Origin: Roseivirga sp.
Lineage (GTDB): Bacteria > Bacteroidota > Bacteroidia > Cytophagales > Cyclobacteriaceae
Assembly: GCA_029262895.1 (NCBI GenBank)
Contig: JAJCYM010000066.1
Span: 35,678 to 99,677 of the forward strand
Direction: 5' to 3'
DNA: 64,000 nt
Part shown: positions 1 through 64,000 of the stretch, piece after piece
Layout of the letters: the number at the start of each line of letters is the position of its first letter
How positions within the stretch are numbered: position 1 is the stretch's first letter
Program-made: the position numbers and the translations under genes
Notes under the pieces: model-generated
Told to the model about the DNA's origin: nothing
Seen by the model: only the letters and a program-made list of their open reading frames with translations
Databases searched by the model: none

Positions 1-2
1 TC

Positions 3-314
3 TGGCAAAATGTTGGACAGTGTTGTGGTTCGGCAGGTGTGGCGGATTACTTTCTTTCTCTGCACAAAATCACTTCCGACCCCGACTACCTGGAAATGTC
101 TCTAAATATGACTCAGGATATTATTGGTCATTTAACAACTGAGAACGATGGCATTAAATGGATTCATGCTGAAAATCGTTCACAACCTGACTTTCTTCAA
201 GCCCAAACTGGATACATGCAAGGAAGTTCAGGAATAGGCATGCACCTTTTAAGACTAAACGCATTTTATAAAGGGAAATCTCCTTTAATCAAGTTTCCTG
301 ACTCTCCTTTCTAA
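3..314 (+). CDS. LanC-like lanthionine cyclase family protein, C-terminal fragment
   Basis: The window opens inside this gene; about 103 codons up to the TAA are visible. The readable frame begins with WQNVGQCCGSAG, which resembles the second zinc-site motif of LanC and LanM cyclase domains (usually CHG). Here the residue after the first Cys is a second Cys, as in the three-cysteine zinc site of ProcM-like enzymes. A GSSGIGMHLLRL segment near residues 77-88 of the fragment fits the last inner helix of the alpha/alpha barrel. LanC proteins cyclise dehydrated peptides; free-standing LanC-like proteins may do other thiol chemistry. The N-terminal part and any partner peptide lie outside the window. 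A GTG at 39 is an internal codon, not the start. Confidence 0.7.
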   Translation, partial: WQNVGQCCGSAGVADYFLSLHKITSDPDYLEMSLNMTQDIIGHLTTENDGIKWIHAENRSQPDFLQAQTGYMQGSSGIGMHLLRLNAFYKGKSPLIKFPDSPF

Positions 315-332
315 AAAAATGCTTTTTTTTTA
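311..332 (+). terminator. AT-only hairpin at the end of the LanC-like gene
   Basis: CTAAAAAAA, a three-base loop (TGC), and TTTTTTTTAG form an inverted repeat that overlaps the stop codon. The stem is almost wholly A:T, so it is weak as a hairpin but ends in a U-run. It may act as a simple terminator for the upstream gene. Confidence 0.3.
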
Positions 333-518
333 GAATTTTTATGCATACATAATTGTGCATTTCAAAGCAGCGTTTGTGCTTGAAAGTGCCTATATGGGCG
401 AAAAGAGCATTTTGTAATGCCTGGAAAAGTCAAAATAATTTGATTTTTCGTATAGTTCTTTGTTAACTTGAGTCAAGAATCCTCTAAGGATTCCGACCGA
501 ACCTAAACACTTGCGTAA

Positions 519-1157
519 ATGACTAGAGCGACAGTTTTCAACTGGTTTCGTTTACCTGTCTATTCTGAAAAGGGCCAATCGTATGGTCAGACGAAGAGGG
601 ACTTCTACGAATCCAGAGTTTATTTGCAAAACCGCGGTAGGCTCTCCAGTACCTTTAACCTCAACTTAAATGGTTTATCCACGGACAGAACCATTTCCTT
701 TTATGGTATTGATTTCGGTTATTCTGTAAAGGCTACCATTAAAAAGCTGGGTAAGCCCAACTACAGAACTACTGAAAAGCGATTATTTCAGGATCATCAG
801 ATTGTTTTTTATCGATTGAAAATCTCGACTGTCAACTGTATCATTCAGTTGCACTTTCACAATGACTCCTTTTTCCTTGGTGTCATGGAGATGAGAACCG
901 GAGATAAAACCCTGAAAGACCGACTGTTTGATCTGATCAAACAGAAATACAAGATTGACGATTCAATCATCGACAATCATATCCTAGATGAATTAGGCAA
1001 TAGTATTAGGGTGCGCGAGGATGTAATTCCCTATGTTGTCTATACCACTGGAGATCAGAAGTTGAAACAAGAATTACTTGACACAGCAAAACGACCTCTC
1101 GAAGAAATGAGCAGAGCAAAATTTGATAACCAAGCCCTTTTGCTTGATATGATATAA
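519..1157 (+). CDS. Hypothetical protein, 212 aa
   Basis: I do not recognise a family. The protein is soluble-looking, with no signal peptide or membrane segment, and is rich in basic and aromatic residues. Residues 60-130 alternate hydrophobic and polar positions in a way that suggests beta strands (for example RTISFYGIDFGYSV and NCIIQLHFHNDSFFLGVMEM), and the C-terminal third looks helical. The ATG at 519 is preceded by a small perfect hairpin at 477-493 (GAATCC, five-base loop, GGATTC) but no clear ribosome-binding site. A good terminator follows at 1201-1229, so the gene is probably transcribed alone. Confidence 0.6.
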   Translation: MTRATVFNWFRLPVYSEKGQSYGQTKRDFYESRVYLQNRGRLSSTFNLNLNGLSTDRTISFYGIDFGYSVKATIKKLGKPNYRTTEKRLFQDHQIVFYRLKISTVNCIIQLHFHNDSFFLGVMEMRTGDKTLKDRLFDLIKQKYKIDDSIIDNHILDELGNSIRVREDVIPYVVYTTGDQKLKQELLDTAKRPLEEMSRAKFDNQALLLDMI

Positions 1158-1200
1158 CATTAATACTCCCTTACACCTAAACACCCTGGCATGGGTACAC

Positions 1201-1229
1201 AAAACCGGCTCTACTCAAGTCGGTTTTTG
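1201..1229 (+). terminator. Rho-independent terminator after the 212-aa gene
   Basis: AAAACCGGCT at 1201-1210 pairs with AGTCGGTTTT at 1218-1227 (10 pairs, one G-T) around a seven-base loop, and a T-rich run continues to about 1236. It lies inside the longest possible reading frame of the next gene, which argues that the next gene starts further downstream. Confidence 0.75.
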
Positions 1230-1298
1230 TTTGTTTTAAGGTTGTTGGCAGGATTCAACCTAAACCTTATCTTTAGCCTTGAATTTTTTGCATCATTT

Positions 1299-2480
1299 AT
1301 GAAGCCCAAGAAACGTAAAAGTCAAGTTTGTCACAATTGTGACACCACGCTTAGCGAGGATTTCAATTTTTGTCCAAGCTGTGGACAATCAAACACTGAC
1401 AACAATGTGACTTTCTGGGTACTGATCAAAGAGTTCGTAGACAACTACCTTGGCATTGACTCTAAAATGGCTCATAGTTTTATGCCATTTTTGCTACGGC
1501 CTGGTAAGCTGACCAATAGGTTTCAAGCTGGTCAAATCAAAAATTTTATTCATCCAATAAGGCTCTATTTTGTACTAAGTCTATTTTACTTTTTCATCAT
1601 TTCTTATCTTCTGGGAGGTATTAATTTTAGTGCCTTGGATGATGAACAAGCTAATTTTGGTGGCGATGCCAAGCTGGAGAGCTTTCTAGATAATGATCGA
1701 CTTAAGCTATTAAGTGATTCCGTAAAAATTGCGCTTGTACCGGATTCTTTGAAAAACAGCTTCAGTTCTATTAAAAACTTTAGGCAGCTCTATGATTCAC
1801 TCGAAAGGCAATTTGACGATAACGATGATGAGATAGACGATTTTCGAGTCAGCTTGCAAGGAGTCCCCGTTCCTGAAAGTGAAGGTGAAACGTTTTTTGA
1901 AAAAGCACATAGGCTTGCCCGGGATAAGCGCAACATTACCGACCAGCAGTTTATGGATTCCTTGAGTAACAGCGGGAACAATTTCGATGGCGACTTCTTT
2001 AGTGGACAAAATCGGGATCATATCAATCAGCAAGTCCGAAAGATTTTTGAAAATGATGAGGGTTTCAAAAGTTTCGTGCTGGGAAATCTTCCTTTGATGA
2101 TGTTCGTCCTTATTCCTTTATTCGCAGGTGTGCTTAAACTAATTTATATAAGAAGGAAACATCTGTATATCAAGCACGTGGTTCACGCACTGCATGTCCA
2201 TGCTTTTGCTTATTTTATGTATGGTATTGCCCTATTAATTATGTTTAAACTCTTTACCCCGGAGGTATTTCCTAATATGGACCACACCACCTGGCGATGG
2301 ATTTTAATGATCATCTTTTTTGTAGGGGTCAGTACTTACGTTTATGTGTCTTTCCTGAAGGTGTACCAGCAGCATTGGTTTAAGACCCTGCTCAAATTCA
2401 ACATTGTGGGCGTGATCTATGGCTTTTTCCTTAATGCCTTTTTCTTTATTGAATTATATATCAGCTTCTGGTATTATTAG
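1299..2480 (+). CDS. DUF3667 family membrane protein
   Basis: The protein starts with two zinc-ribbon-like CxxC pairs (CHNCD at about residues 11-14 and CPSCGQ at about 25-28), followed by the DUF3667 core (a stretch like FPFLLRPGKLTNRF and RLYFVLS) and a first membrane segment near residue 100. A long acidic, probably extracytoplasmic loop (roughly residues 120-260) precedes four further hydrophobic segments at the C terminus. Function is unknown; the family is common in Bacteroidota. I chose the ATG at 1299 because the frame open from 1191 runs through the terminator at 1201-1229 and the family normally starts close to the zinc ribbon. Its stop codon overlaps that of convergent hemL, leaving no room for a terminator. 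Confidence 0.85.
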   Translation: MKPKKRKSQVCHNCDTTLSEDFNFCPSCGQSNTDNNVTFWVLIKEFVDNYLGIDSKMAHSFMPFLLRPGKLTNRFQAGQIKNFIHPIRLYFVLSLFYFFIISYLLGGINFSALDDEQANFGGDAKLESFLDNDRLKLLSDSVKIALVPDSLKNSFSSIKNFRQLYDSLERQFDDNDDEIDDFRVSLQGVPVPESEGETFFEKAHRLARDKRNITDQQFMDSLSNSGNNFDGDFFSGQNRDHINQQVRKIFENDEGFKSFVLGNLPLMMFVLIPLFAGVLKLIYIRRKHLYIKHVVHALHVHAFAYFMYGIALLIMFKLFTPEVFPNMDHTTWRWILMIIFFVGVSTYVYVSFLKVYQQHWFKTLLKFNIVGVIYGFFLNAFFFIELYISFWYY

Positions 2481-3766
2481 TGAATGGCTATCAAAGACGC
2501 TCTGTTAGCCCTAATAATTTCATCTGCAAGTTCGCGTGTGATAGCCGTTGAAATAAACAGGGTTTCGTATTGCGATGGAGCCAGGTAGACTCCCCTATTC
2601 AGCATTTCCCTAAAGTACCTGCCAAACAAGTCTGTGTTGGTAGTTTTCGCAGATTCAAAATCAACTACTTTATTGTCTGTAAAGAAGAGGCTAATCATTG
2701 AACCAACCTTGTTCATAGTGTAATTCAGTCCAAGTTCATCAAGGTTCTTTTGAAAGCCCTTTTCCAAATAGGCACTCATGTCTGAAAGTTTGACGTAAAT
2801 CTCAGGATCGGCCTTAAGCTGTTTAAGCATAGCCAACCCAGAAGACATAGCGACAGGGTTGCCTGATAAGGTGCCAGCTTGATATACTGGACCTTGAGGT
2901 GAAACGTAATCCATGAGTTCCTTCTTACCACCATAGGCTCCAACAGGCATTCCTCCTCCAATTATTTTGCCTAGCGTTGTAAGGTCGGGCATTACTCCAT
3001 AAAGTTCCTGAGCACCCCCAAGTGATAGCCTGAAACCGGTCATTACTTCATCAAAAATCAACACAATTCCAGCTTGATCACACAGCTGCCTCAAGCCTTT
3101 CAGATATCCTTCGGCTGGTAAGACACATCCCATATTACCTGCTACAGGTTCTATAATAATAGCTGCAATCTGGTCAGTATGGGCTGCGATTACCTCCTCA
3201 ACTTTTTCCAGATTGTTGAAAGGTAAGGTTATGGTATCTTTAGCTACCCCTTCCGTCACCCCAGGGCTGTCGGGAGTGCCTAAGGTAATGGCTCCACTCC
3301 CTGCAGCAATAAGAAAAGAATCTCCATGCCCGTGATAACACCCTTCAAACTTGATGATCTTATCTCTGCCTGTAAAGCCTCTGGCCAATCGTATGGCAGA
3401 CATAGTAGCTTCTGTTCCAGAATTAACCATCCTAACCTTGTCAATTGATGGCACTAGTTCACAAATCGTTTGAGCCATCTCAACTTCTAAGCCCGTTGGT
3501 GCTCCAAAAGAAAGAGAGGTCTTTATAGCCTCGGCCACAGCTTCCTCAATGACCTGGTTACCATGCCCCAATATCATTGGGCCCCAGGAGTTAATCAACT
3601 CAATGTATTGATTGTCGTCTTCATCAATCATATAAGCCCCACTCGCTGATTTGATGAACAAGGGATCTCCGCCAACAGCTTTAAAAGCTCGAACTGGTGA
3701 ATTCACGCCTCCTGGTATAAAGTCTTGTGCTTCATTGAAGAGGCGCTTGCTTCGAGATGTATTCAT
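2477..3766 (-). CDS. hemL: Glutamate-1-semialdehyde 2,1-aminomutase
   Basis: HemL converts glutamate-1-semialdehyde to 5-aminolevulinate in the C5 route of tetrapyrrole synthesis. The 429-aa length is typical. Class III aminotransferase landmarks are present: NSGTEATMSAIRLARG at 115-130, the PLP-contacting Asp in LIFDEVMTGFR (Asp239), and the Schiff-base Lys267 in TLGKIIGGGMPVG. The N-terminal PGGVNSPVRAF motif is characteristic of HemL. It is the last gene of a minus-strand run guaA - binding-protein-like - hemL with gaps of 1 and 6 nt, so it is probably co-transcribed. Its stop codon overlaps the stop of the convergent DUF3667 gene. Confidence 0.97.
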   Translation of the reverse strand: MNTSRSKRLFNEAQDFIPGGVNSPVRAFKAVGGDPLFIKSASGAYMIDEDDNQYIELINSWGPMILGHGNQVIEEAVAEAIKTSLSFGAPTGLEVEMAQTICELVPSIDKVRMVNSGTEATMSAIRLARGFTGRDKIIKFEGCYHGHGDSFLIAAGSGAITLGTPDSPGVTEGVAKDTITLPFNNLEKVEEVIAAHTDQIAAIIIEPVAGNMGCVLPAEGYLKGLRQLCDQAGIVLIFDEVMTGFRLSLGGAQELYGVMPDLTTLGKIIGGGMPVGAYGGKKELMDYVSPQGPVYQAGTLSGNPVAMSSGLAMLKQLKADPEIYVKLSDMSAYLEKGFQKNLDELGLNYTMNKVGSMISLFFTDNKVVDFESAKTTNTDLFGRYFREMLNRGVYLAPSQYETLFISTAITRELADEIIRANRASLIAIH

Positions 3767-3772
3767 GATGTT

Positions 3773-5599
3773 TTAGTCTTTGAACTTCTCAATTTGAGAA
3801 TTTCGAATCTTAAGTATGGGGATGTACCGATTGTCGTTGGTCAGCTTGTAATCGAATGCCTCTGTCAGTTCTCCATCAATACTGGCTTTTCTCTTCAAGC
3901 CTATTTGAAAGTATTTGCCATATTGATTCATTAGACGGCCAAAGGTTACAATGATATCATAGCCAATATAAGCATCACCAAAACGCACATCCTTCTTGGG
4001 ATAGGCGCCTAACTTCTGCTCATAACGTTGACGGAAGTTCTGAACTTCTTCGGTATTGTAATCGATTAAATTAGCTCCGGTAAAGGTCGCATCAATATTT
4101 TCCAACAGGTCAAAGGAAATAGACTGCTCTGCTGAAAGCCATCTGGAAGAACCAATAAATCCAATAGAATCCGGCCTAGAAGCGATACCACTAATTGCAC
4201 TGGCAGATAAGGAAGCATCATCCGAGGCAATAAAAATGTGCCCGATACTATCCGGCAGTACCTTAAGCGTATCATAAACAAAATCTCTTTCGTCATAAAT
4301 TTCCCAATCATCTACCTCAGCCTCCCTGAGAGAGTCCATTTCAGCAATCATGGTTTCCACAACCAGAGAGTCTCTGTCCAGTTCTTCTTCATCGGTGAGT
4401 ATCAATTGAATTTTAACCGATTCCGCAGAGGTTACTCTTTCGAAAAGCACCACATTAAATGAATCTTCTTCAATCAGACTCTTGTAAAAGTCAGCTCGGG
4501 GTTTGTCTGCCCTACCACTATAAAAAATCGCTGCATTTTTATTTTTGGTAAAGTGCTTTTTGGCGTAATCCGCTGCTTCCAAGGCCAAAGATTCGTTGGA
4601 AGGATAGTATAAAAATGCATAAGCGTTGTCGTCAATTACCCCACTTGTTGAACTCAGTGGATTGACCATATTGATCTTCTTGTTCTTGGAGAAATCAGAC
4701 ACTTCCTGTACAGCTCCGGTGAAAACCGGCCCTACAATCAGGTCCAGTTCATTAGCCTCCGGGGTGTTCAGGATATTCCGAGTTGATGCACCGCTACCTT
4801 GCGTATCAAAAGTGGCCATGTTAATATTGATTCCTTCTGACGCCAGCTTTTCCACTCCCAATTGTACACCTTCGTAGAAATGTACCGGCCAGGTTTTTTG
4901 AATATTCTCCAATGAGACAGAATCCTCTCTGTACCTAAATGGAAGAAATAGTCCAACATTGTATACGGCCTTCTTTGGAGAACTCTCAATATCCTCGAAA
5001 CCCACATTCACTGCAATTTCATATTTAGTCGACAGCTCATTAATCAAATCGATATCCTGATCTTGCACATCCATTGCTAAAATAGCATTGACCAAATTAT
5101 TGGCCAGAACAGATTCTTCAGGATACAATGCCAGCAGTGTCTTCAGTTGAGTGATCTCCGAAATTTTTGAAAGATGATAGAGTTTCAGGTTATCGATGTC
5201 CTCTGCGTATTTAGCACCTGATATTCTACTTAGATTGGTCATGGCGAGCTGATAGTTTTCAGCTTCAAAATTCAACTGTGCCAACCAATAATAAACTTCT
5301 TGTCTTTCTGACCAATTCGGAAACCTTTGGTCAATTTGAAGAAACATATTCTTGGCGGTTTCCTTATCGCCAGAATTGTAGGCCGAAACCGCGTAATAGT
5401 AAGAGGCATAGGTTACCACCTCATTCTCACCTTCCAGCGAGGTAATCGGGCCTAGTTTCACCAGGGCCAGGGCATAGTCTTTCTGATCAAAAAGTGCTTT
5501 GCCCTCATTGAATATTTTATTGACATTTTGGCTCCAGGCTAAACTGCCTAATGCACCCATCAATAATGATGTAATCAAGACCCTTCTAAGCAAAATCAT
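3773..5599 (-). CDS. Periplasmic-binding-like protein with N-terminal TPR-type helices (LpoA-like layout)
   Basis: A 608-aa exported protein. Residues 1-23 form a signal peptide ending near AWSQ. Residues 25-190 are helical repeats of TPR type (ALFDQKDYALALVKLGPI, YYYAVSAYNSGDKETAKNMF). From about residue 210 a type 1 periplasmic-binding fold follows (VGLFLPFRYRED, HFYEGVQLGVEKL, DLIVGPVFTGAV, INMVNPLSSTSG), as in branched-chain amino acid receptors. The TPR plus binding-fold order recalls LpoA, the outer-membrane activator of penicillin-binding protein 1A, but I see no lipobox. No ABC permease genes are nearby, so a transport role is doubtful. It sits between guaA and hemL in one probable transcript. 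Confidence 0.75.
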   Translation of the reverse strand: MILLRRVLITSLLMGALGSLAWSQNVNKIFNEGKALFDQKDYALALVKLGPITSLEGENEVVTYASYYYAVSAYNSGDKETAKNMFLQIDQRFPNWSERQEVYYWLAQLNFEAENYQLAMTNLSRISGAKYAEDIDNLKLYHLSKISEITQLKTLLALYPEESVLANNLVNAILAMDVQDQDIDLINELSTKYEIAVNVGFEDIESSPKKAVYNVGLFLPFRYREDSVSLENIQKTWPVHFYEGVQLGVEKLASEGININMATFDTQGSGASTRNILNTPEANELDLIVGPVFTGAVQEVSDFSKNKKINMVNPLSSTSGVIDDNAYAFLYYPSNESLALEAADYAKKHFTKNKNAAIFYSGRADKPRADFYKSLIEEDSFNVVLFERVTSAESVKIQLILTDEEELDRDSLVVETMIAEMDSLREAEVDDWEIYDERDFVYDTLKVLPDSIGHIFIASDDASLSASAISGIASRPDSIGFIGSSRWLSAEQSISFDLLENIDATFTGANLIDYNTEEVQNFRQRYEQKLGAYPKKDVRFGDAYIGYDIIVTFGRLMNQYGKYFQIGLKRKASIDGELTEAFDYKLTNDNRYIPILKIRNSQIEKFKD

Positions 5600-5600
5600 A

Positions 5601-7130
5601 CTATTCCCATTCTATAGTTGCAGGAGGTTTTGAGCTGATATCATATACCACCCTGTTTACTCCCTTTACTTTATTAATGATTTCGTTCGATACGTCCTGT
5701 AAAAAATCGTAAGGCAAATGGCTCCAATCAGCGGTCATTCCATCCACACTCCCTACTGCTCTTAATGCTACAACCCTTTCATAGGTTCTTTCATCACCCA
5801 TAACGCCAACTGACTGTATGGGCAATAACATTGCACCTGCTTGCCAAACATCGTCATAAAGGCCCTTCTCCTTTAATCCGTTGATAAAAATGTGATCCAC
5901 TTCCTGAAGGATCGCAACTTTATCTGGAGTAACGTCCCCCAAGATTCTAATTCCAAGGCCTGGTCCAGGAAAAGGGTGTCTACCTAAAATATTGGAATCT
6001 ATTTGCAAAGCCTTTCCAACTCTCCTCACCTCGTCCTTAAACAAAGTATTCAGCGGCTCCACCACTTTAAGGTTCATCTTCTCAGGTAATCCTCCAACGT
6101 TGTGGTGAGATTTTATTGTGGCCGAAGGTCCCTTCACCGAAACAGATTCAATAATATCCGGGTAAATAGTGCCTTGACCAAGCCATTTCACATTTTCAAT
6201 CTTCTGAGCTTCCTGATCAAAAATTTCTATGAATACGCGTCCAATCGCCTTTCTTTTAGCTTCTGGTTCGGTGATCCCTTTTAAGGCCTCATAAAATTCT
6301 TTTTTGGCATCAACTCCTTTAACATTCAATCCCATTCCCTGATAAGAGTCTAAGACGCCATTAAATTCATTTTTCCTCAGGAGGCCATTATCAACAAAAA
6401 TACAATGTAAGCTCTCTCCGATTGCCTTGTGAATAAGGACTGCCGCCACTGATGAATCAACTCCTCCGGATAGGCCCAAGACTACTTTGTCATTACCCAA
6501 TTTATCCTTTAGATTTTGAATTGTAGATTCTGCAAAAAGATCGGACGTCCAACCCTGAGAACAGCCACAAATATCTACCACAAAGTTTTTGAGCAATGTC
6601 TTTCCTTGCTCTGTATGTGTTACTTCAGGGTGAAACTGAATACCATAGGTTTTCTCGTCCTTAACTTTGAATGCCGCCATTTCCACACTTGAGGTACTGG
6701 CAATTATTTCGAAATTTTCAGGCAAATCAGAAATAGTATCTGCATGCGACATCCAAACCTGAGAGTCCAGACTCATTCCTTTTAGCAATTCAAACTGAGT
6801 ATCAACATGACTTAGCCTCGCTCGCCCATACTCTCGAATCTCTGAAGGCATCACGTTACCACCATACTTTTGTGCCATAAGCTGAGCACCATAACAAACA
6901 CCAAGAACGGGTATGGAGCCTCTGAACTGATCCAGGTTTAAGTCTGGTGCATCATCTTCGCGCACTGAACAAGGGCTGCCTGAAAGTATCAGACCTTTAT
7001 AGCCCTCCAAGTTTTCCGGGAGATGATTAAACGGGTGTATTTCACAGTACACATTTAACTCTCTAACACGCCTGGCAATGAGCTGTGTATACTGAGAACC
7101 AAAATCGAGAATAAGGATTTTTTCCGTCAT
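5601..7130 (-). CDS. guaA: GMP synthase (glutamine-hydrolysing)
   Basis: GuaA makes GMP from XMP, ATP and glutamine. The 509-aa protein has the full two-part architecture: a class I glutamine amidotransferase with nucleophile Cys79 (GVCYGAQL) and His167/Glu169 (QFHPEVTHT), then an ATP pyrophosphatase with the SGGVDSS loop at 221-227, and the C-terminal dimerisation region ending in KPPATIEWE. It is the first gene of the minus-strand run leading into hemL. The start codon lies only 4 nt after a TAATTTTG box, so the transcript may have a very short leader. Confidence 0.98.
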
Positions 7131-7134
7131 GGCG

Positions 7135-7142
7135 CAAAATTA
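7135..7142 (-). promoter_or_regulatory. Possible -7 promoter box of guaA
   Basis: On the minus strand TAATTTTG matches the Bacteroidota -7 consensus TAnnTTTG and ends 4 nt before the guaA ATG. I do not see a matching TTG at 19 nt upstream, so the assignment is tentative. Confidence 0.35.
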
Positions 7143-7252
7143 ACATTACTCATGACTATTCACTAGATATAGAGTCAAATTCTACCACCTCAAATTAAGG
7201 TCGGGATAATCGAAAATTTTGCAAATCAAATTATCAGGTCATTTTATATATT

Positions 7253-7283
7253 CTTGATAATCAGATATATATATATTATCAAG
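7253..7283. repeat. Inverted repeat with 9-bp arms
   Basis: CTTGATAAT (7253-7261) and ATTATCAAG (7275-7283) are perfect inverted copies around an alternating AT loop. A second pair, TCAGGT at 7233-7238 and ACCTGA at 7291-7296, encloses it. It lies in the AT-rich part of the guaA/SPFH gap. Confidence 0.6.
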
Positions 7284-7320
7284 GCTTATTACCTGAACAG
7301 AATTATATTTTGTTTTTTTA

Positions 7321-7378
7321 TATATATAAAATTATATTCGGAATATGAAACATATTCGGAATATAATTCGTATATATA
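7321..7378. repeat. 58-bp nested palindrome (24 paired positions)
   Basis: From outside inwards: TATATATA (7321-7328) pairs with 7371-7378, ATTATATTC (7331-7339) with GAATATAAT (7359-7367), and GAATATG (7341-7347) with CATATTC (7351-7357) around a 3-base loop. The only interruptions are AA opposite TCG and a single G opposite G. All 24 pairs are canonical. It could be a cruciform, a protein-binding site or a strong RNA hairpin; no transposase is near. Confidence 0.7.
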
Positions 7379-7386
7379 GTTGTGAG

Positions 7387-7735
7387 TTGCCCAATTATGG
7401 CAATATCTTCTGAAAGAACTCAACAAAGTTCTTCTAACCCGAAAAATGGGAATCACTTCCCTTTAACATACGGGTTGTAAAATTTTCAGAAATAGATAAA
7501 ACACCAATAATTGCGGTCGACAAATTAGCTCCGATGAGCGGGTCTGAACAGACTGTCTGACACAAGAATAAGTCTGCAAAACCTTGGTAGACTCTCGGAC
7601 TAATAATACTGCTTGCCAGATGTGAGATGTTTTATTTCCAGCCCGAAGAAAACATAACAAGCAGTTCCTGAAATCCCTCATATGATTATCAGAAACCGGG
7701 CTTCATTATCGGACTGTTGATGTGATATGTGAGGT
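7387..7735. other. Non-coding region with consecutive helices; possible structured RNA (strand unknown)
   Basis: No convincing gene is present between guaA (7130) and the SPFH gene. Read along the plus strand the region holds a chain of hairpins: TTGCC/GGCAA (7387-7403), AAGAACT/AGTTCTT (7414-7433), AACCCG/CGGGTT (7436-7476) enclosing GGGAA/TTCCC, a 12-pair stem with two single-base bulges joining 7525-7538 to 7592-7603, ACTGCTTG/CAAGCAGT (7608-7665) enclosing ATGTTTT/AAAACAT, and a 9-pair stem joining 7676-7684 to 7726-7734. This suggests a structured RNA or a binding region, but I recognise no known RNA family. Confidence 0.3.
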
Positions 7736-7885
7736 TGGTGAGTTCTGATCGATTGACTCTTATTAATTAATAGCAAGCGGGCAACAAGCTCTTCCTACAT
7801 CATTCCATAAATACACTTTCGATTTATAAAATTCAGGCCTTGGCCTGGGATGGAAAACTATTATTCACTTTTAAACCTTATCGCT

Positions 7886-9253
7886 ATGAAATTTTTAGGA
7901 ATTGTTCTAATCATTCTAGGCATTCTGACGCTCTTGCTTCGTCCTCAACTTTCGGAGGAAGAAGAATTCGAGAAGGATGACCTGGGACACCTTATCAAGA
8001 AAAAATCGAAAGCTCCTCCATGGTTACTCATGTTCACAAGACGAATTTCGCTAATTGTAATACTAGCCGGAGGTCTGGTGGTAGCTGTACCCTACCTGTT
8101 TTTTTGGGCCGAACCCGGATATCAATACTTTGTGGTCTACCCAAACGGTAAAAAAGATGCCGTTATGTCCGAAGGAATTAAGTTTCGCGGATTTGCACAA
8201 ATCACACCCTGGCAAAAGTTCATTGATGTCAAAGTCATTGACCCCGGTGAAATCCTTGATGAAATCGAGGGGAAAATGGATCCAATCCCAATCCGATTCA
8301 TCGACCAGGTCACTGCCACTACAAAGCTTAGTACACGTTTCCAGCTCCCAGCTGACAAGCAATCATTTATTGAGTTGGCGATTGAGTTTCGTTCTTTACA
8401 AAACCTTGTTCAAAACACACTCATCCCAACCGTAAGAGAGGTAGTCTCGAACACGGGGTATATGTTTGCCGCTCAGGACTATATTTCAGGATCGGCCTCG
8501 GATTTTAGGGTGGCCATTGATGAGCAGCTTAAGGATGGTACGTTCAGCGTGGTGAAAAACGAGTATCGAGATACTGTACTCACCTCAATTGAGCAAGACA
8601 ATCGGGCCATTAGTGAAATCCAAACGCGCTACGAGGTCAACAAACGTCTGGATGAAACAGGTAAGTCTATTCGTATTCCACATGATATTAATGAGAACAA
8701 TATCATTGTTGCTCAGGTGATTGTTGATGATGTGTCCCTAGAGGAAGTCTTTAAACAAAGGCTGGAGGCACAACGCGATGAATCGGCCAAAAGGCAGCTT
8801 GAGCAACAAAAAATCAAAACTGCCAGGGATGCACAAGCACGTATTATTGCCGAGGGTGAAAGAGATAAAGCAGGAGAAAGGGTAACTCAGGAAAAAGAAC
8901 AGGTGAAAGCTCTGATCTCTATTGAGACCAAGTTGAAGCAGGAAGAAACCAATAAGAAGTTAGCTTCTATTCAGCTTGAAACTGAGCGATTGAAAGCTCA
9001 AGCTCAAAAGGTAAAGGCAGATGCTGAAGCTTATCAAAACGCCAAGTTGGTTACCGCTGGATTGACTCCTCAAGAAAAGGCTAAGATTGAAAAGGAGATA
9101 GCTATAGGAGTAGCCAAGGAGTTTGCAAAAATCAAATTTCCCCAGATGATGTTTATGGGAAATGACAAAGGAGGTGGCACTCCTCTAGAAGCGCTCATTG
9201 GAGCGGCAATGGCAAAACAGATCACCTTCCAAACTGGAAAAGGTGGTGGATAA
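7886..9253 (+). CDS. SPFH/Band 7 domain membrane protein
   Basis: A stomatin/flotillin-type scaffold protein. An N-terminal membrane segment (MKFLGIVLIILGILTLLL) and a second one near residues 52-72 anchor it. An SPFH domain follows (roughly residues 80-290). A long charged coiled coil, rich in Glu, Lys, Gln and Ala, spans about residues 290-400 (QRLEAQRDESAKRQLEQQK, EAYQNAKLV). The tail is Gly-rich. Such proteins organise membrane microdomains or proteases. I prefer the ATG at 7886 because it begins directly with the membrane helix; an in-frame ATG at 7850 would add 12 residues. The gene stands alone and ends at a terminator facing the permease operon. Confidence 0.85.
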   Translation: MKFLGIVLIILGILTLLLRPQLSEEEEFEKDDLGHLIKKKSKAPPWLLMFTRRISLIVILAGGLVVAVPYLFFWAEPGYQYFVVYPNGKKDAVMSEGIKFRGFAQITPWQKFIDVKVIDPGEILDEIEGKMDPIPIRFIDQVTATTKLSTRFQLPADKQSFIELAIEFRSLQNLVQNTLIPTVREVVSNTGYMFAAQDYISGSASDFRVAIDEQLKDGTFSVVKNEYRDTVLTSIEQDNRAISEIQTRYEVNKRLDETGKSIRIPHDINENNIIVAQVIVDDVSLEEVFKQRLEAQRDESAKRQLEQQKIKTARDAQARIIAEGERDKAGERVTQEKEQVKALISIETKLKQEETNKKLASIQLETERLKAQAQKVKADAEAYQNAKLVTAGLTPQEKAKIEKEIAIGVAKEFAKIKFPQMMFMGNDKGGGTPLEALIGAAMAKQITFQTGKGGG

Positions 9254-9256
9254 GCC

Positions 9257-9285
9257 GGAAGCGAGTGAAAGCTCGCTTTCCTTTA
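9257..9285 (+). terminator. Terminator between convergent genes
   Basis: AAGCGAG (9259-9265) pairs with CTCGCTT (9272-9278) around a six-base loop and is followed by TCCTTTATT. It sits directly after the SPFH stop codon and reaches the end of the convergent permease gene. Confidence 0.6.
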
Positions 9286-11916
9286 TTCTGATCTCAAGGA
9301 ATCAACCGGATTTGCTTTAGCCGCTTTTAAGGAGATGTAGCTTACCGATACCCAGGAAATGATTATAGTTGAAATAAGGCCAATGGCAAAGGTCCAATAG
9401 CTAACCTCAATTCTGTATTCAAATCCCTGTAGCCAATTTTGAGAGAAAAAATAGGCCGAAGGAATCGCAACGACAGCACCAACGGCAATCAATTTGACAA
9501 AATCTCTCGAAATCAGACTGAGTATCTTGGCAACCGTAGCACCAAGCACTTTTCGAATTCCAATTTCCTTTGATCTTCTCTGGGTTGTGAACGCCACCAG
9601 CCCTATCAAACCAAGGCAAGAAACCGAAATAGCCAGCATTGAAAAAACGCTAAACATGGTTGCAAAATCTTTATCTGACTTATAGTATGCCTCTACCTTC
9701 TGATCTAAAAATTCAAACTTAAATGGAACATCCGGCACAACGGATTGCCATGTTGCCTCAAGCTGTGCAAGTGACTCAACTGCATTTGTCGGACTCAATC
9801 GAACGGCCATATTCCAATAGGCAAAATCATCACGGGGAGCCATATGCATTACCAATGGTTCGATCGAATGCCTCATGGATTTAAAGTGAAAATCTCCTAC
9901 CACTCCAACGATTTTTCCTTCACTGCCATTTCTGGAAAGCCTTACACCAATAGGATCGGTAAGGCCAAAATGTTTCACAAGTGCTTCATTAACCACATAA
10001 CCCTCTTTTCGGTCAGTGCCAAAATCCTCAGAAAACCATCTTCCGTTCGTAAGTTCAAGTCGCAAAGCTGAAAGGTATTCATAATCTACAGCCAGTACTT
10101 GGTGCATTTCTCCATCTTCAATGGCCGTCTCACCTACGGCAACACCATTCCCAGACATACTACCATCCCCAAGTGAGTTTCCGGTTAAAGAGGTGGCCAC
10201 CACCCCAGGGAGTTTTTCAATCTCTGACAACAATGTTTCCCCATACTTTTTAGACTCATCAGAACCCATTTTAATATAGATTACTTCCTCTTTCTCAAAG
10301 CCAAGATCTTGCTTGCTCATAAAACGCAATTGATCCAGGATTATAAGAGTGGCTATCACCAACGCAATGGAAGTAGCATATTGTAAGGCAACAAGCACTT
10401 TTCTAAAAAACCCACCTCCTGATTTTGATGCTCCACTGGACCTTAGCAAATGTGATGGGCTGAGCCGGGAAAGATAAAACCCTGGATAAACACCACATAG
10501 CACACTCACAAGGAACATAAGCAGGAAGAAACCTATGAGGGCAGCCACATCACTCCCAAGTGACAATCCCAGATTAAGAGAGAAGTTTGAGTTAATGATG
10601 GGGATCATGAAATTGACCAGAACAGCCGCCAAAACCATGGACAGTCCACTCAAGAGACTCGCCTCCACTAAAAATTGGGTTACAAATTGCTTTCTCTTTG
10701 CTCCAATAACTTTGCGAATACCAACCTCCTTCAGTCTAACCGAGGCCTGGGCAGTGGTCAAGTTGATGTAATTAATACAGGCGATAAGTAAAATTAGCAC
10801 TCCGATGATTGCGAAAACATAAAGCTGCTTGAGATCGCCTTCGGACTCAATTTGATAGCCATCCTGGTTTAGGTGAATATTACGAACGGGCTGGGCATAG
10901 TGCTCATACCAGATATCTTCACCAGCCCTACGCTTGAGCATCTCATTGATTTTGGCATTCAAGGTTTCTTGGTCTATAGGCGACTTTAATTTGATATACG
11001 CAGGGCCCCAAGTGGACCTCCAGTTACCCGCTCCATGCACAGACTGATGACTTTCCATTGAGGTCAATAAATCAAAGCGTTGAGACCTTTTGTCAAAATG
11101 AGAGTTAGAAGGTAGGTCGGCATAAATTCCGATTACTTTGAATTGATGATCCTTGTCGTTTGAGTTTATCGTAATTATCTCGTCCAGCGGGTCCTCATTG
11201 CCAAAAATCTTATCAGACATTGATTCTGACACTAATACATTGTTAAGACCATTACTAAGGCCACTGGCATCACCTTTTAGAATAGTAAGATCAAACATAT
11301 CAACGAACGCCTGATGCACGCCCGACATTCTGTATTCGAAAAATGCCTTTTCTCTCCATTTCAAAGGTTTGTTTAGGATATTCACCATAAGACTCGTAGC
11401 TGATTCTACCTCCGGAATATCTTCCAAAACGGCAGGCACCAATTGTGGGGCTGTAGAATACATATGTCTTGGGGTCTGTCCCATATGAGAAATGGTATTG
11501 ACCCGGTACAGTCTGTCCACATCAGCATGCATATTGTCGTAAGAAAATTCATGCTTGAGGTACAGACCAATAATTATTGCTGCACTAAGGCTCAATACAA
11601 GACCAAAAACATTGATTGCGGAGTTTGCCTTGTACTTCGTAAAATTTCTCAAGGCAATTTTTAAGTAGTTCTGGAACATATCAACACTATTAGGTTTTCT
11701 TAAAATTGGATTTGAATTGTGGATTTTGGTGAGTGGCTGAGCTTCTAATTCAGCCATTGCGCTATTCAAGGCATGATTGAAAGATTCACCCATTGCAGTT
11801 CTTTCCTGCACCTTACAGGCCACAAAATCAATAAGCTCATCTTCGACTGCAAAGCTCTTCAGCCGTTGCTTTCTTATTTGAGTTGCTATTTGATGAATTT
11901 GATCTTTGCTCAGCAT
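9283..11916 (-). CDS. FtsX/MacB-type ABC permease with N-terminal prefix domain
   Basis: An 877-aa permease. Residues 1-70 form a cytoplasmic prefix domain (ELIDFVACKVQERTAMG), and a join region leads to the first transmembrane helix near residue 105. A large MacB-like periplasmic domain follows, then an FtsX domain (YINLTTAQASVRLKEVGIRKVIGA), a second periplasmic domain, and a last FtsX block with RRSKEIGIRKVLGA. It is the third gene of a padR-permease-permease operon, 4 nt after the previous permease. No ATPase gene lies beside it, so it must borrow one or act with a distant partner. The substrate is unknown. Confidence 0.9.
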   Translation of the reverse strand: MLSKDQIHQIATQIRKQRLKSFAVEDELIDFVACKVQERTAMGESFNHALNSAMAELEAQPLTKIHNSNPILRKPNSVDMFQNYLKIALRNFTKYKANSAINVFGLVLSLSAAIIIGLYLKHEFSYDNMHADVDRLYRVNTISHMGQTPRHMYSTAPQLVPAVLEDIPEVESATSLMVNILNKPLKWREKAFFEYRMSGVHQAFVDMFDLTILKGDASGLSNGLNNVLVSESMSDKIFGNEDPLDEIITINSNDKDHQFKVIGIYADLPSNSHFDKRSQRFDLLTSMESHQSVHGAGNWRSTWGPAYIKLKSPIDQETLNAKINEMLKRRAGEDIWYEHYAQPVRNIHLNQDGYQIESEGDLKQLYVFAIIGVLILLIACINYINLTTAQASVRLKEVGIRKVIGAKRKQFVTQFLVEASLLSGLSMVLAAVLVNFMIPIINSNFSLNLGLSLGSDVAALIGFFLLMFLVSVLCGVYPGFYLSRLSPSHLLRSSGASKSGGGFFRKVLVALQYATSIALVIATLIILDQLRFMSKQDLGFEKEEVIYIKMGSDESKKYGETLLSEIEKLPGVVATSLTGNSLGDGSMSGNGVAVGETAIEDGEMHQVLAVDYEYLSALRLELTNGRWFSEDFGTDRKEGYVVNEALVKHFGLTDPIGVRLSRNGSEGKIVGVVGDFHFKSMRHSIEPLVMHMAPRDDFAYWNMAVRLSPTNAVESLAQLEATWQSVVPDVPFKFEFLDQKVEAYYKSDKDFATMFSVFSMLAISVSCLGLIGLVAFTTQRRSKEIGIRKVLGATVAKILSLISRDFVKLIAVGAVVAIPSAYFFSQNWLQGFEYRIEVSYWTFAIGLISTIIISWVSVSYISLKAAKANPVDSLRSE

Positions 11917-11920
11917 TGGG

Positions 11921-14557
11921 CTATTCTTGTTTTAAAGCATCTACAGGATTAGACTTTGCCGCTCTCACTGAGATATAGCTTATCGTCAGCCAGGCAATTG
12001 CTAGTATGAGCACACCTGCCCAAACAAAAGAGGAATAGCCAATATCAATGTGGTATTTAAAATCATCAAGCCATCCGGATAAAAAGAAATAAGCTGCTGG
12101 AATTGAGATTAAAAAACCGACAATCACCAGTTTAGAAAACTCCTTAGTCACCAAAGACAAAATGTTCGAAATAGAAGCCCCTAGCACTTTCCTTATTCCT
12201 ATTTCTCTTGATCTCCTTTCCACCGAGAAGGAAACCAAGCCCAAGAGCCCCAAGCACGAAACCGCAATAGCGATAAGCGCAAAGGCTTTAAAAATTCCAC
12301 CAAAAACTACCTCCTTGCGATAAAGGGTTTCCAGCTGCGTATCTAAAAATGACCATTCGAAGGGTCGATTAGGAAATACGGTTGACCAACTTTCCTCAAG
12401 TTGTACCATAGTATTTTCGACTTTTCCTGCATTCAACTTCAGCGCCATGTTCGTGTAGTTCCAGGAATAGTCCCTGGTCATGTGCATCACAAGAGGTTCA
12501 ATGTCATTATAGAGCGATGAGAAATGGAAATCCTTGACAACCCCGATAATGGTTCCAGGCTGTTCAGCTCTGTCCATTGTAAAACCTATTGGATTTTCAA
12601 TCTTGAAGTATTTCACAAAGGCTTCGTTCACTACTAGTCCTTGGTCGAGATCAGTTGCCAGACTCTGATCAAACCATCTCCCTGTTTGCATTTCCATGCT
12701 CATTGTATTGGCATAGTCAAAATCCACCGGTAAGGTCAGCTGAAAGCTGTCATCATACTCTCCTCCCATTTGGATGTGCTGCGCCATTGCCCGACCGGCA
12801 CCCAAGGCAAAGCCCGTAAATGAAGCTGATTTGACTTCGGAAATTTTGTTAAAGGCATCTTTAAGGAGGTTTGCCTTCTCACCCATTTCCCGATGTGGCA
12901 ATGCCACATAAACGACACTCTCCTTATCAAAACCCAATTCTATGTTTCTAATGAAATTAAGCTGGTTTACGATCACCAAAGTGCACACAATGATGGCAGC
13001 GGAAATACCGAACTGGAATACAACCAGAATCCTTCTGAAAGAAATCTTGCTATTCCTAATTGTAATGGCAGACTTTAGAAGGTTAACGGATGAAAATTTT
13101 GAGAGATAGAATCCCGGAAAACCTCCTGACATTAGACTGACAAGCGTCAACAACAGAACCAGACCGATCATTAAGTCTGTATTCTCGAAAAAGGTGAATT
13201 GCAAATTGAGATCTAAAACGTTGTTCGCGTAGGGCAATAAAAACCCGACTACAAGAAGCGATAAAATCAGGGCAGCAAAACTTAGCAAAAAGGCTTCGAC
13301 AATAAACTGGACCAAGAACTGTCTTTTTCGAGCACCCAATACTTTTCTAACCCCCACTTCCTTGGTGCGCATAGCAACTTTGGCGGTTGTCAGGTTGATG
13401 TAGTTAATACAGGCAATGGCCAGAATTAGTAATCCTATCAGCGAGAAAGTATACACCTGAGCCATATCTCCCTCAGAATCTATCTCCGAACCCCTGGTAT
13501 TCAAATAGATATCTTGTATCGGCTGTAGGTCATGTTCATAATTGAGTTCTTCCCCAACCTTCCGCTTCAATAGCTCATTGATTTCATTTACAACTTCTTT
13601 CTCGTCAGCACCTGCTCTCAATTTGACATAGGTCGGGTCATTCATATCATTGATATCCCAGGCGAGCACGTAATTGTACATGCTTCTATAAGTCTCCATA
13701 GAGGAGATCATGTCAATTCCATCCCATTTATTGTTAAGGTGAGTGTTCTCCGGTAAATCTGCCAACACGCCTACTACGGTCAATCTATAAGTCTTCCCTC
13801 CTCTTTCTGTGGAAATAATCTGGCCAACGGGATCTTCCATATCAAAAATCCTGGCGGCAAAGCTGGATGAGATTAGAACATTAAAAGGACCGTTGAAAAA
13901 CCCCTCGGCATTCCCTTCAATAACCGGGAAATTGAATAACTCAAAAAACTCCTTTTGTACACATGAAAAGCGGTAGTTATAATGGAATTTATCACTGGCT
14001 TTAAGCGGTTCATTGGTAGATAAACTTCGCTTATAGACAGCGGCCTCTACCTGAGGAATTTCATCCAGAATTGCCTGTCTGAGCATCAGCGAAGTACCAC
14101 TGAAGGTCACAGGCTCGTCCATAAAATAGGCTGTTGTGTTCACACGATAAAGCCTATCAGCATCCGGGTGAAAGTCATCGTAAGAGAGCTCGTTTTGAAC
14201 ATAGAGCACTATAACGAGCACTGAGGCCAAGCCCAATACCAGGCCGGCTAAATTCACAAATGAATTTGCGCGGTGCCTGGCCAGGTTTCTGGTGGCGATC
14301 TTGAAATAAGTTTGTAGCATTTGAATTTGTAGGCGGTTCCGGATTATTCCGGAAATGGTTTGAATTGGGATAACTCCATCAGGTTCTAGCTCAAGAACAG
14401 CAAGTCTAAAGGCTTCCTCGAAGGACAATGTCTCTGCCAATTTGCTTTCGACCGAGCAAGAAATAAAATCGATCAGTTCCTCTTCCAAAGAAAAACTTCC
14501 AAGTCCTCTTCGCTTAACCGATCTCCTGATTTTTGCTATTTGATCTTTGGTAAGCAT
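11921..14557 (-). CDS. FtsX/MacB-type ABC permease with N-terminal prefix domain
   Basis: An 878-aa paralogue of the next gene, with the same order: prefix domain (residues 1-75), transmembrane helix, MacB-like periplasmic domain, FtsX block with YINLTTAKVAMRTKEVGVRKVLGA, a second periplasmic domain, and a final FtsX block with RRSREIGIRKVLGA. Its ATG shares one base with the TGA of the upstream padR gene (TGATG), so the two are translationally coupled. Tandem duplication probably produced the pair. Such PadR-controlled permeases are typical of Cytophagales; peptide or lipid export or envelope-stress roles are guesses. Confidence 0.9.
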   Translation of the reverse strand: MLTKDQIAKIRRSVKRRGLGSFSLEEELIDFISCSVESKLAETLSFEEAFRLAVLELEPDGVIPIQTISGIIRNRLQIQMLQTYFKIATRNLARHRANSFVNLAGLVLGLASVLVIVLYVQNELSYDDFHPDADRLYRVNTTAYFMDEPVTFSGTSLMLRQAILDEIPQVEAAVYKRSLSTNEPLKASDKFHYNYRFSCVQKEFFELFNFPVIEGNAEGFFNGPFNVLISSSFAARIFDMEDPVGQIISTERGGKTYRLTVVGVLADLPENTHLNNKWDGIDMISSMETYRSMYNYVLAWDINDMNDPTYVKLRAGADEKEVVNEINELLKRKVGEELNYEHDLQPIQDIYLNTRGSEIDSEGDMAQVYTFSLIGLLILAIACINYINLTTAKVAMRTKEVGVRKVLGARKRQFLVQFIVEAFLLSFAALILSLLVVGFLLPYANNVLDLNLQFTFFENTDLMIGLVLLLTLVSLMSGGFPGFYLSKFSSVNLLKSAITIRNSKISFRRILVVFQFGISAAIIVCTLVIVNQLNFIRNIELGFDKESVVYVALPHREMGEKANLLKDAFNKISEVKSASFTGFALGAGRAMAQHIQMGGEYDDSFQLTLPVDFDYANTMSMEMQTGRWFDQSLATDLDQGLVVNEAFVKYFKIENPIGFTMDRAEQPGTIIGVVKDFHFSSLYNDIEPLVMHMTRDYSWNYTNMALKLNAGKVENTMVQLEESWSTVFPNRPFEWSFLDTQLETLYRKEVVFGGIFKAFALIAIAVSCLGLLGLVSFSVERRSREIGIRKVLGASISNILSLVTKEFSKLVIVGFLISIPAAYFFLSGWLDDFKYHIDIGYSSFVWAGVLILAIAWLTISYISVRAAKSNPVDALKQE

Positions 14558-14880
14558 CAGCTAGACATAATCAAATTCATGGTTCTGGAAAAGTCAAAGT
14601 ATTCCCGAATCTTAACCTGAGCGGCTTCATTACCTTTTTTTGTCAGTGTGTAATATTTCCGGGTACGATGATCAACTTCTTCAGAAGCAGTTGTAACCAC
14701 TCCCTCTTTTTCCAGCTTATGTAGTGTCGGATAAAGCGCTCCGAAAGTAAGCGTGATCTCGTCTGAAGAAAGCTCTTTCACCTTCTGGGTAATTTCGTAC
14801 CCATACATTCTTCCATTTTCCGAAAGCAATTTGAGCACTATGGTACGCAGGGTACCCCTGATTAGTTCTTTTGAATACAT
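14557..14880 (-). CDS. PadR family transcriptional regulator
   Basis: A 107-aa winged-helix regulator with the PadR pattern: LRTIVLKLLSENGRMYGYEITQKV, then TFGALYPTLHKLEKEGVV and a wing YYTLTKKGNEA. It is a short PadR (subfamily 2 size) that probably binds as a dimer to an AT-rich palindrome and represses its own operon. It is the first gene of the operon with the two permeases. Palindromic AT-rich sequence directly upstream (14883-14924) is a candidate operator. Confidence 0.93.
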   Translation of the reverse strand: MYSKELIRGTLRTIVLKLLSENGRMYGYEITQKVKELSSDEITLTFGALYPTLHKLEKEGVVTTASEEVDHRTRKYYTLTKKGNEAAQVKIREYFDFSRTMNLIMSS

Positions 14881-14882
14881 AG

Positions 14883-14924
14883 CTTATATATAAGAAACTT
14901 AAATATATAGATAAACTCTATATA
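14883..14924 (-). promoter_or_regulatory. Candidate PadR operator/promoter region
   Basis: A perfect palindrome CTTATATATAAG (14883-14894) starts 2 nt from the padR start codon. A second inverted repeat, TATATAG (14904-14910) and CTATATA (14918-14924), follows. Such AT-rich dyads overlapping the promoter suit PadR autoregulation. The assignment is inferred from position and symmetry only. Confidence 0.4.
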
Positions 14925-14969
14925 AAATACTCAGGGGGAATAAAAAGGTTACCTAAAATTTGGAACGGG

Positions 14970-15893
14970 CTAGTCGATGGTTTTGAAAAAGTGACGGTAG
15001 CCGATCGTCACGGTATTCCAATCCCACTTCTTTAAACCAATGTTCACATTACTGTAAAGGGCAATGTGTTTGGAAATCCGATAGGAGAACTGGTTTCTCC
15101 AAAAGGTTGGGTAATCCCGGTTAGATATATATCCATGATAACCAGAAACGTCTGACCCCACTTTAAATTTTCCTTTGGTCCATTCAATACCAACACCGTA
15201 CACCCCGGCATCATTTTGAATTTGATCTGAACCATTAGGTAAAAAATTGCGGTTGGTTTGCCAGGTATAAAACCCAATCATTCCTTTAATCAGGAGTGAA
15301 CTGGTTTCCGTTTTTGCGATGGTTTTGCTAATGGTACTCTCCCAAAAGAACATGCTTCCGTCTGTAGATCGGGCATTTGTAATGTTGCCTCCTGTGGTGG
15401 TTTTGGAGTGTGCTCTGAAAGTGATATTGGGCAATTTTCCCTTTTCCTCATTGGCCAGTCTTAGTATTATTCCAAATGCCAAGTCACCTGAATTCCAGCC
15501 CTGCCCACTTTGGCGTTGCATCCTTCTTTCATCCCGTGTTTCCTCAGTAACCCACCACCATTCTAAAGGGATACTTGTTACATAGAGTACTGCCTTATCC
15601 TTAGCCAAAGGAATGTTGAATTGTGACCAGATGTCCAGAGTTTGATCACCATTTCCGGAATGGTACTCCACCGTGTTTTCTGTCCACAGTTCATTATCTA
15701 TGATACCATTGGTTAATGCCGGAACCCGCAGTGCATTAGGCCCCATAAAACCAGGGGAAATACTGACATATCTGCTTCTGTCTGGTCCCGCAGCATTAGG
15801 ATAATCATGCAAAGCATCCCACCAATTCAGGTTTTGAGCCTGTAAAGAAAATGTCATCAGGCAGGTAAGAAGGGCAAAATAACTCCGTCTCAT
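14970..15893 (-). CDS. Probable outer-membrane beta-barrel protein, family not recognised
   Basis: A signal peptide (MRRSYFALLTCLMTFSLQAQ) is followed by about 285 residues rich in Trp, Tyr, Asn and Gly with alternating hydrophobic strands, for example LLIKGMIGFYTWQTNRNF and HIALYSNVNIGLKKWDW, and an aromatic C-terminal end (IGYRHFFKTID). This is what a small barrel or outer-membrane beta protein looks like. I chose the ATG at 15893, since the longer frame from 15959 overlaps hisB and adds an uncharged tail before the signal peptide. It begins 25 nt after hisB and could be transcribed with the his operon, though a functional link is not apparent. Confidence 0.7.
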   Translation of the reverse strand: MRRSYFALLTCLMTFSLQAQNLNWWDALHDYPNAAGPDRSRYVSISPGFMGPNALRVPALTNGIIDNELWTENTVEYHSGNGDQTLDIWSQFNIPLAKDKAVLYVTSIPLEWWWVTEETRDERRMQRQSGQGWNSGDLAFGIILRLANEEKGKLPNITFRAHSKTTTGGNITNARSTDGSMFFWESTISKTIAKTETSSLLIKGMIGFYTWQTNRNFLPNGSDQIQNDAGVYGVGIEWTKGKFKVGSDVSGYHGYISNRDYPTFWRNQFSYRISKHIALYSNVNIGLKKWDWNTVTIGYRHFFKTID

Positions 15894-15918
15894 AAACGTG
15901 CTCAACCCATCTTGAGGG

Positions 15919-17016
15919 TTACAAAGTTCCTTTGGTACTCGGCAAGATATTGATTTCATTAGAATTTCTGTTCACCGCCATTTTTATTGCTTTGGCAAAG
16001 GCCTTAAAAATAGCCTCAATTTTATGATGTTCATTGCCTCCCTTGACCCTAATATTCAGGTTGCACCTTGCTGCATCAGAAAAAGATTTGAAGAAGTGCA
16101 TAAACATTTCAGTTGGCATGTCTCCTACTTTTTCCCGCCTGAATTCAGCCTCCCAAACCAGCCAGGGCCTGCCACTAAAATCTATGGCTACCTGTGCCAA
16201 AGCATCGTCCATAGGCAAAAGAAAGCCATACCTACTGATGCCTCTTTTCTCCCCAAGTGCCTGTAAAAAGGCTTCGCCTAAGGCCAAAGCCGTGTCTTCG
16301 ATAGTATGATGTTCATCGATCTCCAGATCCCCTTTAACTCTCACCTCTAAATCAGAACCCGAGTGCTTGCCTAATTGATCCAGCATATGATCGAAGAAAC
16401 CCAGACCTGTTTGATTTTGGCATTGTCCGGAGCCATCGAGGTTTAACCGAACTAGAATACCTGTTTCGTTGGTTTTCCTATACACTTCAGCATTTCTCGG
16501 AGGCATTTGTAAAAATTCAAAAATCTCAGACCAACTTGTTGTTGTTAATGAAGCCTTCGGATTCTTCTCCTCTCCAATAAATATGGCATGACTACCAAGA
16601 TTTTCTGCCAATTGAACATCGGTCTTTCTATCTCCGATAACATATGAATTGGCGAGGTCATAATCCCCCGAGATATAAGCTTCAAGTAACCCTATCCCTG
16701 GTTTTCTTGTTGGGGACTTTTCAGATTCGAATGTTCTGTCAATCAATATATCATCGAACACCACCCCTTCGCCCTCCAATATTTTGAGCATCTTATTTTG
16801 CGCTGGCCAAAAGGTGTCCTCAGGAAAGGAATCTGTTCCAAGCCCGTCTTGGTTGGTCACCATTACCAACTCAAAATCCAGCAGCTCAACAATCTTTTTC
16901 AGGTTTGAAATGACTCCCGGAACAAACTCAAGTTTCTCCAAAGAATCCACTTGAAAATCTTCGGGTGGCTCAACAATTATGGTCCCGTCTCTATCTATAA
17001 ATAATACCTTTTTCAT
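15919..17016 (-). CDS. hisB: Bifunctional histidinol-phosphatase / imidazoleglycerol-phosphate dehydratase
   Basis: This enzyme carries out steps 6 and 8 of histidine synthesis. The N-terminal HAD phosphatase has nucleophile Asp8 and Asp10 (FIDRDGTII). The C-terminal dehydratase (from about residue 180) has both metal-binding histidine motifs, DEHHTIED and GNEHHKIE. The 365-aa length matches the fused enzyme known from Enterobacteria and Bacteroidota. Its start overlaps hisC by 4 nt. It is the last his gene of the hisGDCB operon; hisH, hisA, hisF and hisIE, which often follow directly, are instead 37-40 kb away. Confidence 0.97.
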
Positions 17017-18062
17017 TTTTCTGTTTTTTTAAGTTCCTCAACAAGTCGTGCGTTTTCTTGTTTTGTCCCAACCGTAATTCTTAAAGCATCATTGCATAAA
17101 ATCACTCCTGACCTGTCTCGAACAATGACTCCCTGCTCAACCAAATTCTGATAACGGCTATGCGCATCTTCCATTTCTACTAGAAGAAAATTCGCATCCG
17201 ATGGGTAAATCTTCATGACTGAATCAATCTTTGACAAGTCTTCCCTCAGCTTTTCTCTATTCTCCAGAATTCGCTTAACCATTTCATCCTTCTGTTTCCA
17301 CTTATCTAAAGCCTCCATAGCCACTTCCTGAGTTAATCCACTCAAATTATAAGGGGCTTTTATTTTTTTCAAAATCACCATGATCTCCTCAGAACAGTAG
17401 GCCACTCCCAGCCTCAATCCTGCCAAGCCCCAAGCCTTGCTAAAGGTCTGCAGAACCACCAGGTTGGGAAACTCTTCGAGCATCTCGACAAAGCTTGCCC
17501 GACTACAAAAATCGATATAGGCTTCATCTACAATTACGATTCCTCGAAAGCCTCCAATGACCTCCCGAATCGCATCCAAAGAGAGGTCATTGCCTGTGGG
17601 ATTATTGGGGCTACAGATAAATATGAGCTTCGTCTTATCACCAATGGAACTGAAAATTTGATTCACGTCCAATTCAAAATGTTCAGTCAGTAAAACTTCT
17701 CTAACCTCCACGTTATTTATATCTGCACTCACCTTATACATGCCATAAGTCGGTGGATTTATAATCACATTGTCCAGGCCTGGCTCACAGAAGGCTCTGA
17801 GCAGTAGATCAATGGGTTCATCACTACCATTTCCCAGGTAGATGTTTTGGGCACTGATTCCTCTTATTCCAGCAAGCTTCTCCTTCAGCTTTCTCTGATA
17901 AGGATCAGGGTAGCGATTCCAATCCTGGTCTGTAATTGAGCCAAAGGGATTTTCGTTGGCATCTAAGAACACACCCTGAGTGCCTTGATAGTCATCTCTG
18001 GCTGAAGAATATGGCACCAAAGTCCTCAAATGGGGTCGCAATAATTGCTCAAGGTCAAACAT
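17013..18062 (-). CDS. hisC: Histidinol-phosphate aminotransferase
   Basis: HisC transaminates imidazole-acetol phosphate with glutamate (step 7). The 349-aa protein shows the class I/II fold type: LDANENPFG at 33-41, [15 protein letters not shown] at 151-157, [10 protein letters not shown], and PLP-binding Lys209 in [14 protein letters not shown]. It overlaps hisD by 8 nt and hisB by 4 nt. In some bacteria HisC also serves as the aromatic aminotransferase for Tyr and Phe, which would fit the tyrosine codons in the leaders of both his operons; that dual role is speculative here. Confidence 0.96.
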
Positions 18063-19341
18063 CGTTGAGGCTTTTTAGTCTTATAGAAACGGCATTCTTA
18101 TGGCCATCCAACCGTTCAGCAGCTGCCATGGCTTCGATAACGGGACCAATTTTTAACAACCCACTTTGTGTAATTTCCTGATAGGTGATTTTCTTGACAA
18201 AACTGTCCAGTGACACTCCACTGTATGCCTTGGCGAAACCATTGGTTGGCAAGGTGTGATTGGTGCCAGAAGCATAGTCACCGGCAGATTCAGGTGTGTA
18301 ATTCCCTATAAATACAGAACCAGCATTGGTAATCTGGTCGGCAATTTCCCATGGTGCTTTGACGGAAAGAATCAGGTGCTCAGGGGCATACTCATTGAGT
18401 AAATCAACAGCCTCTTCTATGTTCAATACCAGAGCCACACTATTTTCCAGTGCGCTTTGAGCAATCTCCCTTCGTGTAAGCTGAGACAGTTGGATTTGTA
18501 TTTCGGTTCGAACTGCCGATAAAATCTTTTCGCTGCTTGCCACCAATAACACTTGACTATCCACTCCATGCTCGGCTTGTGACAGCAGGTCTGCCGCAAC
18601 AAATTCGGGCATTGCCGTCTCATCCGCATAAACCGCCACTTCCGAAGGTCCGGCAGGCATATCTATTGCCACACCAAATCTGGAGGCCAGTTGTTTAGCC
18701 ATCGTAACATATTGATTTCCAGGGCCAAAAATCTTGTCAACCCTTGATATGCTCTCGGTACCAAAGCACATTGCGGCAATAGCCTGTGCACCTCCAACCT
18801 TAAAAACACGTTTGATTCCGACTAAATCTGCCGTGTATAAAATAGCAGGATTGACACTACCACTTTTATCCGGAGGAGTACACAAAATCACCTCTTTACA
18901 ACCCGAAATACCAGCAGGAACCCCCAACATTAACACTGTAGAAAATAAGGGGGCAGTGCCTCCAGGAATATATAAACCCACTTTTTCTATTGGGACTGAT
19001 CTACGATAACAGTTTACTCCCGGCATGGTCTCAACCTTCAGATCACTTGTCTTCTGAGCCTTGTGAAACTGCTCAATATTGGATTTTGCAACCTGAATGG
19101 CAGCCTTCAGCTCGGTACTGACCAACTGTTTGGCTGCTTCAATTTCTCTCTCCGTTACTTCAAAAGATTTCAGTCTCACCCCATCAAATCGCTCCGTAAA
19201 TTCAAACAAAGCCTGATCTCCCTTGCTCTTTACTCTATCCATGATAAGCCCTGTCCTAGATTCTATTTCTTCGAAATTCTGAACCGGTCTGGCTAGTATT
19301 GCACCCCATTCTTTTCGAGGTGGATTAATGAACGTTTTCAT
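18055..19341 (-). CDS. hisD: Histidinol dehydrogenase
   Basis: HisD oxidises histidinol to histidine in two NAD-dependent steps. The 428-aa protein has the typical motifs: IPGGTAPLFSTVLM, GAQAIAAMCFGT, FGPGNQYVTMAKQ, the zinc-site region LLSQAEHGVDSQ with the following Glu/His residues, and NHTLPTNGFAKAYSGVS near the C terminus. It overlaps hisG by 4 nt, so translation is coupled. Confidence 0.97.
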   Translation of the reverse strand: MKTFINPPRKEWGAILARPVQNFEEIESRTGLIMDRVKSKGDQALFEFTERFDGVRLKSFEVTEREIEAAKQLVSTELKAAIQVAKSNIEQFHKAQKTSDLKVETMPGVNCYRRSVPIEKVGLYIPGGTAPLFSTVLMLGVPAGISGCKEVILCTPPDKSGSVNPAILYTADLVGIKRVFKVGGAQAIAAMCFGTESISRVDKIFGPGNQYVTMAKQLASRFGVAIDMPAGPSEVAVYADETAMPEFVAADLLSQAEHGVDSQVLLVASSEKILSAVRTEIQIQLSQLTRREIAQSALENSVALVLNIEEAVDLLNEYAPEHLILSVKAPWEIADQITNAGSVFIGNYTPESAGDYASGTNHTLPTNGFAKAYSGVSLDSFVKKITYQEITQSGLLKIGPVIEAMAAAERLDGHKNAVSIRLKSLNDV

Positions 19342-20198
19342 ACAATCATCTTTTCTATTGGTACTACCAGAATGCCCTCCGCTCCCGCTTCCCGAAGATT
19401 TTCGATTACTCCCCAGAAATCATCTTCGTTAATCACAGAGTGGATTGAAGACCAGTTTTCCTGGGCAAGGGGCAACACCGTAGGGCTGCGCATGCCAGGG
19501 AGAATATCAATGATCTTATCAATGGCCTCATTAGGCGCATTGAGCAAAATATACTTGCTGCTACGGGCTGCCTGAACAGCGTCAATCCTGAAAAGCAGCC
19601 TCTTCAAAATGGTTCTCTTTTCATCTGACAGTTGCTTGTTGGCAATCAAAACCGCCTCAGACCTAAAAATTACTTCCACTTCTTTCAGCCCATTGCTCAT
19701 CAGTGTACTGCCTGAACTCACAATGTCGCATATGCCATAGGCAAGGCCAATGCTTGGAGCAATTTCCACAGATCCACTGATCTCATGGATATCAGCTTCA
19801 ACATTATTGGCGGCCAGGAAATCTCCAAGAATTTTGGGATAGGAAGTAGCGAGGCGCTTGCCCTGAAAGTCTCCCAACCCTGAATAGGGTTCGTTTTTGT
19901 CTATTGCCAGAGATAATCGGCACTTCGAAAAACCAAGTTTTTGAGTCCAATCAACGGCTTTATCTTTTTCTTCTGCCTCGTTGGCACCCACAATGCCTAT
20001 ATCAGCAATGCCATCCTGTACATAACCGGGTATATCATCGTCCCGAAGGAATAGAAATTCAAGTGGAAAGTTAGTAGCAACCGACTTCAGCTTACCGGTA
20101 CCATTGCTGAATTTAATGCCACACTCTTTAATGAGCTTTAATGATTCATCGCTGAGTCTTCCACTTTTTTGCACAGCAATGCGTAATATATTGTCCAT
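19338..20198 (-). CDS. hisG: ATP phosphoribosyltransferase (long form)
   Basis: HisG catalyses the first, committed step from PRPP and ATP. At 286 aa it is the long form with a C-terminal ACT-like regulatory domain (about residues 210-286, containing NAPNEAIDKIIDILPGM and ILVVPIEKMIV), which normally gives histidine feedback inhibition without HisZ. The catalytic part has DIGIVGANE and the PRPP loop region ISGSVEIAPSIGLA. It is the first structural gene of the operon, 39 nt after the attenuator terminator, so expression should be set by the His leader peptide at 20285-20356. Confidence 0.97.
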   Translation of the reverse strand: MDNILRIAVQKSGRLSDESLKLIKECGIKFSNGTGKLKSVATNFPLEFLFLRDDDIPGYVQDGIADIGIVGANEAEEKDKAVDWTQKLGFSKCRLSLAIDKNEPYSGLGDFQGKRLATSYPKILGDFLAANNVEADIHEISGSVEIAPSIGLAYGICDIVSSGSTLMSNGLKEVEVIFRSEAVLIANKQLSDEKRTILKRLLFRIDAVQAARSSKYILLNAPNEAIDKIIDILPGMRSPTVLPLAQENWSSIHSVINEDDFWGVIENLREAGAEGILVVPIEKMIV

Positions 20199-20237
20199 AG
20201 ATTTACTCTACTTTTATTAGAATTGGAAAGGATTTGC

Positions 20238-20260
20238 AAGAAAAACTGGCTTATCGCCAG
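20238..20260 (-). terminator. Attenuator terminator of the hisGDCB operon
   Basis: On the minus strand CTGGC (20260-20256), a five-base loop, and GCCAG (20250-20246) are followed by TTTTTC. It lies between the His leader peptide and hisG, the position of a transcription attenuator. The 5' arm sequence CCTGGC is repeated in the leader ORF (20324-20329, codons 10-11), offering an alternative partner for GCCAG. Confidence 0.8.
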
Positions 20261-20274
20261 GACGGAATAATTAT

Positions 20275-20322
20275 GTGCATCTCTCTAAGAGAGATGATGG
20301 AAATGATGCACGTGATGTGCAT
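20275..20322 (-). promoter_or_regulatory. Mutually exclusive pairing segments in the his leader
   Basis: The segment ATGCAC/GTGCAT occurs three times in pairing orientation: plus-strand gtgcat at 20275-20280 and at 20317-20322 can each pair with atgcac at 20306-20311, but not at once. A perfect 8-bp hairpin, CATCTCTC with GAGAGATG (20278-20296), overlaps the leader stop codon. Alternative structures of this kind are expected in a ribosome-controlled attenuator. The exact antiterminator is not certain from reading alone. Confidence 0.55.
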
Positions 20323-20356
20323 TGCCAGGGTAGTATGTGTTGATCAATTCGATCAT
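20285..20356 (-). CDS. hisL: Histidine leader peptide of the hisGDCB operon (23 aa)
   Basis: A 24-codon ORF starts with ATG at 20356 and ends with TAG. Residues 14-21 read HHVHHFHH, so six of eight codons are His, and residues 7-9 read TYY. It sits between a good promoter (20364-20393) and a terminator just before hisG. This is the arrangement of a his attenuator: stalling at His codons when charged tRNA-His is low should prevent the terminator. The ATG is only 7 nt from the -7 box, so the mRNA leader in front of it must be very short. The His density makes a chance ORF very unlikely. Confidence 0.92.
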   Translation of the reverse strand: MIELINTYYPGNAHHVHHFHHLS

Positions 20357-20363
20357 GAGGTCG

Positions 20364-20393
20364 CAAATATACAGGGGCTGTTAGTTTAAACAA
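20364..20393 (-). promoter_or_regulatory. Bacteroidota-type promoter of the his leader
   Basis: On the minus strand TTG (20393-20391), a 19-nt spacer and TATATTTG (20371-20364) match the TTG / TAnnTTTG promoter of Bacteroidota primary sigma factor. The box ends 7 nt before the leader ATG. Confidence 0.75.
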
Positions 20394-20454
20394 GTCATGA
20401 CCACGTCAATTATAAATTAATTTGACGTCAGTTCAATTTAGGGAAGTCGTCAGA

Positions 20455-20571
20455 TCGGTGAAATTCCGGATCTGCCTGCGCGGAGCCGCTTCGGCAAAGG
20501 CTGGTATTTTTCTTCTTTTTTGAAATTTTGGAAGAAAAATTCCGGAATGACGTTCTTCCTGCCGATAACGT
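20455..20571. repeat. Palindromic intergenic sequence
   Basis: This gap before the GH113-like gene contains ATTCCGG and CCGGAAT copies in both orientations and a small GCCG-CTT-CGGC hairpin, with higher G+C than its surroundings. It resembles the other short palindromic intergenic elements of this window (22736-22759, 40045-40121, 45291-45311) in style, though not as an exact copy. No gene is visible in it. Confidence 0.35.
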
Positions 20572-20671
20572 TATATCTGATGAAATACCCCTTTAGCAGC
20601 GAAAAAAGCCAATTGACACTATTTTATTTTAGCTACTGAAAAACTATTTCGTATTTATCCGTACTAAATTA

Positions 20672-22060
20672 GTGTCCAAACACAACTCATTGTCAAGAAC
20701 TCCTCTTAAAAGTAAAATCCGAACCTTCCTGGTTTGGTACGGTGCCACAGTATTGGGTTTTATACTTATTATACTGGTTGTCCTTCTGACCGATAAGGAC
20801 ATTCAAAGTGAACGAATCCTGAACATCTTTTGGCTATCAATCAAAGGACTTTTGAGTGCTACTTCATTTTACCTTGTATCCCTAATTCCTTACATCATTT
20901 TTGTTCTCCTCAAAAGTCTCTTTAAGGATTTCAAGAACAGAGGTTGGCCCGGGTTACTCAAGGGAGTCTCTCTCAAAACGATCACCCCGGTCATATTTAT
21001 TTGGGGGTCTCTGCAGTTGATTGATGAGTACCGCTTCGGAGAACAATTTGAATACGAATGGGATCGTAGCGTAGAAAACCGTTCTGACAGCATACGCAAT
21101 AGTTTTGCGCTGGATCAGAAACAACGGGGTATGCATGTGATGGACTTGGAGTCAGATACCACTGATTTAGAAATTCTCAAAGTCAATAATGTGGAATGGC
21201 TCACCTTTGTTCCTTTTATCTCTCAGCAAGACTATGATACGCCAAGCCTGTCAGGCAACTCTGGACCTCGTGGCATAAAACGCAGATTAAGGCGATGGCA
21301 AAACACTATAGAGCTGGCAGACAAGTATGGTTTTAAGGTTATGGTCAAGCCCCATATTTGGCTCAATAATCGGCCTGGGAATGTTTGGCGATCGAGTATC
21401 CGAATGACCAATGAAGAAGATTGGCAAAAATGGTTTAACCAATACAGCACATTCATATTGGCCCATGCACGAATTGCTGAAACCGTGGGTGCCGAGCAAT
21501 TTTGTGTGGGTACTGAGTTGAACGTTTCTGTAATGGAAAAACCTGAGCTATGGTTAGAATTAATCAAGGAAGTCAGGAAGGTTTATTCAGGTAAGCTTAC
21601 CTATGCAGCCAACTGGGACGATGACCTTGAGGACATTCAACTATGGGATGCCCTCGATTTTATTGGCATTCAGGCCTACTTCCCTGTGGCCAAACGTTCA
21701 GCACCCGATTTGGAGGAACTTGAAGCTGGTTGGAAAAGTCATTATCCATTGTTGGAGGCCCTAAATCAAAAATTCAACAAGCCCATTCTATTTACCGAAA
21801 TTGGATATAAAACTACACGCAATGCCGGAAAAGAACCCTGGGAGTGGGATACTTTCAATCATCGGTTTTACAAACGCATCTCTCACAAAACACAAGCCCT
21901 ATGCTACGAGGCCTTCTTTAATACCGTCTGGCAACAACCCTGGTTTGCCGGTGCACATGTTTGGGAATGGCAAGCTCGAGGGACAAGTGATGGCAACAAC
22001 AACTCGTTTACATTGGAAGGCAAACCTGCATTGAATGTGCTGGCCAAGGGATATCGATAA
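20672..22060 (+). CDS. Membrane-anchored GH113-like TIM-barrel glycosidase
   Basis: A 462-aa protein. Three hydrophobic segments (about residues 18-40, 55-80 and 102-118) precede a TIM barrel from about residue 150. The barrel has the hallmarks of glycoside hydrolase family 113 and relatives: probable acid/base Glu282 in VGTELN, FIGIQAYFPV, and probable nucleophile Glu376 in LFTEIGYK, with conserved tryptophans near the C terminus. Known GH113 enzymes cleave beta-mannan. The start is a GTG at 20672; no ATG lies nearby before the first helix. No polysaccharide utilisation genes are adjacent, so the substrate is uncertain and a cell-wall or capsule role is possible. Confidence 0.75.
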   Translation: MSKHNSLSRTPLKSKIRTFLVWYGATVLGFILIILVVLLTDKDIQSERILNIFWLSIKGLLSATSFYLVSLIPYIIFVLLKSLFKDFKNRGWPGLLKGVSLKTITPVIFIWGSLQLIDEYRFGEQFEYEWDRSVENRSDSIRNSFALDQKQRGMHVMDLESDTTDLEILKVNNVEWLTFVPFISQQDYDTPSLSGNSGPRGIKRRLRRWQNTIELADKYGFKVMVKPHIWLNNRPGNVWRSSIRMTNEEDWQKWFNQYSTFILAHARIAETVGAEQFCVGTELNVSVMEKPELWLELIKEVRKVYSGKLTYAANWDDDLEDIQLWDALDFIGIQAYFPVAKRSAPDLEELEAGWKSHYPLLEALNQKFNKPILFTEIGYKTTRNAGKEPWEWDTFNHRFYKRISHKTQALCYEAFFNTVWQQPWFAGAHVWEWQARGTSDGNNNSFTLEGKPALNVLAKGYR

Positions 22061-22104
22061 GTTTCTTCTTCTTTGAAGGCTAGAGTATCTCGCTCGTCTA
22101 CCGC

Positions 22105-22626
22105 CTAACCCTCGCTTGCAAGTCTCCCTAACTCCCTTTCAAAGCCCTCGGCATTGAACCAACCCTGTTCCTCTACTTCATCCAATATATCATTTAGGCG
22201 TTTCCAAAAAGAGGACTTCACACCGCTCAGCTGAACGAAGTTCACAGCTTCTGTGAAGGAATTGAATATGCTTTTGTAAAAGGGCTCTTGTTTAATCTGT
22301 TTTTGGGCATTGAAACGCAGGGCCGTTTCTATATTGAATATCATCAGTTCGGCCAAAAGCAAAGGGTCGAGTTCCAAATCCTGAAAGTGACGAATGGCCT
22401 TTTGGGCTACCGACCTACGCGCCTTTGGTTTTCGACCATTGACAGGAAAGTACTCTTTAGAGATTTTGAACTTAGCCTCTTCTAATAGTTTTTCCTCCTT
22501 TGGGTTAAAGACAAAGTTATAATAGGTGCGAACGGGCTTAAATTTGGCATACAACTCCAACACCTGTGTCTCCAACTCGTCCTTTTTTAAGGACTGTAGG
22601 TATTTAACTAAGGCGCGTTTGCTCAT
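22105..22626 (-). CDS. DUF6155 family protein
   Basis: A 173-aa soluble, helical, basic protein. The start MSKRALVKYLQSLKKDEL and the FKPVRTYYNFVFNP segment are what I remember of DUF6155, a small Bacteroidota/Firmicutes family with no known function. It ends 44 nt from the convergent GH113-like gene and seems to be transcribed alone. The assignment to the family is from memory. Confidence 0.7.
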   Translation of the reverse strand: MSKRALVKYLQSLKKDELETQVLELYAKFKPVRTYYNFVFNPKEEKLLEEAKFKISKEYFPVNGRKPKARRSVAQKAIRHFQDLELDPLLLAELMIFNIETALRFNAQKQIKQEPFYKSIFNSFTEAVNFVQLSGVKSSFWKRLNDILDEVEEQGWFNAEGFERELGRLASEG

Positions 22627-22735
22627 CTTAAAATTTTGGATTACCCAAAACTACATCCTTAACATTAATCTGTAGCCAAGTGGATGGATTTTTTCTAAGA
22701 TCAATTAATGCCGAAAGGGATAAGACAGTTGCCAT

Positions 22736-22759
22736 GCCTGCCTTTGTCGGCAGACAGGC
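22736..22759. repeat. Palindromic intergenic element
   Basis: GCCTG (22736-22740) and CAGGC (22755-22759) bound a hairpin with an internal TGCC/GGCA match; TCCGGGATGAC follows. It lies in the gap between two minus-strand genes and is similar in style to the element at 45291-45311. Confidence 0.4.
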
Positions 22760-22805
22760 CGGAAAACTCCGGGATGACAACTCAGTGCGTTAAAACGAGC
22801 CATTT

Positions 22806-23615
22806 TTACAAATCTCGCTTGACCGTTAGTCTCACGGTGCCCAAATAAAAGACTACCATATAGACCAGTACTAGCACCAATTCTTTCAGCTTTACATAGT
22901 CCTGAATTTCCTGAAAGGCATATTTAGTAAAGGGTACGCTATTGAGCTTATTAATAGTAAGCACCGGTAGAAAATCCTGAGCCCATTGAAAATCAAACAT
23001 CTGTGATCTTACGAAAATAACCGCCTCCACAATAGCTATAAAGAACATCAGCGCCATTGTTAATAGCGGCTTCTTGATCAAAGTGGCCAGCATCATCACA
23101 AAAAGAAGGTAAGTAAAGAGCTGCAAAAAGAACACCCCTAAAAAGAAGACATCTTCGAAAATCACCGATATAGAAGTGTCGTAGGAATAAATCAATCCTG
23201 TAATCATTCCAAAGACAAATAGCGTCACTGTAGATGCTAAACTTAGAAAGCCAGCCATGATAATCTTACTCCAGATAAACTCATGCTTACTGAGGCCATC
23301 AATCACATTTTGGCGGACCGTGCGGTATTGGTATTCATTGGTGATGGCATACACCAAGGCCAAGGCAAGAAATACCTTAAAATAAATAGCTACGAAGGTG
23401 AGATTCTGCCAGATGTCAGGGAACTCATAGAAGGGTAGCATTGTCGGATCAAGTTGATCGATATCAAATTCCCCGAACTTCCTTTTAACCCATTGAAGAA
23501 AAGGCATCACTCCCATGCTGATCACGGCAATCACAACCAGATAGATTATGGAGAGTACCTTAAATGTTCTATTGGCACCTATCTTATGCCATTCAATTTT
23601 CAATAAACGAATCAT
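22806..23615 (-). CDS. ABC-2 type transporter permease
   Basis: A 269-aa integral membrane protein with six likely helices (first near 20-40, last near 245-262). The cytoplasmic YQYRTVRQNVIDGLSKHEFIWSKI segment after the second helix is typical of ABC-2 permeases of the gliding or bacitracin-resistance type. It overlaps the ATPase gene by 4 nt, so the two form one transporter. The substrate is unknown. Confidence 0.85.
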   Translation of the reverse strand: MIRLLKIEWHKIGANRTFKVLSIIYLVVIAVISMGVMPFLQWVKRKFGEFDIDQLDPTMLPFYEFPDIWQNLTFVAIYFKVFLALALVYAITNEYQYRTVRQNVIDGLSKHEFIWSKIIMAGFLSLASTVTLFVFGMITGLIYSYDTSISVIFEDVFFLGVFFLQLFTYLLFVMMLATLIKKPLLTMALMFFIAIVEAVIFVRSQMFDFQWAQDFLPVLTINKLNSVPFTKYAFQEIQDYVKLKELVLVLVYMVVFYLGTVRLTVKRDL

Positions 23616-24517
23616 CCGTTACCCCCTTCTTTATCAGCCAATATTTCCAAAAATTGTTGTTCGAGACTTCGAGTCTTGAGCAACAGATGACTGGCCGTTA
23701 TATTATTTTCAAACAAATATTGATTTACATCTTCTGAGGAGTAGTCTCCCTGCATGGTCATGATATATTTATCCAGTTCTCGTTTCACCTTGGAAGACAT
23801 ACCAGATTTTTCCAGTACCTCCTGGAGGTTATCGACCTTGGCTTTGACTTCAATCATCCGATCTCCCTTAGAAACATCGTCAACGAGTCCAGTGTGTATA
23901 AGCTTACCCCTTCTCAAAACTGCAAAGTGAGTACAAACTTTTTGGACTTCATCCAATAAATGGCTTGCCAATAGAATAGTTTTACCACTGTTTGCAATCT
24001 CCACAATCAGTTCTCGAATCTCTGCAATACCCTGTGGATCCAGGCCATTTGTAGGCTCATCCAGCAGCATTACAATCGGATCACAGAGCAAGGCCGATGC
24101 AATAGCCAGCCTTTGCTTCATTCCCAGTGAAAAGGTGGTATACTTAGTGTCCTTTCTTTCATCCAGACCCACCTGATCTATTACCTCAGGAATTCGGTCA
24201 TAAGAGACTTCCTTAATGTCGCATACAATCTTGAGGTTTTGAACGGCCGTGAGATAAGGGTAGAAAATCGGATGTTCTAAAATGGCTCCTATCTTCTTTC
24301 TGACATTCTTGTCCGGCTTTTCTCCGAACCAAAGATAATCTCCATTGGTTGGGTTAATCACATCTAGTATCATGCCCAGCGTGGTAGTTTTACCACTACC
24401 ATTAGGGCCTAATATGCCGAAGATATTGCCCCGCTTTACCTCAAGACTGAGGTCATCTACGGCTTTGATCCTCCCGTAGTGCTTCGAGAGGTTTCGAATC
24501 GTTAATACTGTTTCCAA
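23612..24517 (-). CDS. ABC transporter ATP-binding protein
   Basis: A 301-aa ATPase with Walker A GPNGSGKTT at 37-45, signature FSLGMKQRLA, Walker B IVMLLDEPTNGLDPQG and the H-loop ASHLLDEV. The extra C-terminal region (about 215-300) is usual for ATPases paired with ABC-2 permeases. It is coupled to the permease downstream. A second, similar ATPase/permease pair lies at 33682-35375. Confidence 0.92.
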   Translation of the reverse strand: METVLTIRNLSKHYGRIKAVDDLSLEVKRGNIFGILGPNGSGKTTTLGMILDVINPTNGDYLWFGEKPDKNVRKKIGAILEHPIFYPYLTAVQNLKIVCDIKEVSYDRIPEVIDQVGLDERKDTKYTTFSLGMKQRLAIASALLCDPIVMLLDEPTNGLDPQGIAEIRELIVEIANSGKTILLASHLLDEVQKVCTHFAVLRRGKLIHTGLVDDVSKGDRMIEVKAKVDNLQEVLEKSGMSSKVKRELDKYIMTMQGDYSSEDVNQYLFENNITASHLLLKTRSLEQQFLEILADKEGGNG

Positions 24518-24565
24518 ATCGTGTTTTTTAAAATAATTGTGAGTAAGACCATAAAGGCCTACACA

Positions 24566-25126
24566 CTATCTAAAAGCTTCAAGCAAGCTGAAGCTCTCAG
24601 CATTGGTATTCATGAATTGAGAAAGTTGCATCAGGTTTGATAAGTCAGGCACTCCATCCAAGTCAAGCAATGACATACCTTCCTGATTCTGTATTAAAAC
24701 AACAAAACCATCAGGTTTTGATCTTTTCTCCCTCATCAAAATATTGATATTCGCTCCTTTTATTCTGGCGGTCATCACACTTTCAAAGCCTTCCCCTTCC
24801 ACATCAGATTGCAGTTTGTTGAAATGCTCATTTCCAGCATTTCGAGGCTCGTAAACAAAGAACTTTACCTTATTTATTCCATCAATCAGACTACCAATAT
24901 CTGGCAAAACAATCTCTGGTTGAGCTTCTTCTGACTCTGATTGAGACTCCATTGATGTCTCGGCTAGTCGCTCACTCATTCGAGCAAGCATTCTAAGTGT
25001 GCTTTTATAGAAAAAATAGGTGCCGTCAGGTTCGTAGTTCTGCCTGAAGCGTTCAATACTTCGGCTTTGTGCAAAAGCCGAAGTAGCAAACAGCACCAAC
25101 ACTGTGGTTAAAATTATTCTTTTCAT
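24566..25126 (-). CDS. DUF4252 domain protein, exported
   Basis: A signal peptide (MKRIILTTVLVLFATSAFAQ) is followed by a DUF4252-type domain with the pattern FYKSTLRMLARM, a Glu-rich loop, and VMTARIKGANINILMREK. The 186-aa length fits. It is the fourth gene of a sigma / anti-sigma / DUF4252 / DUF4252 row. The family is unannotated; the linkage suggests a periplasmic function under control of this ECF sigma factor. Confidence 0.75.
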   Translation of the reverse strand: MKRIILTTVLVLFATSAFAQSRSIERFRQNYEPDGTYFFYKSTLRMLARMSERLAETSMESQSESEEAQPEIVLPDIGSLIDGINKVKFFVYEPRNAGNEHFNKLQSDVEGEGFESVMTARIKGANINILMREKRSKPDGFVVLIQNQEGMSLLDLDGVPDLSNLMQLSQFMNTNAESFSLLEAFR

Positions 25127-25189
25127 ACATCCAAAATCTTAAGTAACACTGTCCCGATGGTTGTCGGGAAACCTCAAAAGAGGGACGGA

Positions 25190-25723
25190 TTAATTTCCGT
25201 CCCCAAGTCTTTCGAGTTCTCTAAAGCCTTCTACTCCAACGCTTTTTGAAAGCTTATAGAGCATATTCAAATCGATGCCATCACCTATGATACTCAAGAG
25301 ACCAAACTCATTGTCGCCTCCCATTACCATAAACAGTTCATCAATTTTATTGCCTTTTTCTTTGATCAGAAAACGTATATTCTTGTCTTCTTCTCTCACA
25401 GACATTAGTTCCTCGTAACCTTTTCCATCTACAAGGGCCAAAGCTTCCCTATACATCTTTTTTCCATCTACATCCTTTTCTGCAGCTATGGCTCTAACTC
25501 CTTTGATTTTACCAATGGACTCTTCCATGTACTTCTGCTCATCCTTATCATCCATCTCAATCGTGCTCATCATCTGAAACATCTTTGAACTGATATTAAT
25601 ACTCAGGAAGTTATCATCTTCCATATACTTTGCGAAATACTTCGAAATCGCATCGTTCTGCGCACTCGCTTCGAATGCCAAAACGCTTATAAACAACATT
25701 ATTACTAACCTTTTCATATTCAA
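25190..25723 (-). CDS. DUF4252 domain protein, exported
   Basis: A 177-aa paralogue of the following gene, with a signal peptide ending near EASAQ and the same overall plan: ISKYFAKYMEDDNFLSINISSKMFQMM, then ELMSVREEDKNIRFLIKEKGNKI and a terminal Ile/Leu-rich part. It starts 14 nt after the anti-sigma gene. A small CCCGA/TCGGG hairpin lies between the two DUF4252 genes and may tune expression of the second. Confidence 0.75.
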   Translation of the reverse strand: MNMKRLVIMLFISVLAFEASAQNDAISKYFAKYMEDDNFLSINISSKMFQMMSTIEMDDKDEQKYMEESIGKIKGVRAIAAEKDVDGKKMYREALALVDGKGYEELMSVREEDKNIRFLIKEKGNKIDELFMVMGGDNEFGLLSIIGDGIDLNMLYKLSKSVGVEGFRELERLGDGN

Positions 25724-25737
25724 TAATTAATCTATTT

Positions 25738-26283
25738 CTAATTTGTTCTATTTAATTCTTTTAAATGTCCGAATGTCGCATCCGAAGCCCTTTCCATTGC
25801 TCCAATGTCATTCACAACCTCTTCAAACTTGCCTAAGTTGCTCAATTCGTTAACTGTCTCGCTCCCCTTATTCATGTATTGAGAAACCAGGAGTAACTGC
25901 TTCTTTAATTCTGCATAGGCAGCTTCTGGTGTATCGAAAGTATCCTCTGGTTGAAATGAGTTTTGCTGTTGAATAAAAATATATGAGCTGATGAACAACA
26001 CCGCAACGGCTGCCGCAATGCTAGAATACCTTTTCACATAATCTGAAAATTTCAACACTCTCACCTCTTCAGGAGCAGCTATCGCAGCCAAAAGTTCCGT
26101 ATCGAAAGACTCATCGAGTTCCTGGCTGCTTTCATTTTCAAAATGAGCAAACAACTCCTTTACTTCAGACAACTCCTCCGAAACATCTTCATCCTGAAGT
26201 AGGCTTTTCAGCTCTTTTTCTTCTTCAACACTGGTCTCTGTATCCCAGTATTTATGAAGCAGTTTCTCTATTTTCGATTCCAT
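25738..26283 (-). CDS. Probable anti-sigma factor (single-pass membrane protein)
   Basis: The N-terminal cytoplasmic part (MESKIEKLLHKYWDTETSVEEEKELKSLL) looks like the short helical sigma-binding domain found in Bacteroidota anti-sigma proteins. One transmembrane helix follows (about residues 88-105, IAAAVAVLFISSYIFI), and the C-terminal 75 residues are extracytoplasmic and helical. It overlaps the end of the sigma gene by about 30 nt, the usual arrangement of a sigma/anti-sigma pair. An ATG two codons earlier (26289) is also possible. Confidence 0.75.
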   Translation of the reverse strand: MESKIEKLLHKYWDTETSVEEEKELKSLLQDEDVSEELSEVKELFAHFENESSQELDESFDTELLAAIAAPEEVRVLKFSDYVKRYSSIAAAVAVLFISSYIFIQQQNSFQPEDTFDTPEAAYAELKKQLLLVSQYMNKGSETVNELSNLGKFEEVVNDIGAMERASDATFGHLKELNRTN

Positions 26284-26785
26284 AATCATTTTCTTTTGTC
26301 AAACTTTCCTTGAGCTTTCTTCTAGCTCTGAAAAGATTGGTCTTAACCAGGTTAATGTCAATCTCAAGGGTTTCGGCAATCTCTTTGTAAGTAAAACCTT
26401 CAATATCCCTAAGTTGCATTACCTCCCTTTGGCGCTCTGGCAGCTCGGCAATCAAGCCTTTGATTCTTGCCAGAACATCGTTTCGTTCCATTACCACATA
26501 AGGTGTATCTCTTTCCTTTCTGGTATCAAATTGCACCTCGAAAAGGTCTGTCCTCTTCAAATGTTTAGAACGAAGTTTGTCAAGAGCTTTATTCTTAGTC
26601 ACCTGCATGCACCAGGCTTCCAGATTGTGAATAAGATTCAGCTCATTCCGCTTCTCCCAAGCTTTAATCAGACTCTCTTGCACTATATCCTTGGCCAGGT
26701 CTTCATCCCGAACAATGTTAAGCGCAAAACGAAAAAGCTTATTCTTCAGCGGTAGTATTTCTACCTTGTACTGATCAACATCCAT
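26252..26785 (-). CDS. ECF-type RNA polymerase sigma factor
   Basis: An ECF sigma factor of about 177 aa. Region 2 covers LFRFALNIVRDEDLAKDIVQESLIKAWEKR and region 4 covers LPERQREVMQLRDIEGFTYKEIAETLEI, with DLVKTNLFRARRKL-like recognition sequence. It heads a minus-strand operon with its anti-sigma factor and two DUF4252 proteins, a combination typical of Bacteroidota. The ATG at 26785 is preferred to a TTG at 26791. I could not identify its own promoter in the AT-rich gap upstream. Confidence 0.93.
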   Translation of the reverse strand: MDVDQYKVEILPLKNKLFRFALNIVRDEDLAKDIVQESLIKAWEKRNELNLIHNLEAWCMQVTKNKALDKLRSKHLKRTDLFEVQFDTRKERDTPYVVMERNDVLARIKGLIAELPERQREVMQLRDIEGFTYKEIAETLEIDINLVKTNLFRARRKLKESLTKENDYGIENRETAS

Positions 26786-26999
26786 AATCAATAAGTAGAC
26801 GCCAGCACTCTTATTTAAGTTAACAAGCGCATATATTTTTTTGTAATAGAAATTTAATGTAAGATAAATGACTCATTTTAAAGCATTTGACCATTAACTA
26901 TGTAGAACTGCCAACTATAAATGCAATATACCAGTTAACAACATGACCTTGTATTACTGCAGGTTTCAGACTAAAATTAACTAATCAATCTAATTGACT

Positions 27000-28154
27000 A
27001 TGAATCAAAAGAAAAGACTAAGCTGGTTAATGCTATCAATGGTACTGCTAGCCGCCCTATCCCTGAGCTTCAATTCAAGGGATGCAAAAGATGGTTTTGA
27101 ATTTGGAAAACCCGAGTACAAATCGATCGGTACGCTAGCATTCAGCCCTGATGGCACGTTGTTTTTTGCTGACTCCAAGGGAGCAGAAATATATGCCGTG
27201 AAAATGGACCTGTCTAAAAAAGACAATTCGAAAGAAGCACTCAACATGGTTGACGTTGATCTGAAGTTAGCAGAAATGATGGGTACAACGACTCGAGACA
27301 TCAGAGTGGTGGATATGGCCACTAACCCTGTGACTAAGAGTATAGTGCTTTCCGTTTCTAAGGGAACTGGGAACAACACAGAATATGGACTGGTGTCTCT
27401 GACCAGAGACGGAGATTCGAAAAACGGTAAGCTGGAGCACATTTCTCTGGAGGAAGTGAATTATTCCTCTTATGGTCTAAAAGATGCCCCAAGCGAAAGC
27501 GACAAGGATCGCAGAGGTAATTCCATGAGAACTTCTTCTATTACTGACATTGCTTTTTATAATGGTGAAGTCTATGTGACAGGCATCTCCAACGAAGAAT
27601 TCTCTTCCACTTTTAGAAAAATCCCTTTCCCTTTTAAAGGAAAACAGGTTGGTAGCAAAATTGAGATATTCCATGCAGCTCATGGTCGATTTGAAACCAA
27701 CGCACCGATCAGAACTTTTATGCCATTCAAATTGGATGGAAAAGATCACATTCTTGCCGCTTATACTTGCACTCCGCTTGTATCATTTCCTGTATCCGAT
27801 GTGAAGGATGGCGGTCATGTCATGGGAAAAACTGTGGCCGAACTAGGTTCTAATAATGTGCCAATTGATTTGGTTGCATTTGAGCGAGGTGGAAAAAGCC
27901 ATATTGTATTGTCCAACAGCAACCGATCAGCAATGAGATTTGATCCGGCAGATTTGGTAAGTCAGAAGGGCTTAAAAGATCCTGTAGAGGAGCGTTTTGT
28001 TTCTGATGGTGCTAAATATGTACAACTTCCGCTTGTACAGGTGCTTCAGCTTGACGATCTGAATGAGGATTATATTGCTGTAATCCAAAGGTGGGGCAAC
28101 GGTTCACTTCGTTTCAGATCACTACCAAAAAGATGGATAGCTGACGAAAGATAA
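27000..28154 (+). CDS. Exported protein with putative beta-propeller features
   Basis: A 384-aa exported protein. The signal peptide is MNQKKRLSWLMLSMVLLAALSLSF. The body contains strand-like repeats such as SIGTLAFSPDGTLFFADSKGAEIYAV and DLVAFERGGKSHIVLSNSNRSAMRF, resembling blades of a beta-propeller, but I cannot assign a family. The ATG at 27000 is more plausible than a TTG two codons earlier. Its stop shares a base with the start of the next gene (TAATG), so both are translated together. Confidence 0.6.
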   Translation: MNQKKRLSWLMLSMVLLAALSLSFNSRDAKDGFEFGKPEYKSIGTLAFSPDGTLFFADSKGAEIYAVKMDLSKKDNSKEALNMVDVDLKLAEMMGTTTRDIRVVDMATNPVTKSIVLSVSKGTGNNTEYGLVSLTRDGDSKNGKLEHISLEEVNYSSYGLKDAPSESDKDRRGNSMRTSSITDIAFYNGEVYVTGISNEEFSSTFRKIPFPFKGKQVGSKIEIFHAAHGRFETNAPIRTFMPFKLDGKDHILAAYTCTPLVSFPVSDVKDGGHVMGKTVAELGSNNVPIDLVAFERGGKSHIVLSNSNRSAMRFDPADLVSQKGLKDPVEERFVSDGAKYVQLPLVQVLQLDDLNEDYIAVIQRWGNGSLRFRSLPKRWIADER

Positions 28155-29296
28155 TGTCATTAACACTAAGACTTAAGTCAAGGCTTGCCACGCTCATTTT
28201 GCTGGCAAGTCTTTTTCTTTTTACCATGTGCTCACCTTCTGGCGAAGGAGTTCCGCGAATTATAATCTCAGATGATTTTCAAAAAATCTCAGTAGACAAT
28301 ATTTCCAGCAGCGTTCTCAATGATTTAACAAAAGGCCAGCTTGAGAAGTCGTCCTTTCTGGTTTATGTTCTAAATAAGGAAGGTGCGGTCAGCAGCAATC
28401 AACTCCCGATTGTTGGGAACTATGAGACCGTGGGTTCCAGCATACAGTTTACTCCTACTTATAGTTTTTCGGCAGCAAATTCATACCTGGTCAAATTCAA
28501 AAATGGAGAAGAATGGATGGAAGAGACTTTTGATATGCCGAGATTAAACATGTCTCCGGTCACTTCAGTAGAACAAATATACCCAAGCTCCGAACTGCTC
28601 CCACGAAACATCCTCAAGTTTTATATGCAATTCACTGACTCAATGGCACAGCGGTTTTCTTATCAGAATATTGCCTTGCTTGATGCCAGAGGAGACACGG
28701 TCAGAGATGCCTTTTTAGAGCTGGAAGAAGAACTCTGGTCTCCTGATATGAAAAGATTCACTTTACTATTGGATCCGGGACGTATCAAAAGAGGCCTCGG
28801 GTCACAAGAGGACTTAGGCTATACTTTCAGAACCGGGAGCAATTATTCGCTGCTCATTAATGCAAGCTGGCTTGACGCCTGGGGCAGGGAACTCACCAAC
28901 AACTTCAGAAAGGACTTTACCATTAAGGCAGATGATAGAACTAAGCCGGACCTCAATGCATGGCAAATTGAGGCGCCCAAAGCAAGTTCGAATGATGCGC
29001 TTACTATCAACTTCAATGAACCTATGGATTTTGGGCTGGCCAGCAGATTAGTCCAAATTTTGAATGAGCAAGAGCAACCAGTAGAGGGAACCTACGAACT
29101 TTCGAACGCTGAAAACTCACTTGTTTTCAGGCCATCTACATCATGGACCTCAGGCAATTACAAAATACTGGTTGGTGTGGTTTTGGAAGACCTGGCCGGG
29201 AACAATTTGAAAAATCTATTTGATGTTGACAATCAAACCGACAATACGAGTATCTCAGATGAGACCCATCGTCTGATTTCGTTTACTGTCAATTGA
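28154..29296 (+). CDS. Ig-like domain lipoprotein
   Basis: A lipoprotein of 380 aa: a signal ending FLFTMCSPSGEG puts the lipidated Cys at residue 26. The body shows Ig-like repeats of the SbsA type (bacterial Ig-like domain with a FNEPMDFG motif, near residues 275-350, and the closing LEDLAGNNL). It overlaps the upstream putative propeller gene, so the pair likely forms one surface module. Its function is unknown. Confidence 0.7.
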   Translation: MSLTLRLKSRLATLILLASLFLFTMCSPSGEGVPRIIISDDFQKISVDNISSSVLNDLTKGQLEKSSFLVYVLNKEGAVSSNQLPIVGNYETVGSSIQFTPTYSFSAANSYLVKFKNGEEWMEETFDMPRLNMSPVTSVEQIYPSSELLPRNILKFYMQFTDSMAQRFSYQNIALLDARGDTVRDAFLELEEELWSPDMKRFTLLLDPGRIKRGLGSQEDLGYTFRTGSNYSLLINASWLDAWGRELTNNFRKDFTIKADDRTKPDLNAWQIEAPKASSNDALTINFNEPMDFGLASRLVQILNEQEQPVEGTYELSNAENSLVFRPSTSWTSGNYKILVGVVLEDLAGNNLKNLFDVDNQTDNTSISDETHRLISFTVN

Positions 29297-29481
29297 CCCC
29301 AGTTTATGCAATGGAGAGGGTAGATCTCAATGAATCAGGATGTGTGCCACCGCTAAAGTTATGACGACACGCGGTTTGGCTCTAAAAGAATCCCGATAGC
29401 TATAGGGACGGTTAAAGCAAAAAACGAACGAAGAAAAGCAGCTGAATAGAAGTTATTCAGGTCTATAGCAGAATTTCTATT

Positions 29482-30528
29482 TCACCGCTCCGATAGAAGA
29501 TGTTGGCAGTATTTGGCAAAATTTTCCCTGGACTCATTCTCGAATCGGTCAACTGAAATCCACCATTTGTTACACGCCTCATCAAGCCGATCCAATTTAA
29601 ATAGTGCATCTCCATAATTCGAATAAAGATGCTCAAGGGCAGGTTCATACTTTTCAGCCAGCTTAAAATTCCTTTCGGCCGATTCATAATCTTCTTTCAT
29701 ATTGTAAAAGATACCTTTGTTGCGATAGGCCCATGCGTTGTATATATCCCTCTTAATAGAGATGTTAATGTCTGCTTCCGCCTTGTCCAATTGTCCTGTT
29801 CTTAAATAAGCGTATCCCCTGTTATTATAGTAATAGGCAATATCCGGGTCCAGTTCAATGGCTTTATTGGCAAAGGTCAGTGCTTCCTCATATTCCCCCT
29901 CGCGGGCCGCAATCATGGAACGTGTGTTATAAATGCTCGACAAAGTAGGATCAAGATTTTCGGCACTGTCAAGATATTTACGAGAAACATCATTTCTTCC
30001 CATATAGAAAAACATGTTGGCTATGTTGGCCAAAGGTTCCACATTGGTAGGGTCTTTTTTGTATGCCCATGAAAAACTCAGATTGGCCTCAAGATAATCT
30101 TTCAACTCAGTTTGAACAAGGCCACGCAACATGTCTACAAAACTCGAGTCAGGATAGACCTCTCCGAGAAATGCCAAGTCTTCAAGGGCCATTTCAAAAT
30201 TCTTAACACCCATAGAGGCATTAACTCTGTTGCGTTTCGCGTCTATATAATCGGCATCCACGTTAGAGAGCACCTCGGTGTAAACATCAATCGCTTCCTG
30301 AAACTTCCCTTCTCGATAAAATGCAACGCCCTTATTGTTATAGGCATCCTTCAGCTTTGGGTTCTTTGCAATTGCCTCATCATAGAGTCGAATGGCCTCT
30401 TCATTTCTTCCCTCTTCAAGGGCAACGTTCCCCCTTAGGAAAAATCGATCCGCCTCTTCCGAAGCACCCCCACAACCGAGAAGAAGAATCAGGCAACATA
30501 GCAACATGGTATTTCTTATCTGGCTCAT
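29482..30528 (-). CDS. TPR-repeat lipoprotein
   Basis: A lipobox LLLGC places the lipidated Cys near residue 19 (from the ATG at 30528). About eight tetratricopeptide repeats follow, for example GNVALEEGRNEEAIRLYDEA, GVAFYREGKFQEAIDVYTEV and GYAYLRTGQLDKAEADINIS. Such proteins act as protein-protein scaffolds at the outer membrane. The longer frame from 30549 starts with TTG and disrupts the signal peptide, so it is rejected. The gene is alone, divergent from the diacylglycerol kinase gene. Confidence 0.85.
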   Translation of the reverse strand: MSQIRNTMLLCCLILLLGCGGASEEADRFFLRGNVALEEGRNEEAIRLYDEAIAKNPKLKDAYNNKGVAFYREGKFQEAIDVYTEVLSNVDADYIDAKRNRVNASMGVKNFEMALEDLAFLGEVYPDSSFVDMLRGLVQTELKDYLEANLSFSWAYKKDPTNVEPLANIANMFFYMGRNDVSRKYLDSAENLDPTLSSIYNTRSMIAAREGEYEEALTFANKAIELDPDIAYYYNNRGYAYLRTGQLDKAEADINISIKRDIYNAWAYRNKGIFYNMKEDYESAERNFKLAEKYEPALEHLYSNYGDALFKLDRLDEACNKWWISVDRFENESRENFAKYCQHLLSER

Positions 30529-30610
30529 ATCACAAAATTGAATTGACAAAAATAGCTAACACATCGTAGCAAGCAATTACTAACTCCTTAAGAATTGTTA
30601 ATTTCAAAAT

Positions 30611-30976
30611 ATGAGTTCAAGATTCTCATTGACATCCAGGCTAAAAAGCTTTAAACATGCTATAAAAGGTCTATACCATGTAACAAAACATGAGCATAAT
30701 TTCTGGCTACATCTGATAGCCACAGCCGTTGTAGTCACCTTCGGCTTTTTCTATGAGGTGAGTATATCTGAATGGCTGTGGATAACACTTGCCATCGGGC
30801 TTGTACTTACCACTGAAATAATGAACACCGGCATTGAGAGACTCGTGGATCTGGTCGAACCAGAGATTAATAAAAAAGCAGGATTGATCAAGGACATTGG
30901 TGCAGGTGCTGTTTTAATTGCATCCATTACTTCCGCGATAATCGGATTGTTGATTTTTACACCAAAGATTTTCTAA
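30611..30976 (+). CDS. Diacylglycerol kinase family protein (DgkA type)
   Basis: A 121-aa membrane enzyme with three helices. The family motif LTTEIMNTGIERLVDLVEPEINKKAGLIKDIGAGAVL runs from about residue 67 to 104 and includes the catalytic Glu and metal ligands; HEHNFWLH precedes the first helix. In Gram-positive bacteria and Bacteroidota such proteins often phosphorylate undecaprenol. It is followed 21 nt later by a DUF1801 gene. Confidence 0.9.
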   Translation: MSSRFSLTSRLKSFKHAIKGLYHVTKHEHNFWLHLIATAVVVTFGFFYEVSISEWLWITLAIGLVLTTEIMNTGIERLVDLVEPEINKKAGLIKDIGAGAVLIASITSAIIGLLIFTPKIF

Positions 30977-30997
30977 ATTCATTCTATTCCTATAAAC

Positions 30998-31420
30998 ATG
31001 GCAAAAGCACAAAATAAAACGACCGAAAACGAAGGCAGCGTTAACGATTTTCTGAATCAAGTAGCTGATGACTCCAAAAAAGCCGATTGTTATCGAATAA
31101 AAGAATGGATGGAAGAGATTACAGGTGAGACCGCCAAAATGTGGGGAACTTCCATCGTTGGCTTTGGTACCTATCACTACAAATATGAAAGTGGCCGGGA
31201 AGGTGATTTTATGAAAGTCGGTTTTTCACCAAGGGCACAAAACATCACGCTTTATATCATGCCTGGTTTTGCAAGGTATGCTCAACTAATGGCAAAATTG
31301 GGTAAATACAAAACCGGAAAATCTTGCCTTTACGTCAAGAAATTAGCTGATATTGATCATGAAATTCTTACAGAACTCATTACTGAGTCCTTCACCCACA
31401 TGTGCAATAAATATGGATAA
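30998..31420 (+). CDS. DUF1801 domain protein
   Basis: A 140-aa soluble protein. The pattern ADSKKADCYRIKEWMEEITGETAKMWGTSIVGFGTYHYKY and later KVGFSPRAQNITLYIMPG matches my recollection of DUF1801, a small domain of unknown role with a TATA-box-binding-like fold. Its stop overlaps the ATG of the next small membrane gene. Confidence 0.8.
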   Translation: MAKAQNKTTENEGSVNDFLNQVADDSKKADCYRIKEWMEEITGETAKMWGTSIVGFGTYHYKYESGREGDFMKVGFSPRAQNITLYIMPGFARYAQLMAKLGKYKTGKSCLYVKKLADIDHEILTELITESFTHMCNKYG

Positions 31421-31694
31421 CCCAATGACTAAATCTCAGAAAGTAGGTATAAGATGGCGTTGGCTTTTCCTGCTAGGTGGGGTTATCTATCTGATCAACA
31501 CTTTTGTGACATTGATCAATGGGAAGGAAATCAACGAATTCCTGGGAATGGAATTGGGCAAATGGTCATATGCCTTGCTTCAATTAGGAATCAGTGCTCT
31601 TTTAATTTCTCTGTACTTCAAATATCGCAGGCAATTCAATGAACTGATCAAGGAAGAAGTGCTAAGACAGGCTGAGGCAGAAGAAGGTGAGTAG
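31413..31694 (+). CDS. Small membrane protein, unknown function
   Basis: About 93 aa with two hydrophobic segments (GIRWRWLFLLGGVIYLINTFVTL and YALLQLGISALLISLYF) and a charged Glu-rich tail. The ATG at 31413 overlaps the end of the DUF1801 gene; a second ATG four codons on (31425) is also possible. I do not recognise a family. Confidence 0.6.
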   Translation: MDNPMTKSQKVGIRWRWLFLLGGVIYLINTFVTLINGKEINEFLGMELGKWSYALLQLGISALLISLYFKYRRQFNELIKEEVLRQAEAEEGE

Positions 31695-31741
31695 CTGGGG
31701 TTGCAAACGAAGGAGTGTTATTCGAGGGGCAATATTCTTAA

Positions 31742-32440
31742 CTAAATCTCCCTTGATCGAACACTTTTATAAAAACCATCTTTATAGGCCTCCCCCACCG
31801 GAATCAATTCCTCACCAATTCTAATCTTCCCTTTCTCCACACTGTCAATTTTATCAATGGCCACCATGTATGACTTATGCACACGCATAAATCGATCAGC
31901 GGGTAGGTTCTTTTCCATCTTGGTAAAGCTTTGCAAAGTCATGACCTTGCTATCATTGGTTACAATACGCAGGTAGTCCTTCATGCCTTCAATAAAATGA
32001 ATATCCTCAAAACGGATTTTCTGAAGCTTGTATTCTGACTTCACAAAGATGTAATCCTGATCACTTTTTCCTGACCCCGGATTATTCGATTTCTGAAATC
32101 GCTCCATAGACTTATAGAACCTTTCAAAAGATATTGGTTTCAACAGATAGTCCTTAGCCTCCAGTTCAAAGCCTTCTATGGCATGTTCGGCATAGGCCGT
32201 TGTGAAAATTACGTTGGACTCCCCTCTGATCAATTCTGCCATTTGCAAACCAGTCAAATCGGGCATTTGAATATCCAGCAATACAAGATCAACGGCATTC
32301 TTCTTAATGAAATTCAATGCTTCAATGCCAGAGTCAAAGGAGCCGACCGATTCAACACCACCCACTTTTTGAACATACTCTTCCAGTATTTCAATGGCCA
32401 GGGGTTCATCATCCACAATAATGCATTTGATATTATTCAT
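31742..32440 (-). CDS. LytTR-family response regulator
   Basis: A 232-aa two-component regulator. The receiver domain has acidic residues at 10-11, phosphoacceptor Asp56 in LVLLDIQMPDLTG, and the conserved Lys in DYLLKPISF. The LytTR DNA-binding domain (about 140-230) has FVKSEYKLQKIRFEDIHFIEGMKDYLRI and VHKSYMVAIDKI. It lies 1 nt after its sensor kinase gene. Targets are unknown; the ABC pair at 33682-35375 is divergently placed and a candidate. Confidence 0.93.
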   Translation of the reverse strand: MNNIKCIIVDDEPLAIEILEEYVQKVGGVESVGSFDSGIEALNFIKKNAVDLVLLDIQMPDLTGLQMAELIRGESNVIFTTAYAEHAIEGFELEAKDYLLKPISFERFYKSMERFQKSNNPGSGKSDQDYIFVKSEYKLQKIRFEDIHFIEGMKDYLRIVTNDSKVMTLQSFTKMEKNLPADRFMRVHKSYMVAIDKIDSVEKGKIRIGEELIPVGEAYKDGFYKSVRSREI

Positions 32441-32441
32441 A

Positions 32442-33500
32442 CTACCAAAGAGTTAAATCGATTTGATAAAGAGAAGACGATTGATCAATAAGTAATGTGT
32501 GACGCTTAGGATAAATCAGCTCAAGCCTACGTCTTATATTCTCAAGGCCAATTCCTCCGGTTGTGTCTTTGTGCTTCATTTCGATAGCTAATTCATTCTC
32601 AATTGAAAATTTGATACCATCCACCGCGCTTCGCAACTTGATTCTTATCGCCTCTGGGCGATTCAGGTTTGCTCCATGTTTAAAGGCATTTTCCACAAAG
32701 GGTAAGAGCAGCAAAGGGGCAATTTCAAATTGCTTTTGATCACCTTCTAATTCAAAAGCTACAATACCCTTGGCTTTAAATCGTAGTTCCTGCAGGTCAA
32801 TAAAGCTCCTCAAATGAGTAATCTCCTTTTCCAGGGGTACAAAATCAACATCGGATTCGTAGATCATATAACGCATGAGGTCCGAGAGTTTCATAATTGA
32901 ATCTGGTGCTAAATCAGACTTTTTATAAGCCAATGTGTGAATATTATTCAAGGTGTTGAAAAGGAAGTGCGGGTTAATTTGTGATTTCAGAAATGCCAGC
33001 TCACTGATAAGGTTTTGATTTTCCAGCTCAGTGCGAATTCTCATATTCTTAAACCAATCGAAGGTGAATTTACCAATGCCAGCCATCATCACAATAAAGA
33101 GACATGACAATACACGAATCAGATACGCCTGCCAGAAACCTGCCTGCACAATACTCGACATAAGAGTTGTGTCGTCTGGAAAGTAACTACCTATGGCATT
33201 ATCCACCAAGTGCTTGGCAAAAGGGTATAAACCCACAATCAACACAAGAATAAGTACAAATCGCCAAGACTTTTTATTCTGCAATAAACGTGGGATTGCA
33301 ATAAGATAGAGGCTGTAAAAAATACTCAGATCAAACACAAGGATGTTCATCAAATAGAAAGCCTTGTGCCAGAAACTTAGCTCCGTAAAAGCATTGTTAA
33401 GAAAGTAAAAAGCAATATAGAGCGTCCAGGCGAGGGTGTGTAATAAAATCTCCACGAGGAGTCCCCTATTGTTTTCAATCCAGTTTTTGACTCGGCTCAC
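32442..33500 (-). CDS. LytS-type sensor histidine kinase
   Basis: A 352-aa kinase with about four transmembrane helices in residues 15-145 and the His_kinase (PF06580-type) domain with phosphoacceptor His178 in SQINPHFLFNTLNNIHTL, followed by an HATPase region containing LLLPFVENAFKHG and GGIGLENIRRRL. It overlaps neither neighbour but is 1 nt from the LytTR gene. The sensing part lacks a periplasmic loop large enough for a ligand domain, so it may sense membrane state. Confidence 0.92.
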   Translation of the reverse strand: MSRVKNWIENNRGLLVEILLHTLAWTLYIAFYFLNNAFTELSFWHKAFYLMNILVFDLSIFYSLYLIAIPRLLQNKKSWRFVLILVLIVGLYPFAKHLVDNAIGSYFPDDTTLMSSIVQAGFWQAYLIRVLSCLFIVMMAGIGKFTFDWFKNMRIRTELENQNLISELAFLKSQINPHFLFNTLNNIHTLAYKKSDLAPDSIMKLSDLMRYMIYESDVDFVPLEKEITHLRSFIDLQELRFKAKGIVAFELEGDQKQFEIAPLLLLPFVENAFKHGANLNRPEAIRIKLRSAVDGIKFSIENELAIEMKHKDTTGGIGLENIRRRLELIYPKRHTLLIDQSSSLYQIDLTLW

Positions 33501-33681
33501 GTTTTAAAAATAGGCTTTTAATCTTCATTTATTACGGTGCGAAAAATACAGTTGCAATCGGTGCTTAGGTTGGTAGAGAAAAAACTCAGACTGATCTAGA
33601 CATATACCGGATTGGTCTAACATTTTTTTTTATTGTTGACATTCTCTGACTTGCATGCGTCATTAAATCAAATTACCACAT

Positions 33682-34599
33682 ATGTCACAACCCATAATTC
33701 AAGCTAAAAACCTCGATTTCTACTTTAAAGACTTTAAAGCATTGGATCAGGTTAACATCAATGTTCCTCAGGGGAGCATTTATGGTTTTCTCGGGCCCAA
33801 CGGTGCTGGAAAAACAACAACAATCAGAATACTCCTCGATCTTTTCAGGGCATCCACCGGAGAGATCAGTGTTTTCGGAAAATCACTAAAAACCGATCGC
33901 GATGAAATCTTAGGCCGAGTGGGAGCGCTTATTGAAAACCCATCCATTTACAAACACCTTTCAGGCCGTCAAAACCTTGAGGTTGTGCGAAGAATGGCTG
34001 GTGTTGGAAAAAGACGAATTGATGATGTTCTCGAAATTGTAAGGCTCAAGGATAATGCAGACAAAAAGGTGAAAAACTATTCACTGGGTATGTGCCAGCG
34101 TCTTGGTTTGGCTTCTGCCCTATTGACTGATCCGGACTTGCTGATTCTGGATGAACCAACAAATGGACTCGATCCGAGCGGGATTATTGAGATGAGAGAG
34201 CTGATTAAAACGCTAAATAAAGACCACGACAAAACTATTTTTCTTTCGAGCCATCTCTTATCGGAAATCGAAAAAGTGGCCACCGATGTAGCCATTATTG
34301 ATCAAGGTAAAATTCTTTATGAAGGAAAATTGGAGGGACTAAAGTCCGGTAATGACATCCAGGAATTAAGAATCGAACTAAATGATTCGACCAAGGCCTT
34401 AGCACTTATCCAAGGAATGAATTTTACGATTTCAGACTCGAACACGCATTATATAGAACTACCTATTGAGTCACGAGAGGATATCGCAAGGATCAACAAG
34501 GCACTCGTGGAAGAAGGGATTGACATTTATCAACTTAAGACCTCTAGCGAAAATTTAGAGTCTGTATTCTTAAACTTAACAAATCGACTAGACCAATGA
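33682..34599 (+). CDS. ABC transporter ATP-binding protein
   Basis: A 305-aa ATPase with Walker A GPNGAGKTT at 38-46, a signature SLGMCQR, Walker B LLILDEPTNGLDPSG, and LSSHLLSEIEKV. It is coupled by a 4-nt overlap to the ABC-2 permease that follows. The genes lie next to a LytS/LytTR pair transcribed away, an arrangement often seen for regulated ABC exporters, though the link is inferred. Confidence 0.92.
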   Translation: MSQPIIQAKNLDFYFKDFKALDQVNINVPQGSIYGFLGPNGAGKTTTIRILLDLFRASTGEISVFGKSLKTDRDEILGRVGALIENPSIYKHLSGRQNLEVVRRMAGVGKRRIDDVLEIVRLKDNADKKVKNYSLGMCQRLGLASALLTDPDLLILDEPTNGLDPSGIIEMRELIKTLNKDHDKTIFLSSHLLSEIEKVATDVAIIDQGKILYEGKLEGLKSGNDIQELRIELNDSTKALALIQGMNFTISDSNTHYIELPIESREDIARINKALVEEGIDIYQLKTSSENLESVFLNLTNRLDQ

Positions 34600-35375
34600 A
34601 TTTAGCTACGCAAATTACCCACGGAATCTCCGCGGAGATTTATAAATACAAGCGCACTTTTACCTTTTGGCTAATAGTCATTGCGCCAGCCTTCATTCCA
34701 ATCATTAACTTTTTGATCCTATGGAGAAGAGGTTCAGATATTATACCAGAAGGCAGAAACGCCTGGGAGGGTTTAATGTCTCTAAGCTTGAACCCAGCCA
34801 ATTTCTTATTCCCATTCTTCATCATTATGATAGCCCTTTTGGTCAATAATATTGAGTACAATGCCAATACATGGAAACTCATTTATTCCCAGACACTTTC
34901 AAGGTTTACAGTGTATACCTCCAAGATGAAAGTCTTTGTTTTGATGCTCTTTATTAGCCTTATGCTATTTGCCACTTTCACAATTCTGGTGGGTTTCTCC
35001 ATGAGATTTGCCAACCCGGGTTTGGGTTTTGAAGAATCCTTTGACTTCTCCCTTATTTATGCCCTCTATCTCAAGACTTTCCTCTGTACGCTAGGTATGG
35101 CCTCTATTCAATTCTGGATCAGTCAACATTGGAAGAATCTGATCCTACCATTGGGTGTGGGTATTGGAGGGGTAATATCTTTCTTAATCGTGTCTCAGGG
35201 CTGGAAATATGCCATTTACCACCCTTATGGATATCATATCCTTGGCACAGGAGGACTTACCCCGGAAAACCCAAGCATATGGGCAAACATGGATCATGTT
35301 TACTATAGCCTTGGAGTAGCTTTGGCAATGTTCACGCTTGCCGGAATAGAGCAAACCAGAAAACGGATTATTTAA
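34596..35375 (+). CDS. ABC-2 type transporter permease
   Basis: A 259-aa protein with six predicted helices (first at about 25-42, last at 232-248) and the cytoplasmic segment NNIEYNANTWKLIYSQTLSRFTVYTSKMKVF after helix two, as in ABC-2 permeases. It overlaps the ATPase gene by 4 nt. A 13-bp hairpin follows its stop codon. Confidence 0.85.
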   Translation: MNLATQITHGISAEIYKYKRTFTFWLIVIAPAFIPIINFLILWRRGSDIIPEGRNAWEGLMSLSLNPANFLFPFFIIMIALLVNNIEYNANTWKLIYSQTLSRFTVYTSKMKVFVLMLFISLMLFATFTILVGFSMRFANPGLGFEESFDFSLIYALYLKTFLCTLGMASIQFWISQHWKNLILPLGVGIGGVISFLIVSQGWKYAIYHPYGYHILGTGGLTPENPSIWANMDHVYYSLGVALAMFTLAGIEQTRKRII

Positions 35376-35384
35376 CCGATAAAC

Positions 35385-35415
35385 GATTTGTCGAATTTTC
35401 ATAATTCGGCAAATC
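35385..35415. repeat. 13-bp hairpin between the ABC permease and DoxX genes
   Basis: GATTTGTCGAATT (35385-35397) pairs with AATTCGGCAAATC (35403-35415); the only non-Watson-Crick pair is T-G, and the loop is five bases. No T-run follows on either strand, so it is not a standard terminator. A protein-binding dyad or mRNA-stabilising hairpin is possible. Confidence 0.6.
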
Positions 35416-35428
35416 TGAAATTCCTATT

Positions 35429-36043
35429 ATGAAAAAGATATTAGGCATTCCGCACCCCACCATTATTGTTCTCATTCGAATTTTCTTAGGTCTGATATTC
35501 TTTGGTGCGGGTATGAGCAAGCTATATGCAGACCATGCCTTTCCGGGAATTATAGGACCAGTTTGGCTCGAGGAAAGATTGGCGGAGCATGGTCTCGGCA
35601 TGTACGCAAGATTTATTGCGGGATCTCAAATTGTAGTCGGCTTATTGCTTTTTACACAACGCTTTGCCACGCTCGGAGCACTACTCTGTTTTCCTGTAAT
35701 ACTGAATATTTTTATGGTAACCGTTTCCATGAAATGGCAGGGAACACCTTATGTGAATTTGTTTCTGCTCCTACTGAATGTCTGGCTGTTGGCCTATGAT
35801 TATCACAAGTTCAAATTTATTCTCACAGATAAAGTGGAGAAACTGCGCAATACCAAACTGGAAAGGAAGAACATGCGTGCCGACAAAATTTGGGCAGTAC
35901 CAGTTGTTTTGATACTGATTTCAGTGCCCTTGTCCTACCTGAATATTATCGCAGCCTGGGTCCTGTGTGGGGTAGCTGTTCTTGTTATTATAATCAACCA
36001 ACTCAAACACCGAAAGAAGCGGTCCATGGCCAATCCAGAATAA
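35429..36043 (+). CDS. DoxX-like membrane protein
   Basis: A 204-aa protein with five or six helices. The N-terminal half (VLIRIFLGLIFFGAGMSKLYADHAFPG, then GLGMYARFIAGSQIVVGLLLFTQRFATLGALLCFPVI) resembles the DoxX/DoxD superfamily. The C terminus is basic. Function is unknown; DoxX-type proteins in bacteria are linked to redox or membrane sulphur chemistry. A strong terminator follows at 36125-36159. Confidence 0.75.
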   Translation: MKKILGIPHPTIIVLIRIFLGLIFFGAGMSKLYADHAFPGIIGPVWLEERLAEHGLGMYARFIAGSQIVVGLLLFTQRFATLGALLCFPVILNIFMVTVSMKWQGTPYVNLFLLLLNVWLLAYDYHKFKFILTDKVEKLRNTKLERKNMRADKIWAVPVVLILISVPLSYLNIIAAWVLCGVAVLVIIINQLKHRKKRSMANPE

Positions 36044-36124
36044 TTTTCAGGCCTGTTGGAACATTCTTTTATTTAGGTCGTCTTAAAAGTACCTCGTAAG
36101 GAGGTAATATACATCCAAATCGTG

Positions 36125-36159
36125 CCCTGGCTGAATTTTCAGTCGGGGTTCTTTTTTTT
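36125..36159 (+). terminator. Rho-independent terminator after the DoxX-like gene
   Basis: CCCTGGCTGA (36125-36134) and TCAGTCGGGG (36139-36148) form a 10-pair stem with two G-T pairs and a four-base loop; a long T-run follows (36149-36159). The element lies inside the longest reading frame of the nitroreductase gene, whose start is therefore placed downstream. Confidence 0.85.
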
Positions 36160-36184
36160 AGTGATACTGCCTACTTTTACGGCC

Positions 36185-36877
36185 ATGAGTCAACAAGATA
36201 AGAAGCTGATAGACGGCCATCCTTATGTCAAGTACACCCATGTACATTATGGAGCTGAGGAGATGGTCCTTAAAAGCAAATTATTTCACGGTTGGATGGA
36301 CACTCGAAGAAGTGTCAGGGAGTTTTCGGATAAGCCCGTTCCCAAAGAGGTCATTGATAGAGTCATTCTATCTGCTTCTACCGCCCCTTCCGGTGCTCAT
36401 AAACAACCATGGACATTTTGTGTGGTAAGCAATCCCGCAATAAAAAGTAAGATTCGTGAGGCGGCAGAAAAAGAAGAATATGATAGTTATCATGGTCGCA
36501 TGAGTGATTCCTGGTTAAAAGATCTCCAACCACTCGGTACCGATTGGCACAAACCCTTTCTAGAGACAGCACCCTATTTAATTATCGTTTTTAAAAAACC
36601 ATATAATATTGGTCCGAATGGCGAAAAGCTCAACAATTATTATGTAAATGAATCTGTGGGGATTGCCTGTGGCTTTTTACTCACAGCCATTCATGAAGCA
36701 GGCTTGGTAACGCTTACCCATACACCTAGTCCTATGAATTTCCTTGCGAAAATTCTGGAAAGACCAGGAAATGAAAGGGCTTTTTTACTGCTTCCGGTAG
36801 GCTATGAGGCTGATGAAGTTTATGTTCCAGACCTGTCAAGGAAGGGACTTGATGAGGTTGCGGTGTACTATGAATGA
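36185..36877 (+). CDS. Nitroreductase family protein
   Basis: A 230-aa flavoprotein of the nitroreductase/iodotyrosine deiodinase-like type. FMN-binding signatures include TRRSVREFSDKPVPKEVIDRVILSASTAPSGAHKQPW and the C-terminal YVNESVGIACGFLLTAIHEAGLVTLTHTPSPM. Such enzymes reduce nitro groups or dehalogenate with NAD(P)H. The upstream extension to 36122 would start with GTG and encode a fake signal peptide from the terminator T-run, so the ATG at 36185 is used. Confidence 0.88.
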   Translation: MSQQDKKLIDGHPYVKYTHVHYGAEEMVLKSKLFHGWMDTRRSVREFSDKPVPKEVIDRVILSASTAPSGAHKQPWTFCVVSNPAIKSKIREAAEKEEYDSYHGRMSDSWLKDLQPLGTDWHKPFLETAPYLIIVFKKPYNIGPNGEKLNNYYVNESVGIACGFLLTAIHEAGLVTLTHTPSPMNFLAKILERPGNERAFLLLPVGYEADEVYVPDLSRKGLDEVAVYYE

Positions 36878-36992
36878 AAAATCTGCTTATATTCGTCCAG
36901 ATTAAACAATTGGATTCCCAACCTATCGAAATTGTTTATTTCAGACTAATAAATACAACTCTGAAATCCAACTACAAAAAAAATCATCTTAC

Positions 36993-38372
36993 ATGGAAAG
37001 TACATTGATTGATGATGTCTCTAGAATCAACTTTTTAGACAATCTAAAGGAATCAACCCCTGGGGAAACTGAATTTCACCAGGCTGTTCAGGAAGTTCAT
37101 GAAAGCGTTGCCCCGGTTATTGAACGACATGTCGAATATAGAAAACACAAAATTCTTGAGCGGATTGTTGAACCAGAAAGAATCATCAGTTTTCGGGTAA
37201 CCTGGATAGATGACAATGGTGTGCCTCAGGTTAATCGAGGATACCGCGTACAAATGAACAGTGCCATTGGCCCCTACAAAGGTGGTTTGCGCTTTCATCC
37301 CTCCGTAAATCAAAGCATCCTTAAATTCTTAGGGTTTGAACAAATATTCAAAAACGCGCTTACCAGCTTGCCCTTAGGCGGTGGCAAAGGTGGATCCAAC
37401 TTTGACCCAAAAGGAAAGTCGGATGGCGAAGTAATGCGCTTCTGTCAAAACTTCATGTTGGAACTTTCTAAACACATTGGACATAGAATAGACATTCCTG
37501 CCGGGGATATTGGCGTAGGTGGCCGGGAAATTGGGTACATGTACGGCATGTATCGGAAAATCGAAAACCAATTCTCTGGGGTACTTACAGGCAAAGGTGT
37601 AAAGTGGGGTGGCAGCCTGATCAGACCAGAGGCCACTGGTTATGGTTTGGTTTATTTTTCTCAGTATATCCTGGAAAACATCAATGACTCCATGGAAGGC
37701 AAAACCTGCTTGGTTTCGGGTTCAGGAAATGTGGCCCAATACGCCATAGAAAAAATTATCGAGTTGGGTGGAAAGGTGTTAACTGTTTCAGATTCTTCGG
37801 GGCATATATATGATGAGGCCGGTATCGATGCCGACAAGCTTAGGTTCATTCAGGAACTCAAAAACGAAAGACGAGGTAGGATTGCAGAGTATGCAGGTGA
37901 GTACGATTCTGCCCATTATTTTGAAACAGACCGGTCACTTGATCACAATCCAATATGGTCGCACAAAGCGGATTGTGCGTTGCCCTGCGCTACGCAAAAC
38001 GAATTAAATGGTAAGGATGCACAACACTTGGTTGACGGAGGTACCATTTTGGTTGGTGAAGGTGCCAACATGCCTTGTACTCCTGAAGCCATTAACATAT
38101 TGCAAAATAACGGTGTGATCTATGCCCCTGGAAAAGCATCAAACGCTGGTGGCGTGGCCACTTCCGGACTTGAGATGGCGCAAAACTACTCAGGCTCCCA
38201 TTGGACCAGCGAGGAAGTAGATAGAAGGCTGCAAATCATTATGCGAACCATTCATGACAATTGCCTACATGCAGCCCAGAAGTACAGTTCAGGCCCAGAC
38301 TATATGGCCGGAGCAAATATTGCAGGGTTCCTAAAAGTAGCCGATTCAATGATTGCTCAAGGGGTAACTTAA
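36993..38372 (+). CDS. gdhA: Glutamate dehydrogenase (NADP-type)
   Basis: A 459-aa enzyme of the hexameric class that interconverts 2-oxoglutarate and glutamate. Markers are GPYKGGLRFHPSVN, the catalytic Lys in LPLGGGKGG, SGSGNVAQYAIEK for the nucleotide-binding fold, and the C-terminal NAGGVATSGLEMAQN. Length and motifs are those of the NADP-dependent biosynthetic form, though coenzyme preference cannot be proven here. It supplies the glutamate used by HisC and other transaminases. Confidence 0.95.
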   Translation: MESTLIDDVSRINFLDNLKESTPGETEFHQAVQEVHESVAPVIERHVEYRKHKILERIVEPERIISFRVTWIDDNGVPQVNRGYRVQMNSAIGPYKGGLRFHPSVNQSILKFLGFEQIFKNALTSLPLGGGKGGSNFDPKGKSDGEVMRFCQNFMLELSKHIGHRIDIPAGDIGVGGREIGYMYGMYRKIENQFSGVLTGKGVKWGGSLIRPEATGYGLVYFSQYILENINDSMEGKTCLVSGSGNVAQYAIEKIIELGGKVLTVSDSSGHIYDEAGIDADKLRFIQELKNERRGRIAEYAGEYDSAHYFETDRSLDHNPIWSHKADCALPCATQNELNGKDAQHLVDGGTILVGEGANMPCTPEAINILQNNGVIYAPGKASNAGGVATSGLEMAQNYSGSHWTSEEVDRRLQIIMRTIHDNCLHAAQKYSSGPDYMAGANIAGFLKVADSMIAQGVT

Positions 38373-38391
38373 TCCATAAATTCACTAGAGT

Positions 38392-39741
38392 ATGACTGGT
38401 CTCAAGATCAAAACACTCTTTCTTATTGGCATTCTGCTCCTTTCAGCGCTGGAGCTTAGCGCGCAAAACTATTCTAAACGTAAAATTCAGAAGGACCTAA
38501 AAAATCTCCCTGGTTTCAATCAAGCCTATGTTGGTTTCCAGTTGTATGATCCTGTCAAGGATAAGGTGATTGCGACCCACCTGGAGGACAAGTACATGAC
38601 GCCTGCCTCTAATACAAAACTCTTTACTTTTTATGCCGGGTTTAAAATGCTGGACGATGCTGTACCGGCTATGAACTACACTATCTCTGGTGACTCATTG
38701 ATCTTTTGGGCAACAGGAAACCCATTGTTTTTGCATCCGGAGGTTGACGATGATGCCGTTCTGGATTTTTTAAACCAAAGACCGGAGCAGCTCTTTTACT
38801 GGACAAGGCCAAATGAGGAAGAGCGATTTGGTCCAGGCTGGAGTTGGGACGATTTCAGAGGATACTATTCTGCCGAAAAAGCGATATTTCCCATTTATGG
38901 CAATAGCACCATCTCCTATATCGATCGATCAGCACAATCGATAAAGGTGATTCCAAATCGTCTGTCTCTAAATTTCAAACCAAGCTCAGATACCACAAGG
39001 ACAGATGGCAACTCCATTCGAAGGGCTGAATTTGACAATACCTTCGATTATAAGATTGGGCTTCCTGATGCTACTGTCAGTGATACAACCATAATTGACG
39101 AGCAGGTAAGGCCTTTCAAATATTCTGATGATTTATTTAAGAAGCTCTTGGCAGATACTTTAAAAAGAGCAGTCAGGCCCTATGGACATGCTCCCCGAAA
39201 TGGTGAGAAAAAAACACTCTACAGCCTTCCTGTTGATACCCTATTTAGACGTATGCTTCAGCCCAGCGATAATCTTATGGCCGAACAGATTCTATTGATG
39301 GCGAGCGGACAGGTAAATGATACCTTAAGCACCATGGGTGCCATTGATTTTATGCAGGAAAACTATTTCAACGATTGGACAGATGAGTTGATTTGGGTTG
39401 ACGGATCAGGGCTATCGAGATATAATATGTTCACACCAAGGACAATAGTCAGGCTCTTGAAAATACTAAGGGAAGAAGTGGGCGAGCAACGAATGTTCTC
39501 ATTACTACCTGCTGGCGGAGTTTCGGGCACAATTAGGAATTGGTATGCCGGTGAAAATGAACCTTATGTTTTTGCCAAGACAGGAACGATCAGTAACAAT
39601 CACTGCCTCAGTGGTTATGTGAAAACCAAATCAGGTAAAACCCTAATTTTCACTTTTATGGTCAATCACTATATCCACTCAACCAACCAAGTGAGACAAA
39701 GTATGCAAACGATGTTAGAAAAAATCAGGAATGCCTATTGA
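38392..39741 (+). CDS. dacB: D-alanyl-D-alanine carboxypeptidase/endopeptidase (PBP4 family)
   Basis: A 449-aa exported S13-family enzyme that trims or cleaves peptidoglycan cross-links. The signal peptide is residues 1-25. The active-site motifs are SNTK (Ser73-Lys76), SDN (Ser292-Asn294) and KTG (396-398). The usual S13 insert domain is present between the first two. It starts 19 nt after gdhA and may be transcribed with it. Confidence 0.93.
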   Translation: MTGLKIKTLFLIGILLLSALELSAQNYSKRKIQKDLKNLPGFNQAYVGFQLYDPVKDKVIATHLEDKYMTPASNTKLFTFYAGFKMLDDAVPAMNYTISGDSLIFWATGNPLFLHPEVDDDAVLDFLNQRPEQLFYWTRPNEEERFGPGWSWDDFRGYYSAEKAIFPIYGNSTISYIDRSAQSIKVIPNRLSLNFKPSSDTTRTDGNSIRRAEFDNTFDYKIGLPDATVSDTTIIDEQVRPFKYSDDLFKKLLADTLKRAVRPYGHAPRNGEKKTLYSLPVDTLFRRMLQPSDNLMAEQILLMASGQVNDTLSTMGAIDFMQENYFNDWTDELIWVDGSGLSRYNMFTPRTIVRLLKILREEVGEQRMFSLLPAGGVSGTIRNWYAGENEPYVFAKTGTISNNHCLSGYVKTKSGKTLIFTFMVNHYIHSTNQVRQSMQTMLEKIRNAY

Positions 39742-40154
39742 TAACCTTAAACGAACATGAGTTCGGGATAACTAATTTATTTAAAAACTGATTTTCAGTA
39801 TAGCCACAATTATTGCACATCCCGTCTTGCTTTCGCGAAGCTTCAGCGAAGCAAAGAGGGATCTTTTTCAGCAGTGAAAGTCAGGCTTACTCATTAAACG
39901 TGAAAAGATTTCTCCGTCCCTAAAACTCGGGGCTGCGAAATGAATGTAGGATGGCGATTCTTAAAGTAAGGGAGATTTCTTCTCTGGAACTCACGTTAAG
40001 CTAAACCTCAAATAAAGAGGGCGTCTCAAAAGCCAAAAAAAACCGTCATTCCCATGAAAATGGGAATCTCAATGTAGTGTTACGGTTCAGATTTGGAGAT
40101 TCCCGCTTTCGCGAGAATGACGAGACTGACTTTTTAGACATCCTCTTATAAATA
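39742..40154. other. 413-bp gap with palindromic repeats, no gene
   Basis: The gap between dacB and the cyanovirin-like gene contains a GCTTC-AGC-GAAGC hairpin near 39838-39850, several GGGA-rich stretches and the composite palindrome at 40045-40121. I see no reading frame with coding character. Confidence 0.6.
40045..40121. repeat. Composite intergenic palindrome (BIME-like)
   Basis: Two imperfect hairpins face each other: GTCATTCCC with GGGAATCTC (40045-40070), and GAGATTCCC with GAGAATGAC (40096-40121). The outer halves are also inverted relative to each other, so the whole can fold as one long hairpin. Very similar sequences built around GTCATTCCCGCGAAAGCGGG are scattered in many bacterial genomes. 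Confidence 0.6.
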
Positions 40155-40346
40155 CTAGCACCCGTCAGGAGCAAATTTCAACTGACCATTGCAATTCGCA
40201 ATGTCATACTTTAAGGAACTGGTTGTCCATGAGCCATTTGCCATTTGTGTATCGGCAGTAATTGTGATGCGCCCATCACCGGCATCAGATATGCGCACAT
40301 TTCTGCTGGTTAGCTGGTAAGTGCCTGGAGGAATTGTATTACTCAT
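40155..40346 (-). CDS. Short cyanovirin-N-like (CVNH) lectin, one repeat
   Basis: A 63-aa protein that matches one repeat of the two-repeat cyanovirin-N homology domain: an initial PPGTYQLTSRN corresponds to FSQTCYN-type starts, and GSWTTSSLKYDIANCNGQLKF to GGYNTSSIDLNSVIENVDGSLKW-type segments. CVNH proteins bind high-mannose glycans. The usual Cys in TCxN is Ser14 here and the second Cys is absent; the only cysteines are Cys52 and Cys63. No signal peptide is seen. A full CVNH needs two repeats, so the protein may dimerise. The upstream region is very AT-rich. Confidence 0.65.
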   Translation of the reverse strand: MSNTIPPGTYQLTSRNVRISDAGDGRITITADTQMANGSWTTSSLKYDIANCNGQLKFAPDGC

Positions 40347-40657
40347 AATGATAGTGTTTTAGTTAAAAAAATAATTTATTAAGTAATATAATATAATTGA
40401 TTATTTATAAAAACATGTTTATTTAAAAATGAAACTACTTGTCTTTTTAAAATCGAATATTATTCCTATTAATATTTTATTTTAATGAGATTTACCTTAA
40501 AGAGGCCTCCTCTTGGTAATAGGGTTGATTGGTCCTGGTATACTAAGACTTTGCAATAGGCAATAGAACCCGATGCAGATATTCACACCATTCCTCAAAA
40601 AATAAGGCTTCTCATAAGACGGTTTCACTATCTTAATGCACAAACAATATTGAGCTT
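40347..40657. other. 311-bp intergenic region, very AT-rich in its first part
   Basis: The first 150 bp are extremely A+T-rich (for example TAATATAATATAATTG near 40385) and should hold the promoter of the divergent lectin gene. The rest precedes the sortilin-like gene. I found no gene, and no convincing TAnnTTTG box at a proper spacing. Confidence 0.5.
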
Positions 40658-43600
40658 ATGAAACGTGTGATTTCTAATTTACTCTTATGCCTGCTTGTGA
40701 TCGGTACTACCTCCGTTCAGGCACAACAACTCACCTCCGAGACATTGAATGGCCTTCGACTGAGAAATATTGGCCCTGCCAATATGAGCGGTAGAATAGT
40801 TGACTTGGCTGTTGTGGAGAAAGATCCATATATCATTTATGCTGCCTCAGCCACTGGTGGTGTTTGGAAGACCATTAACAATGGAGTAACGTTTACCCCG
40901 GTTTTCGATAAAGGAGGCACCCACTCCGTGGGAGATATTGCCGTACATCAAGGAGATCCCAATCATGTTTGGGTAGGTACCGGAGAGAGAGCCAATCGCC
41001 AAAGCTCAGGCTGGGGTGATGGTGTTTATAAATCCACAGATGCCGGGAAAACCTGGACAAATATGGGTTTAAAAGACTCTCACCATATCGGGCGGATTGT
41101 CCTCCATCCTACAGATCCCAATATTGTTTATGTAGCCGCTATGGGCCATTTATGGGGAGCAAATGAAGAGCGTGGGCTTTATAAATCAACCAATGGTGGT
41201 GAAACCTGGCAACGGCTGATCTATGTGGACGAGAATACCGGTGTAGTGGATGTGGCCATGGATCCAACCGACCCGAACATTCTATATGCGGCCACCTACC
41301 AAAGAAGAAGGAGGCCTTATGGTTTCAATGGTGGTGGTCCGGGTAGTGGATTGCACAAATCTACAGATGGCGGTAGAACCTGGAAAGAATTAAGAACCGG
41401 ATTGCCGGAAGGTGAATACGGAAGAATAGGTATCTCAATATATCGCAGCAATCCCAATATTGTTTATGCTTCAGTAGAACAAGGGTATCAATACAATGCC
41501 TCTACTGCCTACAACAGTCGAAGGGCCGGTTTGTACAGATCTGAAGACAAAGGGGAAAGCTGGACTTTTATGAGTGATTGGAATCCTCGTCCAATGTATG
41601 CAAGTCAGCCTCTTGTTGATCCTAGCGATGATCAGCGGATTTATATGATGAATCAATTCAGCTATTCTGATGATGGAGGTAAAAAATTTACGGCTCCTCG
41701 CCAATCGCTACATGGTGATGACAGAATCGTTTGGGTAAATCCCAATGACAGCAGACATGTAATCAAAGGTGACGATGGAGGCATAGGAATTTCCTATGAT
41801 CGTGCCAAAACCTGGCTCTTTGTGAACAATCTGCCGTTGAGCCAATTCTACCGGGTAAGTGTGGATATGGCCGAACCGTACAATGTATATGGAGGTCTTC
41901 AAGACAATGGAAGCTGGTATGGTCCGAATGCGACCTATGACAGTCGAGGTATTTTGAATTCCGACTGGAAAAAGACCGGAGGTGGAGATGGATTTTTGAA
42001 CCTCCCTCACCCTACAGATCCTGATATTCTATATGGAGAGTCTCAATACCTAGGTTTATTCAGGCTAAACAAGAAGACCAGACAAAGTCAATCCATCAGG
42101 CCTGGTGACCCAAAGGGGCGAATAGGTGCAAGAAGAAATTGGGATGCCTGGGGCCCTGGAATCGCTGAACCAGAACTCGGCAATGCTATGGCACCAGCTA
42201 ACTGGGATGGTCCATTCTATTTGTCAAAACATGATCCAAACACAATTTATGCCGGAACTAACATTCTCTGGAAAAGCACTGATGGCGGCAGCAACTGGAA
42301 GTCCCTGGGAGATTTGACCACCAAAGTGAACAGAAGAGAACTTGAAATTATGGGCCAAAGAGGTGATACCAGCACAGCTTCACTGGATGATGGTATTCCG
42401 TATTATCCTACCCTCACTGCCGTTGCCGAATCGCCATTAAAGGCCGGCATGCTCTACGTAGGCACAGATGATGGTCTTATGCAAGTATCCTCTGATGATG
42501 GCCTCAATTGGACCGATGTAACAGGAAGACTTTCGGGGCTTCCAAAAGAAACCTGGATCAATACAATTGAACCTTCAACCCACTTTGCCGGTACGGCTTA
42601 TGTGGCGATTAACAACTACAGGAACAACGACTTTAATAACTACATCTACAAAACCTCAGATTTCGGTCAAACCTGGACATCGGTTGAGGGAGATTTACCG
42701 GCCAATCGCGTAGCCAGAACGCTTAGGGAAGATCCCAAAAACCCAAACCTGCTCTATTTGGGCACCGAGATTGGATTATTTGTTTCTATTAATGGTGGCA
42801 GAAATTGGGTGGAGCTGAAAAACAATATGCCCACGCTACCATTCAATGATTTGGTAATACATCCACGAGATAATGACCTGGTTTTGGGCACGCATGGTAG
42901 AGGAGTCTGGATTTTGGACAATCTCAATTCGCTGCAGGAATTGACGCCAAATGCTTTGAATCAGCAAGCCGCTTTATTCAGTATCCCAACCGGAGTAATG
43001 ATCAATTATAGCAGTACCGGTGCGCATACGGGAGATATGTTCTATAGAGGTCAAAACCCTCAATCCGGAGCACTGATTGACTACTACCTAAAATCCGCAG
43101 TGGAAAAGGATGATATAAGTCTAACCATTTACGATTTGCAGGGCAAGGAGATTAATACCGTGAGGGTCGATACTACGGCTGGAATCCACAGGGCTTCCTG
43201 GAATATGACCTACAAGTCTTCTATCCCACCTCAGCGATTTGGGAACCGTACTTTCCAAACTCCGGGGCCAAGAGTTGTGCCTGGGCTTTATGTAGCAAAA
43301 CTTACCGTAAACGGTAAAACCATGGAGCAAAATTTCAGGGTAGAAGACGATCCGAGAATCGAGATGAGTATTGCAGACCGAACAGCCTGGACTGCCAGTG
43401 TTATAGAAATTTATGATCTGATGACAGCCACTCGAACCGAAAGCCAGGCAATCAGAAAAATCCTTCAGAAAGTCAACAAACTAGAGAAGGATAAAAAGAA
43501 ACTTTCTGCAACGGCAGTGGCTGAGGTCAAAGAGCTCAATCGCATGTATGGTGAACTTTCAAGCAGAGCCAGTGGCCTTTACAGGCAAGTCGCGAGCTAC

Positions 43601-43762
43601 ATCGGGCTTATGACCGGTGATCAGAAGTCGCAGTTTGAGTATTATCATAGCATGCTGAAGAAACTGGCGCCTAGAAAAGATGCCCTGATGAATAAAACCA
43701 TTCCTCAACTTAATAAAAGGTTGAAGGGAGATGATCGTATCGTAGTGGATCAACAACAATAG
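40658..43762 (+). CDS. Large exported sortilin/BNR-repeat protein
   Basis: A 1034-aa protein with a signal peptide (residues 1-22, ending VQAQ). The body is a beta-propeller built from Asp-box (BNR) repeats: STDAGKTW, STNGGETW, STDGGRTW, SEDKGESW, STDGGSNW, TSDFGQTW and SINGGRNW, as in Vps10/sortilin-like and glycosyl hydrolase BNR proteins. The C-terminal 250 residues include an Ig-like strand region (SLTIYDLQGKEINTV) and a coiled-coil stretch (QKVNKLEKDKKKL). Such proteins are common in peptide-degrading Bacteroidota. It is followed 25 nt later by an S10 peptidase, suggesting a role in extracellular protein handling. Confidence 0.85.
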   Translation: MKRVISNLLLCLLVIGTTSVQAQQLTSETLNGLRLRNIGPANMSGRIVDLAVVEKDPYIIYAASATGGVWKTINNGVTFTPVFDKGGTHSVGDIAVHQGDPNHVWVGTGERANRQSSGWGDGVYKSTDAGKTWTNMGLKDSHHIGRIVLHPTDPNIVYVAAMGHLWGANEERGLYKSTNGGETWQRLIYVDENTGVVDVAMDPTDPNILYAATYQRRRRPYGFNGGGPGSGLHKSTDGGRTWKELRTGLPEGEYGRIGISIYRSNPNIVYASVEQGYQYNASTAYNSRRAGLYRSEDKGESWTFMSDWNPRPMYASQPLVDPSDDQRIYMMNQFSYSDDGGKKFTAPRQSLHGDDRIVWVNPNDSRHVIKGDDGGIGISYDRAKTWLFVNNLPLSQFYRVSVDMAEPYNVYGGLQDNGSWYGPNATYDSRGILNSDWKKTGGGDGFLNLPHPTDPDILYGESQYLGLFRLNKKTRQSQSIRPGDPKGRIGARRNWDAWGPGIAEPELGNAMAPANWDGPFYLSKHDPNTIYAGTNILWKSTDGGSNWKSLGDLTTKVNRRELEIMGQRGDTSTASLDDGIPYYPTLTAVAESPLKAGMLYVGTDDGLMQVSSDDGLNWTDVTGRLSGLPKETWINTIEPSTHFAGTAYVAINNYRNNDFNNYIYKTSDFGQTWTSVEGDLPANRVARTLREDPKNPNLLYLGTEIGLFVSINGGRNWVELKNNMPTLPFNDLVIHPRDNDLVLGTHGRGVWILDNLNSLQELTPNALNQQAALFSIPTGVMINYSSTGAHTGDMFYRGQNPQSGALIDYYLKSAVEKDDISLTIYDLQGKEINTVRVDTTAGIHRASWNMTYKSSIPPQRFGNRTFQTPGPRVVPGLYVAKLTVNGKTMEQNFRVEDDPRIEMSIADRTAWTASVIEIYDLMTATRTESQAIRKILQKVNKLEKDKKKLSATAVAEVKELNRMYGELSSRASGLYRQVASYIGLMTGDQKSQFEYYHSMLKKLAPRKDALMNKTIPQLNKRLKGDDRIVVDQQQ

Positions 43763-43787
43763 ACTTAACCTACTAAACGAAATAGCA

Positions 43788-45266
43788 ATGAACCGTAAAT
43801 TATTAGTTGCCACCTTATTTTTAGCAACCACCATTTCAATAGTCGCACAAAGCAGAAAAATCCCTGTGGAATCTGCCGTAACGACAAACGATGAAGTAGT
43901 CATAAAAGGAAAAAGAGTACCTTTTTCTGCCACAGCCGGAACCCAACCTGTTTGGAATAATGATGGCGATCCGGTAGCTACTCTTTTTTATACTTACTAT
44001 GAAAGAACAGATGTGAAGGACAAGGATACTCGTCCACTAGTCATTTCTTTTAATGGTGGACCGGGTTCAGCCTCTGTTTGGATGCACCTTGCCTATACCG
44101 GCCCTCGCATATTGAAAATTGACGATGAAGGTTATCCTATTCAACCCTATGGCGTAAAAGACAACCCACATTCCATCTTGGATGTGGCGGATATTGTATT
44201 CGTCAACCCGGTGAATACTGGCTATTCAAGAATTGTTGATCCTGAGGCAGACCGAAAACAATTCTTTGGTGTAAATCAGGATATCGCTTATTTGGCTGAA
44301 TGGATCAACACCTTCGTGACGCGCAATAATCGCTGGAATTCGCCAAAATTTCTTATCGGAGAAAGTTACGGAACTACCAGGGTATCCGGCTTATCATTGG
44401 CCTTACAAGGCCGTCAATGGATGTACCTCAACGGAATTATTCTGGTATCCCCTACAGGACTAGGCATAGACAGAGATGGTCCTGTAAATCTCGCTAACCG
44501 TCTACCCTATTTCGCAGCAGCAGCCTGGTATCACAAACAACTACCTGCTGACCTTCAAAGCAAAGACCTACTCGAAGTGTTGGAAGAAGCTGAGGCCTAT
44601 ACTATGGACAAACTTCTGCCGGTTATCGCCAAGGGTGCCTGGGCCACCGATGCGGAGAAAAACGATGCAATCAGAAATTTTAGTCGCTACTCAGGACTCG
44701 ATGAACAAGTGATTCGTCAACACAATCTTGATGTTCCCACCAACTTCTTCTGGAAAGACCTACTTAGACATGAAGGACGCACCGTAGGTAGACTGGATTC
44801 ACGGTATAAAGGCATTGACCGAATGGATGCAGGAATGAGCCCCGACTTCAATTCGGAGTTGACCTCGTGGCTACATTCCTTTACCCCTGCCATAAACCAC
44901 TACTTCAAAAACTATTTGAACTATCAAACCGATATCAAATACAATATGTTTGGTCCGGTAGGTCCATGGGATAGAAGTGGCGATAATACAGGAGAAAATT
45001 TACGCCAAGCCATGGCCCAAAATCCATACCTGCATGTAATGACCCAAAGTGGATATTACGATGGAGCCACCACCTACTTCAATGCGAAGTACAATATGTG
45101 GCATCTTGATCCGAGCGGAAAGCTGAAAGATCGAATGAGCTTTAAAGGCTATCGCAGCGGGCATATGATGTACCTTCGAGCAGAAGATTTAAAAAACGCC
45201 AATGAGGATATTAGGGAGTTTATAAAGAATTCAATTCCTCCTCCAGGTACTCCAGCAAAGTATTAA
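43788..45266 (+). CDS. Exported S10 family serine carboxypeptidase
   Basis: A 492-aa exported enzyme (signal peptide to about residue 21). S10 landmarks are NGGPGSASVWMH (89-100), nucleophile Ser193 in GESYGTTR, and the Asp and His of the triad in SGYYDGATTY and GHMMY near the C terminus. It cuts C-terminal residues at acidic to neutral pH. It stands directly after the sortilin-like gene and is probably co-transcribed. Confidence 0.93.
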   Translation: MNRKLLVATLFLATTISIVAQSRKIPVESAVTTNDEVVIKGKRVPFSATAGTQPVWNNDGDPVATLFYTYYERTDVKDKDTRPLVISFNGGPGSASVWMHLAYTGPRILKIDDEGYPIQPYGVKDNPHSILDVADIVFVNPVNTGYSRIVDPEADRKQFFGVNQDIAYLAEWINTFVTRNNRWNSPKFLIGESYGTTRVSGLSLALQGRQWMYLNGIILVSPTGLGIDRDGPVNLANRLPYFAAAAWYHKQLPADLQSKDLLEVLEEAEAYTMDKLLPVIAKGAWATDAEKNDAIRNFSRYSGLDEQVIRQHNLDVPTNFFWKDLLRHEGRTVGRLDSRYKGIDRMDAGMSPDFNSELTSWLHSFTPAINHYFKNYLNYQTDIKYNMFGPVGPWDRSGDNTGENLRQAMAQNPYLHVMTQSGYYDGATTYFNAKYNMWHLDPSGKLKDRMSFKGYRSGHMMYLRAEDLKNANEDIREFIKNSIPPPGTPAKY

Positions 45267-45290
45267 CTTTCATTGCGAAGAATGAAGCAA

Positions 45291-45311
45291 CCTGCCTGCC
45301 GGACGGGCAGG
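45291..45311. repeat. Palindromic intergenic element
   Basis: CCTGCC (45291-45296) and GGCAGG (45306-45311) form a hairpin between the S10 peptidase and decarboxylase genes. It may attenuate or stabilise the polycistronic mRNA. The same kind of GC-rich dyad occurs at 22736-22759. Confidence 0.5.
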
Positions 45312-45364
45312 TCTGTCAGTTTGAATTAGCAGGTAAACTCCCTCACAAGGACAGATAACCAAGT

Positions 45365-46801
45365 ATGCAAAATCTGATTACACGTCTAAAAGAACTTGCC
45401 AAAGTCTCGGCTGCCCTTGAACCTTCTGCTGAAGAACGTAGCTCCCAGCAAACTGAGGTTATGGATTTTGCCAATGGTTTTCTGAATCGGCTCATGGAGA
45501 ACCCGGCCTATGTAAAAGGTAATATTCAGCACGACTTTTCAATAGACAACAACGCCAAACCCTTAGGAAAACTTATTGATCTCTATCGTACTGAAGTAGC
45601 AGACAAAGGGATTATGGCCGCTTCCGGGGGCCATTTGGGTTATATACCAGGTGGCGGAATTCCTGCATCTGGCCTGGCCGATTATATGGTGGCCATCACC
45701 AATGAATATGCGGGAGTGCACTTTGCCTCACCCGGTGCTGTAGCCATTGAGAATGCGGTAATTGATTGGCTCAAAGATATCTTTGGCTTCCCGGAATCCG
45801 CGGTGGGTAACCTTGCCTCAGGGGGATCAATCGCCAACCTTATTGCGCTCACCTCGGCTCGTGACAAATTTGGAATCAAGAATGAAAAAATTCAAAAGAG
45901 CGTTATTTATTTAAGTGCTCATGTACATCATTGCATCAAAAAAGCGCTAAGGATTATTGGTCTGGAAGATGTTCAGATAAGGGAGATAGAACTGGACAAC
46001 GAATATCGACTGCAGCCTGAACTGATCGCCAGGCAGATTAAACAGGATAAGGCAGCAGGCCTCAATCCATTTATGGTAATCGCCTCGGCTGGTACCACCG
46101 ATACCGGAGTTGTCGATCCCCTAAAGACCATCGGAGCCATTGCACAAGAAGAAGGGCTCTGGTATCATATTGACGCGGCCTATGGCGGTTTCTTTATTCT
46201 GGTTGAACAGACCAGAGCCTTATTCGAAGGCATTGAAATGGCCGATTCCTTGGTTATTGACCCCCATAAGGGATTATTCCTTCCTTATGGTGTTGGCGCT
46301 GTTTTGGTAAAAGACAAGGAAGCGGTGATGCATTCCCATCATTATTTTGCCAACTATATGCAGGACATTCTTGGAGAAAACCAGCCGATCAACCCCGCTG
46401 ATGTTTCACCTGAACTCACTAAGCACTTTCGAGGTCTGCGAGTCTGGCTACCCTTGCAGCTTTATGGGTTGGAACCGTTCAAGGCCTGTTTGGAAGAAAA
46501 ACTACTGCTTACCTCCTACTTCCGGCATAAATTGATTGAATTGGGATTCGAAGTTGGGCCTGAGCCTGATCTTTCAGTAAGCTATTTCTGGTATCCTTCA
46601 AAAAGCCGAGACGTTAATGAATACAATCGTCAACTCTTAGATTTAATCCATCAGGACGGGGATATCTTTCTCAGCTCTACTCAACTGGATGGAAAATTTG
46701 TCATTCGAATCGCCATCTTGGTTTTCCGTACTAAAAAGGACAGCATAGATCGTGCAATTAGGATGATCCAAAGGGCTCAAGATAAATTAGGTGATGAGTA
46801 A
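45365..46801 (+). CDS. Group II PLP-dependent decarboxylase
   Basis: A 478-aa enzyme of the aromatic amino acid / glutamate decarboxylase fold. The PLP pocket is visible: LSAHVHHCIKKALRIIGL (ring-stacking His), Asp270 in WYHIDAAYGG and Lys302 in VIDPHKGLFLPYG. The substrate cannot be told; related proteins decarboxylate aromatic L-amino acids. It overlaps the following TPR gene by 8 nt. An aromatic decarboxylase would fit a protein-degrading lifestyle. Confidence 0.88.
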   Translation: MQNLITRLKELAKVSAALEPSAEERSSQQTEVMDFANGFLNRLMENPAYVKGNIQHDFSIDNNAKPLGKLIDLYRTEVADKGIMAASGGHLGYIPGGGIPASGLADYMVAITNEYAGVHFASPGAVAIENAVIDWLKDIFGFPESAVGNLASGGSIANLIALTSARDKFGIKNEKIQKSVIYLSAHVHHCIKKALRIIGLEDVQIREIELDNEYRLQPELIARQIKQDKAAGLNPFMVIASAGTTDTGVVDPLKTIGAIAQEEGLWYHIDAAYGGFFILVEQTRALFEGIEMADSLVIDPHKGLFLPYGVGAVLVKDKEAVMHSHHYFANYMQDILGENQPINPADVSPELTKHFRGLRVWLPLQLYGLEPFKACLEEKLLLTSYFRHKLIELGFEVGPEPDLSVSYFWYPSKSRDVNEYNRQLLDLIHQDGDIFLSSTQLDGKFVIRIAILVFRTKKDSIDRAIRMIQRAQDKLGDE

Positions 46802-47339
46802 CCCAGAAGACAACTTCCAATCCAAATTCAATGAAACCTGGAGACTTAGGGCACAAGGTAAACGCGAGACAGTGCTGGCAATTGCCGAAAAATACCTTGG
46901 CAAAGCCAGAGAAGCAAAGGATCAGGCAGGTGAGGCCTTGTTTCTGAAATTATACGCCCAGGTTCATTCCGATAAAGGCGAATTAAGAGAAGCCCTCTCC
47001 TATTACAAACAAATCGAGCGAATCTATATCGACTTAAAGGACGAAGTCAGGCAGATGCATACGCTACGACATATAGGTGATATGTACAGAGAACTTGGCG
47101 AGCAGGAATGCGCTGAGAAATGCCTGGTGCAGGTGGTAGATTTTTATAGGAACAGTCCGACAAACGACTTAGAAACTGCGAATGCGAACAGGGTTTTTGC
47201 CATAGTTCAGGAAGATCTAAAAAAAACGGCTTTGGCCATTACCCACTGGGAAAAAGCCAAAGCCCTATATGCAAAAGTTGGAATCCCTGAGGGAGTTGAA
47301 GAGTGCAACGTGCATTTGGAAAAACTGCACCAGCCATAA
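46794..47339 (+). CDS. TPR-repeat protein, cytoplasmic
   Basis: About 181 aa made of tetratricopeptide-like helix pairs (GEALFLKLYAQVHSDKGELREALSYYKQI, HTLRHIGDMYRELGEQECAEKCL, ALAITHWEKAKALYAKV). No signal peptide is seen. The ATG at 46794 overlaps the decarboxylase stop codon, so the proteins are translationally coupled and may interact. Its role is unknown. Confidence 0.75.
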   Translation: MSNPEDNFQSKFNETWRLRAQGKRETVLAIAEKYLGKAREAKDQAGEALFLKLYAQVHSDKGELREALSYYKQIERIYIDLKDEVRQMHTLRHIGDMYRELGEQECAEKCLVQVVDFYRNSPTNDLETANANRVFAIVQEDLKKTALAITHWEKAKALYAKVGIPEGVEECNVHLEKLHQP

Positions 47340-47340
47340 A

Positions 47341-47366
47341 CAAAAAAGTCCGGCAAATGCCGGACT
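47341..47366 (-). terminator. Terminator of the minus-strand gene at 47377
   Basis: AGTCCGGCA and TGCCGGACT (47347-47366 including the two-base loop) form a strong hairpin. On the minus strand it is followed by a run of six T. It stands 11 nt after the stop of the minus-strand gene. Confidence 0.75.
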
Positions 47367-47376
47367 CCCCAAGTGT

Positions 47377-47745
47377 TTAGTTTTGTGAAAGCCAGTCAAT
47401 GGCCACTTCCTGGTCAAGGAAAATCTTGACCTTGTGAAAACCATGTTTGAAACAGTAGTTCTCCCAAGTCTTGTAACCCTCGATATCATTCGATATCAAA
47501 ATGGCTCTTCTACAAGACTGATCTATGCCAATTCCTGGTAATTCTAGCGACAGACTTTTCATCTCCTCATCTCCAGCTAACAATTTAGCTCTTCTAACAT
47601 CTGTCAACACGCGCTTAATGTCGTGTGCCTGGGCTATTTTGCTCACTTCTGCAAAATAGTCCGCTGCAATCTGCTTGGTTAAATCTCCATCAATCATACC
47701 GGAGACAATATCCAACCCCTCTTCGTTAACCACTAAAATTTCCAT
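47377..47745 (-). CDS. Small STAS/SpoIIAA-like protein
   Basis: A 122-aa soluble protein with alternating strands and helices: EEGLDIVSGMIDGDLTKQIAADYFAEV, then IKRVLTDVRRAKL, ILISNDIEGYKTWENYCFKHG. This resembles the STAS/SpoIIAA-like domain found near Bacteroidota regulators. I see no conserved Ser in the usual place, so a phosphorylation role is not supported. The gene is alone and followed by its own terminator. Confidence 0.5.
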   Translation of the reverse strand: MEILVVNEEGLDIVSGMIDGDLTKQIAADYFAEVSKIAQAHDIKRVLTDVRRAKLLAGDEEMKSLSLELPGIGIDQSCRRAILISNDIEGYKTWENYCFKHGFHKVKIFLDQEVAIDWLSQN

Positions 47746-48087
47746 AACTCACCTCCAACTTCTATGCAAAGTTACGGATATTAGAGTTATAATTAATATC
47801 TTATCGCCTGAAATTCAGTGATTTACAATATAATTTTGTCATACGGGTTGACTCTCCAAAGATTCTATGTTAAGGCCATGTTAACTCAGAATAATTGATC
47901 GGGTATTCAACAAATAGTATGCATGCATAATACACGATTATGGTCGGGTTATTGACAAATGACTTCTTTTCGTTACTATTTTTTCTCTCCTTCGAAAATT
48001 GACCAGCATATTCCCCAACCACCACTAATCTTTTCAGGGTTTACATTCAATTCGTTACTTTAGGTTCGCAAGAATCAAAACGGTTTC
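47746..48087. other. 342-bp intergenic region, no gene seen
   Basis: Promoter region shared by the divergent STAS-like and aminotransferase genes. It holds a perfect ATGCATGCAT palindrome near 47917-47930 but no clear promoter box or repeat of interest. Confidence 0.5.
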
Positions 48088-49278
48088 ATGCCCAAATCTA
48101 AAGATCAAAAGCGCGGTTGGCATTTCCTCCAAATTCCAGGCCCATCTAATACACCCGAACGTGTTCTACGCGCTATGAACCAACCCACCATAGACCATCG
48201 CGGACCTGAATTCGGAGAACTTGGTTTGGAAATTATCAATAAGTCCAGGCAGGTTTTTCAAACTGAGGGGCATGTATTGATTTACCCTTCCTCCGGAACG
48301 GGAGCATGGGAAGCGGCATTGACTAATTTATTCAACCCAGGAGATACATTATTAGGTTTTGAGACCGGACACTTTGCAGTACTCTGGAAAAACCTGGCCG
48401 AAAAGATTGGATTCAAAGTACAATGGATTGCAGGAGATTGGCGACATGGTGTCGACCCGAATGTGGTTGAAGCGGAACTAAGAAAAGATACAAGAAGGGA
48501 TATCAAGGGGGTAATGGTTATCCATAATGAAACCTGTAACGGAATCACCAGTGATCTTGAGGCCGTTAGACAAGCGATCGATTCCGCAAATCATCCAACC
48601 CTGCTTCTGGCCGATGTTGTCTCATCGCTGGGAACCACCCCATTTTACCAGGATAAATGGGGAGTAGATGTGGCGATTTGTGCTTCCCAAAAAGGCTTGA
48701 TGATGCCTCCGGGTTTAGGCTTTAATTCGATCAATGAAAAGGCGCTGGAATACAGTAGACAAACCGGTTTTGCTCAATCCTACTGGCAATGGGATCGCGT
48801 GGTCACCATGAATGAAACAGGTTATTATCCGTATACCCCCGCGAGTGGGCTGTTCTTTGGACTCAATGAGGCCTTGGGTATGATCCTGGAAGAAGGACTG
48901 GAAAATGTATACCAGCGACATAGGGTTTTAGCCCAGGCAACCCGGATTGCTGCTGATACTTGGGGACTTGAAAATCAGGCACTCAACGAAAAGGAATATT
49001 CAGACTCTACCACTGCGCTTATTATCCCTGACGGTCATAATGCAGATGATTTAAGAAAACTGATCCTGAATCAACTTAATATGTCTTTAGGTACGGGATT
49101 AGGAAAGCTCAAGTCTAAAGTATTCCGCATCGGCCACTTGGGAGATTTCAATGAGCTGATGCTTATGGGAACCCTATCCGGTGTTGAGATGGGAATGGAA
49201 ATGGCAGGAGTTCCTTATTCAGCAGGAGGTGCTCAGGCGGCAATGCAGTTTTTGGCCAATCATTTAAAAGACAGTTAA
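48088..49278 (+). CDS. Class V aminotransferase (alanine/serine-glyoxylate type)
   Basis: A 396-aa PLP enzyme. The N terminus has the family start (LQIPGPSNTPERVLRAMNQPTIDHRGPEF). The PLP Lys202 is in CASQKGLMMPPGLG, with DVVSSLG before it, and ETCNGI upstream. Relatives transfer the amino group of alanine or serine to glyoxylate or pyruvate. Its stop codon shares one base with the next gene (TAATG), so it is translated together with a GntP-type permease, which suggests a catabolic substrate brought in by that transporter. Confidence 0.88.
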   Translation: MPKSKDQKRGWHFLQIPGPSNTPERVLRAMNQPTIDHRGPEFGELGLEIINKSRQVFQTEGHVLIYPSSGTGAWEAALTNLFNPGDTLLGFETGHFAVLWKNLAEKIGFKVQWIAGDWRHGVDPNVVEAELRKDTRRDIKGVMVIHNETCNGITSDLEAVRQAIDSANHPTLLLADVVSSLGTTPFYQDKWGVDVAICASQKGLMMPPGLGFNSINEKALEYSRQTGFAQSYWQWDRVVTMNETGYYPYTPASGLFFGLNEALGMILEEGLENVYQRHRVLAQATRIAADTWGLENQALNEKEYSDSTTALIIPDGHNADDLRKLILNQLNMSLGTGLGKLKSKVFRIGHLGDFNELMLMGTLSGVEMGMEMAGVPYSAGGAQAAMQFLANHLKDS

Positions 49279-50627
49279 TGGGACAGGTTGCTACCAATCC
49301 CATAGTTGCATTAATCGGTTTTCTGGCACTGATTTTCCTTCTGTTATTTCTGATTGCCAAATGGAAATGGCACGTATTTCTTGCCTTATTGATCCCATTA
49401 GTGCTTTTCGGAATCATTCCGGGAATTGAGCAAAACAACTTTATTAAGGCGTTCGAGAACGGTTTTGGCAAGACACTTGGTAAAATCGGAGTAGTGATCG
49501 TATTAGGTTCCGTCATTGCAGAAGCCCTAAAAAGAACCAAGGCTATAAATGTGATCACGCAATCTGTAATTGGTTTTGTTGGAAAGAAAAGAATGCCTCT
49601 TGCCCTGACCATCACCGGCTTTATTTTAGGCATTGCCATTTTTTCGGATGTAGCCTATGTGATTTTGAACCCTTTGATTCACTCGGTAGCTTCTGCTGCC
49701 AACACTGGCATTGCCACCATGTCGATTGGCCTGGTAGGCGCGGTTCAATTGACTCACGCCATTGTACCTCCCACACCAGGACCATTGGCGGCAGCAGCCC
49801 TGGTCGGTGCTGATATCGGGAAGACGATTTTATTCGGAGGTTTCTGTTGTCTGCTTGGTTCTTTGGCCGGTTGGGCCTGGGGAAAATGGATTGCTGCTCC
49901 AAGAATCAAAACATTGCCCAACAAAGAATTTGATATCGACCTTTTAACTACCAAACCTTCTACACGGTCTATTCTGAATTCCTACGCCCCTATCGTCATT
50001 CCGATTGTGCTCATTGCACTTCATTCTGTTGCGAAGTTCTATTTGAATGATGGCAGTGCACTCAAACCAATTCTAACTTACCTGGGTTGGCCCGTTGTGG
50101 CCTTGTCCATTGGGGTTTGGCTGGCCTTCAGAATGATCAAGAACAAGGAAGACAAAAAGGAGTCCAAGTCTAGTTGGATTGAGGAAGGTTTAAGAGCATC
50201 CGCCATGATTCTGGTAGTCACAGGGCTTGGTGGCTCCTTGAGTGAAATCCTGAAAGGTACGCCTGTAGTGGATTATATTGTTGATTTCTTCAGAAGTTAT
50301 AATATTCCATCCATCGTACTTCCATTTATTATCGGCATCATCGGTAACATGGTAACCGGATCAACAACAGTAGGTGTTATCACTGCTGCCTCGATTGCTG
50401 CACCAATGTTGGGTAGTCTTGGTTTATCTCCTGAAGCGGCTATGCTTTCAGGGGCATCGGGTTCTGTGATTATTAAGTACGTGAATAGTAGCTATTTCTG
50501 GGTCTGCACCTCATTAAGTGGGCTTTCTGTGAAGGACGCCATCTTCGGGTATGGAGGAGCCACTTTGGTTGGTGGAATTACCTCCTTCCTTGCGGTCTGT
50601 CTATTCTGGACCTTGGGACTCATCTAA
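49278..50627 (+). CDS. GntP family permease
   Basis: A 449-aa protein with about 12 hydrophobic segments. The GntP pattern LIFLLLFLIAKWKWHVFLALLIPLVLFGI at the N terminus, VQLTHAIVPPTPGPLAAA and ITAASIAAPMLGSLG are as in gluconate permeases and related sugar-acid/carboxylate:H+ symporters. It is coupled to the class V aminotransferase. The substrate is open: gluconate, a hydroxy acid or an amino acid are possible. It ends 2 nt from a convergent hydrolase gene. Confidence 0.9.
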   Translation: MGQVATNPIVALIGFLALIFLLLFLIAKWKWHVFLALLIPLVLFGIIPGIEQNNFIKAFENGFGKTLGKIGVVIVLGSVIAEALKRTKAINVITQSVIGFVGKKRMPLALTITGFILGIAIFSDVAYVILNPLIHSVASAANTGIATMSIGLVGAVQLTHAIVPPTPGPLAAAALVGADIGKTILFGGFCCLLGSLAGWAWGKWIAAPRIKTLPNKEFDIDLLTTKPSTRSILNSYAPIVIPIVLIALHSVAKFYLNDGSALKPILTYLGWPVVALSIGVWLAFRMIKNKEDKKESKSSWIEEGLRASAMILVVTGLGGSLSEILKGTPVVDYIVDFFRSYNIPSIVLPFIIGIIGNMVTGSTTVGVITAASIAAPMLGSLGLSPEAAMLSGASGSVIIKYVNSSYFWVCTSLSGLSVKDAIFGYGGATLVGGITSFLAVCLFWTLGLI

Positions 50628-50629
50628 CC

Positions 50630-51541
50630 TTAATTCAACCTACACATCATACAGCGGATACTGCCACCACCATATTTTTCGATGGTCGGAATGGGGATGG
50701 ATATGAGCTTCGAGTATTGAGAAAGTCTTTCCCTCTGAGCCTTTGATAGACTTGTCACGGCTGCATTGGACATTACCAAAATCGACTCGCCAGATTCGTT
50801 CTCAACCTCAAGCATATTGCCTGCAAACGAATACATCTGGTCGAAGGAAATGGCAATAATCTCGTGATCGGATTGCGCTAAGGCTTCTTCCACTTCAGCC
50901 TTTTGGCTTTCTGGGATGGACTCCATGCAGATCACAGCATATCGTTCTGCCAGACACATCATCACATTGGTATGATAGATTTCCAATCCATCTCGATCCA
51001 GGGCATCAAATAATACTGGCTTGAAATCCAGTATCTCACAAAGTCTCTTTAGTACTTCCGGGTGTGTCCTCTCCGATCGGCAGGCATAGGCCACTTGATT
51101 AGGATAATCGAAAATTAAGCTACCCGTGCTCTCTAAATACTTGGCCTGCTCCTCATAATTGGAGAGGTCAATTATTTCATCGAATCTGCCGCTAGATTTG
51201 TCTAGTTCGGAAATTACCTCGGTCCGTCTCTCTGCCCTTCTGTTGGCCGCCATCATTGGGTACAGGATTACCTTACCTTCATGGAAGGATACCCAATTGT
51301 TTGGGAAAATTGCATTGGGCTTTACTGGTTCCTCAGCGTCTTCAATAACCCGAACATCAACGCCATTGCTTTTTAGCAGGGCAACAGCATTGTCAAATTC
51401 TTTAAGTGCCAATTGCTGAATAGCATCAGTTTTATCCGCCCCCTCTGCAATTTGGAAGGCGTTTGACTCAGCTGATTCAGGGTCGTAACCAAAGTGTTTT
51501 GGACGCACCATCATGATAGATTTGGCTGCCTGTTTTGCCAT
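50630..51541 (-). CDS. DDAH/CtlX-like guanidine hydrolase family protein
   Basis: A 303-aa protein of the amidinotransferase / citrulline-utilisation hydrolase (CtlX-like) group. Visible landmarks are FPNNWVSFH (79-87), His190 in IYHTNVMMCLAER, and a C-terminal GGGSIRCMMCRLN with the likely catalytic Cys297. Such enzymes hydrolyse dimethylarginine, citrulline or arginine derivatives. It is followed by a barrel protein gene and faces the GntP gene. Confidence 0.8.
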   Translation of the reverse strand: MAKQAAKSIMMVRPKHFGYDPESAESNAFQIAEGADKTDAIQQLALKEFDNAVALLKSNGVDVRVIEDAEEPVKPNAIFPNNWVSFHEGKVILYPMMAANRRAERRTEVISELDKSSGRFDEIIDLSNYEEQAKYLESTGSLIFDYPNQVAYACRSERTHPEVLKRLCEILDFKPVLFDALDRDGLEIYHTNVMMCLAERYAVICMESIPESQKAEVEEALAQSDHEIIAISFDQMYSFAGNMLEVENESGESILVMSNAAVTSLSKAQRERLSQYSKLISIPIPTIEKYGGGSIRCMMCRLN

Positions 51542-51555
51542 ACCGAAATATAGTA

Positions 51556-52347
51556 TTATTTCTTAGGAAGCATAAAACTAAGACCCAGGCCCGTGACAAA
51601 ATCTGGCGAGGTTCTGGAGATACCAAACCCCGCAAATGCATCCAACTGGATCATGTTTTGAATTAAATAGGTCAGTCCAAAATCGAGTCGATGGTCTTTT
51701 GCACCGGAAGGTAAAAACCCATATAACTCTACAAACGAGCTTAACTTCGAGGAAAAACTATAGTTGTAAACGAGAGTGTATAAAGGGGTGAATTCTCCGA
51801 AGCCACCAGGCCACATCCCTCCAAGGTTATAAGCTATGGAGCTTTTCTCTCCCAAAGTATGCTGAAAACTGAATCTGAAATCAGCTTGAGTACCTTTCGT
51901 CAAATCGGAGAGTATCGGGCCTCCGATATGTGCGAGAAAGGCAACTTGAGGATAAAGCCCTTCACCTTCCATCAATTTGATCTTTGCACCAAAAAGTGTT
52001 GGAGTCAATTCCACTGGTGAGGCGCTAATAATTGAACCCCCAGCCCGTGAACGAACACGTGTTTTTGTGGTTTCCTGAACCAATCTCAGCTCAATGTTAT
52101 CACTCAACCCAAAGCGGACAAGTGATGTGTTAAAAGTAATCACCTGCAACTGTCTTTCAGTCGGATTAAAATTTCCAAAGAAAGAATTTGTGTTTTGAAG
52201 CTGAAAGCCTGTTTCGATCTGAAAATACCCTTTGGGCAAAGTATATGGAGAACTCGACTGTGTAGGCCTATCTGTAATGATGTCTGATTGCCCAAAACTC
52301 GCAAAGGCCGAAACTAAAAATAGAAATCCGTAGAACGCAACTTTCAT
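51556..52347 (-). CDS. Outer-membrane barrel protein (phenol-degradation MetA-like / transporter type)
   Basis: A roughly 263-aa protein with a signal peptide (MKVAFYGFLFLVSAFASFGQ) and the DIITDRPTQSSSPYTLPKGYFQIETGFQ start common to PF13557-like proteins, followed by paired beta strands and a C-terminal F-rich end. It probably forms a barrel in the outer membrane. The ATG at 52347 is preferred; a longer frame starts 10 codons upstream. Confidence 0.7.
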   Translation of the reverse strand: MKVAFYGFLFLVSAFASFGQSDIITDRPTQSSSPYTLPKGYFQIETGFQLQNTNSFFGNFNPTERQLQVITFNTSLVRFGLSDNIELRLVQETTKTRVRSRAGGSIISASPVELTPTLFGAKIKLMEGEGLYPQVAFLAHIGGPILSDLTKGTQADFRFSFQHTLGEKSSIAYNLGGMWPGGFGEFTPLYTLVYNYSFSSKLSSFVELYGFLPSGAKDHRLDFGLTYLIQNMIQLDAFAGFGISRTSPDFVTGLGLSFMLPKK

Positions 52348-52397
52348 AAGGCTGTTTTGGGTAGGCATAGAGGACAATATAAGTATCCCTTTTGGCC

Positions 52398-53012
52398 TTA
52401 ACGATGTCGTTCTCTTAATATTTTGATCACATCATTGAGTGAGTATCCTTTGGCCTCAAGCAAGATCATATAATGAAAAAGTAGGTCAGCAGATTCATTA
52501 AGAAAAAGACTCTCATTGTCATCCTTGGCCTCTATTATCATCTCCACCGCCTCTTCACCCACCTTTTGAGCAATCTTATTGATACCCCCATCAAACAAAC
52601 TTGCAGTGTATGATTCATCAGGAGCTTTTTGCTTGCGTTCCTTAATAACCCCGGTAAGGTAATCCAGGAACCCAGCACCCGGTTCGTTTGACTCATCGAA
52701 GCAAGTATCGGAGCCCGTATGGCAGGTAGGACCCTTGGGCTCCGCCCGAATTAGAAGTGTATCCTGATCACAATCTACAAGTACTTCCTTAAGGCTAAGA
52801 AAATTGCCACTGGTTTCTCCCTTAGTCCACAATCTTTGCTTGCTTCTGCTGAAAAAAGTAACCTTACCACATTCCATCGTCTTGTCGACCGCTTCAGCAT
52901 TCATATAACCGAGCATCAATACCTTGTTTGTCACAACGTCTTGCACTATGGCCGGAACCAATCCACTTACGAGATCAAACTTAATCTCCTCCACCCTTTC
53001 CAATTTTCTCAT
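52398..53012 (-). CDS. hisIE: Phosphoribosyl-AMP cyclohydrolase / phosphoribosyl-ATP pyrophosphatase
   Basis: A 204-aa fused enzyme for steps 2 and 3 of histidine synthesis. The N-terminal HisI part has the metal motif [25 protein letters not shown] and [18 protein letters not shown]. The HisE part (about 115-204) has [15 protein letters not shown] and the E-rich catalytic helix. It overlaps hisF by 4 nt and is the last gene of the second his operon. Confidence 0.95.
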
Positions 53013-53770
53013 GATTCAATTCTTATCGCAATTCCCTTCTCTTTTAAAAACATCTTCAGTTCCGGCACTCTAACTTCCTCAAAGTGAAATATACTGGCCG
53101 CCAAAGCCGCATCAGCGTGGCCTTTTATGAATGCATCTACAAAATGCTGCATATTCCCTGCCCCACCTGAGGCGATAACCGGTATGTTCAGCATATTGGA
53201 AATTTCAGAAACAAGCCCATTGGCAAAGCCAGCCTTGGTGCCATCATGGTCCATAGAAGTCAGCAGGATTTCACCAGCACCTCTCTCCTCAACCTCAAGT
53301 GCCCATTGAATTGTATTCAATGCCCTGGCTTTCCGCCCCCCATTTATATGCACAACGTGTTCCTCTTTTGCAAAACAAGAATCAATGGCCACCACCACAC
53401 ATTGACTACCAAATTCGCTCGCCAGTTCATTAATCAGTTCCGGCCTTTTAACAGCTGAGGAGTTGATAGAAATTTTATCAGCACCTGCATTCAATAATGC
53501 AGAGACATCGGCCTTTGACGAAATGCCTCCTCCAACGGTAAAAGGAATATTGATTTCGGCAGCCACTTTACTCACTAGTTCAACAAGTGTCTTTCTTTTT
53601 TCTACTGTAGCCGCAATGTCGAGGAATACCAATTCGTCAGCGCCTTCCCTGGCATACCTGGCGGCAAGTTCTACCGGATCACCCGCATCCCTCAAGCCAA
53701 TAAAGTTCACCCCTTTGACCGTTCGGCCATCCTTAATATCCAGGCAGGGTATGATTCTTTTTGTCAGCAT
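53009..53770 (-). CDS. hisF: Imidazole glycerol phosphate synthase, cyclase subunit
   Basis: A 253-aa TIM barrel. The start [23 protein letters not shown] includes catalytic Asp11, and [11 protein letters not shown] and the central VVVAIDS (second catalytic Asp) follow. HisF forms the synthase with HisH, encoded upstream in the same operon. It overlaps hisIE by 4 nt and is 3 nt from hisA. Confidence 0.96.
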
Positions 53771-53773
53771 TTT

Positions 53774-54493
53774 TTAATTATTGAATGAGGCCATTTCTTC
53801 AAAACTAATTCTGCCTTCATAATATGCCTTGCCCACGATGGTACCATAAACCCCCAATGTCCTTAGTTCTTCGAGGTCATTTATGCCTGAGACACCTCCA
53901 CTTGCAATCAATTTGAGGTCAGGGAAAGCCTCCAACACTCGCCTATAGAGGTCAAATGAAGGGCCTTGCAGCAAGCCATCTTTGCTTACATCCGTACAAA
54001 TGCAGTATTCGGCTCCAGAGGCAAGGTAATCTTCCAGAAACTCAAAAAGATCGACTCCTGAGTCCTCCTGCCAACCGTTGATAGCAATCTTCTCATTCCG
54101 GACATCAGCCCCAAGAATAATTTTTTCGCTACCAAAAAGTTGAATCCAATTCTTGACCATGTCTTTGTCATTGACTGCAATACTGCCTGCCGTTATTTGA
54201 TGTACACCCGTGCTAATCACCCTGTCAATACTTTCATTTGATTTCACTCCTCCTCCAAAATCAACCTGCAGACTGGTGTTGGACAATATGTCCATAAGTA
54301 TTTGAAGATTAACGGGTTGACTCGCCTTAGCTCCTTCCAGATCGACTATATGTAATTGCTCGATTCCAGCCTGCTCAAATTTTTTGGCCACTTCCAGCGG
54401 ATCATTGCTATACACCTTTTTTTGGGTGTAGTCACCTTGCGTAAGACGGACGCATTTGCCGGATATAATATCTATTGCTGGTATTATTCGCAT
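53774..54493 (-). CDS. hisA: Phosphoribosylformimino-5-aminoimidazole carboxamide ribotide isomerase
   Basis: A 239-aa TIM barrel paralogous to HisF. Catalytic Asp8 is in RIIPAIDIISGKCVRL and the second Asp is in ILGADVRN; GGGVKSNESI and the C-terminal GKAYYEGRI are conserved. It catalyses step 4. The gene upstream is not another his gene but a small four-helix-bundle cassette; hisH comes before it. Confidence 0.96.
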   Translation of the reverse strand: MRIIPAIDIISGKCVRLTQGDYTQKKVYSNDPLEVAKKFEQAGIEQLHIVDLEGAKASQPVNLQILMDILSNTSLQVDFGGGVKSNESIDRVISTGVHQITAGSIAVNDKDMVKNWIQLFGSEKIILGADVRNEKIAINGWQEDSGVDLFEFLEDYLASGAEYCICTDVSKDGLLQGPSFDLYRRVLEAFPDLKLIASGGVSGINDLEELRTLGVYGTIVGKAYYEGRISFEEMASFNN

Positions 54494-54504
54494 AGAGATT
54501 TTGA

Positions 54505-54941
54505 ATGTTAAATGGTGAATTTTGAATTATGCCTTGTGTTGTGAAGACTTCACTATGGCAGTAAGAATGTTTATAAGGTCATCGGCTTCCTTCAGTAGCT
54601 TATCAGTTTTAAGATTTACAAGGTCACTGTACTTTATTAATAGCAACCAATACCTCACCTCTCTTGCCTCCTTAGATGATATGGACATTTTTGCAGCGAA
54701 GTCTTTTTTAGAGAATGCTGCCTGGGCTTCCTGTACATTTGCACCAATGCTTGTTCCAGATCTCAATAGTTGTTTGGATAAAACAAACTCCTTTTGATCA
54801 CGCATTTGTTTATACCCCTCAATAATTTGTAAGGCAAAATCAAAACTTTTCTGTTCAATAAGATTATCTGAGAATTTCATTATAGTAGTGTTTAAGGTGA
54901 ATAGTCAATTGTAATTCAAAATACCCAATCCCATTTAACAT
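54505..54941. mobile_element. Inverted-repeat-bounded cassette carrying a four-helix-bundle gene
   Basis: The left edge reads ATGTTAAATGG (54505-54515) then ATTTTGAATTA (54519-54529). The right edge, read inward on the opposite strand, reads ATGTTAAATGG (54941-54931) then ATTTTGAATTA (54922-54912). Both 11-bp motifs are exact, so about 23-30 bp of ends are inverted around one gene. The cassette lies between hisH and hisA. No transposase is inside; it may be mobilised in trans. No target-site duplication is certain. Confidence 0.55.
54527..54880 (-). CDS. Four-helix-bundle protein (S23 / 23S rRNA intervening-sequence protein family)
   Basis: A 117-aa protein resembling the family of proteins encoded in 23S rRNA intervening sequences (PF05635-like): SFDFALQIIEGYKQMRDQKEFVLSKQLLRSGTSIGANVQEAQAA and DFAAKMSISSKEAREVRYWLLLI. 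No ribosomal operon is near. The function is unknown; a nucleic-acid role is suspected for the family. It lies in the histidine operon and is enclosed by inverted repeats, which marks it as an inserted cassette. Confidence 0.85.
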   Translation of the reverse strand: MKFSDNLIEQKSFDFALQIIEGYKQMRDQKEFVLSKQLLRSGTSIGANVQEAQAAFSKKDFAAKMSISSKEAREVRYWLLLIKYSDLVNLKTDKLLKEADDLINILTAIVKSSQHKA

Positions 54942-54965
54942 TTAACATCAAGCATTCATCATTCC

Positions 54966-55547
54966 TTACAGTTTTAAAAAGTTCTCCAAAATCCTCTCCC
55001 CCACCTTTCCGCTCTTTTCAGGATGTGCCTGAAGCGCATAAAAGTTGTCTTTTTGCAGAGCCGCACTAAATGGGTTTACATAGTCCGTAACTGCAACAGT
55101 ATGCTCACTCAATTGAGCATAATAACTATGCACAAAATACAGGTAGCTATGCTCACTGACTCCATCAAAAAGTGGTGAACCCATCTTAATAAGGTCATTC
55201 CAGCCCATTTGTGGCACTTTAAGCCTAGGCTCAAATTTTCGAACGTCAATATCAAAAATGCCAAGACAGTCTGTATCATTCTCTTCGGAATGCCTACAGA
55301 GAAGTTGGAGACCAAGACAAACTCCAAAGACCGGCTGTTGTAAGGATTTCAACAGTGCGTCCAGGCCATTCTCTCTCAAGAATCGCATGGCCGTGCTGGC
55401 TTCTCCAACACCTGGAAAAATGACTTTATCTGCCTTGCTAATCACCTCTGCATCTGCACTCAAAATGGGATTTACACCCAATCGCTGAAGTGCGTAACTA
55501 ACCGAGCGCACATTGCCGGCATTGTAATCTATAATGACTACATCCAT
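54966..55547 (-). CDS. hisH: Imidazole glycerol phosphate synthase, glutaminase subunit
   Basis: A 193-aa class I glutamine amidotransferase with nucleophile Cys77 (GVCLGLQLLC) and His175/Glu177 (QAHPEKSG). It supplies ammonia to HisF. Its start is 29 nt after the phenylalanine hydroxylase gene. In one-operon relatives hisH normally follows hisB; here the operon has been split. Confidence 0.96.
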   Translation of the reverse strand: MDVVIIDYNAGNVRSVSYALQRLGVNPILSADAEVISKADKVIFPGVGEASTAMRFLRENGLDALLKSLQQPVFGVCLGLQLLCRHSEENDTDCLGIFDIDVRKFEPRLKVPQMGWNDLIKMGSPLFDGVSEHSYLYFVHSYYAQLSEHTVAVTDYVNPFSAALQKDNFYALQAHPEKSGKVGERILENFLKL

Positions 55548-55576
55548 TATCTCAATGAAAATGAGCTCATAAGCGC

Positions 55577-56311
55577 TTAGGCAAGCATTGCCTTCTCTTT
55601 AAGCCTTAGTTCAATTTTTTCTTTAATGACTGGAAGGGATTCGTACAATTGCTCATAAGAGTCAATGATGAAATACTTGTTCTGCATCATGTCTTTTCGG
55701 TAAGGTGTATCCAGAATTTGGTCCACATCAAACTCAAAATGTTCCGGTTCATTGCTCAGAGAAAATTTGGTTTCACCTGAAGAAGAGAGAATTCCTGCCC
55801 CGTAGATTCGCAGCTCGCCATTTTCTCTAATCAATCCAAATTCGATGGTAAACCAGTAGATTCGGGATAGTAGATGGATTGCCCACTCATCATCGATCCA
55901 CTCTTTCCCGAATTGGCTAATGGCCTGAAGAAAGTCCACAAATGCCTGGTTTGCAAGCAAAGGGATGTGTGCAAACACGTCATGAAACATATCCGGCTCC
56001 TCCAGATAATCCAATTCACTCATTTTCCTTACCCAGGTGGTAGCGGGAAATTTCTTGTTGGCCATTAGCTCAAAAAAGAGATCATCTGCCACTATGCCCG
56101 GAACAGCATAAATTTCCCAACCAGTAAGTTCTTTTAAGATTCTATTAGTTTCCTCAAAGTTTGGAATTCGCTCACCGGTAAAATCAACTCTCTTGACGCC
56201 AGTCATAAATTCAGCCGTTGCTGCCTTGGGCAGACTGGGCATTTGACGATCAAATAAGATCTTCCAAACTTTCTGATCCTCCTCAGTGTACTTGTCGTAT
56301 TCTTGTTTCAT
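55577..56311 (-). CDS. phhA: Phenylalanine 4-monooxygenase
   Basis: A 244-aa iron enzyme that hydroxylates phenylalanine to tyrosine with tetrahydropterin. The iron ligands are evident and at the usual spacing: His110 and His115 (HDVFAHIPLL) and Glu157 (YWFTIEFGL). The length fits bacterial monofunctional forms without the regulatory ACT domain. It is the first structural gene of an operon that continues with hisH, hisA, hisF and hisIE. A leader peptide with Tyr and His codons and a terminator lie directly upstream, suggesting that tyrosine and histidine supply both set its expression. Confidence 0.95.
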   Translation of the reverse strand: MKQEYDKYTEEDQKVWKILFDRQMPSLPKAATAEFMTGVKRVDFTGERIPNFEETNRILKELTGWEIYAVPGIVADDLFFELMANKKFPATTWVRKMSELDYLEEPDMFHDVFAHIPLLANQAFVDFLQAISQFGKEWIDDEWAIHLLSRIYWFTIEFGLIRENGELRIYGAGILSSSGETKFSLSNEPEHFEFDVDQILDTPYRKDMMQNKYFIIDSYEQLYESLPVIKEKIELRLKEKAMLA

Positions 56312-56340
56312 TTTATAGGTTTTGTTCGCTTTTGCGCATT

Positions 56341-56368
56341 AAAAAACCCGGCTCTTTCGGAGCCGGGT
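56341..56368 (-). terminator. Attenuator terminator before phhA
   Basis: On the minus strand ACCCGGCTC (56368-56360) pairs with GAGCCGGGT (56354-56346) around a CGAAA loop and is followed by six T. It is 30 nt from the phhA start codon. The loop-side sequence TCCGAA (56361-56356) is complementary to TTCGGA in the leader ORF (56423-56418), giving a plausible antiterminator. It could also end the upstream S41 transcript. Confidence 0.8.
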
Positions 56369-56400
56369 CGTATATTTTCAGTTTATTTTTTCTCTGCTGA

Positions 56401-56472
56401 TCACATAGTTCTACCGTTCCGAAGTATCGGGTTATGATAATAGTGGTAGTGATATGTGTTTCTGTTAATCAT
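56401..56472 (-). CDS. Tyrosine/histidine leader peptide of the phhA-hisHAFIE operon (23 aa)
   Basis: A 24-codon ORF, ATG at 56472 to TGA. Residues 7-13 read YHYHYYH: four Tyr and three His codons in a row. Promoter, leader, terminator and phhA follow in the order of a ribosome-controlled attenuator. The downstream operon makes tyrosine (PhhA) and histidine (HisH, HisA, HisF, HisIE), so the codon content matches both products. A small stem CCGA/TCGG (within 56419-56430) can compete with the TTCGGA/TCCGAA antiterminator. The protein has the same length as the hisG leader and shares its MI start and an NTY segment. Confidence 0.88.
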   Translation of the reverse strand: MINRNTYHYHYYHNPILRNGRTM

Positions 56473-56477
56473 TGCAC

Positions 56478-56508
56478 CAAAGGTAATATGCCTTTTCAAA
56501 TTAGCAAA
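56478..56508 (-). promoter_or_regulatory. Bacteroidota-type promoter of the phhA-his operon
   Basis: On the minus strand TTTG (56508-56505), a 19-nt spacer and TACCTTTG (56485-56478) match TTTG / TAnnTTTG. The -7 box ends 5 nt before the leader ATG and 31 nt after the S41 peptidase stop, so the operon has its own promoter. Confidence 0.75.
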
Positions 56509-56538
56509 CGTCATTCCAGATTATTTGGTTCGGCAATG

Positions 56539-57972
56539 TCATTTATCTTGCTTATAGTGCTGCATGATATAAGCGACCTTGTCTTCAACATTTCGAGCGA
56601 TAGGCACATCAGGAACTATGCCCGTTTTGTTATATCCATTCTCGGGAATTTCTTTATGGAAGGTGCTCGTAGGATATCCGAAATAGATATGCTGATTTCC
56701 GGAGTTCAACTGGGAGGCATTAACACTGGTATAGTCTATCATGCCGAAAGTTGGACTTCCAAAAGTGGTCACTTTGGAGCTGATGCCTTTTGCATGTAAA
56801 ATAAAAGATTCAGCAGCACTCATACAGCCCTCATCCGTCAGGATAGCCACATTTTCTACTTTGCTCTTCTTATTCCGCTTCACAGTGCGTCCGAGATAAG
56901 CAGGACCATCAACAATTTCACCCATATGTTCCTGAATGTCCTTGACTACGGGCTTATAAATTTTTGCGGAAAATTGCACGTTCCTTTCAAAATAGGCAAG
57001 GTTGTCGGCTGAAGCCAGTACATGCCCTTGTCCTCCAGGCATAATTCGGTCGGAAAATAAATCAAAGAATGGAAAGTAAATGGCGTTACCACCAGTGTTT
57101 CCTCGTATGTCAAAAATTAGATTCCTTGCATTTAATAAAGTCTTTTCATTTTTCTTGAGGAAGGACATAAATTGTTGGTAGTCTAGGTTATAGGAAGGAA
57201 TCGAAAAGAGCACGTTGTCGTCATCTAGTTTTTGAATCGTGGGTTGATCAATGCCATTTTCAAAATCAAACATTGCTTCTTCTCTTTCAAATTCAGAATC
57301 TATTCTGGCCCATCTGGAGTTAGCCAGCTTTAGCAATGTTCCTTCCTTATAAAGTTGGCCTTTAGTAAAGCTGACTTCATGCCCGTAACTATAGTAAACA
57401 CCTCTATACGCTTCTCCTGTCCACTTCAAGGTCACTTTTAGTTCACCAGAACTCACGTTTTCATTTGTAGACTGAAGTATGTAGCCATTATAAGAGTCAC
57501 CATCTTTGACCATTGCGAATTCTGAGGTCGCATCACTATATCTACCTATTATTTTGTCTCCTTCACCGGTTCCTGTCATGCGGCTTTGCAATTTGAGCAA
57601 AGCCTCAACTTGATCAACATCCAGTTTCCCGGTTTGAATCCTTCTCCTCATAGCATCTATTTCAGTTTCGGCATACTTGGGTCGCTCAAACACAAACAAA
57701 TGCCCGTCATCGAAATAGCTCAAAAACTCTCCAAGTACCTGAGTACACTGGCTGGCGTCTGTGTTGCTTGACAGCTTGGTGAATTCTGTCTTTCGTTGCT
57801 CATATTCAGATCGCTTTCCTCTTTCATAAAAGTGCTTCAAACCAATATAGTTGGCTTCTAGTTTAACTGTCATATCGCTAAATGCTTCTGAGCAGTTGCA
57901 TGTTCTTTCCTGTGACCATGACAGATTGATCATTGTCAGGGCCAGCATTGGCACTAAAATTATCCTTTTCAT
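56539..57972 (-). CDS. Exported S41 family peptidase
   Basis: A 477-aa exported protein (signal peptide to about residue 20). The C-terminal half holds the tail-specific-protease core: LIFDIRGNTGGNAIYFPFF (285-303) and nucleophile Ser385 in GCMSAAESFILHAKG. Residues 20-130 are helical and there is a lipocalin-like middle (TLKWTGEAYRGVYYSYG). The usual PDZ domain is not apparent. It is the last gene of a padR-permease-peptidase run; the gap to the permease is 10 nt. Confidence 0.85.
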   Translation of the reverse strand: MKRIILVPMLALTMINLSWSQERTCNCSEAFSDMTVKLEANYIGLKHFYERGKRSEYEQRKTEFTKLSSNTDASQCTQVLGEFLSYFDDGHLFVFERPKYAETEIDAMRRRIQTGKLDVDQVEALLKLQSRMTGTGEGDKIIGRYSDATSEFAMVKDGDSYNGYILQSTNENVSSGELKVTLKWTGEAYRGVYYSYGHEVSFTKGQLYKEGTLLKLANSRWARIDSEFEREEAMFDFENGIDQPTIQKLDDDNVLFSIPSYNLDYQQFMSFLKKNEKTLLNARNLIFDIRGNTGGNAIYFPFFDLFSDRIMPGGQGHVLASADNLAYFERNVQFSAKIYKPVVKDIQEHMGEIVDGPAYLGRTVKRNKKSKVENVAILTDEGCMSAAESFILHAKGISSKVTTFGSPTFGMIDYTSVNASQLNSGNQHIYFGYPTSTFHKEIPENGYNKTGIVPDVPIARNVEDKVAYIMQHYKQDK

Positions 57973-57982
57973 TTTTTTGTTT

Positions 57983-60592
57983 TTATTCGTTACGGAGGGC
58001 TTTGGTTGGATTCATCATGGCGGTTTTTATTGATTGATAACCGATAGTCAAACAGGTGATAAGCAAGGCGGTCACAATGGAAATAATCATCACATCGAAT
58101 CCCACTGATATCCTGTACATATAATCGCTCAACCAGTCGGACATCACGTAATACGCTATTGGTAGTGCCAAGAGCAATGACAATACTACCAGCTTTAAAA
58201 AATCAGTTGAGAGCAAAACAATGACATTAGAAATGGAAGCTCCCAGCACCTTTCTTATGCCTATCTCCTTGGCTCGATTCAGTGCCATAAAGGAGATCAA
58301 CCCGAACATCCCCAGGCAGGCAATGATTATGGCTATCGTGGCAAAGGTCAGAAACACATTGCTCAGCCTCGATTCAAAACGGTACATGTTTTCGAATCGA
58401 TCATCCAGAAATTGATACTCTAATGGCAACGATGGAGCAATTGAGGCCAGTTTGTCCTCCATGAAGTCAATGGTCTCTTTCACATTAACAGCACCTATTT
58501 TTACCAGTCCATAGTAATAGTCGTCTGGCTCATAGAACATTATGAACGGTTCGATCTTCCGCTGCATGGACATGAAGTGGAAATCCTCAACCACTGCCTG
58601 AACTGGAGTCTCATAGCCAGCCACACCGACCATTTGACCAATCGCTTCTTGAGGCGACCAATTAAATAGCTGGGCTGTGGCCTCATTAATAATGATACTT
58701 GGCATGCGCTGGATACTATCTGACTCTATAAGAGCCACGGCTTTTTCTTTTAGACCCACCCCAGCCAACAAGTTCATCCCCATCACATCGACAAAGTCTT
58801 CATCAACCTTGATGTAGTAGACCAGCTCATAATCTTCATCGGTAGGGCCCGTTTTGATGCCTCGTGCCGAACCCACATTCAGCGGTATATTAGAAGACAT
58901 GGCAATTCCCTCAATATTGGGATTGGATAGTAACTCAGATTTTAAGGTTTGAAAGTTTTCCCTGACCTCATCATTGACTCGAAAGTAAAGCACCTGATCC
59001 CTTTCATAACCTAGGTTTTTATTCTGTATAAAGTTGAGTTGTTTGTTCACCACCAAGGTGGAAACTAATAGGAATGCGGAGATGGAAAACTGTACAACAA
59101 CCAGGACTCTTCTCAATCCATTTCCAGCCCTGGAACCTTTGAAATTTCCTTTTAGAACCGATACAGGCCTAAAAGTAGAGAGCATCAGGGCTGGATAAAA
59201 ACCGGCAAGCAAACTAATCGCTATGCCCAAACCAAGCAGTATCAAAATGAACTCTTTATTCAACAGATAATCTGCCCCAAGGTTCACCCCGGATAGTTCA
59301 TTAAAGTAAGGCAGTAGAAGGACTGAAAGCCAAATCGAAACCATCAGTGAACCAAAAACAAACAAAAAAGATTCTCCAAGAAACTGATATATCAATTGCT
59401 TTCTGTGAGCACCCACGACTTTCCGAATTCCTACCTCTTTAGCCCTTTCCAATGATCTGGAGGTGGATAGATTCACATAGTTGATGCAGGCAATAAGCAG
59501 AATCAATAACGCAACTGCCATAAAAATGTAGACATACTTTATGTCCCCGATTCGACTGAACTCGTAGCTCAGTTGCATCTCAGATTGCAGGTAAATCTTA
59601 CTAAACGACTGGAGAAGAAACGGCTCTTGCTCATCCTCAGCAGGAACCTCTAATTGAACATTGAGGAATTGAGCCATTTTTGTTTCAAAAGAATTCCGGT
59701 CAATTCCATTCGCCAGTTGAATAAAAGTGTGATAACTCCTATTAGACCAGTGTTCCCTTCTTGTCCATGACAAATCATGCAATGGGGCCACATAATCGAA
59801 TTGTAGCATGGAGTTTTCGGGAAGATCTTGCATGACCCCCGTAATTGTATAGTTCCTTCCTGACAATTTGAGAGGCCTGTTTAGCACGTCATCTGTTCCG
59901 AAGCGATTTAAGGCCTCTTTGCGTGAAATCACAAGGCTATTGGGCTGACTGAGCGCTGATTTTTCAAGCCCTCTCAAAAACGGAAAAGTAAACATGTCAA
60001 AGAAACCAACATCAACATGATGGACATTACTTGTAAAGGCGTTTTCCTCTATGTTGAAAATTTGTCGTCCCATGATAATGACACGAACGCTTTCATCAAT
60101 TTCATCGTCAAAGTTTCTTTGGAGTAAAGGTCCAACGATATTAGCTGTGATGGCATCTTCTCCATCAGTAATTCTAAAAATCTTGTCCTTATTTTCGTGG
60201 AATTGATCATAACTCAACTGTTGCTGAACGTAGATCATTATCAGTATAAAACTAGTTAGCCCTACTGCAAGGCCAGACAAATTAATTGCTGAGTATACCT
60301 TGTGCTTTAAGGCATTCCTGAATGCAATTTTGAAGTAGTTCTTGACCATGGCTGCGTTTTGTGTTTTAAACCTTGCTGATGTGTTTCTTCGCTTCAGTGT
60401 ATGCCAGCGAAAAAACTTGAATACGTTTAACCAATACTTCTTCCGGGCTTTTCGAACTCCAAATTTTTCGACATGATCGCGAAATCGTTCTACCAAATCT
60501 CCATGAATCTCTTCCTGCAGGTCAGATGAGCAGTAGGTAAAGAACAATTTTGTGGCTAACCTGGGAGGTCTTGGTTTTATTGAATTACTCAT
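57983..60592 (-). CDS. FtsX/MacB-type ABC permease with N-terminal prefix domain
   Basis: An 869-aa permease. The N-terminal cytoplasmic prefix domain (PRLATKLFFTYCSSDLQEEIHGDLVERFRDHV, residues 8-45) differs from that of the two permeases at 9283-14557 and resembles the type that goes with PadR partners. It is followed by a helix, two MacB-like periplasmic domains and two FtsX blocks (YVNLSTSRSLERAKEVGIRKVVGA and NRAKEIGIRKVLGA). It overlaps padR by 4 nt, and no ATPase is nearby. Confidence 0.9.
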   Translation of the reverse strand: MSNSIKPRPPRLATKLFFTYCSSDLQEEIHGDLVERFRDHVEKFGVRKARKKYWLNVFKFFRWHTLKRRNTSARFKTQNAAMVKNYFKIAFRNALKHKVYSAINLSGLAVGLTSFILIMIYVQQQLSYDQFHENKDKIFRITDGEDAITANIVGPLLQRNFDDEIDESVRVIIMGRQIFNIEENAFTSNVHHVDVGFFDMFTFPFLRGLEKSALSQPNSLVISRKEALNRFGTDDVLNRPLKLSGRNYTITGVMQDLPENSMLQFDYVAPLHDLSWTRREHWSNRSYHTFIQLANGIDRNSFETKMAQFLNVQLEVPAEDEQEPFLLQSFSKIYLQSEMQLSYEFSRIGDIKYVYIFMAVALLILLIACINYVNLSTSRSLERAKEVGIRKVVGAHRKQLIYQFLGESFLFVFGSLMVSIWLSVLLLPYFNELSGVNLGADYLLNKEFILILLGLGIAISLLAGFYPALMLSTFRPVSVLKGNFKGSRAGNGLRRVLVVVQFSISAFLLVSTLVVNKQLNFIQNKNLGYERDQVLYFRVNDEVRENFQTLKSELLSNPNIEGIAMSSNIPLNVGSARGIKTGPTDEDYELVYYIKVDEDFVDVMGMNLLAGVGLKEKAVALIESDSIQRMPSIIINEATAQLFNWSPQEAIGQMVGVAGYETPVQAVVEDFHFMSMQRKIEPFIMFYEPDDYYYGLVKIGAVNVKETIDFMEDKLASIAPSLPLEYQFLDDRFENMYRFESRLSNVFLTFATIAIIIACLGMFGLISFMALNRAKEIGIRKVLGASISNVIVLLSTDFLKLVVLSLLLALPIAYYVMSDWLSDYMYRISVGFDVMIISIVTALLITCLTIGYQSIKTAMMNPTKALRNE

Positions 60593-60936
60593 GAACTACC
60601 CCCTTCAAATAAAAACCCCGGCACCCTCGACCATAAGTATTGTCTGGAAGTTTTGGCTTCCAACAAGGCAGCCTTGCCAGCGGAGGTAATCACGAATATC
60701 CTTTTTCTTCTACCACCACGTTTCTCCGAAGCTCCGCCAAGGTCTGACCTCACATACCCCTTTTCCTCTAGCCGGTAAAGGGCAGTATGGACTGAGCTCA
60801 TATTGACAGATCTCCCTAATTCTTCTTCAATTACGTTGGTAATTGATAGGCCATAAGCCGCGTCATGCTGAATGGCTACCACCAGCAAAACGGTTTCTTC
60901 AAACTCACCTAAATAATATCTTCTTTCCATAATCAA
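60589..60936 (-). CDS. PadR family transcriptional regulator
   Basis: A 115-aa PadR-type winged-helix protein: YLGEFEETVLLVVAIQHDAAYGLSITNVIEEELG, then SVHTALYRLEEKGYV and RRKRIFVITSAGKAAL. It heads the operon with the permease and S41 peptidase and probably represses it. A short palindrome upstream, TTAGT-AAA-ACTAA, is a candidate operator. Confidence 0.92.
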   Translation of the reverse strand: MIMERRYYLGEFEETVLLVVAIQHDAAYGLSITNVIEEELGRSVNMSSVHTALYRLEEKGYVRSDLGGASEKRGGRRKRIFVITSAGKAALLEAKTSRQYLWSRVPGFLFEGGSS

Positions 60937-60947
60937 TTACTTACCCA

Positions 60948-60960
60948 TTAGTAAAACTAA
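60948..60960 (-). promoter_or_regulatory. Candidate PadR operator
   Basis: TTAGT and ACTAA around AAA form a perfect 13-bp dyad 12 nt upstream of the padR start. Position and symmetry suggest autoregulation; this is inferred. Confidence 0.35.
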
Positions 60961-61147
60961 TAAAAATTTTGACTCTAAAGACACTGGCACATATCAATTC
61001 TTCTTAATTATCATTTATAAAATGGTGTACTCTTGTGACGATTCGGCCTCTTGAATATTACAATTTGCACCCAACTGTCCAAAAGTTGACCTATTCACGG
61101 TTTCCTCTATTCCAATTGTTTATTAACTTGTTCCAAAATTGAAGGAC

Positions 61148-61720
61148 ATGAGAAAATACTTTCCTTTTTTGTTTTTAGCGCTGTTTGCCTGTAGTGAGAC
61201 CATCGAGATTGATCCTATAACGGGTTTCGAAGTTTTCACCATGAGACAAGGCAGTCATTCCTCTATTGTGCGCAGGGAGGTTTTTGATGGGAACGGGATT
61301 GCTTTCAAGGTTATTTTTGATCAATCAGCCATTTACACGGCAGTAGATGAGCAGAACCAGGCAGACATACATAAGCTTCTCGGTTTTTCTAATTGCCTGA
61401 AACATCATCAAAGTGAAAGCGCTCGTATAGGCTGGAGATGGTTCAATGATGAATTACAGCTCCTGGCATACGTTTATACAGATGCCGATCTGACCTTTCA
61501 ATTGTTAGGCTCAATTCCCTTTGATCAGGAAATCAATTTAAGAATTGACATCGAAAGTGACGGTTATCGATTCACTGGAGATGGCATGACAGAAACCTTT
61601 GTTGCCAGAGATGCTGAAGGTTGCGAGGCAGGAGAAAATTATTGGCTATGGCCCTACTTTGGAGGTGATGAAACCGCACCACACGACATAGTAGTAAAAA
61701 TTGAAAGGGAGACACTTTAG
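61148..61720 (+). CDS. Lipoprotein, unknown function
   Basis: A 190-aa lipoprotein (signal peptide MRKYFPFLFLALFACSETI; lipidated Cys near residue 15). The rest is likely a beta-rich domain with several acidic and aromatic residues, for example LQLLAYVYTDADLTFQLLGSIPF and GEDYWLWPYFGGDETAPHD-like sequence. I do not recognise a family. The ATG at 61148 is used because an earlier TTG at 61139 adds only three residues. It is divergent from padR and ends at a good terminator. Confidence 0.65.
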   Translation: MRKYFPFLFLALFACSETIEIDPITGFEVFTMRQGSHSSIVRREVFDGNGIAFKVIFDQSAIYTAVDEQNQADIHKLLGFSNCLKHHQSESARIGWRWFNDELQLLAYVYTDADLTFQLLGSIPFDQEINLRIDIESDGYRFTGDGMTETFVARDAEGCEAGENYWLWPYFGGDETAPHDIVVKIERETL

Positions 61721-61732
61721 CCTCCCTTTTCC
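61704..61732 (+). terminator. Terminator between convergent genes
   Basis: AAAGGGAG (61704-61711) and CTCCCTTT (61722-61729) form an 8-bp stem around the lipoprotein stop codon; a T-rich tail follows. It may serve both this gene and the facing VWA gene. Confidence 0.65.
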
Positions 61733-61735
61733 TCT

Positions 61736-63628
61736 TTATTTGTCTAAAGTCAGCAATTCTGCCGCTTCTACAAGTTTAATAAACTCAGCTCTATAACCTT
61801 CAAAATCGCTTCCCTTGGCTGCCTTAGCCATTGCAATGATTTTGCCGTAGCCCATACCATTCAAATAATCCGAGTCACGCAATAGCATCCCAAAGCTTGC
61901 CACCGCTGCTGACCATTGGAAATTATTTGAGGTACGCTCCAACCGCACACCTTTCTTACTAATAACCTCTTGTAAAAGGGTACTCTTTTTTCCATCAGGC
62001 TGCTTGTATCTCAACTTGACCGTCACAAGGTCTTCTGTATTATTGACCGACCTCTTTTCACCTTTGTCCTGATACTTTAAATCATCCAATGGTTTGAATG
62101 AACTCTCCACCCCTACTGGAATGATTTCGTAAAGGGCCGTAACGCTATGACCAGAGCCTAATTCACCAGCATCCTTCTTATCATTGTTAAAATCTTCATC
62201 TGCGAGTTTTCGGTTCTCATAACCAATCAGACGATAGGCCTGTACCGTGGCCGGGTTGAACTCTACCTGCAATTTCACATCCTTGGCAATTGTGAAGAGC
62301 GTGCCTCCAAATTCGTTTACCAGTACTTTTTTGGCTTCCAAAATATTATCAATGTAGGCATGGTTGCCATTGCCCTTATCGGCCAGAATTTCCATTTTGG
62401 AATCTTTGTAGTTGCCCATACCAAAGCCCAGTACAGTCAGAAAAACGCCTTCTTTTCTCTTCTCCTCAATCAGATCTTCCATAGCCTTGTCGCTAGAAGC
62501 ACCCACATTAAAGTCTCCGTCTGTTGCAAGGATAATTCGATTGTTGCCACCCTCGATGTAGTTCTTCTTCGCAATTTTATAAGCCAGTTGTATACCTGCT
62601 CCACCGGCAGTCGAACCTCCGGCTTGCAAGTTTTCCAAAGCGTTCTGAATAGTCTGTATGTCAGCGCCTGAAGTGGATGGTAACACCACGCCTGCTGCTC
62701 CGGCATATACCACCATGGCTACCTTGTCCTCTTTTCTCAGCTGCCTTGTGAGCATTTTGAAGGCCGTCTTTAACAATGGTAATTTATTATGGCTGCCCAT
62801 GGAGCCTGATACATCCAACAAAAAGACAAGGTTGGAAGCAGGCAAATTCTCAGTGGCTATTTTCTCGCCTTGCAAACCGATATGCACCAATTGATGCTTA
62901 CTATTCCAGGGTGCTACGGAAACCTCATGCTGAACAGCAAAGGGATCTTTGCCTTTTGGTCCCTCATAATCATAATTGAAGTAATTAATCATCTCTTCAA
63001 TTTTGACGGCATCCTTTGGTGGTAGCTGCCCTTGATTAATAAATCTTCTCACATTGCTATAAGAAGCGGCATCTACATCTATGGAAAAAGTGGAATAAGG
63101 GTTCTTCCATGGGGACTTAAAGGTGTTTTCTTCTATGTCTTTGTAAGATTCGCTCGACCTCTTATCAATGCGAATATATGCGTGTTTTCCTCCGATCACA
63201 CCTGACAATGCATTATCCTCCGATAGCAAACTTGGGTTAACCATCTGCGACTCGGCTATGGCGTATCCTAAGGTCCACTTATCTTTTTTTCTGCCTCGTC
63301 TCGTGACCACCACTTCACCTAAATCCCCGACATCTTCCACCATCTTCACATCAATTTTCAATTTATCTCCTATTACCACCTCTTGAGTAGCATAGCCAAG
63401 AAATCGAAATATGAGAACGGCTTTCTCATTTACCTCAATCTTGAAATTGCCATTAACATCGGTGGCCACTCCATTTCTCGTTCCTTTCTCTATAACAGAT
63501 ACTTGAGGCAAGGGTAAATTGTCACCTGTGCTTACTACACTACCTGTAATAATTATCTTTACTTTGTCATTGGTATAATTCCCAAGTCCTGTGACCAGAA
63601 TCATCATTGTTACAATTATCTTTTTCAT
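61736..63628 (-). CDS. VWA-domain protein with CarboxypepD_reg-like module (YfbK-like)
   Basis: A 630-aa protein: signal-like N terminus (1-17), a carboxypeptidase-D-regulatory-like / TonB-plug-type beta module (30-100; ITGSVVSTGDNLPLPQVSVIEKG), a FSIDVDAASYSNVRRF family segment at 181-196, then a von Willebrand A domain with MIDAS residues Asp272, Ser274 and Ser276 (FLLDVSGSMGSHNKL). A long C-terminal part follows. The sequence DNALSGVIGG is like DUF3520 relatives. The function is unknown; such genes usually stand next to an ECF sigma factor, as here. Confidence 0.85.
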   Translation of the reverse strand: MKKIIVTMMILVTGLGNYTNDKVKIIITGSVVSTGDNLPLPQVSVIEKGTRNGVATDVNGNFKIEVNEKAVLIFRFLGYATQEVVIGDKLKIDVKMVEDVGDLGEVVVTRRGRKKDKWTLGYAIAESQMVNPSLLSEDNALSGVIGGKHAYIRIDKRSSESYKDIEENTFKSPWKNPYSTFSIDVDAASYSNVRRFINQGQLPPKDAVKIEEMINYFNYDYEGPKGKDPFAVQHEVSVAPWNSKHQLVHIGLQGEKIATENLPASNLVFLLDVSGSMGSHNKLPLLKTAFKMLTRQLRKEDKVAMVVYAGAAGVVLPSTSGADIQTIQNALENLQAGGSTAGGAGIQLAYKIAKKNYIEGGNNRIILATDGDFNVGASSDKAMEDLIEEKRKEGVFLTVLGFGMGNYKDSKMEILADKGNGNHAYIDNILEAKKVLVNEFGGTLFTIAKDVKLQVEFNPATVQAYRLIGYENRKLADEDFNNDKKDAGELGSGHSVTALYEIIPVGVESSFKPLDDLKYQDKGEKRSVNNTEDLVTVKLRYKQPDGKKSTLLQEVISKKGVRLERTSNNFQWSAAVASFGMLLRDSDYLNGMGYGKIIAMAKAAKGSDFEGYRAEFIKLVEAAELLTLDK

Positions 63629-63712
63629 CTTAGATCATTTATTTATCCTTATGATGAAGACAGGTGTCTGATTCCATAAAGGCTTTGAAAAAAATCTCTA
63701 TTTTCCTTCTTC

Positions 63713-64000
63713 TTGATTTTTAGCAACAGAAAAAATATCGCTGACCTGACCGATTTAGAATTAATCGATCTTCATAAAAAGAAGGATGATAATCAGTATG
63801 TAGGTGTGCTTTTCAAACGCTATACGCATCTGGTTTTTGGAGTTAGCATGAAGTACCTCAAGAATGAAGAGCTAGCCAAGGATATGACCATGCAGGTTTT
63901 CGAGAAACTACTGAAGAACCTGCAAAAACATGAGGTGCTCAACTTCAAGAGTTGGCTTCACGTACTGTGTAAAAACGAATGTTTGATGTACTTAAGGAAG
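63713..64000 (+). CDS. ECF-type RNA polymerase sigma factor, N-terminal part
   Basis: The last gene, cut by the window end; 96 codons are visible. Region 2 is clear: VLFKRYTHLVFGVSMKYLKNEELAKDMTMQVFEKLL, and NFKSWLHVLCKNE corresponds to the region 2.4 end. The most likely start is a TTG at 63713; no ATG or GTG lies earlier in the frame, which is closed by a TGA at 63686. It is divergent from the VWA gene, 84 nt away, and probably controls or is controlled by it. Confidence 0.8.
   Translation, partial: MIFSNRKNIADLTDLELIDLHKKKDDNQYVGVLFKRYTHLVFGVSMKYLKNEELAKDMTMQVFEKLLKNLQKHEVLNFKSWLHVLCKNECLMYLRK

Follow-up and report, generated by a model that had tools for sequence, protein, structure and literature searches.

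A predicted ribosome-mediated attenuator with tyrosine and histidine codons precedes the phhA–hisHAFIE operon of Roseivirga

The region between positions 56508 and 56341 (minus strand) of the window, the 64,000-nucleotide stretch of Roseivirga sp. DNA analyzed here, is likely to be a ribosome-mediated transcription attenuator, in which stalling at Tyr or His codons would give read-through into the phhA–hisHAFIE operon. Such elements are characterized by a leader ORF whose codon run matches the end products of the operon and by an intrinsic terminator before the first gene, and the sequence contains both. An earlier note had proposed a dual Tyr/His attenuator from the DNA alone. This reading is supported by the match between leader codons and operon genes, by modeling of stalled ribosomes, and by the co-adaptation of leader segments and terminator arms.

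All genes of the operon lie on the minus strand and match their families above cut-off. The first, phhA (55577–56311; NCBIfam NF008877 and TIGR01267), encodes phenylalanine 4-monooxygenase and is followed after 29 nt by hisH (54966–55547; TIGR01855). Further downstream are hisA (53774–54493; TIGR00007), hisF (53009–53770; TIGR00735), and hisIE (52398–53012; NF002747). While every gene named in the earlier note is present, an additional gene, encoding a four-helix-bundle protein (54527–54880; TIGR02436), is located between hisH and hisA. No match to tyrA (PF02153) was found in this genome, which is 96% complete, making PhhA the likely source of tyrosine in this cell. Across the genus, PF02153 has no match in 12 of 19 genomes and a match above 95 bits in 4 of 19; in the family, 135 of 148 genomes have a match. 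Echinicola presumably belongs to the same family as the Roseivirga genome studied here. In Echinicola vietnamensis, the GapMind authors proposed from mutant fitness that PAH makes tyrosine alongside prephenate dehydrogenase, according to the part of their paper drawn on here (PMC7311316).

Upstream, a gene on the same strand stops at 56539, leaving 66 nt to the leader ATG. Within this interval, a predicted sigma-A promoter comprises TTTG (56505–56508), which we take to be the −33 element expected in Bacteroidota, and, 19 nt downstream, the −7 element TACCTTTG (56478–56485). For Flavobacterium psychrophilum, a consensus TAnnTTTG at −12 to −5 is stated in the relevant section of PMC9723704. With a −7 box ending at −5 as in that species, transcription is predicted to start at 56473, a single base ahead of the leader ATG, so that the leader mRNA would have almost no 5′ untranslated region. 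The leader ORF, MINRNTYHYHYYHNPILRNGRTM (56401–56472), has 23 codons plus stop and is identified by sequence and genus conservation. Its putative regulatory run, YHYHYYH, occupies residues 7–13 (56434–56454).

Three segments define the alternative pairings. Segment 1 (56445–56457), which overlaps the run, consists of ACATA (56457–56453) and CTACC (56449–56445). In segment 2 (56403–56423), the antiterminator half TTCGGAAC is followed by GGTAG (56415–56411) and TATGT (56407–56403), which pair with segment 1. Segment 3, GCTCCGAA (56356–56363), lies in the 5′ arm of the terminator and is the antiterminator partner of segment 2; in this genome TTCGGA (56423–56418) is complementary to TCCGAA (56361–56356), just as the earlier note had written. 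The intrinsic terminator found by the terminator scan (56341–56369; stem 56369–56345, T's to 56341) ends 29 nt before the phhA start. The arrangement of promoter, leader ORF, terminator, and adjacent phhA described in that note holds as a whole, with correct coordinates, and two of its details need revision. The scan gives a stem of 10 pairs, seven of them G–C, rather than 9 bp. The proposed CCGA/TCGG hairpin does appear in the minimum-energy fold but is local, whereas the helix conserved in the genus joins ACATA and CTACC with GGTAG and TATGT. The 141-nt leader folds better than its own shuffles (z −5.73; 0 of 200 shuffles as good). An Rfam search of 54000–60000 with E up to 1 gave no match to the leader; the only match in this interval is RT-7 at 58562–58674, with 19.5 bits compared to a gathering score of 116.8.

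In the proposed mechanism, transcription would start about one base before the leader ATG, with the ribosome trailing the polymerase. A shortage of Tyr-tRNA or His-tRNA would stop the ribosome in the YHYHYYH run, where it would cover segment 1, leaving segment 2 to pair with the terminator 5′ arm, so that no terminator would form. When both tRNAs are plentiful, the ribosome would be found at the stop codon, covering segment 2, and the terminator would form. The input would therefore be an OR gate on two unrelated pathways in one operon, given the presumed response to each amino acid. With no ribosome on the RNA, pairing of segments 1 and 2 would favor the terminator, a state on which the model agrees in only part of the genus.

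The gene phhA is present in 18 of 19 genomes of the genus, and the leader, its Y/H run, and the terminator are kept at all 18 loci having the phhA 5′ end. This conservation speaks against a chance origin of the element. A terminator retained after loss of the leader ORF or of its Tyr/His codons, which the earlier note named as the finding that would contradict it, is seen at none of these loci. An uninterrupted run of 7–8 H/Y codons with both residues is found in 17 of the 18 leaders (L013 has an interrupted run, AYTYRYYH), written with TAT, TAC, CAC, and CAT. The order within the run differs among relatives (YYYHYYH, YHYHYYY, or HHHYYYYY, the latter in L016), and the flanking residues vary more. 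The spacing from TTTG to ATG is 5 nt at 17 of the 18 loci and 8 nt in L013.

Over 17 distinct rows of the genus alignment, the eight terminator pairs are paired in 100% of cells, with one pair changed on both sides, and the helix between segments 1 and 2 is paired in 95.9%, as opposed to 12.4–42.4% when slid. The antiterminator pairs are paired in 81.6%. Their covariation within the genus alignment is not significant, because the columns hardly vary. The terminator arm in this genome reads GCTCCG in place of the GTTCCG of most relatives in the genus, which breaks one antiterminator pair.

To model stalling, we folded the RNA of the 18 genus leaders up to the terminator loop, removing the ribosome-covered part at each codon. 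The modeled probability of the antiterminator, formed by the 5′ arm with segment 2, is 0.57–0.97 at run codons and 0.000 at the stop codon. At the last H/Y codon, its mean is 0.83 with a 9-nt footprint, 0.82 with 12 nt, and 0.53 with 15 nt. With the footprint set to 12 nt, the half-maximum is passed 0–2 codons beyond the last H/Y codon; 9 or 15 nt shift this boundary by one codon (−1 to +3 over the three footprints). Computed in this way, an antiterminator that excludes the terminator would be set by ribosome position. When no ribosome is included, 9 of the 18 leaders still have a modeled antiterminator probability of at least 0.5 (this genome, 0.26), and the off state without translation is thus poorly explained; in this equilibrium model, the 1:2 helix wins in only part of the genus.

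In 96 leaders from all genera, the arm is paired upstream with a probability of 0.68 at the last H/Y codon and 0.22 at the stop codon, compared with 0.52 in shuffles. At most 5 of 100 shuffles are as high in 25 of the 96 leaders. The values are moderately above shuffles, and this generic test is weak on its own since a GC-rich arm pairs with many shuffles. A swap test on 85 loci with at least five H/Y gives −12.9 kcal/mol for a leader with its own arm and −10.2 kcal/mol with the arms of others, and this difference is equaled in 0 of 20000 permutations for the 85 loci and in 3 of 20000 for a set of 27 representatives, selected with a rough limit on ungapped identity (below 75%). These values support the co-adaptation of leader segment and terminator arm, as would be expected from an antiterminator.

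We then compared leader codons with operon content in Cytophagales, taking 210 phhA genes distinct by phhA DNA and scanning a maximum of 450 nt before each. The sample is uneven, combining the nearest 80 of 588 named loci, draws from the family and the order, and 60 order and 60 family loci selected from the hits. A leader was called where a short ORF with at least four H/Y in eight codons precedes an intrinsic terminator, H and Y being treated alike. A stricter and a looser terminator finder each missed leaders, and the final set combines both. Leaders were called at 97 of the 210 loci, and at 1 of 210 in the reverse complement of the same stretches. With hisH at most 600 nt downstream, 65 of 70 called leaders have at least two His in their best eight codons, compared with 1 of 26 in which no hisH is found within 600 nt (Fisher p 4.6e-17, kinship ignored). 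The contrast is also present in a stricter set with at least five H/Y of eight (59 of 64 versus 0 of 20; p 4.9e-15, kinship ignored). Counted by locus, the 108 phhA–hisH loci comprise 65 leaders with at least two His, five with fewer, and 38 cases without a called leader; for the 98 loci lacking hisH within 600 nt, the corresponding numbers are 1, 25, and 72. Six of these 25 low-His leaders have one His, and six of the 72 leaderless loci have hisH 1.1–2.0 kb further on. Four contig-end loci were left out of the comparison. One locus omitted in this way (L116/L162) reads HHYYHYYY, and hisH in that genome (G020) starts at the end of another contig.

The reciprocal pattern is observed for tyrosine. 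The hisG leaders of the genus failed as a terminator control, with terminators called in 1 and then 6 of 19, and for this reason the His run alone was used, together with his-only operons (hisGDCBH) outside the genus, for which a terminator was not required. An H/Y leader is present in 29 of 31 his-only operons. At least four His are found in 28 of these 29 leaders and at least two Tyr in one, with seven more having one Tyr, while 63 of 70 phhA–hisH leaders have at least two Tyr (p 4.9e-17, kinship ignored). One leader in the his-only set (L365) looks spurious, as probably are some leaders without hisH (among them L041 and L253); all are kept in the counts. Close relatives in Marivirga differ along the same lines. 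Both M. atlantica (NHYYYYYH) and M. aurantiaca (HNHYYYYH) have hisH, whereas M. sericea, M. arenosa, and one Marivirga MAG, all without hisH, share HNTYYYYY. A second Marivirga MAG, with hisH, has a single His (L069, KHYYYY). Upstream of phhA across Cytophagales, the comparison thus agrees with the earlier note: both codon sets are present and, with some exceptions, His codons track hisH and Tyr codons track phhA, which points to a dual Tyr/His element.

There are exceptions, and the 38 and 72 loci without a called leader also weigh against the reading. Five phhA–hisH leaders have fewer than two His (L013, L021, L069, L247, and L272), among them L247 (QYYYYYGY) with none despite the presence of hisH. 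L041 has two His without hisH, in an ORF that starts 450 nt away, and L178 (YLNISHHH) is almost devoid of Tyr although both hisH and phhA are present. At L323 (G116:C10), in a genome where phhA has no match, KNHHYYHH is found some 400 nt upstream of hisH; this leader is either a relic, or phhA is missing from the assembly. On the PhhA tree, parsimony gives seven changes of operon state and nine of His state, and two independent pairs are available on well-supported branches, for which the sign test (p 0.5) is underpowered. Among 200 pairings, 106 have both pairs in the expected direction, 85 have one expected and one without difference, and nine have one opposite. The independent switches in the tree are far too few for significance.

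In six genomes, phhA has no called leader and is located 5.7–12.5 kb downstream of trpE, in the same orientation. The trp leaders of these genomes hold 0, 0, 0, 1, 1, and 2 His, indicating that the His input is not generally taken over by the trp leader. Either the his genes there would lack control by a His-reading leader, or such a leader was missed.

Could only one of the two amino acids be an effective signal, with the other codons tolerated or serving RNA pairing? Segment 1 overlaps the run, so some run codons also serve pairing. The AroR leader of Corynebacterium glutamicum resembles the present one in having a Tyr codon, within Phe-Tyr-Phe before the aroF operon. It differs in that, in the portion of PMC11802643 considered here, it has no His and responds to Phe limitation, Tyr supply being without effect on transcription. 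The Tyr codon of AroR is not sensed, and codons alone are therefore no proof of sensing. We nevertheless regard a single signal as unlikely for the Roseivirga leader, since His codons track hisH and Tyr codons track phhA, the run is rearranged while both residues are kept, and the stall model allows antitermination at every run codon.

It is very improbable that the leader ORF is incidental, whether to an ordinary intergenic terminator or to an attenuator under the control of a protein or a small molecule. Given the upstream gene end at 56539, a terminator nearby is not odd in itself, but there is conservation of both the H/Y run and the 1:2 helix, leader segments fit the terminator arms of their own loci, and H/Y leaders with a terminator are far more frequent in forward than in reversed upstream regions; in addition, the weak RT-7 match lies elsewhere. 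TnaC is a nascent peptide that halts its own ribosome when a metabolite is sensed. A similar arrest by a Tyr/His peptide, in place of codons waiting for charged tRNA, is barely conceivable here, because the residues of such a peptide should be conserved, whereas relatives in the genus differ in how many Y and H they have and in what order, and leader content tracks the operon genes. We thus retain the reading in which stalling at either Tyr or His codons would prevent termination.

Other H/Y-rich leaders occur in the genus. In the window, a second his operon (hisG, hisD, hisC, and hisB at 20198–15919, the latter two named from sequence rather than by family search) is preceded by the leader MIELINTYYPGNAHHVHHFHHLS (20285–20356, minus strand), which serves for comparison and is not part of the proposed switch. 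An ORF upstream of hisG with at least four H/Y of nine codons and a His-rich end is present in all 19 genus genomes (L128–L146). A terminator in the hisG leader (20356–20246 of the window, minus strand) was called in six of the 19, this genome included, so that many hisG leaders may not act through an intrinsic terminator.

A covariance model built from the 18 genus leaders and searched over 148 family genomes also matches leaders of aromatic operons. In this genome, RFYFFFYF (L306, G000:C48:158089-158229) precedes a gene whose product resembles DAHP synthase, with scores under the NCBIfam cut-offs, followed by aroB and aroA. Four tyrA operons without hisH have RFYYYYFYF, NYYYYYR, IYYYYYR, and TYYYYYYR. 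In two genomes of one genus (G027 and G107; L303 and L304), hisH and hisA come after an aminotransferase gene, tyrA, and a DAHP synthase-like gene, with KYYFYYHYF as the leader of the group; with one His in one genus, the evidence for His in tyrA–hisH leaders is thin. At locus L197, with phhA and no nearby hisH, the leader TYYFFYF combines Tyr and Phe, the product and the substrate of PhhA.

In trp operons joined to hisH (L317, L324, L325, L331, L337, and L343), the leaders hold Trp and His codons (YWYWHFTH, HIHAWYWH, HTNFWWWH, HAWWWHWH, and, with one His, HIGFWYW). At least two His near the Trp codons occur in 6 of 7 trp–hisH leaders, for one of which (G050) the hisH link is assumed from its genus-mate G120, compared with 5 of 26 other trp leaders (p 0.0025). 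L330, whose contig ends before trpE, was left out, and L391 had no Trp leader. The rule is weaker for trp, since leaders without hisH also commonly have one His following the Trp codons. Taken as sequence comparisons, these cases suggest that leader codons matching operon content may be a general rule. We see an even chance that Cytophagales share one rewritable attenuator scaffold, in which the leader codons add up the end products of the genes behind them, forming an evolvable multi-input OR gate recoded whenever a block such as hisHA moves between operons. The codes of this scaffold, which stand or fall with it, would be Tyr for phhA, His for hisGDCBH, Tyr and His for phhA–hisH, Trp and His for trp–hisH, and Tyr, Phe, and His for tyrA–DAHP synthase–hisH.

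Ribosome-mediated attenuation is a classical mechanism. The his attenuator of Salmonella and Escherichia coli has, like the element described here, consecutive His codons, an antiterminator, and a terminator, but it reads one amino acid, whereas here Tyr codons are interleaved and phhA is part of the operon. The E. coli leaders of thr (Thr, Ile) and ilvGMEDA (Ile, Val, Leu) are reminiscent of the present one in that a single leader has codons for more than one end product. Those amino acids belong to one branched pathway, in contrast to Tyr and His, whose unrelated pathways are joined by gene order. To our knowledge, every multi-amino-acid leader described so far responds to the products of a single branched pathway. 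The passages of PMC1183508 used here name thr and ilvGMEDA of E. coli as attenuated operons and give the his model in which a stall on any of seven His codons yields the antiterminator.

A 2010 survey, in the part cited here, gives Proteobacteria and Actinobacteria as the only groups with leader peptides known at the time, and extends the list to Firmicutes (PMC2965389). Within the same phylum as Roseivirga, "strong clues" for leader-peptide attenuation before amino-acid operons are reported for F. psychrophilum, with no Tyr/His leader named in the relevant part of that paper (PMC9723704). In the portion covered of a survey of his gene organization in Bacteroidota, attenuation comes up in a single general remark, and neither phenylalanine nor hydroxylase occurs as a word (PMC8305728). 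Literature searches confined to an open-access collection gave no Tyr/His or phhA leader.

The element is a well-conserved predicted attenuator in Bacteroidota, for which, in the literature searched, leader-peptide control appears as a brief mention only, in the part of PMC9723704 consulted. What would be new is a single leader that reads two unrelated pathways as a result of their genes having come together in one operon. Comparing relatives that have hisH or phhA with those that lack them suggests that regulation is rewritten codon by codon as the operon gains or loses genes, and how regulation keeps up with operon rearrangement may thereby become directly testable.
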